A stretch of 34,658 bases of DNA from Acetobacteraceae bacterium (GTDB lineage Bacteria; Pseudomonadota; Alphaproteobacteria; Acetobacterales; Acetobacteraceae), in contig JAFAXA010000036.1 in the NCBI GenBank assembly GCA_019241425.1, positions 1-34,658 of the forward strand, in the 5' to 3' direction. Below, piece by piece: positions 1-34,658 of the stretch (the stretch's first letter is position 1; every line of letters begins with the position of its first letter). A program made the position numbers and the translations under genes. The notes under the pieces are model-generated. The model saw nothing but the letters and a program-made list of their open reading frames with translations, made no database searches and was not told the origin of the DNA.

Positions 1-669
1 CGCGGTGCCGGCCAACGTGATTACGTCGTTGAGCGGCGGCCGCAGCATACCGGGCGGGTTCTCGGCGGCTTGCCGGATGCCCGGCCAGCCGAGATCAACG
101 TTTGGCGGCGCGCCGAACACGTACGAAGCGAACAGGCGCGTCGAGTCAGGAATGCGGATGGAGGACAACCCGGCTGCGGCGATGAGCGCCCGCACACGAT
201 CGGCACCGACCTTCCCGGTTGCCATGTCGGTCGCCGTATTGTCGCTGTAGCCCATCATCGCATCCAGAACCGATCGCGCTTGCAACTCGCCGGTAAGCCC
301 GATGAAAACCGGGCTGCCGATATTGCGCACGCTGTCGCTTAAAGCGAGTTGCTCGTCTTCGGACAGCAGGCCCGATTCGACGTCGCGCAGATACTGTCCG
401 AGCACGAAGGTCTTGTAGGCGCTGGCGGTAAACAGCAACAGTTTCGGCCGGTGGGCAACGCGGGCGATCGATCCGCCCTGTCCGACATGGATCACGTAAC
501 TCGGGGCGCCCGGAAGCGCGAGAAAACGCCCGACCGCCGCGCCGAAATCGCCGGCACGCTGCGCGGCATCACCGGGCTGATCGTCGACCGACGCTCGGGC
601 GCGAGTGGAGGCGGACGCGGCAAGCATTGCCGAACCGGCAGCAAGCGAAACGAGTCTGCGGCGCTGCAC
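1..669 (-). CDS. Class A beta-lactamase-like serine hydrolase (3' end cut by window edge)
   Basis: The visible part encodes 223 residues and runs off the left edge. The GTG start at 669 is chosen because an AGGAGG ribosome-binding site lies just upstream and the protein then opens with RRR followed by a hydrophobic Ala-rich stretch, an export signal that could be Tat or Sec. S83-A-Y-K86 fits the SxxK nucleophile motif and S142-D-N144 the SDN motif of class A beta-lactamases (beta-lactamase2 family). The omega-loop Glu of true penicillinases is not obvious in the visible part, and the KTG region lies outside the window. The family includes both antibiotic hydrolases and serine hydrolases of other function, so resistance should not be assumed. 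It is the last visible gene of a leftward operon, 82 bp after the fluoride-channel fusion gene, with a weak 6-bp inverted repeat in the gap. Confidence 0.8.
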   Translation of the reverse strand, partial: MQRRRLVSLAAGSAMLAASASTRARASVDDQPGDAAQRAGDFGAAVGRFLALPGAPSYVIHVGQGGSIARVAHRPKLLLFTASAYKTFVLGQYLRDVESGLLSEDEQLALSDSVRNIGSPVFIGLTGELQARSVLDAMMGYSDNTATDMATGKVGADRVRALIAAAGLSSIRIPDSTRLFASYVFGAPPNVDLGWPGIRQAAENPPGMLRPPLNDVITLAGTA

Positions 670-711
670 GAGCCCCTCCTGGCCGAGCCAACTGATGAGT
701 AACGGAACCGT

Positions 712-733
712 GCCCGACCTGAAACGATCGGGC
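712..733. terminator. Weak inverted repeat between fluC-usp and the beta-lactamase-like gene
   Basis: GCCCGA (712-717) and TCGGGC (728-733) form a 6-bp perfect stem with a 10-nt loop. There is no T tract, so it may be only a partial terminator or an mRNA processing/stability hairpin inside the operon. Confidence 0.25.
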
Positions 734-751
734 AAGTGCAGGCGCCGTGTC

Positions 752-1858
752 TCAGGCGGCGGAAACCGCGTCCGGCTGATGGCGCAACAGCACCGGCAAT
801 GCGGCGTGCTGCACCACGTGCTGCGTGACGCCACCGAACACGGACTCCCGCAACGGCCCGTGCGCGTACGCGCCCATCACCAACAGATCCGCGCCGAGCG
901 AAGCAGCCGCACGCAGCAGCGTGTCGCCCGCCGTGTCGCCGTCCTCCGCCAAAGCATGTTGCCGGGCCGCGATGCCCTGCGCGGCCAGAGCGGGCGGCAC
1001 CGGCACCGGCTCGCCCACCGTCAGCAGATGCACCTGCGCGGCTTGCCGGAGAATGCGCGTGGCGGACTCGATCGCCGCCCGGCAATGCGGATCGTCCCGC
1101 CAGGCGATTGCGACGATGCGGCCGAAATCCGGCGCGGCGGGGCCGGCGGGCACCAGCAGCAGCGGCCGCCCGCTCGCAAGAAGCGCTGGCGGCAAGCCGC
1201 CGCTGGACGCGACCACGATGCTGTGGGCCTGGATGTCGGCGGGCGAAAGCGTCGCCCCGGATTCCTCCGTCAGCACGTCTTCCGTCGGCATGAAGTCGGG
1301 ATCCGGCGAAGCGCGCAGCGCGAAGCGATCGACCGCGCGATTGCCGGTCAGCTTGGACAACCGCCCGGCTGCCGCCAGCACCGCCTCCCCCCGGTCGGGC
1401 GAGGGCAGCAGCGCGAGGATCGGTGCTGCGGCGGCGGGGGGCGCGGCCGACTCCGCTGCCGCTGCCGTCTCGTTCCAATGCGCGGCGGCGTAGTGACCGG
1501 CGGCGACGGACAGCAGGCAGAGCACCACGGACAGGCCGATATTGCCGAGCGCTTGCCCGGGGCGGCCGTCACGGGCGAGGTCGAGCGTTTGCAGGCTGAA
1601 CGAGGAAAACGTCGTGAAACCGCCGCAGATGCCGACCATGACGAAGGCCCGCCAATCCGGCGCGACCGGGAAACGCGCGTCGCTCAAGGTCAGCGTGCCG
1701 AAGAAGCTGATGAGGAACGAGCCGAGCACGTTGATGAGGATCGTGCCCCAGGGAAAGGCGGGGCCGGTCAGACGCGTCATCCCGACCGAGATCGCCGCCC
1801 GTCCCACGCTGCCGAGCGCGCCGCCGAGCGCGACGTAGAGATAGGCGAGCGCCGACAC
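752..1858 (-). CDS. crcB: FluC/CrcB fluoride channel fused to a C-terminal Usp-like domain
   Basis: Residues about 1-128 are a complete four-helix FluC (CrcB) fluoride channel: [11 protein letters not shown] around N43 and the hallmark [10 protein letters not shown] at 79-88. FluC proteins work as dual-topology dimers in the inner membrane and release cytoplasmic fluoride. After an Ala/Pro-rich linker (about 130-147) comes a soluble region of about 220 residues. Its end, [13 protein letters not shown]...SVFGGVTQ (about 320-350), matches the nucleotide-binding G-2x-G-9x-G-S/T end of universal stress proteins, and the middle resembles a shortened tandem Usp. Normal FluC proteins are about 125 residues, so this 368-residue form is a fusion in one uninterrupted frame. 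The GTG start lies 6 bp after the lyase stop, suggesting translational coupling. What the Usp part senses is unknown. The channel call is firm and the Usp call good. Confidence 0.88.
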
Positions 1859-1864
1859 GCAGGC

Positions 1865-2794
1865 TTAGGCGGCGTTGCTGACGCCCGGCGCCGCGCATGG
1901 CCGGGACAGCAACGCCGCCCGCGCGCGCCCTCCGGCCATGGCGCCCGGCAGCGCGGCGGCATCCGCGGCGATGCCGACCAGCGCGTCGAGGTCGAGGCCA
2001 GTCGAGACGCCCATGCGCTCGAACATCCACACCACATCTTCCGTCGCGACATTGCCCGTGGCGCCCGGCGCGAACGGGCAGCCGCCGAGGCCGCCGATCG
2101 CCGCGTCGATCACCCGCACGCCCTGCCGATACGCCGCATAGGCGTTGGCGAGGCCGAGCCCATACGTATCATGCGCGTGAAACGCCCAGGTCGGGCCGCT
2201 CGGAAAGCGGGCGATCGCGCGTTCGAACAAGCGCCCGACGTGATCCGGCGCGACCCGGCCGGTGGTGTCGCAGAGGCAGATTTCCGCGTCGGGCCGCGCC
2301 GGCACCAGCCGGTCGAGCAGAGCAAGCGTCGCGTCTTCCGGCACGCGGCCATCGAACGGGCAATCGAACGACGTGGAGAAATTCAGCCGCACGGGCAGTC
2401 CGGGGGGCAGGCGCGCGACCAGTTGCTCATACTCGGCCGCGGATTCCTGCGGCGTGCGGCGGACGTTGTTGCGGTTATGCGATTCCGAGACCGACAGCAC
2501 GAAGGCGATCATGGGCGCGCCCGCCTCCATGGCAGCGATGCCGCCGCGCGCGTTCGGCACCAGGATCTGCGGCAGGAAGTCCGGCCAGTCGCGGCAGGCG
2601 GCCAGTAATTCGGGCGTGTCGCGGAGCTGCGGCACCGCTTTCGGGCTGACGAAGGAGCCGATCTCGATCCGCCGGAACCCGGCCTCGGCGAGACGGCGGA
2701 TGAAGGACAGCTTCGTTGCGGTTTCGATGAACGGGCCGATCGGCTGGAAGCCGTCGCGCGGTCCCATTTCCACCAGAGTGACCGTCTCGCCCAT
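1865..2794 (-). CDS. HMG-CoA lyase family protein (acyl-CoA aldol lyase)
   Basis: This 309-residue TIM-barrel lyase cleaves a 3-hydroxyacyl-CoA to a keto acid plus acetyl-CoA or a related CoA ester. The N-terminal PRDG (R13, D14) supplies the catalytic Arg and metal-binding Asp, HAHDT (H206, H208) gives the metal-ligand His pair, and GGLGGCPFAPGATGN (234-248, C239) is the active-site-loop signature of HMG-CoA lyases. Length and motifs are typical. Its ATG overlaps the TGA of the upstream CoA-transferase gene by one base (TGATG), so the two are translationally coupled. The pairing suggests that the transferase makes the CoA ester and this enzyme splits it. In such pairs the substrate is often not HMG-CoA (citramalyl-CoA-type esters, for example), so I leave the symbol blank. 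Confidence 0.9.
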   Translation of the reverse strand: MGETVTLVEMGPRDGFQPIGPFIETATKLSFIRRLAEAGFRRIEIGSFVSPKAVPQLRDTPELLAACRDWPDFLPQILVPNARGGIAAMEAGAPMIAFVLSVSESHNRNNVRRTPQESAAEYEQLVARLPPGLPVRLNFSTSFDCPFDGRVPEDATLALLDRLVPARPDAEICLCDTTGRVAPDHVGRLFERAIARFPSGPTWAFHAHDTYGLGLANAYAAYRQGVRVIDAAIGGLGGCPFAPGATGNVATEDVVWMFERMGVSTGLDLDALVGIAADAAALPGAMAGGRARAALLSRPCAAPGVSNAA

Positions 2795-4014
2795 CAGAGC
2801 ACTCCTTCCTGTCGCAATGAAGCGATCTCCGGCCCGGACAAGCCGAGCAGGCCGGACAGCACCTCCTCAGTATGCGCGCCGATCGGCGGACCCGGCCAGC
2901 GGACGCCGCCGGGGTCGTCGGCGATATGCGGCACGACGCCCGGGTGCAGCACCGTACCGAATAGCGGGTCGGCGACGTCGCGCACCATGCCGCGCGCCCT
3001 GAACTGCTCGTCCCGCGCGATCTCGGCGGCGGTATAGACCTCGGTGCATGGCACGTCGGCTTCCGTGAGCCAGCGTTCGAGTTCGGCTGCCGACGCCCGC
3101 TTCGTCCAGGCGCCGATGATGTCGTCGAGTTCGGCGGCGTGCCGTACCCGGAGGCGGTTGCCGGCGAAGCGCGGATCGGCCGCGAGATCCGGCTGGCCCA
3201 TCGCGGCCGTGAGACGCGCGAAGAGCGGGTCGGAATTGGCGGCGATCAGAAGCCACTTGCCGTCCGCCGTTGGATAGGCGCTGGTCGGGGCGGCGGTGTT
3301 GATCCGGGCGCCGGCCGGCTGCCGGACGATGCCGAGCGCGCCGTATTCGGGGAGCGTGCCCTCCATCATGCTGAGAACGGCCTCGCTCAACGCGACATCG
3401 ACCGTGCGGCCCCGGCGGTCGCCCGCGATCCCGTCGCGCTTCCACACCGCCGCCAGAATGCCGATCGCCGCATAAAGCCCGGCGAGAGAGTCGCCGATGC
3501 TGACGCCGACCCGAACGGGCGGCAGGTCCGTCGTGCCGGGCGCGTGGTTGGTGAGATAGCGGATGCCGCCGATCGCTTCGCCGATGACGCCGAAGGCCGC
3601 GCGGTCCCGATCGGGTCCGTTCTGGCCGTAACCGGAGACGTGCGCGACGACCAGGCCGGGCCGCGCCGCCTCCAGCGCCTCCGGCGTCAGGCCGAACTTG
3701 CCGATCTGCCCCGGCCGGTGGTTCTCGACCAGCGCGTCGCATTGACCGACCAGGCGGAGCAGCAGTGGCAGCGCGTCCTTGTGCTTGAGGTTGAGGGTGA
3801 CGGAGCGCTTGTTGCGGCCATGCGCCGAGAACCAGAGGGAATGGCCGCCGACCTGCTCGCCCCATTGGCGCACCGGGTCGCCCGACGGCGGCTCGATCTT
3901 GATGATGTCGGCGCCGAGATCGCCCAGGATGCGGGTGCAGAACGGTCCCGCGATGAAATGGCCGAGTTCGAGAACGCGCAGGCCGGAGAGCGGGCCGCCG
4001 CTGCCTGTCTCCAC
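2794..4014 (-). CDS. CaiB/BaiF (class III) CoA-transferase
   Basis: The 406-residue product is a full-length family III CoA-transferase, which moves CoA between carboxylic acids through an aspartyl intermediate. The N-terminal segment LRVLELGHFIAGPFCTRIL...GADIIKIE is the family's nucleotide-fold start. GRNKRSVTLNLK follows at about 67-78, and VGVSIGDSLAGLYA places the catalytic Asp at about D175. The start is GTG at 4014, backed by AGGAGAGG upstream. The gene sits 19 bp after the hydroxyacid dehydrogenase and overlaps the lyase gene. The acid substrate cannot be read from sequence, but the neighbours suggest a branched hydroxy or dicarboxylic acid that is activated and then cleaved. Confidence 0.92.
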   Translation of the reverse strand: METGSGGPLSGLRVLELGHFIAGPFCTRILGDLGADIIKIEPPSGDPVRQWGEQVGGHSLWFSAHGRNKRSVTLNLKHKDALPLLLRLVGQCDALVENHRPGQIGKFGLTPEALEAARPGLVVAHVSGYGQNGPDRDRAAFGVIGEAIGGIRYLTNHAPGTTDLPPVRVGVSIGDSLAGLYAAIGILAAVWKRDGIAGDRRGRTVDVALSEAVLSMMEGTLPEYGALGIVRQPAGARINTAAPTSAYPTADGKWLLIAANSDPLFARLTAAMGQPDLAADPRFAGNRLRVRHAAELDDIIGAWTKRASAAELERWLTEADVPCTEVYTAAEIARDEQFRARGMVRDVADPLFGTVLHPGVVPHIADDPGGVRWPGPPIGAHTEEVLSGLLGLSGPEIASLRQEGVL

Positions 4015-4033
4015 TATGCCTCTCCTGTCCCCT

Positions 4034-5026
4034 TCAGACCTGGGCGGCCGGATCGACCCGGCGCGCCGCCGGCGCGTTCAGCGCGTTGATCGGTTGTCCG
4101 GCCGCGAAGGCGAGGACCTGATCGACGGCGACCGAGAAGATCGTTCCGTAAGTCTCGCGATCGACATAGCCGAGGTGAGGGGTCGCCAGCACGTTCGGCA
4201 GGCGGAGGAGCGGCTCGTGCTCCGGCGAGGCCGGCTCCCGGTCGAACACGTCGAGCGCGGCCCGGCCCGGGCGCCCGCGCCGCAGGGCGTCCGCGAGCGC
4301 GCCCGGCGCGATGATTCCCGCCCGGCTGGTGTTGACGAGCAGCGCGTCAGGTTTCATGCGGGCGAGGTCGGGGGCAGTGACGATACCCCGCGTCGCCGCG
4401 TTCAGGGTGATATGCAGGCTCACTATGTCGGCGCTGGCGAAAAAGGATTCGCGGCTCTCGGCGACCGCGAACCCGTCGGCGCGCGCCGCCGCCGTCGAGC
4501 CCTCGCGGCCCCAGCACAGCACGTGCGCGCCCATCGCCGCGCCGATCTTCGCGACCCGGCTGCCGATCCGGCCATAGGCGTAGAGGCCGAGGGTCTTGCC
4601 CGCCACCCGTTCGCCGACGGTGGTCTGCCACCCGCCCTGCCGGAGACCGGCGGCTTCCTCCGGAATATGCCGCAAGGCGGATAGGATCAGGCCCCAGGTC
4701 AGTTCCGCGATCGAGCCCGGATCCCCCGAACCGCCCGCGCAGACCAGCACGCCGGCCTCGCTGCAGGCGGCGACGTCAATATGACCGGTATTTCGGCCGG
4801 TTTGGCTGATCAGGCGGAGCGCGGGCAGGCGCGCGATCAGTTCGGCGGGAAACGCCGTTCTCTGCATGGTGGCGATCACGGCTTCGGCGTCGCCCAACGC
4901 GGCCGCGAGCCGATCCGGATCGTCGCAATGCGTGTGCAGCAACCGAAGGTCGTGGCCGGCGAGGCGCGCGGCACAGGGCAGCGATGAGAAGGCGTGTTGG
5001 TAATCGTCGAGAACGGCCACTTTCAC
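4034..5026 (-). CDS. D-2-hydroxyacid dehydrogenase family protein
   Basis: This 330-residue NAD(P)-dependent enzyme is expected to interconvert a 2-keto acid and a D-2-hydroxy acid, for example glyoxylate/hydroxypyruvate reductase-type chemistry. The catalytic triad is visible: R235 in VNTSRAGII, E264 in DVFDREP and H284 in TPHLGY. The Rossmann loop reads GLYAYGRIG (147-155), where the usual first Gly of GxGxxG is Ala. The start is GTG at 5026 (MKVAVLDDY), because that matches the family N-terminus; the open frame continues upstream for over 600 codons as a shadow of glcD on the other strand. No good ribosome-binding site is seen, and GTG at 5020 is an alternative. It is first in the leftward operon and divergent from glcDEF. 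Confidence 0.88.
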   Translation of the reverse strand: MKVAVLDDYQHAFSSLPCAARLAGHDLRLLHTHCDDPDRLAAALGDAEAVIATMQRTAFPAELIARLPALRLISQTGRNTGHIDVAACSEAGVLVCAGGSGDPGSIAELTWGLILSALRHIPEEAAGLRQGGWQTTVGERVAGKTLGLYAYGRIGSRVAKIGAAMGAHVLCWGREGSTAAARADGFAVAESRESFFASADIVSLHITLNAATRGIVTAPDLARMKPDALLVNTSRAGIIAPGALADALRRGRPGRAALDVFDREPASPEHEPLLRLPNVLATPHLGYVDRETYGTIFSVAVDQVLAFAAGQPINALNAPAARRVDPAAQV

Positions 5027-5251
5027 CGAGTTGCCACCATGATCGTCAACGCTCCAAGACTGAGTGCGGAACGGGCGCGCGCGGTTACCATTGAGGCGAA
5101 AGCCTCCGGCTTTGTAAATCGCGCGGGGGGTGGACACTCCCCGGGCCCGCAGTAGATATTTCCGTAACAGCGGCCGATTTCCGGGATCGTGCCGCGCGCG
5201 ATCCCGGCAAGTTGCCCGCTGAAGAAGCCCGACACGGGACAGGAGAACGCC
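5027..5251. promoter_or_regulatory. Divergent promoter region between the dehydrogenase operon and glcDEF
   Basis: This 225-bp gap separates two divergent operons and must carry both promoters, though I see no clear -35/-10 pair. It contains a perfect 5-bp hairpin with a GAAA tetraloop (GAGGC 5093-5097, GCCTC 5102-5106) and a GC-rich run at 5128-5151. A good ribosome-binding site, AGGAGA, precedes the glcD ATG. No regulator gene such as glcC is adjacent. Confidence 0.4.
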
Positions 5252-6742
5252 ATGCTGCTGATGCCAGACCCCGACCAGGAGGTGTTGTCCCGGCGGGCGC
5301 AAATCATCACGGCCTTGCAGGCGATCGTGCCCGGTGAAGGCGTTATCACCTCCGAAGTCGAGCGCCGCGCCTATGAGACCGACGGCCTGACCGCGTATCG
5401 GCAGCCGCCGCTTGTCGTCGTGCTGCCGTCCACCACTGCGCAGGTGTCCGCCGTCCTGCGCTATTGCCATGACAACAACGTGCGCGTGGTGCCGCGCGGC
5501 GCCGGCACCTCGCTCTCCGGCGGCGCGCTGCCGCTCGAAGATGCGGTGCTGCTCGGCCTGGGCAAGTTCAACCGCATCCTCGACATCGACCTCGCCAATC
5601 GTTGCGCGGTCGTGCAGCCGGGCGTCACCAATCTCGGCGTGACGGCTGCCGTGCAGCACGAGGGATTCTATTACGCTCCTGATCCGTCCAGCCAGATCGC
5701 GTGTACGATCGGCGGCAATATCGCCGAGAACTCCGGCGGCGTGCATTGCTTGAAATACGGGCTGACCACGAACAACGTGCTCGGCATCGAAATGGTGCTG
5801 GTGACGGGCGAGGTCATCCGCATCGGCGGCAAGTTCGTCGATCAAGCGGGCTACGATCTGCTTGGCGTCATGACCGGATCGGAGGGGCTGCTCGGCGTCA
5901 TTACGGAAGTGACCGTGCGGCTGAAGAAGAAGGCGTCGAGTGCACGCGCGATCCTGCTCGGTTTCCCGACCAGCGAGGCGGGCGGGCGATGCGTCGCCGA
6001 CATCATCGCCGCCGGCATCATTCCGGGCGGCATGGAGATGATGGACCGGCCGGCGATCCACGCCGCCGAGGCGTTCGTCCACGCCGACTACCCGCTCGAC
6101 GTGGAAGCATTGCTGATCGTCGAACTGGATGGCTGCGCGCCGGAAGTGGATCACCTGATGGATGTGATCGAGAAGCTGGCCATGAAGAACGGCGCCGTGA
6201 CCAGCCGCGTCAGCAAGAGCGAGGCGGAGCGCGAGCTGTTCTGGGCCGGCCGCAAAGCGGCGTTCCCGGCCGTCGGGCGCTTGTCTCCCGATTATTACTG
6301 CATGGACGGCACCATCCCACGCAAGACGCTGCCGCAGGTGCTGTCGCGCATGCGGGAGATGTCGGACAAATACGGCCTGCGCGTCGCCAACGTGTTTCAT
6401 GCCGGCGACGGCAATCTGCATCCGCTGATCATGTACGACGCGAACAAGGCGGATGAGCTGCACCGCGCCGAGGAATTCGGGGCCGACATCCTGCGCCTTT
6501 GCGTCGAGGTCGGCGGCGTGCTGACCGGCGAGCATGGCGTCGGCGTCGAAAAGCGGGACCTGATGGACACGATGTTCAACGAGGACGATCTGAACCAGCA
6601 GCAGCGGCTCAAATGCGCCTTCGACCCGCGTGCCCTCCTCAATCCCGGCAAGGTTTTCCCGCAGCTTTGCCGATGCGCCGAGCTTGGACGGGTCCATGTG
6701 CATCGCGGGCAGGTGCGCTTCCCCGACCTGCCGCGTTTCTGA
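5252..6742 (+). CDS. glcD: Glycolate oxidase FAD-binding subunit GlcD
   Basis: The 496-residue protein is the FAD-linked catalytic subunit of glycolate oxidase, which oxidises glycolate (and often D-lactate) to glyoxylate and passes electrons through GlcF to the membrane quinone pool. The PP-loop PRGAGTSLSGGA (81-92) binds the FAD pyrophosphate. NVFHAGDGNLHP and GEHGVGVEKRDLM are the C-terminal active-site and flavin motifs of the GlcD/D-lactate dehydrogenase family, and the end, FDPRALLNPGK, is typical. The ATG at 5252 was chosen over one at 5189 because AGGAGA lies 5 bp before it and the length then matches family members (about 499). glcE starts 13 bp downstream. Confidence 0.95.
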   Translation: MLLMPDPDQEVLSRRAQIITALQAIVPGEGVITSEVERRAYETDGLTAYRQPPLVVVLPSTTAQVSAVLRYCHDNNVRVVPRGAGTSLSGGALPLEDAVLLGLGKFNRILDIDLANRCAVVQPGVTNLGVTAAVQHEGFYYAPDPSSQIACTIGGNIAENSGGVHCLKYGLTTNNVLGIEMVLVTGEVIRIGGKFVDQAGYDLLGVMTGSEGLLGVITEVTVRLKKKASSARAILLGFPTSEAGGRCVADIIAAGIIPGGMEMMDRPAIHAAEAFVHADYPLDVEALLIVELDGCAPEVDHLMDVIEKLAMKNGAVTSRVSKSEAERELFWAGRKAAFPAVGRLSPDYYCMDGTIPRKTLPQVLSRMREMSDKYGLRVANVFHAGDGNLHPLIMYDANKADELHRAEEFGADILRLCVEVGGVLTGEHGVGVEKRDLMDTMFNEDDLNQQQRLKCAFDPRALLNPGKVFPQLCRCAELGRVHVHRGQVRFPDLPRF

Positions 6743-6755
6743 GCGGGACGCAAAC

Positions 6756-7982
6756 GTGGAAGCGTTCCGGGTCGCGGATGCGAAGCAGGCCGCGGATGTG
6801 ATCAGTTGGGCCGCGGCCGAGGAACGGCCGTTGGAAATTGTCGGCGGCGGCTCGAAACGCGGCCTCGGCCGCGCAACGCAGGTCGGCAACATGCTCGACG
6901 TATCGGGCCTCAGTGGCATCAGCGACTACGAGCCGGGCGAGCTGGTGCTGACGGCCGGCGCCGCGACGCCGATCCCGGACATCGAGCGCGCGTTGGACGC
7001 CGAGCGGCAGATGCTCGCCTTCGAGCCGCCGGATTTGCGCGCGCTGCTCGGCAGCGAGGACCGCACGCCGACACTGGGCGGCGTGGTGAGTTGCAATCTC
7101 GGCGGGCCGCGCCGCGTCACCGGCGGCGCAGCCCGCGACCACCTGCTCGGCTTTCACGCCGTGAACGGACGCGGCGAGCTTTTCAAATCGGGCGGCAAGG
7201 TCGTGAAGAACGTAACCGGCTATGATCTTTCGAAGCTCGTCTGCGGCGCCTATGGCACGCTTTGCGTGTTGACGGAGCTGTCGGTGAAGGTGCTGCCGCG
7301 CCCCGAAACGTCGCGCACAATCTTGCTGTTCGGCCTCGACGACATCACCGGACTTGCCGCGCTGATGGACGGAATGAATTCGGCGCATGAATATTCGGCC
7401 TGTGCCCATCTGCCGCAAGTGGTCGCCGGTCGATCCAAGGTGCCGGTCGTCTCGGGTGCCGCCGCATCGGTCACCGCATTGCGCATCGAGGGGCCGGCTC
7501 CTTCGACCGAGTTCCGCGCCGGCAAGCTGAACGATCTGCTGCGCGGCCACGGCCGCACGCATCTGATCGACGACACGGATTCCCGCGCGTTGTGGGCCGA
7601 GATTCGGGACGTGCTGTATTTCTCCGCCGACCGGTCGCGCCCGGTTTGGCGCTTATCGGTGGCGCCCGCCCAAGGACATAAGGTTGCGTCCGACATCGCC
7701 CGCCAGCTCGACGCCGAGTATTTCTTCGATTGGGGCGGCGGCCTGCTATGGGTGGCGATTGCCGCCGATGTCGCTGATGCCGGCGCGCAAGTGTTACGAA
7801 CCGCAGTTGCCGCGCATGGCGGCGGCCACGCGACCCTCATGCGTGCACCGGAGGGGCTGCGCGCTTCCGTCCCGGTATTCGAGCCGTTGCCGGACGCGCT
7901 GGCCGCGCTGACCGCGCGCGTGAAGGAAAGCTTCGACCCGCGCCGCATTCTCAACCCCGGCCGCATCTACGCGGGCGTCTAA
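6756..7982 (+). CDS. glcE: Glycolate oxidase FAD-binding subunit GlcE
   Basis: The 408-residue product is a second, shorter FAD_binding_4 protein of the glycolate oxidase complex. Visible GlcE marks are GGGSKRGLGR near the N-terminus, GPRRVTGGAARDHLLG in the middle, GGKVVKNVTGYDLSKL, and a C-terminal FDPRRILNPGR. The start is the GTG at 6756, since translation from the earlier in-frame ATG at 6630 would give 42 residues overlapping glcD with no family resemblance. GlcE alone lacks the large cap of GlcD and is thought to work only in the complex. It lies 13 bp after glcD and 8 bp before glcF, so the three are clearly co-transcribed. Confidence 0.95.
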   Translation: MEAFRVADAKQAADVISWAAAEERPLEIVGGGSKRGLGRATQVGNMLDVSGLSGISDYEPGELVLTAGAATPIPDIERALDAERQMLAFEPPDLRALLGSEDRTPTLGGVVSCNLGGPRRVTGGAARDHLLGFHAVNGRGELFKSGGKVVKNVTGYDLSKLVCGAYGTLCVLTELSVKVLPRPETSRTILLFGLDDITGLAALMDGMNSAHEYSACAHLPQVVAGRSKVPVVSGAAASVTALRIEGPAPSTEFRAGKLNDLLRGHGRTHLIDDTDSRALWAEIRDVLYFSADRSRPVWRLSVAPAQGHKVASDIARQLDAEYFFDWGGGLLWVAIAADVADAGAQVLRTAVAAHGGGHATLMRAPEGLRASVPVFEPLPDALAALTARVKESFDPRRILNPGRIYAGV

Positions 7983-7990
7983 GGACATAT

Positions 7991-9334
7991 ATGCAGACCG
8001 ACTTCGCTCCCGAGCTGCTCGCCAAACCGGACTTCGCCGAATCCGAACGTGTTGTCCGCACCTGCGTCCATTGCGGATTCTGTACCGCGACCTGTCCGAC
8101 CTATGTGCTGCTCGGCGACGAGCTGGATAGTCCGCGCGGCCGCATCTACCTGATGAAGGAGATGCTGGAGAAGAACAAGCCGGCCGACGAAAAGACGGTA
8201 AAGCACATCGACCGCTGCCTCACCTGCCTGTCCTGCATGAGCACGTGCCCGTCCGGCGTCAACTACATGCATTTGGTCGATCACGCGCGGCACCACATCG
8301 AAAAGACATACAGGCGGCCGTTCGCGGACCGGCAGCTGAGGCGATTGCTGGCGACCGTGCTGCCGTATCCGGCCGCGTTCCGGGCCGCGCTCCGGGCCGG
8401 CACGTTCGGGCGGCTGTTTTCGCGCGCGATGCCGAAGCAACTGCGGGCGATTATGGAGATGGCGCCGAAGCAGATACCGGCCGCGTCGCCGATGGACAAG
8501 CCGCAGGTGTTTGCGGCCGAGGGCAAAAAGGTCGCGCGCGTCGCGCTGATGACGGGGTGCGCGCAGCAGGTGCTGATGCCGCAGATCAACGAGGCGACCA
8601 TCCGCTTGCTCCGGCGTCACGGCTGCGAGGTGGTGGTTGCGAAAGGCAGCGGCTGCTGCGGCGCGCTGACGCATCATCTCGGGATGGAAGCGCTCAGCTT
8701 CGCAAAGGCCAATATCGACGCTTGGATGCGCGAAAAGACGGGCGGCGGCCTCGATGCCATCATCATCAACGCGTCCGGCTGCGGCACGACGGTCAAGGAT
8801 TACGGGTTTACGTTCCGCGCCGATCCGGCCTACGCCGACAAGGCGGCCACGGTATCGGCGCTGACAAAGGACATTTCCGAGTTCATGACGACGCTCGGCC
8901 TCCACGCGCCGGTGGTCGAGACCGGGCAGCGCGTCGCCTATCACGCGGCCTGTTCCCTGCAGCATGGGCAGAACGTGCGCCGCGAGCCGAAGGAACTGCT
9001 GCTCGCGGCCGGGTTCGATGTCACGGACATTCCCGAGTCGCACATTTGCTGCGGCTCGGCCGGCACCTACAATCTCCTGCAACCGGAAATCGCGGTGCAG
9101 CTCCGGGACCGCAAGGTTGGCAATATCGGGCGCACAAAGCCGGATTTGATTGCGGCCGGCAATATCGGCTGCATCACGCAGATCGCGACCGGGACCGAGA
9201 CCCCGATATTGCACACGGTGGAATTGCTTGATTGGGCGACCGGCGGACCAAGGCCGAAAGTGCTGGATCGCTTGGCGCGCCGCGTCTCGGCGATGCCGCC
9301 GGCGGAAAGCGTGGAGTTGGTGGCCGGAACCTGA
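7991..9334 (+). CDS. glcF: Glycolate oxidase iron-sulfur subunit GlcF
   Basis: The 447-residue subunit carries electrons from the flavin subunits towards quinone at the membrane. It has two classic 4Fe-4S motifs: C25-x2-C28-x2-C31-x3-C35 followed by P, and C76-x2-C79-x2-C82-x3-C86 followed by P. Two CCG-domain motifs follow, GSGCCGALTHH and HICCGSAGTY, as in heterodisulfide-reductase-like GlcF and LutA proteins. It is slightly longer than the enterobacterial version (about 407). The ATG lies 8 bp after glcE. The stop is a single base from the stop of the convergent lprI-like gene, so no separate terminator exists here. Confidence 0.95.
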   Translation: MQTDFAPELLAKPDFAESERVVRTCVHCGFCTATCPTYVLLGDELDSPRGRIYLMKEMLEKNKPADEKTVKHIDRCLTCLSCMSTCPSGVNYMHLVDHARHHIEKTYRRPFADRQLRRLLATVLPYPAAFRAALRAGTFGRLFSRAMPKQLRAIMEMAPKQIPAASPMDKPQVFAAEGKKVARVALMTGCAQQVLMPQINEATIRLLRRHGCEVVVAKGSGCCGALTHHLGMEALSFAKANIDAWMREKTGGGLDAIIINASGCGTTVKDYGFTFRADPAYADKAATVSALTKDISEFMTTLGLHAPVVETGQRVAYHAACSLQHGQNVRREPKELLLAAGFDVTDIPESHICCGSAGTYNLLQPEIAVQLRDRKVGNIGRTKPDLIAAGNIGCITQIATGTETPILHTVELLDWATGGPRPKVLDRLARRVSAMPPAESVELVAGT

Positions 9335-9335
9335 G

Positions 9336-9719
9336 CTAGGGCCGGACCCCCTCCTCCAGTTCCAGGGCGCGGTCGCGGGTCATACGCGCCAAGCAGTCGG
9401 CCCCGACGACTCGGCTGATCGTACCGGATGTCGTGGCGTAGTAGGCGCAATTCTGCTTGCGGAACGTGAGCCAGGCACGCTCAGCCGCTTGCAATTGCGG
9501 CTGCTGCCCGGCCTCCGCCTCGGCGGCCGCCATCGCTTTCTGATAGGCGGCGTTGAGCTTGCGGTCCCAATCCTGGGTGAAGCCGTCGAGGCAAGCGCTG
9601 ATATCCATTGTCGTGCCGAGGTTGTGGCAGCGCTCAAGGTCGTCGTCGCCTGGGGCGGCGCATACCGGACTCGGGGCGAGACCCAGCATGACGCAGAGCG
9701 CCAACGCCATTTGCTTCAC
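9336..9719 (-). CDS. LprI-like (DUF1311) small secreted protein
   Basis: A 127-residue exported protein: residues 1-21 form a Sec signal peptide ending CAA. The mature part carries the LprI N-terminal/DUF1311 pattern: LERCHNLGTTMDISACLDGF, LNAAYQKAM, ERAWLTFRKQNCAYYA, and a further Cys in GADCLARMTRDR. The spaced cysteines probably form disulfides in the periplasm. Some relatives inhibit lysozyme, but the function of most is unknown. The GTG start (9717-9719) overlaps the TGA of the ampG-like gene (9716-9718), a coupled arrangement linking it to peptidoglycan recycling. The match to the domain is good and the biochemical role is open. Confidence 0.8.
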   Translation of the reverse strand: MKQMALALCVMLGLAPSPVCAAPGDDDLERCHNLGTTMDISACLDGFTQDWDRKLNAAYQKAMAAAEAEAGQQPQLQAAERAWLTFRKQNCAYYATTSGTISRVVGADCLARMTRDRALELEEGVRP

Positions 9720-11020
9720 GCGACCGCCTCCTCCTTACGCTCCACCGGCGGGAAACGCCGCAGGATACGCAGCATGATCAGCATCGCCGGCACGGCCGCG
9801 AACAGGCAGACCGAATAGAACAAGGTCCACCCGAGCGCGGCTGCCAAAAAGCCCGACAGCCCGCCGATGGTTCGCAGCGCGATCGCCGCCAATGACGAGA
9901 GCAGCGCATACTGCGTGGCGGTGAATGCCACCGAACACAGGCCGGAAAGATAGGTGATGAAGGCGGCGTCGGCCATGCCCTCCGCGAACGCCTCCACGCC
10001 AACCGTCGCGTACAAGACGTGGTGCTCGCCCGCCGAGGTCGCGAGCACGACATACATCGCCATCGCGACGGTCTGGATGGTGCCGGTCCATAGCAGCGCC
10101 CGGCCCACGCCGAGCTTTGCGATCAGCCACCCGCCGCTCGCCGTGCCGACGATGGTTGCCGGAAGCGAGAACCAGCTCGAGGCGATCGCGATCGCGACGC
10201 GGTCGAAGCCGAGGGAACGATAGAACGGCGCGGTCATGACACCGGCCATCGCTTCGCCGAGTTTGAACAGCGCAACGAAGGCGATGATCGTTCCGGCGCC
10301 GGGGCGGCTCATGAAATCGCGCAGCGGTTCGATGACCGCGCGGGCCAAGCGGTGGGAGAAACCGGGGCGGTCGGGCGTCGCGCGGCTGATTGCGGGCTCG
10401 GGGGCGAGCAGCGTCAGCAGCGGTCCGAGGGCGACCAGCGCCGCGACGCAAAGCAGCGAGGCATGCCAGCCGATGCGGCTCGCCGCCCAGATCGCGCCCG
10501 GCGAGGCCGCGAGCAGCGCGGCCCGGTAGCCCCACACATAGGCCGCCATCGCGGCACCTTGCGCGCGCGCCGGAAAAGTCTCGATCCGCCAGGCGTCGAT
10601 GCCGATGTCCTGGCTTGCCGAGCAGAAGGCGACCAGCGCCGCGGCGGCGACCGCGCCGGCGGGCGCCGCACCGGGATCGGAGAGCGCCAGCAACACGCAA
10701 CTACCAACCAGCGCCGGCTGGATGGCGAGCAGCCAGCCGCGACGGCGCCCGAGCCGCGCCAAAGGCCCGGGCGGCCGCATTTGGTCGAGCATCGGCGCCC
10801 AGAGGAATTTGAGCGTATAGGCGAGGCCGATATTGGCGGTGAGGCCGATTGCCGCCAGCGAGACGTTCGCCTCCGAGAGCCAAAGCCGGAACGTGAAGCC
10901 GGAAAGCGGCAGCGGCAGCCCGGCGACGAAGCCGTACCCCGCCATCAGCCAGAGCCGGCTATCGGCAAGCAGGGCGCGAAAAGCCGGTTGTTCCCTCCGG
11001 TCAGGGCGTGGTGCCGGCAT
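9716..11020 (-). CDS. ampG: AmpG family muropeptide permease (MFS)
   Basis: The 434-residue inner-membrane carrier has about 12 hydrophobic segments. The AmpG hallmarks are LPLPLSGFTFRLWLSE near the N-terminus, TLKFLWAPMLDQ after helix 2, GRRRGWL, and SQDIGIDAWRIE in mid-protein, the signature of proteins importing GlcNAc-anhydroMurNAc peptides from the periplasm for cell-wall recycling. The ATG at 11020 has AGGAAGG upstream. It overlaps the downstream LprI-like gene. In enterobacteria AmpG controls beta-lactamase induction; a beta-lactamase-like gene is present in this window but about 9 kb away, with no ampR seen. Substrate specificity is inferred from family alone. Confidence 0.87.
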   Translation of the reverse strand: MPAPRPDRREQPAFRALLADSRLWLMAGYGFVAGLPLPLSGFTFRLWLSEANVSLAAIGLTANIGLAYTLKFLWAPMLDQMRPPGPLARLGRRRGWLLAIQPALVGSCVLLALSDPGAAPAGAVAAAALVAFCSASQDIGIDAWRIETFPARAQGAAMAAYVWGYRAALLAASPGAIWAASRIGWHASLLCVAALVALGPLLTLLAPEPAISRATPDRPGFSHRLARAVIEPLRDFMSRPGAGTIIAFVALFKLGEAMAGVMTAPFYRSLGFDRVAIAIASSWFSLPATIVGTASGGWLIAKLGVGRALLWTGTIQTVAMAMYVVLATSAGEHHVLYATVGVEAFAEGMADAAFITYLSGLCSVAFTATQYALLSSLAAIALRTIGGLSGFLAAALGWTLFYSVCLFAAVPAMLIMLRILRRFPPVERKEEAVA

Positions 11021-11534
11021 GGCGCCTTCCTGCGCGGCATTGTCCGATTCGGCAAACCGGACCGGCTATGCGTGCGACTATCCATACTCCGCCGCAGGTG
11101 TTTTGGAACTCGTGTGGCAGGGTCCGCTCGGGCTCCAGCGCAGCCGGAGAGCAGATGGAGACGCAATGCAAAGGCCCGAGACGATCGGCTCTTCGCACGT
11201 CTCTTTGTCACATCGAGAATGCGATCCTACCGATGAGTGGAACAGGCGTCGTTTGTCACGATAGCTGCCGGGGAGGTATTGCAATCCTGCTGCATATGAT
11301 ACGGCTGGCCGCTGGCCCGAGATGTAATGTCCCTTGAATCGAGCGTCGCCGGTGACATCGAAAGCACAAACTGTAGGCGAGACTGTTACGTGAGCGAAGG
11401 CGGGGCCACCCTGTACATTTCGGCATTCGCGGCGAGGAGCCCGCGCGTCGCGGCAGTGCCGTGGCACGCGCCGATGGCCGGTTTCCGGGCCGGGCGAATG
11501 TTCTTCGTTTGACCCCTTCACCTTCACGGAACGC
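11021..11534. promoter_or_regulatory. 514-bp divergent intergenic region upstream of the di-haem cytochrome gene
   Basis: No reading frame here looks like a protein on either strand. The stretch separates ampG (minus) from the di-haem cytochrome gene (plus). It holds a direct repeat TTTGTCAC at 11204-11211 and 11252-11259 (48 bp apart) and a TATGAT -10-like hexamer near 11295 without a matching -35 box. A regulator-binding region or a small RNA is possible, but nothing here proves either. Confidence 0.35.
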
Positions 11535-13442
11535 ATGATCATGCGCAGCATCGCTCGTTTGCCGTTCATGACGCTCAGCATGATGCTCGCTCTGTCGTCG
11601 AGCGGCTCTGACAGGATCAGGATTGGCGGCATCGGCGAGGTGCATGCTCAGGGAACGGACTATGCCGGCCGCGTTACGTTCCTGGACCAGAATTGGTCGC
11701 CCGAGGACCGGCTGCAGTATTACTTCACCTCTCAAGGGTCGGCTGCGACACGCTACGACGTGTTCCTCGCCTTGGAGCAGGCCAACTCGCAGGAGTTGTT
11801 CCGATCCGACGCGAACATGTCCCGATATGGGCTGGTACCGTCGCCGGCCGATCCAACCTACAATCCCGACGGCCTCCCTATCGGCATCGCGAAAGCGGCG
11901 GTTGCGGAGGGGCAGTTCAGCGGCTCCTGGGCGGGGTTGACCTGCGCTGCGTGCCATAACGGCCAGCTCGAATACAAAGGCGCCCGGATCCGGATCAACG
12001 GTGGCACGAACACCGCACTGAACATGCAGGCGTTCCTCGATGGTCTGGACGATGCGTTGGCGGCAACGGTTGCCGATCCGGCGAAGTTTGACCGGATGGC
12101 AGCGCGGCTGGGCCGCACCGACCCGTCTAGCCGGGAAGAGTTACGCCGATGGGTTTCTGAAGACGCAGCGGCGACGCATATCTACAGGCATAAAACGGCC
12201 GTGATGTCGTATCCCGTTGGGCCGGGACGTATCGATGCGCTGGCGCTGATCCACAACCAGGTCATCGGCCGCCAGCTTGGATTTGCAGAGAATCTGCGGC
12301 CGGTCGCTGCACCCGTCAAGTATTCTTTCACTTGGAACATACCGCAATCGGCCTGGGCGCAGTGGAGCGGCGTGCTGCCCGACCCTGTGTTGCGCAACGC
12401 CGGCGAGGCGATGGGCGTTTTCGTGAGAACCGACCTGACATCGCCGACCGTCGCCGAAGGCTTGTTCGAGTCGACCATCGACATGCGCGGCCTCATCAAG
12501 CTCGAGGATCTGCTTCGCAAGCTGGCGCCGCCCGTTTGGCCGGAATCGGTGTTCGGACCGATCGACCGGGCGAAGGCGGCGGTGGGCAAGCAGCTATTCG
12601 CGGAGAACTGCGGTAGCTGCCATTCGAGTTGGCCCCATCGGTGGAGCGAGCCGCGGCTAGAGGGGCGGCGCTTTGTCGAGAACGCGATCGTGAAAGCCGA
12701 CGTGATCGGCACGGACACGACGGCGTTCAACAATCCGCAATTCCAGAGCGCCGCAAGCTTCCAGCACGGCGCGCTGGCTCAGTTCCTGCCTTCGGCGCCG
12801 GACGGCCCGAGCATGGCGTCCAATCCGGAACTGTTTGGCGTGTTGCGCACCGTTTTCTTCACGATGGAGTTGGATAAGCTCGGCCTGAGCCATGAGGAAC
12901 GGCTCTCGGCCCACAATTACAGCCCGTTCTTTCCCGACCCGCAGGATCCGCCTCCGGCGGTACCCGCTTACAAGGCCAACCCGATCGAAGGCATGTGGGC
13001 GTCACCGCCGTATCTGCACAACGGATCGGTCCCGAACCTCTACGAATTGCTGATACCGGCCGCGGAGCGGACCAAAAAATTCTTTGTCGGTCGCGAGTTC
13101 GATCCGGTCCGGGTCGGCGTCGACATGTCGGGGAACACGGGAAGGTTCGAGATGGATACGACGATGACCGGGAACTTCAACGCGGGCCATTCCTTCGAGA
13201 ACGGGGGCGGCCCGGGCACCATCGGCCGGCTGCTCACAGACGACGAGCGTTGGGCCCTCGTTGAGTATATGAAGTCGGTCCCGGAAGTGCCGGCGCAGGT
13301 CACGCCGAACGGCGGTCCGCCGAACCCGGTCCGCGCCTGGCTCGATCCGAATTTCTACCATGTGCGCCACCCCGGGACCTACACTGGCGCGCCACAGCTC
13401 GCCGGGGCAACCGACACGGCACCCGCGGCAAAGCCGCAATGA
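11535..13442 (+). CDS. RoxA/RoxB-like di-haem c-type cytochrome (peroxidase/oxygenase superfamily)
   Basis: The 635-residue product has two covalent haem motifs, CAACH (137-141) and CGSCH (359-363), spaced as in the bacterial di-haem peroxidase superfamily. Its length and the C-terminal PPYLHNGSVPNLYELL (491-506) resemble the RoxA/RoxB branch, whose studied members cleave polyisoprene oxidatively, rather than the short 330-residue CcpA peroxidases. The N-terminus has a hydrophobic stretch (about 8-22) and a possible VHA-QG cleavage site near 36-40, so export to the periplasm or outside is expected and is needed for haem attachment. Start ATG 11535 or 11541. A Tat-type P450 gene follows 104 bp downstream with a long hairpin between. 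The substrate is unknown. Confidence 0.85.
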   Translation: MIMRSIARLPFMTLSMMLALSSSGSDRIRIGGIGEVHAQGTDYAGRVTFLDQNWSPEDRLQYYFTSQGSAATRYDVFLALEQANSQELFRSDANMSRYGLVPSPADPTYNPDGLPIGIAKAAVAEGQFSGSWAGLTCAACHNGQLEYKGARIRINGGTNTALNMQAFLDGLDDALAATVADPAKFDRMAARLGRTDPSSREELRRWVSEDAAATHIYRHKTAVMSYPVGPGRIDALALIHNQVIGRQLGFAENLRPVAAPVKYSFTWNIPQSAWAQWSGVLPDPVLRNAGEAMGVFVRTDLTSPTVAEGLFESTIDMRGLIKLEDLLRKLAPPVWPESVFGPIDRAKAAVGKQLFAENCGSCHSSWPHRWSEPRLEGRRFVENAIVKADVIGTDTTAFNNPQFQSAASFQHGALAQFLPSAPDGPSMASNPELFGVLRTVFFTMELDKLGLSHEERLSAHNYSPFFPDPQDPPPAVPAYKANPIEGMWASPPYLHNGSVPNLYELLIPAAERTKKFFVGREFDPVRVGVDMSGNTGRFEMDTTMTGNFNAGHSFENGGGPGTIGRLLTDDERWALVEYMKSVPEVPAQVTPNGGPPNPVRAWLDPNFYHVRHPGTYTGAPQLAGATDTAPAAKPQ

Positions 13443-13464
13443 GCCCATGCTGAGAGGCAAAAAC

Positions 13465-13524
13465 CGCCCCCGTACCGGAGCGATTGCGCCGGCTGATGTC
13501 TGATCTGGCGCGGGTGCGGGGGCG
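13465..13524. promoter_or_regulatory. Nested hairpin between the di-haem cytochrome and P450 genes
   Basis: CGCCCCCGTACC (13465-13476) pairs with GGTGCGGGGGCG (13513-13524), a 12-bp stem with one G-U pair. Inside the loop GCGCC (13486-13490) pairs with GGCGC (13507-13511). There is no U tract. It ends just before the P450 ribosome-binding site, so it may act as an attenuator or a processing element that sets the ratio of the two proteins. Confidence 0.45.
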
Positions 13525-13546
13525 CGGCGGCAAAGGGAGAGACGGT

Positions 13547-15117
13547 GTGGAACGACGTCAGATGCTTGCGGCTGCGACCGCGGCTGCGGCTTCAACCGCC
13601 TTCGGCGGACCGCGCGCCCAAGCCGCCGAGGCCGCACCCGGTGACGTAGCGGCCGCGCTTGCGCGGTTCCGCCAATCGATCCCGAGCAATTTCGACCGCG
13701 ACTATGTCGAGAACGCGCTCATCCCCTTCTTCCTCACCAGCGTTTATGTCGGTGAGCCACCGTTATTTCCGATGATCAACCCGATCCTGTCGAAGGAAAA
13801 CGCGTTTCCCGCGGAGTTTCTCGGCCTGATCTACAAGGGGTGGACACCCTCGCGCGAGGAGGGCGTGACCGTCTTTCTGCAAGGCCTGGAGAACCGTGGC
13901 GAGAACAATCTTCGCAAAAGCGGATCTACATGTCCGCGGTCACCCCGGATCTCTACGGCTCGATGTATCGCAGCAAGGTGGTTGCGTTCCTCGACGGGCT
14001 GCTGGACCAGAAGCATGCCGGCAAACCGTTCATGCGGCACTACCTCGACTACTATTTCGACATCTACTGGGATTTGCATGTCGGCGTGAAGGGGAAGGAC
14101 ATCCCGGCCGAAGTTCGAGAGGTCGGCGAGAGCTTCAACACGGTGCTTGCGTATCTGAACCCGATGCAGCCGATCGTGCACGACAACTACATGAAGGTGC
14201 GCGGCAATCTCGACATGCTGCGCGGCTGGATCGATGCGCGTGTCAACGACGTGGCAACCGGACGCGTCGCCCACCCCGAGCGGACGTTTGTTCATTACTG
14301 GCTGAAAAATGCCGGCAACGGCGAGCATTTCGGCAAGCAGGATGTCGTGTTCGAATGCTTCCACAACTTCGTGGCGCTCAGCCAGTGGGGCGCGACGGTG
14401 CATGGCATCATGGGCCGGCTCGATGAGGCGAACGGCGACGCGGACATGCGCGCGTGGTTCGCCAAGACCATGAAGGGCGATTACGACGACGCCAAGGGAA
14501 CACCATACACGCCGCTCGAACTCTATGTGATGGAGATGCTTCGAAGCATGTCTTCCAATCCTGGCAGCATATCCACGCTGGCGGACACGAGGGAATCGAT
14601 CTACGGCCCGTCGCCGTTCCAGTCGCTGGGGCTGCCTTATGAAAGGCATGGCTATGTGACGACGCCGCAGCCGATCACGAGCAAGAGCCCTCTTCAGTGG
14701 AAAGATCCGCTCGCATTCGACCCCGAGCGGTATCGAACCGTTCCGACCAGCGCCGAAATCGACGACGCGAAATGCCGAGAATTGGGTCTGGCCAAGTGCC
14801 CGTTCGACCATACGTCGTTCGACGTGGCGGATGGTCGTCACGCAAGCCTGCAAAACAGCGGGTTCGGCACCGTCTTCGCCGTGGTCGACGGCAAGCCGAT
14901 GCCGGTCTGCGATCACGCGGGCTTCGCGCCCTTCGGCTTTGGATATCGGCGCTGTCCGGGCGAGCAACTGACGGTTCAAGTCTTCGCGGAGTTTCTCCGG
15001 AAGGTTTGGACCGACAAGATCGTATTTTCCAGGCTGGGTTTGGCGAGCCCCGGGCGCGTTCCAGTCGGCCCGAATGCCGTTATCGACGACGACATCACGT
15101 TCAACCGCCGGGGCTGA
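13547..15117 (+). pseudogene. Tat-signal cytochrome P450-like protein, interrupted by a -1 frameshift near 13916-13919
   Basis: Joined across one frameshift, this reads as about 523 residues. The P450 fingerprint is clear: EMLR (330-333, the ExxR motif), FDPERY (391-396, the meander), and FGFGYRRCPG (463-472), which fits FxxGxRxCxG with haem-thiolate Cys470. The GTG start at 13547 follows GGGAGAG and gives MERRQML plus an Ala-rich stretch ending AQAAEA, a twin-arginine-type signal. The I helix lacks the usual AGxxT acid-alcohol pair and reads ECFHNFVALSQWGATV, as in P450s that do not use the normal oxygen-activation route. The frame breaks at the tract GCAAAAGC. One extra A gives the smooth reading LRKKRIYMSAVTP, so a base has been lost in nature or in sequencing. 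The second frame stays open for about 400 codons, arguing for a recent loss or an error. Confidence 0.82.
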
Positions 15118-15168
15118 CGACCTCTGACGTCGAAGTGCAGGCCCCGGGTTGCGCCCCGAGGGGGTTCC

Positions 15169-15192
15169 GTGTCTCAGTCCGGCAAGAGACAC
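15169..15192. terminator. Inverted repeat after the P450 gene
   Basis: GTGTCTC (15169-15175) and GAGACAC (15186-15192) form a perfect 7-bp stem with a 10-nt loop, 52 bp after the P450 stop and 32 bp before the MFS start. There is no U tract, so it is a weak terminator candidate or a regulatory hairpin ahead of the transporter gene. Confidence 0.3.
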
Positions 15193-15223
15193 AACACCAG
15201 AGCACCTGCACCGGAACGAGCCC

Positions 15224-16666
15224 ATGCGACTTTCCGAGACCAAGGCGGTTTTCGAAACCGACGTGCCGGCGCGGCTCGACCGGCTGCCCTGGAGCCGCTT
15301 CCACTGGCTGGTCGTGGTCGCGCTCGGCATCACCTGGATCCTGGACGGGCTGGAGGTGACGCTCGTCGGCTCGCTATCCGGGGCGATTGCCGACAGCCCC
15401 AAACTTTCGCTTTCCGGCGGCCAGATCGGTTACGCGGCGAGCGCCTATCTCGCGGGGGCGGTCGCAGGCGCCCTGTTCTTCGGCTGGCTCACGGACCGGC
15501 TCGGCCGCAAGAAGCTGTTCACCATCACTGTCCTCATCTATTCCTTCGCAACCATCGCCTCCGGGTTCGCCTGGAATTTCTGGTCATTCGCGTTCTTCAG
15601 GGCGATGACCGGCGCCGGCATCGGCGGCGAATACGCCGCCGTGAACGCGACCATCCAGGAGTTGATTCCCGCCCGCCGGCGCGGCTTCACTGATCTCGTC
15701 GTCAACGGCACGTTCTGGGTCGGCGCCGCGATCGGCGCGGTGGGCGCGCTGGTGGTCCTCAATCCCCGCGTGATCGATCCGGAGGTCGGGTGGCGAGCGG
15801 CGTTCGTGATCGGCGGCGCGATCGGCCTCTTTATCGTCTTCCTGCGACGCTTCATTCCGGAGAGTCCGCGCTGGCTGATGACGCATGGCCGCCCAGAAGA
15901 GGCCGAGCGTGTCACCGCCTCCATCGAGCGCCGCGTCGCCGCGGAGAGCGGCGTGAAGCTCGACGCCGGTCCGTTCCCGATGCTTCGGTTGCGCGGGGAC
16001 GTCCGCTCCTGGTTCGGCGCCGGCGCCCGGGCGCTGTTCGGTCAATACCGGAGCCGGACAGTCCTGGGCACCGCCCTGATGGCGTCCCAGGCCTTTTGCT
16101 ACAACGCCGTGCTGTTCACCTACGCCTTGATCCTCACCCGCTTCTACGGCGTCGCTGCGTCCCAGGTGGGCTGGTTCATGCTGCCCTTTGCGCTCGGCAA
16201 TTTCTTGGGACCGCTGGTGCTCGGACGCTTCTTCGACACGCTCGGCCGCAAGACGATGATAACGGCAACCTACGCCATCACCGGGATCGCGATGGCCATT
16301 ACCGGCTGGATGTTCGCGGCCGGCGCCCTGAACGCCGTGCAGCAGACGGCTGCGTGGACGGCAATTTTCTTCGTCGCCAGCGCGGCCGCCAGCTCCGCCT
16401 ATTTGACGGTCGGCGAAAGCTTTCCGCTGGAGGTGCGGGCGATCGCCATTTCGCTGTTCTACGCCTTCGGCACGGCGGTTGGCGGCATAGCGGGCCCGGC
16501 GCTGTTCGGCGCGCTCATCGAAACCGGCGAGCGGAGCGAAATCCTTTGGGGCTATCTGATCGGCGGCGGTCTGATGCTGGTCGGGGCGGGGTTCGAGGCG
16601 GTTCTCGGCGTCGCGGCCGAGCGGCGGCCGCTGGAACAGGTGGCGCCGCCGCTATCGAGTGCGTGA
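15224..16666 (+). CDS. MFS transporter, sugar/metabolite-porter type
   Basis: The 480-residue carrier has about 12 membrane segments. GWLTDRLGRKKLF after helix 2 is the MFS A-motif, RFFDTLGRKTM is its echo in the second half, and PESPRWLMTHGRPEEAERV is the conserved loop end of the sugar-porter/metabolite:H+ symporter group. The start at 15224 (MRLSETKAVFE) matches the usual N-terminus and has GGAACGAG upstream; an ATG at 15149 would add residues lacking resemblance. It lies 106 bp after the P450 gene on the same strand and may carry a substrate or product of the haem enzymes, but that link is only positional. Organic acids or aromatic acids are common substrates in this group. Confidence 0.88.
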   Translation: MRLSETKAVFETDVPARLDRLPWSRFHWLVVVALGITWILDGLEVTLVGSLSGAIADSPKLSLSGGQIGYAASAYLAGAVAGALFFGWLTDRLGRKKLFTITVLIYSFATIASGFAWNFWSFAFFRAMTGAGIGGEYAAVNATIQELIPARRRGFTDLVVNGTFWVGAAIGAVGALVVLNPRVIDPEVGWRAAFVIGGAIGLFIVFLRRFIPESPRWLMTHGRPEEAERVTASIERRVAAESGVKLDAGPFPMLRLRGDVRSWFGAGARALFGQYRSRTVLGTALMASQAFCYNAVLFTYALILTRFYGVAASQVGWFMLPFALGNFLGPLVLGRFFDTLGRKTMITATYAITGIAMAITGWMFAAGALNAVQQTAAWTAIFFVASAAASSAYLTVGESFPLEVRAIAISLFYAFGTAVGGIAGPALFGALIETGERSEILWGYLIGGGLMLVGAGFEAVLGVAAERRPLEQVAPPLSSA

Positions 16667-16727
16667 AGCGGCGGGGAACCTCAAGCGGGCTCGACCGTTC
16701 AGTCGAAACTATCCGGAGGGGAGTCAC

Positions 16728-16913
16728 ATGGACAAGGATCGCGTAGAGGGCGCAGCCAAACAGGTGAAGGGCGCCGTCAAGGAGGGCGTCGGGCAGGTGA
16801 CGGGCGACACCAAGACGCAAGCCGAAGGCACCGCCGACAAAGCCGAAGGCAAGGTGCAGAACGCCGTCGGCGGGGCAAAGGACGCCGCCCGCGACGCCGT
16901 CGACAAGGCCTGA
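16728..16913 (+). CDS. CsbD family stress protein
   Basis: A 61-residue hydrophilic protein rich in Lys, Ala, Gly and Glu. MDKDRVEGAAKQVKGAVKEGVG followed by TADKAEGKVQNAVGGAKDAARDAVDKA is the CsbD pattern of short amphipathic repeats. CsbD-like proteins are abundant in general stress and stationary phase in many bacteria, and their molecular role is unclear. The start at 16728 is supported by GGAGGGGAG upstream, and an earlier in-frame ATG (16659) overlaps the MFS gene and is unlikely. A strong terminator follows 20 bp after the stop. Confidence 0.9.
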   Translation: MDKDRVEGAAKQVKGAVKEGVGQVTGDTKTQAEGTADKAEGKVQNAVGGAKDAARDAVDKA

Positions 16914-16932
16914 CGCTTCGATCCGCAGGCGC

Positions 16933-16962
16933 ATGCCGCCGCGACGGTGATCGCGGCGGCAT
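16933..16962. terminator. Strong bidirectional terminator between csbD-like and phasin genes
   Basis: ATGCCGCCGCGA (16933-16944) and TCGCGGCGGCAT (16951-16962) form a perfect 12-bp, GC-rich stem with a 6-nt loop, flanked by outer arms GCTTC (16915-16919) and GAAGC (16972-16976). It lies between two convergent genes and can serve both. The T-rich tail is short (ATCCTTTG). Confidence 0.8.
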
Positions 16963-16977
16963 ATCCTTTGAGAAGCG

Positions 16978-17775
16978 CTAGGCCGAGCGCCGGCCCCGGT
17001 CCTGTAGGGATGCGAGCGCCTCCTGAGCGATCGCGCCGGCGGCTTCGAGCAACGTCCCCGTCGCTTCCAGCGAGTAGTTCAGGCTGTCGACATACATGTC
17101 GCGCTGCACGCGGGCGAAATCTTCGGCCGATTTGCACCGCATGAAATCGAGCGGCCGGCTTGCGGCCCGGCGGGACGCTCGCTCCAGCAGCTCGACATAG
17201 GTTTTCTGCAGGTTCTGCATGCCCCGGCCCAGTTGGGCGTAGGTGCTGGCGAGAGCGCGGGCATTCGCCGAGGTTTGTTCGGACGCGCCGCGATAGATGT
17301 CGGCGACACGGGACGTGGTTCCCATGAAGTGCTGGCCGGCGACCCAGCCGGAAAACTGCTTCTGCCAGTCGGCAGCGAGGCGCGTGCTCTCCTGCACCAC
17401 CTTGCGCCCTGTTTCCGCGGCGACGCGGCCTGTCTCGCCAGCCTGTTCGGCCACCTTTGCCCCTTCGTCCGCGGCCTTGGCCGCCAAGCCGGCCGCCCCA
17501 TCGCTGGCGGACGCGGTGACGGCCTCGAATTTATGAACCGCCTCGGACTGGGCACGGGCCGCGTCGGCCGCAACATGGGCGACCAGCTCGGCGCCGCTTT
17601 CCGCCGGTTGCTTGGGCGCAGGCGTGACCCATTCGGAGACGGTCTTTACCGCCTCGGCCCCGGCTGCCTGAACCTTGGACACGCCCTGGGCCAAGGCGTC
17701 GGTCACCGCGGCACGCTCCTCACGGCCGGCGCGCGTGCTGGGGGTTTTTTCTGATCGCTTCGGCTCATCGGCCAT
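16978..17775 (-). CDS. Phasin family protein (Phasin_2)
   Basis: A 265-residue, Ala/Glu/Lys-rich and largely helical protein. The C-terminal two-thirds, from TRLAADWQKQFSGWVAGQHFMG through YVELLERASRRAASRPLDFMRCKSAEDFARVQRDMYVD, matches alphaproteobacterial phasins, amphipathic proteins that coat polyhydroxyalkanoate granules. The N-terminal 120 residues are Ala-rich, low-complexity helix, as in longer phasins. The start at 17775 (MADEPKRSEK) has GGAGG upstream; an open extension to 17889 has no ribosome-binding site and would overlap the operator-like palindrome. The promoter region carries TGCAATGC-A-GCATTGCA at 17872-17888, consistent with control by a PhaR-type repressor. No PHA synthase is in the window. 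Confidence 0.87.
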   Translation of the reverse strand: MADEPKRSEKTPSTRAGREERAAVTDALAQGVSKVQAAGAEAVKTVSEWVTPAPKQPAESGAELVAHVAADAARAQSEAVHKFEAVTASASDGAAGLAAKAADEGAKVAEQAGETGRVAAETGRKVVQESTRLAADWQKQFSGWVAGQHFMGTTSRVADIYRGASEQTSANARALASTYAQLGRGMQNLQKTYVELLERASRRAASRPLDFMRCKSAEDFARVQRDMYVDSLNYSLEATGTLLEAAGAIAQEALASLQDRGRRSA

Positions 17776-17871
17776 GCTCAACCTCCATCGGGGTTCTGAT
17801 AACCAGCGGACGCGGAGCATCTCCGGAGCCGCCCGTCGGAGGGCTCGCGCTGGCATCCCGCATCTTGGCGC

Positions 17872-17888
17872 TGCAATGCAGCATTGCA
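17872..17888. promoter_or_regulatory. Palindromic operator-like site upstream of the phasin gene (PhaR-type candidate)
   Basis: TGCAATGC (17872-17879), one A, then GCATTGCA (17881-17888): perfect 8-bp arms around a single base, 97 bp upstream of the phasin start. PhaR repressors of alphaproteobacteria bind TGC/GCA-rich repeats upstream of phasin genes and are released by PHA. The assignment rests on sequence style and position and no experiment is at hand. Confidence 0.55.
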
Positions 17889-17970
17889 ATCACATTCTGG
17901 TCCGGACGGCTGTTCGCGGCCAAAAAAGCGCACCCGCCGAAATGTCTGCTCATGTGCCCGCAGGGATTTG

Positions 17971-18011
17971 GCCCCGACTCCGCCATCCCATATAGCGGGA
18001 GGAGCCGGGGC
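17971..18011 (+). promoter_or_regulatory. Leader hairpin upstream of the flavin reductase gene
   Basis: GCCCCGACTCC (17971-17981) pairs with GGAGCCGGGGC (18001-18011), a stem of 10 pairs with one A-C mismatch around a 19-nt loop, ending 23 bp before the GTG start. It has no U tract. It could be a 5' leader element or a terminator for transcription entering from upstream. It does not resemble an FMN riboswitch. Confidence 0.35.
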
Positions 18012-18034
18012 GGCAGCGCCAGCGAGGGAGTGGA

Positions 18035-18529
18035 GTGGCAATCGACCGAGCAGACTTCCGGGACGCCATGGCGCGGCTCGGCGCCGCCGTGAACGTGGTG
18101 ACGACAGACGGCCCGGCTGGCCGCTATGGCTTCACGGCATCCGCCGTGTGCAGCGTGAGCGACGAGCCGCCGATGCTGCTCGTCTGCGTCAACCGCAACA
18201 GCGATTCCTGCCGCCCGGCCAAGCAGAATGGCGTGCTGTGCGTCAACGTGCTGACCCATGCCCAGCAGGCGCTGTCGCCGGTATTCGGCGGCCTGACCGA
18301 CGTTCCGCAGCACCGGCGTTTCAGCTACGGCAGTTGGACCCGCATCGTGACCGGCGCCCCGGCACTGATCGGAGCGGCGGTGTCGTTCGACTGCCGCGTG
18401 GTCCAGGTCGTGCCGGCGGGGACGCACGACGTCCTGTTCTGCGAAGTGGATGATCTTCGCACGGGCGCGGACCATGAGGGCCTGATCTATTTCGGCCGCT
18501 CTTATCACCGGGTGGCCCAAGGCGGCTGA
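18035..18529 (+). CDS. Flavin reductase family protein
   Basis: The 164-residue protein fits the HpaC/RutF group, which reduces FMN or FAD with NAD(P)H for a partner monooxygenase. Family features visible are FRDAMARLGAAVNVVTTDG at the N-terminus, GRYGFTASAVCSVSDEPPMLLVCVNRNSDS (the flavin-binding core), LCVNVLTHAQQ, and the final loop LIYFGRSYHRV. Start is GTG at 18035 with GAGGGAG upstream. No flavin-dependent monooxygenase lies beside it, so the partner is elsewhere, or it supplies free reduced flavin. It faces away from the phasin gene, and its stop is followed at once by a shared terminator. Confidence 0.9.
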   Translation: MAIDRADFRDAMARLGAAVNVVTTDGPAGRYGFTASAVCSVSDEPPMLLVCVNRNSDSCRPAKQNGVLCVNVLTHAQQALSPVFGGLTDVPQHRRFSYGSWTRIVTGAPALIGAAVSFDCRVVQVVPAGTHDVLFCEVDDLRTGADHEGLIYFGRSYHRVAQGG

Positions 18530-18537
18530 GCCCCGCC

Positions 18538-18557
18538 GGGCTAGGCCCTCCTAGCCC
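18538..18557. terminator. Terminator shared by the flavin reductase and DsbA-like genes
   Basis: GGGCTAGG (18538-18545) and CCTAGCCC (18550-18557) form a perfect 8-bp stem with a 4-nt loop in the 21-bp gap between convergent genes. The stem includes the stop codon of the DsbA-like gene. A poor T tail follows. Confidence 0.65.
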
Positions 18558-19294
18558 TTCGAGGCGCGGGCGTCGTTCACAGCCTTCTGCAGGTCGGCGA
18601 GGGTCGTGGCTCCGGGGATAAGCGTGCCGCCGATGATGAGGGCCGGGGTGCCCTCGATGCCGAGCTTATGGGCCAAAGCCAGATTGGTATCGAGTTGCTG
18701 GCGGATCGCCGGATCCTCCATGTCGCGCTTCAGACGCGGCCAGTCGAGACCGAGCCGGATCGCCTGCGCCTCGATGGATTCGGCCGTGATCTCCGGGGCG
18801 CCATTCTGCATCAGCGCCGTCCGCAGCGCCTCGTATTTGCCCTGGCGCTGCGCCGCGAGCAGTGCCTTGGAGGCAAGCAGGCTCTGCGGGCCGAGGATCG
18901 GCAGGTCCTTGTAGACGAGGCGAACCGCGCGGTCATGGCCGAGCAGGTCGGTCATCGTCGGTTCGAGGCGCCGGCAATACGGGCAGCGCGCATCGAAGAA
19001 TTCGACCACGGTGACGTCGCCGTTGAGATTGCCCGCGACCGGGTCGGCCCCGGTCACCAAGGTGTCCCGCGCGCCGGCGATCGCGGCCTTGGAGGCGGCC
19101 TGCTGCTGACGGGTATCGTCCGCCTGCAACGCCTCGACCGCTTCGCGCAGGATGGATGGATCGCTGCGCAGCGCGTCGCGGACGATCCGGACGATCTCGT
19201 CCCGCTGAGTGGGTGTGAAGCCCTCGGCCGCGCGCACCGGCGGCCCCAGAAGGAGCGGAAGCAGCGCGACGGCGAAAGCGACGATGCGAATCAT
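18551..19294 (-). CDS. DsbA family thiol:disulfide oxidoreductase (exported)
   Basis: A 247-residue periplasmic protein: residues 1-23 are a Sec signal (cleavage after VRAA). A helical N-terminal segment, FTPTQRDEIVRIVRDALRSDPSILREAVEAL, resembles the added helices of ScsC-like and Com1-like DsbA relatives that can oligomerise. The thioredoxin fold carries C104-P-Y-C107 in VEFFDARCPYCRRL and the cis-Pro T216-P217 in GIEGTPALIIGG. CPYC rather than CPHC suggests an isomerase/reductase-leaning redox potential. The start at 19294 has AGAGGAT upstream; an open extension to 19450 is GC-rich coding noise. It is divergent from the GGT-like gene across 134 bp. Confidence 0.9.
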   Translation of the reverse strand: MIRIVAFAVALLPLLLGPPVRAAEGFTPTQRDEIVRIVRDALRSDPSILREAVEALQADDTRQQQAASKAAIAGARDTLVTGADPVAGNLNGDVTVVEFFDARCPYCRRLEPTMTDLLGHDRAVRLVYKDLPILGPQSLLASKALLAAQRQGKYEALRTALMQNGAPEITAESIEAQAIRLGLDWPRLKRDMEDPAIRQQLDTNLALAHKLGIEGTPALIIGGTLIPGATTLADLQKAVNDARASKG

Positions 19295-19428
19295 CGGAGA
19301 TCCTCTGCGCGGCCGCGGCGGTTGGAGCGGTTGCCGGTCCGGCGGAACGCAGGTATGGCACGGGCCCTTCCGGGCGCAAACTGCATAGAATCGCGGCGCC
19401 GGGCGGACCGCAGCAAAGGACTTGCGCA

Positions 19429-20889
19429 TTGGGGGGAAGCTCTTCGGCATCGGCGGCGAGGTCGGGCCTGGGTTGGCGCCGGTTGGTGGCCGGTCTCGTG
19501 GCGGCGTCCCTCGGCGCGTGCAGCACGCTGTCCTCGATCGGCAGCGACTTCCTGGGCGGCGCGCCCGCGGAGGGGACGCCCGGCCATGTCAGCGGCTTTC
19601 TCGGGGGCGTGGTGGCCGATGAGCCGCGGGCCGCGCTGGTTGCGCGCGAAGTGCTGTCGGAGGGCGGCAACGCCGCCGACGCGGCCGTGGCGCTCGGTTT
19701 CGCGCTTGCCGTCACCCTGCCGTCGCGGGCGGGTCTCGGCGGCGGCGGCGCCTGCATCGCCTATCAGCCCTCGACCAAATCCGCCAATGGCGGCGTGCCT
19801 GAGGCCGTGCTGTTCACCCCGCAAGCGCCGGCGCAGAGCCAGCAGGGAGCGGACCGGCCGGCAGCGATCCCCGTCATGGCGCGGGGCCTTTTTGCGCTGC
19901 ATGCGAGGTATGGTCGCCGGCCGTTCGAAACGCTGATCTCGCCGGCGGAGCAGATGGCCCGCTTCGGCGTGCCGGCCTCGCGCGCGCTGGTGCGCGATCT
20001 GCAAATCGTGTCGGGGCCGCTATTCGCCGACCCGAACGCCCGCGCGGTGTTTTCGCGCGGCGATGGACCGCTCGCGGAGAACGACCGGTTGCTGCAGCCG
20101 GAGCTTGGGGCGACGCTCGCGCAGATCCGGGTTTCGGGGGTGGGCGACTTCTACCAGGGCAATCTCGCGCGCAGGGTGACGGATGCGGCGCCCGCGGTCG
20201 GCGCCAGTCTCACCGTCGCCGATCTCCGGTCGGCGCTGCCCCGGCTGGCGCCGCCGATCACGATCGCAAGCGGCCGTGACCGCGTGTCCTTCCTTCCGCC
20301 GCCGGCCGATGGCGGTCTCGCCGCCGCCGCCGCGCTTTCGGTGTTGAACGACAATCCGGAGGCGGTAGCGGAAGCAAACGCACGCGCGGTCGCCGTCGCC
20401 GCACGGTGGCGCGCCGGCGACGGCGACCCGCAGGCGCTGCTCGGCGAATCGCTGCCGCCGGCGTCGCTGCCGCCGCTGCCGGCGTCCACGACATTCGTGA
20501 CGCTGGACCGTGAGGGCGGCGCGGTCGCCTGCGCGGTGACCATGGACAATCTGTTCGGAACCGGGCGGCTGCTGCCCGGCCTCGGGTTCCTCCTTGCGGC
20601 CTCGCCCGCGGCGGCGCCGCCACCTTTGCTCGCGGCCGCGATCGCCTGGAATGAGCACCTGCACGCCTTCCGGGCGGCGGTGGGCGGGGCGGGGCAGGAG
20701 GGCGCCGCGTCGGCGGCGGCGGTCGCCATGATCAATGCGCTCCGATCCAATCAGCCGATGCCGGTTCCGGTCCCGGAACCCGGCCGCGCCAACGTCATCG
20801 CCTGTAGCCGATACCTTCCTGATTCCGAGGGGTCATGCGCTTGGGCGACGGACCCGCGCGGCTTCGGCCTGGCGATCGGGTCGAGCTAG
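19429..20889 (+). CDS. Gamma-glutamyltransferase-like lipoprotein
   Basis: The 486-residue product belongs to the gamma-glutamyltransferase (Ntn hydrolase) superfamily. VVADEPRAALVAREVLSEGGNAADAAVAL and AGLGGGGACIAY are the N-terminal GGT signature, and STTFVTLDREGGAVACAVT with DNLFGTG places the candidate autoprocessing/catalytic Thr at about T354. The start is TTG at 19429 (AAGGA upstream), giving a signal with lipobox LGAC (C31), so it should be membrane-anchored. It is about 90 residues shorter than standard GGT. The GSPGGSRI oxyanion region is replaced by VGGAGQEGAASAAAV, and the usual LNN(E)M motif reads LAASPA, so the activity may differ or be lost. The aminotransferase follows 4 bp later. 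Confidence 0.8.
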   Translation: MGGSSSASAARSGLGWRRLVAGLVAASLGACSTLSSIGSDFLGGAPAEGTPGHVSGFLGGVVADEPRAALVAREVLSEGGNAADAAVALGFALAVTLPSRAGLGGGGACIAYQPSTKSANGGVPEAVLFTPQAPAQSQQGADRPAAIPVMARGLFALHARYGRRPFETLISPAEQMARFGVPASRALVRDLQIVSGPLFADPNARAVFSRGDGPLAENDRLLQPELGATLAQIRVSGVGDFYQGNLARRVTDAAPAVGASLTVADLRSALPRLAPPITIASGRDRVSFLPPPADGGLAAAAALSVLNDNPEAVAEANARAVAVAARWRAGDGDPQALLGESLPPASLPPLPASTTFVTLDREGGAVACAVTMDNLFGTGRLLPGLGFLLAASPAAAPPPLLAAAIAWNEHLHAFRAAVGGAGQEGAASAAAVAMINALRSNQPMPVPVPEPGRANVIACSRYLPDSEGSCAWATDPRGFGLAIGSS

Positions 20890-20893
20890 GGCG

Positions 20894-22054
20894 ATGGCGA
20901 TCAAGGTCGGACGCGGTGCGACCGCTCCCCCGTTCATGGTCATGGACGTGATCGCCGCAGCCAACGCACGACAGGCCAGCCTGCATCCCGACGCGCCCGG
21001 GGTTATCCGGATGGAAGTCGGACAGCCCGGGACGGGCGCGCCCGAGGGCGCGGTGGAAGCGGCGATGCGGGCGCTCCGAACCCGGCAACCGATGGGCTAT
21101 ACCGAGGCGTTCGGACGCCAGAGCCTCCGGGCCCGCATCGCCGAGCATTACCGGCAGTGGTACGGCCTGGAGGTGCCGGCCTCCCGCATCGCCGTCACCG
21201 CCGGTGCATCGGGCGCCTTTCCGCTGGCGTTCCTGGCTGCCTTCGATCCGGGAGACCGCATCGCGCTCGCCTCGCCATTCTATCCGCCCTATGTCAATAT
21301 CCTGTCCGCGCTCGGCATGCAGCCGGTAATCGTGGAGACCGGACTGGACACGCGGTTTCAGCCGAATGTCGCCATGCTGGACCGCCTCGATCCCCGCCCG
21401 CATGGGCTGATCGTCGCGAGTCCCAGCAACCCGTGTGGCACGATGCTACACCCGGGTGAGCTGGCGGCGATCGCGCGGTGGTGCGACGCCAACGGCGTCC
21501 GGCTCATCAGCGACGAAATCTATCACGGCATTCAATACGATCAGCCTTTGGCCACGGCAGGGGCCGCGAGCGCACACGCGGTGGTCGTGAACAGCTTCTC
21601 CAAATATTTCAGCATGACGGGTTGGCGGATCGGCTGGATGGTGCTGCCGGAAGATCTCGTGCGCCCGGTCGAGTGCATGGCGCAGAACATGTTCATTTGC
21701 GCCCCGCACGTGTCTCAGATCGCCGCCGAGGCCGCGTTCGATTGCCATGCCGAACTGGCGGAGAATGTTGCGCATTATCGGCGCTCGCGGGACCACCTGC
21801 TGCGGATCTTGCCCCGCGCGGGATTCGATCGGTTGAGTCCGGCGGAAGGTGCGTTCTACCTCTATGCGGACGTGTCCGGCCGCTCGAACGACAGTGCCGC
21901 CTTTTGCGCGCGCATGCTCACCGAAACATCGGTGGCCGCCAGCCCGGGTGTCGACTTTGACCGCACACGGGGCAACCGCTTCGTCCGGTTCAGCTACTGC
22001 GCCGCCTATGCCGACATTGCCGAAGCGACGTCCCGCCTCGCCGGCTGGCGCTGA
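20894..22054 (+). CDS. PLP-dependent class I/II aminotransferase
   Basis: A 386-residue fold-type I aminotransferase, probably cytoplasmic, with all main PLP contacts visible: AGASGAF at about 103-109, SPSNPCG (N179), SDEIYHGI (D207, Y210), and the Schiff-base lysine K237 in NSFSKYFSMTGWRIG. FVRFSYC supplies the substrate-carboxylate Arg. Length is normal for the AspC-like group. Amino-acid preference cannot be told from sequence. ATG 20894 lies 4 bp after the GGT-like stop, so they are probably co-transcribed; an in-frame ATG at 20735 would overlap that gene by 150 bp and is rejected. Confidence 0.92.
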   Translation: MAIKVGRGATAPPFMVMDVIAAANARQASLHPDAPGVIRMEVGQPGTGAPEGAVEAAMRALRTRQPMGYTEAFGRQSLRARIAEHYRQWYGLEVPASRIAVTAGASGAFPLAFLAAFDPGDRIALASPFYPPYVNILSALGMQPVIVETGLDTRFQPNVAMLDRLDPRPHGLIVASPSNPCGTMLHPGELAAIARWCDANGVRLISDEIYHGIQYDQPLATAGAASAHAVVVNSFSKYFSMTGWRIGWMVLPEDLVRPVECMAQNMFICAPHVSQIAAEAAFDCHAELAENVAHYRRSRDHLLRILPRAGFDRLSPAEGAFYLYADVSGRSNDSAAFCARMLTETSVAASPGVDFDRTRGNRFVRFSYCAAYADIAEATSRLAGWR

Positions 22055-22075
22055 CCGGCGTTTCCGGCCGCGTCC

Positions 22076-22456
22076 TCATCCGCGGCTGACCAGGATCAGG
22101 CCCGTCACCACGATCGCGACGCCGCCGATGCGGCCCCAGGAGGCCGTCTCTTTCAGGAACAATGTTCCTATCAGAACCACGAAAACGATGGCGAGCGAAA
22201 CCAGCGGGTAAACCGCCGAGACCGGGAGCCTTGACAGCACCAGGAGCCACATCGCTGCGCCACAACCATAGACTGCGAGGCCGCCCAGGACGGCGGGCGA
22301 CAGCAGAATGGCAAGGACCGCCGCAGCGACGCCTTCCCCGAGCGCCGCCTGGACGACGGGCTTGCTCATTCCAATCTTCATCAACGTTTGCCCGAGTGCG
22401 GAAAGCGTGATGCTCGCGAGAGCAAGGGCCCAAGCACCGGTCGACGACACTGGCAT
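22076..22456 (-). CDS. Small EamA/SMR-type four-helix membrane carrier
   Basis: A 126-residue protein with four hydrophobic segments (about 8-26, 42-62, 67-85, 95-124). LASITLSALGQTLMKIGM at the start and LPVSAVYPLVSLAIVFVVLIGTLFLKE in helix 3-4 resemble EamA/SMR half-size carriers such as ArnE/ArnF, which move lipid-linked aminosugars, and the multidrug SMR group. Glycosyltransferase genes lie beyond it, so I favour a lipid-linked sugar or metabolite carrier over drug efflux, but this is inference. A 6-bp palindrome lies 11-27 bp upstream of its ATG. It is convergent with the aminotransferase gene. Confidence 0.75.
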   Translation of the reverse strand: MPVSSTGAWALALASITLSALGQTLMKIGMSKPVVQAALGEGVAAAVLAILLSPAVLGGLAVYGCGAAMWLLVLSRLPVSAVYPLVSLAIVFVVLIGTLFLKETASWGRIGGVAIVVTGLILVSRG

Positions 22457-22826
22457 TCAGTATGAAACCTGATTGACTCAGGTGCTCCTAGCGGAAGACC
22501 AAAGGTGCGTGCAAGTATCCGGACGGACTAATCCGTAAAGCAGCCAGAATGGTTCCTTTGCTTCAATCTGCCTCAATGATGGCGAGCGTTGCCGCTGGTT
22601 TCGTTCTCGCCCAAAATTTTTGGCTTGAGGCGAACGATCGCGCCCATTATTGCAACCGGATGCTGACCGTTAAGCGTGATTACTGTCGTATGAGCCAACG
22701 GAAACGGAGCGACGCCCGAGGCTGCGCGGCTTCCGCGGGCTGCTACGCGCACGCGGCAGGACCTGCCGGAATCTTCGGCGAGCAATCGGGAACGATCGCG
22801 ACCCGCCGCCTCGGAGACGCTGCGGC
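22457..22826. promoter_or_regulatory. 370-bp divergent region with an ACCTGA/TCAGGT palindrome
   Basis: Between the SMR-like gene (minus) and the GT-C gene (plus). ACCTGA (22467-22472), a 5-bp spacer and TCAGGT (22478-22483) form a perfect operator-like inverted repeat next to the SMR-like start. An AT-rich, nearly palindromic GCCCAAAATTTTTGGC occurs at about 22609-22624. A 94-codon open frame (22549-22833) has Cys/Ala-rich composition with no family resemblance and is not called. Confidence 0.4.
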
Positions 22827-24326
22827 ATGCTGACCGGGCTGACGGCAGAAGCGCGTCATCCGAATGCGCCAGCATCGGGCGGCCGAAAGGCCTTCGAGAT
22901 GCTCCGCCAATCGATCGGCCATCCCGGTCTCATTCTGACGGCAAGCGCGATCGGCGTGCTCGCATACTTCGTGCGCATGTGGCCGAACTTGCCGGAAGTT
23001 GCAATGAAGACCGGCGATTCGGACGCCTACTTCAATCTTGAGTCGTTTAGGCCGCCGCTCTACGGCTGGATCTTGAATGGGTGGCAGTGGCTGCACGGGA
23101 GCCTCGATGGGCTGCCCGAGCTGCAGCTCTGCATCCTGATGCTGACGTTGTTCGCCTTCGCCGCCGAGCTTGGCTTGTTGCTGCGAAATGCGCTCGTGGC
23201 GGTCGCGGTCGTCCCGCTCGCGATGTTTCATCCCGGCATCTGGGAGGCGCCCGGCTGGATGATGACGGAGAGCGTCTACGTCTCACTCGTGTTCGCCGGC
23301 ATGGCTGCGCAATTTCATTATGCACGCAATCCGGGTGTGGCGCCGCTGATGCTGGCCGGGCTTTGCTTCGGGCTGGCGACGATTCTCCGGAGTACCGGCC
23401 TCCTGTTCCTGCTGCTCCCCGTCGGGGCTGCTTTGTTCAATGGCGCGCGGCCGTTCGCATCGTCCCTCAAGGAAGCGGGCGCCGCGTTGGCGGTCGCGCT
23501 CTGCCTCATTGTGGGTGCGATGAGCTGGAACGCGTCTCGCCATGGGCATTTCGAAATCGGTTCATGGAGCGGCATTTCACTGCTGACCAAAGCGTTGTTG
23601 CTGACTGAGCCGGACGACGCGCGGGGATTTCCGCCGCTTGAAGCGGTGGCTCATTACGCGCCGGAGGAGCGGGCGCTAATTGCGGCACAGCCGGATCTCG
23701 CGGCCCGGTTGCGCGCGCAGGTGCAAGTGGCGTCGACCGATCTGCGCTGGGGCGTGTTCGTTCCGGAGGCCGAGAAGACGTGGCCCGCATGGCAAGATGC
23801 CGATTGGAGAGGGCGAGGGCTGCTCGCCCAGCGTGTGTCTGAAGATTTGATCCGTCGGCATCCGTTGGGGGCGGCCAGGCTCTGGTTCAACGATTGGCTC
23901 GCCATGCTCGTGCAACCCGCTTACTGGCCAAGTAGCTGGAGCACCATGACGCCGGATCCGGCCGCCTTCCTCGCCTGCCGGGAGAGCGATAATTGCTGGG
24001 CCTTGCAGCGCTACGACGCGCCGCTTCCGAAGCTTTCGGTGTTGCTGGTCGCCTCGGCTGTTGCGCCGCTGGCGGCGATCGTCCTGATCGTGCTGCGGGG
24101 GGTCCCGACGCTGCGGAGGCGAACGTCGGCCATCACGGTGCTGTTCGTCCTGACGGCTTGCGCGATCCACGCAACGTTGCTCGCCACCGCCGCATTCGAG
24201 GCGGGAAACGTACGATACACGGTCGCTCTCCACGTACTCGAGTTGCCGCTGCTCTTCTGGCTCGCTTTCGCAGCCGCCGACTGGATGCGTTCCGTGACTC
24301 GGGTCGCCCGGAGCAGCGCCGTCTGA
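22827..24326 (+). CDS. GT-C-like multi-spanning membrane glycosyltransferase
   Basis: This 499-residue protein has about 10-12 membrane helices and a large periplasmic segment (about 245-370). The first loop after helix 1 carries KTGDSDAYFNLESFRPPLYGW, whose acidic pair followed by an RPPLY motif is typical of polyprenyl-phosphate-sugar-dependent GT-C enzymes (ArnT/PMT-like). The C-terminal helices end NVRYTVALHVLELPLLFWLAF, also usual for the group. It probably transfers a sugar from a lipid carrier to a glycan, lipid or protein on the outer face of the inner membrane. Start ATG 22827 is the only long choice; ATG 22899 (MLRQSIGHPG) is possible. No exact family was recognised. Confidence 0.7.
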   Translation: MLTGLTAEARHPNAPASGGRKAFEMLRQSIGHPGLILTASAIGVLAYFVRMWPNLPEVAMKTGDSDAYFNLESFRPPLYGWILNGWQWLHGSLDGLPELQLCILMLTLFAFAAELGLLLRNALVAVAVVPLAMFHPGIWEAPGWMMTESVYVSLVFAGMAAQFHYARNPGVAPLMLAGLCFGLATILRSTGLLFLLLPVGAALFNGARPFASSLKEAGAALAVALCLIVGAMSWNASRHGHFEIGSWSGISLLTKALLLTEPDDARGFPPLEAVAHYAPEERALIAAQPDLAARLRAQVQVASTDLRWGVFVPEAEKTWPAWQDADWRGRGLLAQRVSEDLIRRHPLGAARLWFNDWLAMLVQPAYWPSSWSTMTPDPAAFLACRESDNCWALQRYDAPLPKLSVLLVASAVAPLAAIVLIVLRGVPTLRRRTSAITVLFVLTACAIHATLLATAAFEAGNVRYTVALHVLELPLLFWLAFAAADWMRSVTRVARSSAV

Positions 24327-24336
24327 TCTGTTGCCC

Positions 24337-25785
24337 TCACGAGGGGCCGGGCGCGACGAAGGTGAAGCTCTGAGGGCCGCCTGAATACTCGTTCAGGGTT
24401 GCGCCTCCCACGGCGGTCCCGTCGATGGTCGCCCCGGTGACATAGAGGTTGCGGTCGGTTTGCGCGGTGCCGCCGTAAGCATCGTTCAGAAAATTGACGG
24501 TGACGGTGTGGCTGCCGGCCGCGAAGCTTCCGCGCACATTGAACAACTGCGACTGGCCGCCCGCGTGTGAGGCGGTGGCGGTCTGCACGCCGCCGATCTG
24601 CGTTCCGTCGACCGCCACCGTGAACTGCGCATCGCCCTGCCACCCATCCTCGGACACTTGCAAACCCAGCGTGTCGGGTCCGCTGCCGATCGTCACCGGA
24701 GCGGGACCGCCGGATCCGACGAAGCTGAAGCTTTGCGGGCCGCCGGAATATTCGTTGAGGTTCGCGCCGGGAACCGCGGTCCCGTCGATGGTGGCGCCCG
24801 TCACGTACAGGTTGCGGTCGGTTTGCGGCGTGCCGCCATAGGCGTCGTTCAGAAAGTTGACGGAAACGGTGTGGCTGCCGCTGCCGAAAGTTCCAAGCAC
24901 GTCGAATGTCTGGGACTGGCCGGCCGCATGGGATGCGGTGGCGGTCTGCACGCCGCCGATCTGCGTTCCGTCGACCGAGACGGTGAATTGCGCATCGCCC
25001 TGCCAGGCATCTTCCGACACTTGCAACGCCAGCGTGTCGGGTCCGCTGCCGATCGTCACCGGAGCCGAACCGCCCGACGCCGTGAAGCTAAAGCTTTGCG
25101 GGCCGCCCGAATACTCGGTGAGGTTCGCGCCCGGTATTGTGGTCCCGTCGATGGCGGCGCCGGTGACGTAGAGGTTGCGATCGGTTTGCGGCGTGCCGCC
25201 ATACGCGTTGTTGACGAAATCGACGGTGACGGTGTGGGTGCCGGCGGCGAAGCTCCCGAGCACGTTGAATGTCTGAGATTGGCCGGCCGCGTGCGACGCG
25301 GTGGCGGTCTGCACGCCGCCGATTTGCGTCCCGTCCACCGCGACCGTGAACTGGGCATCGCCCTGCCAGGCATCCTCCGACACTTGCAGCGCCAGCGTGT
25401 CGGGTCCGCTGCCGATGGTTACCGGCGCCGAACCGCCGGAGGCAGTGAAGGTGAAGCTTTGCGGGCCGCCCGAATACTCGGTGAGGGTCGCGCCCGGAAC
25501 CGTGGTTCCGTCGATGGTGGCGCCCGTCACATAAAGGTTTCGGTCGGTCTGCGGCGTGCCGCCATAGGCGTTGTTGACGAAATCGACCGTGACGGTGTGC
25601 GTGCCGGCGGCAAAATTTCCGAGCACGTTGAAGGTCTGGGACTGCCCGGCCGCATGGGAGGCGGTGGCGGTCTGCACGCCGCCGATCTGCGTCCCGTCGA
25701 CCGCGACCGTGAACTGGGCATCTCCTTGCCAAGCATCTTCCGACACTTGCAGCGCCAGCGTGTCGGGTCCGCTGCCGATCGTCAC
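24337..25785 (-). repeat. Four tandem 363-bp repeats encoding the CBM60-like domains
   Basis: The shared anchor CCGCTGCCGAT recurs at 24680, 25043, 25406 and 25769, exactly 363 bp (121 codons) apart. Units: 25785-25423, 25422-25060, 25059-24697 and 24696-24337 (the last ends in the stop). The copies are very close at DNA level, so they arose by recent duplication or are homogenised, and the tract could change copy number. Confidence 0.95.
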
Positions 25786-27888
25786 CGGCTGTGGCTGTGA
25801 CGAACCGCCTGACACCGTCTGGGGCACATTGGCGGCGAGATTGTAGCTGTTCCCCTCGATGATTGCGGTCACGTTGCCATCCGCCTCGACACTCGTGATG
25901 ACGCCGCCGCTGATCTGCAGAACGAAATTGACGGGACTGCTGAAGGTGACGTCGGGCGTGCCGCTTCCGGAGAGAGCGATCGAACTGCCGTAGCCGCCTG
26001 CGGAGGTTCGTCCGGCGTAGAGCGTGCCGTTGACCCATCCGAGCGCGGAGCTGAAGCCGTTGGACGTCAACTGGAAACCGGAAAGAACGCTGGATGCCTG
26101 CGGGTCGCCGCTGGCGGACGGATAGACGAAGGTGTCGTTCTCGCTACCGCTACTCGTCGCGCGCACCGGCGTGAGATCGCCGTAGGTCGACTGGACGGGC
26201 GTTTCGGCCGTGAGCGTTGAACCGGCATTGAGGGCGAGGAAGTTCTCGGCGTCGGTCGCGCCGGGATAGGACGTGGACGCGATGCGGTTTCCGATCGCTT
26301 GCGTGAGCGTTGTCGCGCCGTCGTAACGCAGCAACGGCAGTGTCATTCCGAAGGCGTCGGAGCTGTTGCTCTCCGTCGTCTGCGACAGCACGCCGTCCGG
26401 CGTGACGGTCAGCTTCTCGGTAAACACCGGCCCCGAACCGCTGGTCGGCGACCACACCACGGTCAGCTTCGTCAGCACCGGCGTTGCCAGTTGGGTCGTC
26501 ACCGTGCCGGTGTAGTTGCCCGGCTGCTCGGAGAGCCGGGTCCAGTTGCCGTTGACGAGCCAGGTTGGGGCGAAACTGACACCCTGGCCCGTACTGTCGT
26601 CGTAGATGCCGTCGGATGGCCCGAGGCGTGTGTCCCATCCTGTCCTGCCGATGCGGTCGATGCCGAGCGCGTTCCAGGTCTGTCCATAGGTCGCGTAGGC
26701 GCGCCCCGTTGTCTCGATCTCCAGGGCAGTGCCGCCGGCATTGGCGAAGGTCGCGTCGAAGAAGCCCGGCGTCGTGTAGACGTAGCCGCCGATCTCGGTC
26801 GTGGTCGGCGCTTCCGCAACGTTGCTGGCCTGCAGTGCCTCATAGCTGTCGGCCGTGCTCGCCATGACGTTGGCGTTGTATCCTGCCACATGGCTCGCCG
26901 TCTGATAGCCGACGCGCTCACTCGCCGGGTATTGGTTCTTGGTGACCGAGAAGCTGCCGTCGCTGAGCTGCCATCGCGACATTTGTTGGAACGTGAGATC
27001 GGCGGCGCGTTGATACCGCGCGGCAAGATCGGGGTTCGAGCCGGCGTCCAGCTTGGCGAGCGTTTGATCGATCGCCTGATACCCAGCATCCACCCAGACA
27101 TGGTCGTCGGTGCGGCCACCCGCCGGTACCTGGCCGGACGGGTCGAGCATCAGCAGGCTGTTCTGGCTACCCTGCGTGACCAAGGCTGCCATCGTGCCGG
27201 CACTCGCGCCGTCGTAGCCGTTCGCAATGAGATCGGCCAGGTTCCCGCGACCGACCGCCTCGACTGACAACGAGCCGGGCGCATCCGTCGAGGGATCCTC
27301 ATACAGGCCCTCGGTCCCAGCGTTGATGTTGTATTGCTGGTAGGTGTTCCAAAGCTGCTCGATTTCCGAAACGGCCGTCCCATGGCTGACGAGGCCGGCC
27401 TGGTATTGCAGCCAGGCGCCGTCCATCGCGTAGGTCGACCAATTATCGTAGGCTTCGGATGAGGTGTAGTGAAAGCCGGTCAGGTTTCCGGCCCATTGCG
27501 TCAACTGGGATTGGGAAACGAGGCCGCTGTTGCGAAAGATCATGTAGGCCTTGATGAGAGCGGGTAGCTCAAATTCCGGCCCGTTCTGCGAATCCGTCGT
27601 CGATGATGCGTAATCGGCGACCGAATAGTTCATCGCCCGAATTGCTTGACTGAGATAGGTCGTGTCCCCGGTCGACGCCAAGAGCGCCCCGGAATAAGCG
27701 AAGGCTGCAGACGCTCTCGTCGAAATGCTCCCGTCCACCGGGTCCGGGAAAGCGCCACTCGAGGTTTCGAACGACGAAAAGAACCGCAGCTCGCCTCTGA
27801 TACGATTCAGGAGGTCCGCGGCGGTGACGCCTGACGGCGACCAGGGACGCGCGGTGAGATGAAAATCGGTATTCCCTACGGCCGGCAT
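24337..27888 (-). CDS. Large carbohydrate-binding protein with four C-terminal CBM60-like repeats
   Basis: A 1183-residue protein with a strong ribosome-binding site (GGAGAAGC) before its ATG. Residues 1-~400 look helical, with repeated aromatic/Gly motifs (SFETSSGAFPDP, SAAFAYSGALLAS, YEDPSTDAPGSLSVEAVGRGNL, DHVWVDAGYQ) reminiscent of an alpha/alpha toroid enzyme or lyase fold. Residues about 400-680 are beta-rich. From residue 702 four repeats of 121 residues follow, each with GSGPDTLxLQVSED, WQGDAQFTVxVDGTQIGGVQT, TVxxxFxNxAYGG and QTDRNLYVTGA, the pattern of CBM60-like Ca-dependent carbohydrate-binding domains. No Sec signal peptide is visible, although the content is clearly extracellular in type, so type I or another signal-less export, or C-terminal targeting, must be considered. 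No RTX nonapeptides are seen. A polysaccharide-acting enzyme or adhesin is likely; catalytic residues are not identified. Confidence 0.72.
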   Translation of the reverse strand: MPAVGNTDFHLTARPWSPSGVTAADLLNRIRGELRFFSSFETSSGAFPDPVDGSISTRASAAFAYSGALLASTGDTTYLSQAIRAMNYSVADYASSTTDSQNGPEFELPALIKAYMIFRNSGLVSQSQLTQWAGNLTGFHYTSSEAYDNWSTYAMDGAWLQYQAGLVSHGTAVSEIEQLWNTYQQYNINAGTEGLYEDPSTDAPGSLSVEAVGRGNLADLIANGYDGASAGTMAALVTQGSQNSLLMLDPSGQVPAGGRTDDHVWVDAGYQAIDQTLAKLDAGSNPDLAARYQRAADLTFQQMSRWQLSDGSFSVTKNQYPASERVGYQTASHVAGYNANVMASTADSYEALQASNVAEAPTTTEIGGYVYTTPGFFDATFANAGGTALEIETTGRAYATYGQTWNALGIDRIGRTGWDTRLGPSDGIYDDSTGQGVSFAPTWLVNGNWTRLSEQPGNYTGTVTTQLATPVLTKLTVVWSPTSGSGPVFTEKLTVTPDGVLSQTTESNSSDAFGMTLPLLRYDGATTLTQAIGNRIASTSYPGATDAENFLALNAGSTLTAETPVQSTYGDLTPVRATSSGSENDTFVYPSASGDPQASSVLSGFQLTSNGFSSALGWVNGTLYAGRTSAGGYGSSIALSGSGTPDVTFSSPVNFVLQISGGVITSVEADGNVTAIIEGNSYNLAANVPQTVSGGSSQPQPVTIGSGPDTLALQVSEDAWQGDAQFTVAVDGTQIGGVQTATASHAAGQSQTFNVLGNFAAGTHTVTVDFVNNAYGGTPQTDRNLYVTGATIDGTTVPGATLTEYSGGPQSFTFTASGGSAPVTIGSGPDTLALQVSEDAWQGDAQFTVAVDGTQIGGVQTATASHAAGQSQTFNVLGSFAAGTHTVTVDFVNNAYGGTPQTDRNLYVTGAAIDGTTIPGANLTEYSGGPQSFSFTASGGSAPVTIGSGPDTLALQVSEDAWQGDAQFTVSVDGTQIGGVQTATASHAAGQSQTFDVLGTFGSGSHTVSVNFLNDAYGGTPQTDRNLYVTGATIDGTAVPGANLNEYSGGPQSFSFVGSGGPAPVTIGSGPDTLGLQVSEDGWQGDAQFTVAVDGTQIGGVQTATASHAGGQSQLFNVRGSFAAGSHTVTVNFLNDAYGGTAQTDRNLYVTGATIDGTAVGGATLNEYSGGPQSFTFVAPGPS

Positions 27889-28512
27889 CGTTGCTTCTCC
27901 GGAAACGAGGTGCTTTCATCGCTGGACGTAACGACCGCTTCCGGCATCCATCGGTCACATCGCGCATGCGATGAGATCGGGTCGCCTTCCGAGATCTACG
28001 TTGAGCAAAAGCTTGAGAACGGGCGAGGAGGGTCGGAACGGGCTAGAGGGCGTGACGTTACCTAACCGTTAAGTAGTATACTCAATGGTATTCCGCAACC
28101 ATTCTTCTGACCCGGACCGGCTGTTCTTCGGTCGAATCGTCCCCAATGGAACCGATTTTGATCGACCAGAGGGGTCGAAACCAATGAAAGCCAATGAGGC
28201 TTCGAGGCTCGTCACCCTCCCAGCCTCCGACTTGTTTGATACGGAGGTCGCCTCGGCCCAACGATGGCCCCCGGACATGACCAATGCGAGCCGGGGAGGC
28301 CACGCGTTCAGAGCCGTTGTCATTATTCTGCAAAGGAACGTGCGGGCCGGGCGAGGATCTCGCCGCAGACTTCAACCGGCCATTGCTGGCGGAACCCGGT
28401 GCCTAAATAAACTTTCTGTCATATTCTGTGACTTGCGATCCCGTGTTGCTTTACAAGCGCTTTTGCGTCCCAAGCTTTCGTCGCACCCTGCGAATCTGGG
28501 CGTCGGAAAATC
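27889..28512. promoter_or_regulatory. 624-bp AT-richer divergent region upstream of the CBM and GtrB genes
   Basis: No convincing gene. It separates the CBM-repeat gene (minus) from the GtrB-type gene (plus) and is visibly less GC-rich than its surroundings. TATACT at 28077-28082 is a good -10-like box, but only a weak GTGACG lies upstream at 19-bp spacing. An open frame at 28085-28558 overlaps the next gene and has mixed, unstructured composition. A small RNA or long 5' leader is possible. Confidence 0.35.
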
Positions 28513-29631
28513 ATGGTCGCATCCAGGAAGCCGTCACGTCGTAACGCCCGTGAACTGACCATGCATGATGCCGGCCCTTTTATGCGTAGGCCCGAGCTGT
28601 CTGTCGTCGTGCCGTGCCACAACGAAGCGGAGGGCATATACGAATTCCATCGCCGCCTCACTGAGGTGATGGAGGGGATAGCGCTCCCTTGGGAGGTCAT
28701 CTACGTCAACGACGGCAGCACCGATCGTACTCTGGACCGCTTATCGGAGCTTCGTGACCGCCACGATCTCGTCGGGTACCTGAATCTATCCCGCAATTTC
28801 GGCAAAGAGATTGCCCTGACAGCCGGCCTCGATCACGTGCATGGGAACGCCGTCGTCGTGATCGATGCCGATCTTCAGGACCCTCCGGAGATAATTCCGA
28901 AATTGGTGGCCGGATGGAGGGAGGGCTTTGACGTCGTTTACGCGCAGCGCTCGACGCGGCTCGGTGAGACGTGGTTGAAGAGGGCGACTGCGAACGCCTT
29001 CTACCAGTTGATGCAACGCATCGGCGGTGAAGTCTCCCTTCCGGCAAACACCGGAGACTTTCGGCTCCTGAGTCGCCGCGCGGTTGACGCGCTCCTGGAT
29101 CTTCGCGAGAAGCACCGGTTCATGAAGGGCCTGTTTGCTTGGATCGGTTATCCAAGCAAGGCCGTTCCCTATGATCGAGCACCGCGGCATGCAGGCTCGA
29201 CGAGTTGGAACTACTGGCAGCTATGGAATCTTGCGGTCGAAGGCGTGACAGGTTTCACCGTCGCCCCATTGAAGGTTGCCACGTATCTCGGTTTGCTGGT
29301 GGCGACCTCGGCTATTGTCTACGCGGCGGTGGTCATCTTCCGCACCGTGATGTTTGGTAGCAGCGTGCCGGGTTATCCGAGTCTGATGGTGGTGATTCTG
29401 TTCCTGGGTGGAACACAGCTGATCACCTTGGGCGTGTTGGGCGAATATCTCGGTCGGGTTTTCAACGAAGCGAAGCAGAGGCCGTTGTATTTGGTCGAGG
29501 AGTTCGTGGCCCCGACACCATTGGACGCTGAAAGCTCGTACGAGCTTCCGCCGCGTGTCAGAGCCGAGGCTGGTGCGTCGGGCCGCGCACGGACGGGATC
29601 GGACAGCAGCATCCCGCAAACGACTCCCTAG
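28513..29631 (+). CDS. GtrB/ArnC-type polyprenyl-phosphate glycosyltransferase (GT2)
   Basis: The 372-residue protein makes a polyprenyl-phosphate-linked sugar at the cytoplasmic face of the inner membrane. The GT2 catalytic core shows ELSVVVPCHNEAEGI, VNDGSTDRT, NLSRNFGKEIALTAGLDH, the metal motif DADLQDPPE, and NTGDFRLLSRRAVDAL. The helix GSTSWNYWQLWNLAVEGVTGFTVAPLK leads into two C-terminal membrane helices (GLLVATSAIVYAAVVIF and LMVVILFLGGTQLITLGVLGEYLGRVF), the GtrB/DPMS layout. The N-terminal 25 residues are poorly conserved; starts at 28513, 28561 and 28582 are all possible and none has a strong ribosome-binding site. The two membrane paralogs directly downstream are probably co-transcribed and may use the sugar it makes. 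Confidence 0.9.
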   Translation: MVASRKPSRRNARELTMHDAGPFMRRPELSVVVPCHNEAEGIYEFHRRLTEVMEGIALPWEVIYVNDGSTDRTLDRLSELRDRHDLVGYLNLSRNFGKEIALTAGLDHVHGNAVVVIDADLQDPPEIIPKLVAGWREGFDVVYAQRSTRLGETWLKRATANAFYQLMQRIGGEVSLPANTGDFRLLSRRAVDALLDLREKHRFMKGLFAWIGYPSKAVPYDRAPRHAGSTSWNYWQLWNLAVEGVTGFTVAPLKVATYLGLLVATSAIVYAAVVIFRTVMFGSSVPGYPSLMVVILFLGGTQLITLGVLGEYLGRVFNEAKQRPLYLVEEFVAPTPLDAESSYELPPRVRAEAGASGRARTGSDSSIPQTTP

Positions 29632-29645
29632 AGGTCTTCTGCTTC

Positions 29646-31358
29646 GTGAGGACAGCGATCGGAAAACGCGTCGGTGTTTTCTGGACCGGCCGGTCTGACC
29701 TGCTCACGGGCTGGGCGATTGCCGGCATCACCGCGCTTCTCGGCATTCTCGTCGCCGTTGCGCAATACGGTGCTGGTGTTCGCGTCAACGGACCCGGCGC
29801 GGCTCATGACGGCGCGTTCGCGGTCTGGAGCTTCATCCAGTTTCGGGGCGACCTCGCCTTCGGGTACATCCCGCGTTGGTCGGTTGCAGGGTTCAATGGG
29901 TTGGGCTCTCCCCTGTTTTTCTTCTATCCTCCGGGGGCATTCTATGCCGCGGTCCTGACCGGGCTTTTGGCGCCCACCCTTTCGCCCGCCGACGTGGTTG
30001 CCGCAACCGAGATTCTCTTTCGCATTCTTGCCGTTTGCACCTTCTTCGCCTGGCTGCGGCGACGAACGTCGCCGGCGCAGGCATTGTTTGGCGGCGGCTT
30101 CTACGCCCTGATGCCGTGGATCGCGCTCTTCGATCCCCAGGTGCGGCTTGCCTTTGCGGAAACGGCCGGCATTGCCGTCTTGCCGCTGGCATTCCTGGCG
30201 GCGGATCTGGGCAAGGGGCGGCCGCTATGGCTCTTCTTCGGGACCGCACTGACAACGGGTCTGCTGACGCTGATGCATGTGCCGACCATGGTGGCCAATA
30301 GCGGTGTGCTTCTGACATATGCCGCGCTTGCCGAAAGGAGCGTCCGCGCGACGATTCGATCGACCCTGGCGGTGATCGCCGGTGTGGGCTTCGGCTTAGC
30401 AATGGCGGGCTACATGCTGGTGCCCGCCCTCGTGCTTCTGCCAAGCATCACGTCCGCAGCGTTCTGGGATGCAGAACATCGACCAGACGGTAACTACTTC
30501 CTGACGCTGGAGAGCCTTCGCTCCCAACTCGGGATACTGTCCGACATCTGCGTGCTCGCCCCCCTGCTTCTCGCGGTTCTCGTGGGCGCCAGAGGTCTGC
30601 GCGCCGGCCGTATTCCGGTCAATCTGGTCGGTTCGCTGAGCGTCGCGTGCTTTTTCCTTCTGCCGCTCTCTTCGCTGTTCTGGAACCATCTCCTTCCGTT
30701 GCGCATGGTGCAGTTTCCGGGACGTTTCATGCCGTCCGTCTCGCTGCTCGCGTCTTCCATCATCGCCCTATCTCTCCCCGGATGTCGCGCGGGAGTGCAG
30801 CGGCTTGTTATCGGTGTCGCCTGGGCGATGGGTGTTTTTGCGGTCGTTTTCGCAATGTATTACGGCGACGGCGCGAGCCCGGGCCGCAAGCGAACCGCTG
30901 ATGCGACAGTCCAGTGGCGTGCCAATGCGCCTGAATATGTGCCGGAAGCAGCCGCCTCGAAAGGATGGTTCGAGCGGATGCCGGACCCAGAAGCATTTCA
31001 GGAGCAACTCGAGAGGATGAGGTCGCCCTGTGTCTCGGGCGTGAGTGCGTTGGACGGCGCGACCGATGGACGGCAAACGTTCGACGTCAGCCATTGCAGC
31101 GGGCCGGTCGTGCTCCCGGTATTCTTCTTTCCGGGCTGGACGGCGCGGTCCGATGACGGCCAACGGCTCACCGTGCGCGCAGACGACAAGAGCGGTCTCG
31201 TGACCGTCGATCTGCCGTCGCAAGCCGAACGAATCACGCTCCGTCGATCGCCGACGCAGATCGAGTTGATTGGTTCATTGACAAGCCTTCTTTCCATTTC
31301 AATTCTGGCGGGCTTCGCTGTCGGAGTTCTCAGGCCGAAGCATGCGCATCCGGCTTGA
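29646..31358 (+). CDS. PTPS-related (GT-C-like) membrane protein, copy 1
   Basis: A 570-residue protein with about 10-12 membrane helices. HDGAFAVWSFIQFRGDLAFGYIPRW and GSPLFFFYPPGAFYA near residues 50-100 are the hallmark loop of the '6-pyruvoyl-tetrahydropterin synthase-related' family, a misleading name for polytopic proteins that look like lipid-linked-sugar transferases. The C-terminal periplasmic region carries APEYVPEAAASKGWF, SPC, and TFDVSHCSG..VLPVFFFPGW with two Cys that could form a disulfide. GTG start at 29646, 14 bp after the GtrB-type gene, with AGAGG upstream. It is a clear paralog of the next gene. The acid in the H-D-G loop is the likely catalytic or donor-binding residue, by analogy only. 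Confidence 0.75.
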   Translation: MRTAIGKRVGVFWTGRSDLLTGWAIAGITALLGILVAVAQYGAGVRVNGPGAAHDGAFAVWSFIQFRGDLAFGYIPRWSVAGFNGLGSPLFFFYPPGAFYAAVLTGLLAPTLSPADVVAATEILFRILAVCTFFAWLRRRTSPAQALFGGGFYALMPWIALFDPQVRLAFAETAGIAVLPLAFLAADLGKGRPLWLFFGTALTTGLLTLMHVPTMVANSGVLLTYAALAERSVRATIRSTLAVIAGVGFGLAMAGYMLVPALVLLPSITSAAFWDAEHRPDGNYFLTLESLRSQLGILSDICVLAPLLLAVLVGARGLRAGRIPVNLVGSLSVACFFLLPLSSLFWNHLLPLRMVQFPGRFMPSVSLLASSIIALSLPGCRAGVQRLVIGVAWAMGVFAVVFAMYYGDGASPGRKRTADATVQWRANAPEYVPEAAASKGWFERMPDPEAFQEQLERMRSPCVSGVSALDGATDGRQTFDVSHCSGPVVLPVFFFPGWTARSDDGQRLTVRADDKSGLVTVDLPSQAERITLRRSPTQIELIGSLTSLLSISILAGFAVGVLRPKHAHPA

Positions 31359-33039
31359 TGCCGCGGCCGGGCCGTTGCGTCGAGCCGGCTGGCCGGGCTT
31401 TCTCCTTTTCTGCTCTTTGGCACTGGCGATCCTGCAAGCGCTCGCCGGCATACCCTTGACCGGTTACCACGCCGCCCATGACGGCAAGTTTGCGCTGTGG
31501 ACGCTTGTGCAGTTCCAGGGTGAGCTGACTGCCGGAACGTTTCCGCCGCGCTGGTCCGTTCATGGCTTTGAGGGATTCGGCTCACCGATCTTCTTTTTCT
31601 ATCCGCCGGCAGCGTTCGCTGCGACCTCCTTGCTCGGAACGGTGTTGCCGAACGCCTCGGCGGCGGCACTCCTCGACCTTGGCCAGTTCGCCTTTCGGAT
31701 CGGCGCAACGGTAACATGCTTCTTCTGGTTGCGGACCTGGACCGACTTGCGATCGGCTCTGCTTGGCGCGGCGCTGTATGGACTGATGCCCTATACGGCG
31801 CTCATCAATCCCCAAATTCGGTTGGCCTATGCGGAGTGCGCCGCCGCGATGGTCATTCCGCTTTTCTTCGCGGCGATCGACGCGGCTTTGGGAGACGTCA
31901 GAAGAACCATCGTGTTTGTAGGGCCGGCGACTGCCTTGCTCGCGATCGTGCATCTCCCTTCAACGGTGCTGGCCGGCGGCTTGGGTGCGATCTATGCGGG
32001 ATTAGGCTATCGTCGCCTCGTGCTTGCTTTGCGCGGGAGCGCGCTCGCAGCCTCGGGCGTGGCGTTCGGTCTGGGCATGGCCGCCTATTTCGTCGTGCCG
32101 GCCGTGACCCTGCTGAATGACATCAGCCCCGCCGCTCTGACCGACATGGTTCGTTCGCCGGAGACGAATTTTCTGCTGATCGCAAATGAGTTTCGCACCG
32201 GGCATGGCGCGCTTCACGGGCTCTTGCTCGATCTCAGTCTCGTCATCCCGTTGGCTGCCTGCCTCGCGACGGCCCCGGCCGCACTCCGTGCGAACCCCCG
32301 GAGCCGGGCCATTGTCGGGACCTGCCTGATCGCCGCCGTGCTGACGCTGCCGGTGTCCGGATTCGTTTGGAGATACCTTCCCCCGCTTCGCATGGTGCAG
32401 TTTCCTTGGCGCGCGCTGCTCGTAGTGTCGCTGCTCGCATCAACATGCGTCGCAGTGGCGCTGCCTGTTCTCAAGACGGTCATCCGTCGCGTGATCTTAT
32501 GCTCCGCTGCGATACTTGCGGTCGGCAATTTCGCAATCGCGCTTCGCTTGAGCGACGGTTTCACATCGGCCGCCAGCAGGACGCAGCAGGTCCTGCAAGA
32601 GGGTGGCGGCGACGCGCCCGAATATCTCCCGGCCGACGCTGCCCGACAGGGATGGTTCGATGTTGCGCACCCCGGACCCGGCAATGTGACGCGCGCTGCC
32701 GCGTTCGTTTCCCCGTGCTTGCGGAAAGGCGGGGAGACCGCCAGCGCTGAAGAACTGACATTCGATGTTCACGACTGCTCCGGCAGACTTGTTCTGCCGC
32801 AGTTTTACTTTCCGGGTTGGGTGGCCGTGACCGGGACAGCAGCCCTGCCTGTCGCTCCCGACCCCCACAGCGGGTTGGCCTCCGCTATCCTGGGGGAAGG
32901 AAGCAGGACACTTCTTTTGCGCAGAAAGATGTTAGGGGCCGAAAAGCTAGGGGCGGCGATCAGCATTGTCTGCATCGTGCTGTGGGCCGCGCTTGCGTTC
33001 CAGATCGTGGGCCAACGCCAACGACAGCACCCCGGTTGA
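31342..33039 (+). CDS. PTPS-related (GT-C-like) membrane protein, copy 2
   Basis: The 565-residue product is a paralog of the preceding gene with the same architecture: HDGKFALWTLVQFQGELTAG..PPRWSV, GSPIFFFYPPAAFAA, about 10-12 helices, LPPLRMVQFPWRALL in the late helices, then the outer domain with APEYLPADAARQGWF, SPC, and TFDVHDCSG..VLPQFYFPGW. Its ATG lies inside the end of copy 1 (17-bp overlap), so the two are coupled and made together. The overlap and similarity suggest an old tandem duplication, possibly of a heterodimer or of two enzymes acting in succession. Function is inferred only from the GtrB-type neighbour. Confidence 0.75.
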   Translation: MRIRLDAAAGPLRRAGWPGFLLFCSLALAILQALAGIPLTGYHAAHDGKFALWTLVQFQGELTAGTFPPRWSVHGFEGFGSPIFFFYPPAAFAATSLLGTVLPNASAAALLDLGQFAFRIGATVTCFFWLRTWTDLRSALLGAALYGLMPYTALINPQIRLAYAECAAAMVIPLFFAAIDAALGDVRRTIVFVGPATALLAIVHLPSTVLAGGLGAIYAGLGYRRLVLALRGSALAASGVAFGLGMAAYFVVPAVTLLNDISPAALTDMVRSPETNFLLIANEFRTGHGALHGLLLDLSLVIPLAACLATAPAALRANPRSRAIVGTCLIAAVLTLPVSGFVWRYLPPLRMVQFPWRALLVVSLLASTCVAVALPVLKTVIRRVILCSAAILAVGNFAIALRLSDGFTSAASRTQQVLQEGGGDAPEYLPADAARQGWFDVAHPGPGNVTRAAAFVSPCLRKGGETASAEELTFDVHDCSGRLVLPQFYFPGWVAVTGTAALPVAPDPHSGLASAILGEGSRTLLLRRKMLGAEKLGAAISIVCIVLWAALAFQIVGQRQRQHPG

Positions 33040-33079
33040 GTAGCGCGGCCTCGGCATCATAGCCGCCTGCGCACTACTC
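33038..33079 (+). terminator. Weak inverted repeat after the second PTPS-related gene
   Basis: GAGTAG (33038-33043) pairs with CTACTC (33074-33079), with CGC/GCG able to extend the stem past a small bulge. It spans most of the 44-bp convergent gap to the VOC gene. No T tract, so only a possible terminator. Confidence 0.3.
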
Positions 33080-33083
33080 TCGT

Positions 33084-33833
33084 TCAGGCCGGCCCGACCA
33101 GCGCGAACATCGCGCCTTGCGGGTCCTTCGCGTGGATGATGAAGGCGCCTCCCGGGATTTCGGCCGGTTCGCGCAGAACGGCTCCGCCCGCCCCGCCGAT
33201 CCGTTCGACGCCGGCACGGATGCTTTCCGTTCCGAAGTAATAAAGCCAGCCGGGCCGCTGCCCGTCCTGAGCTTTGAGCATACCGCCGATCTGTGGGCTG
33301 CCCGACTTGAAGATCTGATAGGTTCCCATCGGTCCCATATCCATCGCATCGCCTTTGGACCAACCGAACTGCTCGGCGTAGAACGCGAACGCCGCGACCG
33401 GATCGGTCGTGTGCAGCTCGTGCCAATGCCCGTGCCCGGGCTTGCCCTGGTCGAATGCTTGGCTCGGCTGTTCCGAGGCGCCCTGAATGAAGGCGAGAGC
33501 CGCTCCCTGCGGATCGGAAAGCAGTGCCAGCCGTCCGACGCCCGGAATCTCCCAGGGGCCTTTATGCAAGCTGCCGCCCGATGTCTTAAAGCGCGCAACC
33601 GCATCGTCGATGTCGGGCGTCGCGATATAGCCGAGCCAGAACGGCTGGCTCATGCCCTCCGGAAGCTGCATGACGCCGCCGACGCCCGCGCCCTTCGCGT
33701 TGACGATCGCATAGCGTTGGGGACTGCCGGGAAAATCCTGGGACTCCCAGCCGAGAACCTCGCCGTAGAAGCGCAAAGCCGCGTCGATGTCACTCGTCAC
33801 AAGCTCGTACCAAACGAACTGGTTCGCAGTCAT
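33084..33833 (-). CDS. Two-domain VOC (glyoxalase/dioxygenase superfamily) protein
   Basis: A 249-residue cytoplasmic protein of two similar VOC halves. The first opens VWYELVTSDIDAALRFYGEVLGW and the second GHWHELHTTDPVAAFAFYAEQFGW; each continues with a VGGVMQLP- or IGGMLKAQ-type strand and ends DPQGAALAFIQ or DPQGAMFALVGPA. The layout matches the VOC proteins often found near SRPBCC/AHSA1 genes in actinobacteria and proteobacteria. The metal-ligand positions (E/H) are only partly conserved in the first half, so catalytic activity is uncertain. The start at 33833 is backed by AAGGAAG; the longer frame up to 34076 overlaps the GST gene and is rejected. Third in the SRPBCC-GST-VOC run. Confidence 0.88.
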   Translation of the reverse strand: MTANQFVWYELVTSDIDAALRFYGEVLGWESQDFPGSPQRYAIVNAKGAGVGGVMQLPEGMSQPFWLGYIATPDIDDAVARFKTSGGSLHKGPWEIPGVGRLALLSDPQGAALAFIQGASEQPSQAFDQGKPGHGHWHELHTTDPVAAFAFYAEQFGWSKGDAMDMGPMGTYQIFKSGSPQIGGMLKAQDGQRPGWLYYFGTESIRAGVERIGGAGGAVLREPAEIPGGAFIIHAKDPQGAMFALVGPA

Positions 33834-33865
33834 GGCGAAGCTTCCTTTTGCGATGGGGTCGGTGA

Positions 33866-34528
33866 TCAGTACCGGTCGGGCGGAGCACCGCCCGGAAACA
33901 AGGCTCGGGACGGCCGCGCATCTTCGACGCATCGGGCGAAAGAGGGCCGGGCGCGGAGACGGCCCAGATAAGCGGCGAGTGCCGGGTAGCCGCCCAGCGG
34001 ATGAACCCAGTCGGCATAGAACAGTGAAGGAGCCGCAGCACAGTCGGCGAGACTGAACTGACCGGCGGCCGCCCATTCAAGCGAAGCCATGCGGGCGTCA
34101 AGCCAGCCATACGCCTTGTCCAACAATGCGTGCGCCCGGTCGACGCCGTACGGATCCCGCATCGTTTCAGGCCGGGTCCGGTCGAACACGACGGTCATCA
34201 TCGGCGTCATGACGTAGTTGTCGAAAATACGATCGAGCATGCGTACTTCGAGCGCTGCGCCCGGGTCCGGCGGAATAAGCGGTGCCGGGTCGGGAACGCG
34301 TTGGTCCAGCCACTCGATGATGATCGTCGACTCGACGATGGTCCGTCCGTCCGCCCGCAATACGGGGAAACGGTCGAGCGGCCACAGCGCGTGGCGCTCC
34401 TCGATCGCTGCAGGATTGTCCGAGGACAGCAGCCTCAGCTCGAACGGGGCATCTTTCTCGTAAAAAGCAATGAACGCCTTTTGGCAATACGATGAAAACG
34501 GATGCGCGTAGAGAAGCGGAATGCTCAT
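33866..34528 (-). CDS. Glutathione S-transferase family protein
   Basis: A 220-residue protein with an N-terminal thioredoxin-like domain (LLYAHPFSSYCQKAFIAFYEKDAPFE, cis-Pro in DRFPVLRADG, then ESTIIIEWLDQ for the glutathione gamma-Glu) and a helical C-terminal domain (WAAAGQFSLADCAAAPSLFYADW). SSYCQK places Ser/Cys where GSTs activate glutathione. Function is likely detoxification or another glutathione-dependent reaction. The ATG overlaps the stop of the upstream SRPBCC gene by four bases (ATGA), and the VOC gene follows after 32 bp, so all three are one operon. Substrate unknown. Confidence 0.9.
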   Translation of the reverse strand: MSIPLLYAHPFSSYCQKAFIAFYEKDAPFELRLLSSDNPAAIEERHALWPLDRFPVLRADGRTIVESTIIIEWLDQRVPDPAPLIPPDPGAALEVRMLDRIFDNYVMTPMMTVVFDRTRPETMRDPYGVDRAHALLDKAYGWLDARMASLEWAAAGQFSLADCAAAPSLFYADWVHPLGGYPALAAYLGRLRARPSFARCVEDARPSRALFPGGAPPDRY

Positions 34529-34656
34529 GCGGGCGCTTGCTCCGCGGGGGACGAGAAATGGCGGCGCAGCTTGTCGAGCGAGCCGTTCCAGCCCCATTCG
34601 TGACCACGCGCCGACTCGTCCGACGGCAGTTGCGCGTGCGTCAGCGTAAATTCCGT
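34525..34656 (-). CDS. SRPBCC/AHSA1 family protein (C-terminal part, cut by window edge)
   Basis: Only the last 43 residues are inside the window. They read TEFTLTHAQLPSDESARGHEWGWNGSLDKLRRHF in spaced form: the LTH..LP..E...GHEWGW..SLDKL end is the conserved C-terminal helix of SRPBCC (activator of Hsp90 ATPase 1-like) proteins that bind hydrophobic ligands. The stop overlaps the GST start by four bases. Genes of this type often accompany VOC proteins and an ArsR regulator, which would lie beyond the right edge. Confidence 0.8.
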   Translation of the reverse strand, partial: TEFTLTHAQLPSDESARGHEWGWNGSLDKLRRHFSSPAEQAPA

Positions 34657-34658
34657 CC

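Follow-up and report, generated by a model that had tools for sequence, protein, structure and literature searches.

The pgf operon of Streptococcus mutans encodes PgfS, PgfM1, PgfE and PgfM2. Surface proteins are fully glycosylated only if PgfS and both membrane proteins, PgfM1 and PgfM2, are present; loss of PgfM1 abolishes glycosylation, and loss of PgfM2 truncates it, with a partial product remaining (PMC5856776). In Bacillus subtilis, the glycosylation of lipoteichoic acid involves a two-gene unit in which the enzyme CsbB resembles GtrB and the membrane protein YfhO resembles GT-Cs (PMC5836110). Both the GtrA-GtrB-Gtr(type) systems of O-antigen glucosylation and the GT136 pentofuranose systems consist of an UndP-sugar synthase, a flippase and a GT-C protein (PMC11127046). 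The GtrB protein of Synechocystis converts UDP-glucose to UndP-glucose (PMC4728340).

The locus described here belongs to a 34,658-nucleotide contig of an Acetobacteraceae bacterium (the entire stretch that was analysed, hereafter the window) and consists of a gtrB-type gene followed by two genes for paralogous membrane proteins, denoted copy A and copy B (Table 1). This set, a GtrB-type enzyme with two mutually similar polytopic membrane proteins, resembles that of the pgf operon, the closest functional parallel; furthermore, the window GtrB has its best NCBIfam match in PgfS (2.2e-85, albeit below the cut-off of the model). Unlike the pgf operon, the window has no epimerase gene and comes from a Gram-negative context. 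Moreover, copies A and B do not belong to the PgfM1/PgfM2 sequence family: the PgfM2 model picks up 2 of their 80 aligned relatives, at E 0.012 at best, and matches neither copy A nor, at E 0.1, copy B. The CsbB-YfhO pair is likewise a unit of a GtrB-type enzyme and a GT-C protein, and 22 of the 80 relatives match the YfhO family (PF09586, best 1.5e-9), but it differs from the window unit in possessing one GT-C, a Gram-positive polymer acceptor and a much larger outer loop. With the Gtr and GT136 systems, the window shares the combination of an UndP-sugar synthase and a GT-C transferase, whereas it lacks an adjacent flippase and encodes a sister pair of GT-Cs, probably joined by a third one. 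By analogy with these systems, the scheme of donor synthase, flippase and GT-C appears to be the best-supported model for the window unit. The machinery is of a known type, the novelty being the doubled GT-C and the probable third one.

Table 1. Features of the window unit and of the associated third GT-C-like gene
Feature	Position	Strand	Details
gtrB-type polyprenyl-phosphate glycosyltransferase	28513..29631	+	372 aa, ATG; GT2, two C-terminal TM helices
GT-C copy A	29646..31358	+	570 aa, GTG start
GT-C copy B	31342..33039	+	565 aa, ATG start; paralogue of A
Overlap of copies A and B	31342..31358	+	17 bp with ATG 31342 as start codon
Copy A first outer loop, residues 49-96	29790..29933	+	D55, PRW 76-78, FFFYPP 91-96; conserved columns, after TM1 in the model
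Copy B Asp47 (equivalent to A Asp55)	31480..31482	+	From sequence and alignment
Copy A Arg360	30723..30725	+	Invariant in 80/80 rows; corresponds to the arginine that precedes a late TM helix in GT-Cs
Copy B Arg357 (equivalent to A Arg360)	32410..32412	+	Equivalent of the invariant Arg
Copy A C-terminal outer beta domain, ~residues 445-536	30978..31253	+	Cys462, Cys484; strands assigned by DSSP on the model
Third GT-C-like protein, 499 aa	22827..24326	+	No Pfam match; 46-47% identical to the partners in L051 and L069

The gene order and the overlap given in a preliminary description of this DNA are borne out by the open reading frames, provided that copy B starts at ATG 31342; the next in-frame start, TTG 31375, would abolish the overlap. 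All three genes share the plus strand, with 14 bp between gtrB and copy A, and the true start of gtrB may be 28561 or 28582 instead of 28513. The GC content at third codon positions (0.71-0.73 in all three, in a window of 66% GC) is as expected for genuine genes. The plus-strand unit ends at copy B, which is followed by a glyoxalase-type and a glutathione-transferase-type gene, both on the opposite strand. A scan for a sigma-70 promoter upstream of gtrB gave no site. Copies A and B are the sole two members of their family in the 3.58-Mb draft genome.

The assignment of the first gene to the GtrB-type polyprenyl-phosphate glycosyltransferases, also made in the preliminary description, holds over the full length of the enzyme: the protein matches Synechocystis GtrB (sll0501, 5EKP) with 376 bits (E 8.7e-112, residues 28-331), retains the IDADLQD, TGDFRL and DRxPRxxGxTxWN segments in this comparison, and matches PF00535 at 2.6e-30. 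The GT2 domain with a DxD-type motif, the Asp of TGDFRL, the conserved Arg and the C-terminal TM region are all present. Judged by sequence comparison, this protein is a true polyisoprenyl-phosphate glycosyltransferase homologue, and its identity is firm.

The preliminary description had proposed two similar membrane proteins of 565-570 residues that share HDG..F, PRW and FFFYPP motifs as well as SPC and CSG cysteines in an outer domain. Indeed, copies A and B align with 38% identity (534 columns, E 1e-100) and both contain all these motifs, the exact SPC/CSG form of the cysteines being common to these two copies only. The AlphaFold2 models of both copies, built with an 80-row alignment, are of high predicted quality (pLDDT 89.9 and pTM 0.91 for copy A; 89.5 and 0.90 for copy B). 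The leading PDB matches of copy A in Foldseek are AftA, Stt3, AftD, AglB, AftB, ArnT, Emb and PglB, and the GT-C matches of the two models also include Pmt4. In VIA-align, copy A superimposes on Stt3 (8agc) with Z 19.1 (rmsd 4.2, 358 aligned) and on ArnT (5f15) with Z 17.5 (rmsd 4.3, 349 aligned), and copy B on Stt3 (8age) with Z 25.0 (rmsd 4.2, 360 aligned) and on ArnT with Z 21.9 (rmsd 4.3, 359 aligned); among the matches listed, every one with a Z of at least 8 is a GT-C-type protein, for A and B alike. These models support a polytopic GT-C transmembrane fold for both copies. The preliminary description had named models without a GT-C fold as grounds for giving up its proposal, and neither model is of that kind.

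Assignment by sequence to a family is less direct. No Pfam or NCBIfam model matches either copy above its cut-off: PF10131 (PTPS_related) reaches 6.2 bits in copy A (E 4; gathering cut-off 26.4) and does not match copy B at E 0.1, PF09586 matches neither copy at E 0.1 (copy A not even at E 10), and no NCBIfam model matches either at E 0.1. A sequence search for relatives with solved structures gave weak matches for the copies (E 0.58-0.84), which is the level of chance. However, among the relatives that were gathered by profile search and make up the 80 rows of the alignment, 49 match PF10131 (best 3.8e-14). Given that the relatives match this model although A and B miss its cut-off, the two copies are, by indirect homology, outlying members of the PTPS_related homology group, below the Pfam threshold. 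In Pfam terms, the PTPS-related label of the preliminary description is therefore weaker than stated for copies A and B, neither of which passes the cut-off itself. Pfam assigns this homology group to the GT-C clan (PMC7801869).

After TM1, the first outer loop of both copies contains a His-Asp pair, which supplies an acidic residue (D55 in A, D47 in B) and is followed by PRW and FFFYPP. Both copies also have an arginine before a late TM helix (R360 and R357), a motif of GT-C families (PMC7801869). The first outer loop of copy A is likely to be the catalytic loop. Of the 43 positions that are conserved in at least 85% of the relatives, copy A retains 37 and copy B 41, so neither looks decayed; copy A has a Gly just before the invariant Arg, where 69 of the 80 rows show Trp. 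The identity between A and B rises to 59% in the first loop and 62% before the late TM helix, but this was dropped as proof of a shared donor because these segments are the most conserved ones family-wide.

The loop Asp, suggested earlier as a target for mutation, is a suitable one in A and B but not throughout the family: the respective column (window positions 29808-29810 for Asp55) contains Asp in 44 of the 80 rows and Ser in 34. All the Ser rows carry a Glu six residues past the invariant Arg. Compensation of Ser for Asp by this Glu (position 366; 34 of 34 Ser rows) was considered and rejected: three Asp rows from the same clade carry the Glu too, so it is a mark of the clade rather than a proven compensation. 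GT-C-like proteins without the loop acid merit attention.

Gene neighborhoods were compared in 82 loci longer than 12 kb, with several kb of flank searched. A GtrB relative was found in 18 of these (16 distinct loci, since two from Acetobacteraceae were counted twice, as L051/L121 and L069/L122), and in 17 of the 18 no more than 1.8 kb separates it from the membrane gene, which it overlaps in some cases (e.g., in L130, with both genes on the same strand). The linkage is seen in Sphingobium, Novosphingobium and Qipengyuania (Sphingomonadales), in Caulobacteraceae and Acetobacteraceae, and in an unclassified proteobacterium. In the other 64 long loci, GtrB is absent nearby, so the PTPS-type family does not need a local GtrB. 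The PTPS-type protein is also encoded in 17 Aeromonas loci (including L013, L019, L030 and L031), where its gene mostly occupies a conserved place right after another GT-C-like gene; the retrieved stretches of these loci contain no identified gtrB. In Novosphingobium (L081, 3503-8911), genes for GtrA, a methyltransferase, GtrB and a PMT_2-type GT-C adjoin the PTPS-type gene, and this group is a complete three-component set including the flippase. A search of a plasmid collection gave a single weak match, in Roseomonas haemaphysalidis.

In Roseomonadaceae, gtrB is followed, divergently, by a second GT-C-like gene and the A/B relative, and a gene of Wzx/MATE type lies close to gtrB. The 499-aa protein of the window is orthologue-like to the Roseomonadaceae partner located between gtrB and the A/B relative. 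It was identified in 7 of the 299 family genomes; in four of the seven (window included) it shares the neighborhood with A/B relatives, and in a fifth it adjoins a gtrB. Given this occurrence beside A/B relatives and gtrB, the protein probably belongs to the same system as gtrB, A and B, even though a 1183-aa gene on the opposite strand separates it from gtrB. Thus, the three-gene unit of the preliminary description is real, but its boundary was drawn too narrowly if this third GT-C is included, as is probable.

The intervening 1183-aa protein (24337-27888, minus strand, divergent from gtrB) contains four CBM60 repeats (3e-59); no Pfam family matches the N-terminal portion, which might represent a glycosidase-like domain. 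It was rejected as a conserved member of the cassette because no relative of it occurs in any retrieved locus. Elsewhere in the window, the reading frame at 13840-15117 (plus strand) ends in FGFGYRRCPGE, which resembles the haem loop of cytochromes P450, and PF21419 (RoxA-like cytochrome c domain) matches the 635-aa protein at 11535-13442 (plus strand) with 9e-15.

The window combines a GtrB-type enzyme with GT-Cs, but no dedicated flippase accompanies these genes: no GtrA, SMR or MATE type gene adjoining the cassette was identified in the window. Flippase genes do occur in gene groups of the relatives (GtrA in L081; Wzx/MATE-type in L027, L069 and L121). The only GtrA domain of the window's own genome is fused to another GT2 (contig C56). 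Five Polysacc_synt_3 matches are encoded outside the window, but these proteins are 24-29% identical to the MATE-type protein of the relatives and none is an evident orthologue of it. The GT2-GtrA fusion on C56 (L086) lies beside an ArnT/PMT-like membrane protein, i.e., in what looks like a separate lipid-linked sugar pathway. On another contig of this genome (C87, L088), a second GtrB-like gene is accompanied by a methyltransferase and by a small membrane protein of DMT/EmrE-like type that might act as a lipid-sugar flippase.

The GT-C folds, the homology of GtrB and the recurrent linkage to GtrB all support the glycosylation cassette with a pair of GT-Cs that the preliminary description had envisaged. 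We consider it likely that gtrB, A and B constitute a lipid-linked, extracytoplasmic glycosylation cassette in which the two paralogues act on a periplasmic acceptor. Under this model, GtrB would use a nucleotide sugar to load a single sugar onto undecaprenyl phosphate on the inner side of the membrane, the lipid-sugar would be turned outward by a flippase whose gene lies elsewhere, and A and B, both of which carry the loop Asp and the Arg described above, would pass the sugar to the acceptor. The two copies are likely to have distinct acceptors or to serve distinct steps, with the first sugar added by one and a further sugar by the other, as is proposed for PgfM1 and PgfM2 in S. mutans. The third GT-C probably acts in this pathway, too. 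More tentatively, and with considerable doubt, one GtrB sugar could feed all three GT-Cs, which would form an assembly line or complex that builds a short external glycan.

Instead of sequential enzymes, A and B could be the subunits of an obligate heterodimeric transferase, as in Pmt1-Pmt2 or EmbA-EmbB. The adjoining, overlapping genes suggest coupled translation, the conserved residues are kept in both copies, and chains of Pmt1-Pmt2 and Emb, known GT-C dimers, are among the fold matches. However, likeness of the GT-C fold carries no information on pairing, and most relatives are present as a single copy, so we regard the heterodimer as rather unlikely.

Phylogenetic analysis places A and B as sister sequences with full support, their nearest kin being an Acetobacteraceae group. 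Tandem pairs of the same family are found in another Acetobacteraceae genome (L120, 7533-11812) and, independently arisen, in Sphingobium phenoxybenzoativorans (L042, 6347-9437). The sister relationship and the separate pair in Sphingobium would be compatible with plain redundancy, i.e., duplicated enzymes of the same specificity. Nevertheless, 62% of the positions differ between A and B and the path between them amounts to 1.68 changes per column; such divergence, combined with the retention of the motifs, fits separate roles better, and redundancy seems to us distinctly unlikely.

Finally, A and B might be flippase or ligase-like proteins that handle the sugar-lipid and share the GT-C fold without being transferases, given that a shared fold is no proof of function, that no stand-alone flippase lies beside the genes, that the PTPS_related family was described in 2021 as of unknown function (PMC7801869) and that the literature searched (most subscription journals being outside its scope) yielded no member of proven activity, but this is highly improbable because both copies possess two residues that typify GT-C catalysis, the Asp of the first loop and the Arg before the late TM helix, and the related YfhO is genetically required for the addition of sugar to lipoteichoic acid (PMC5836110).

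The proposal of a lipid-linked glycosylation cassette leaves the known mechanism itself unchanged. Its significance lies with the PTPS_related-type proteins, which are widespread and misleadingly named: the compact gtrB-GT-C-GT-C unit, together with its recurrent partner, makes their function directly testable. By analogy, the two-GT-C arrangement known from the streptococcal pgf operon would have its Gram-negative counterpart in the window unit. The assembly of three GT-Cs, if true, would provide a defined activity for the PTPS_related group in Gram-negative bacteria.
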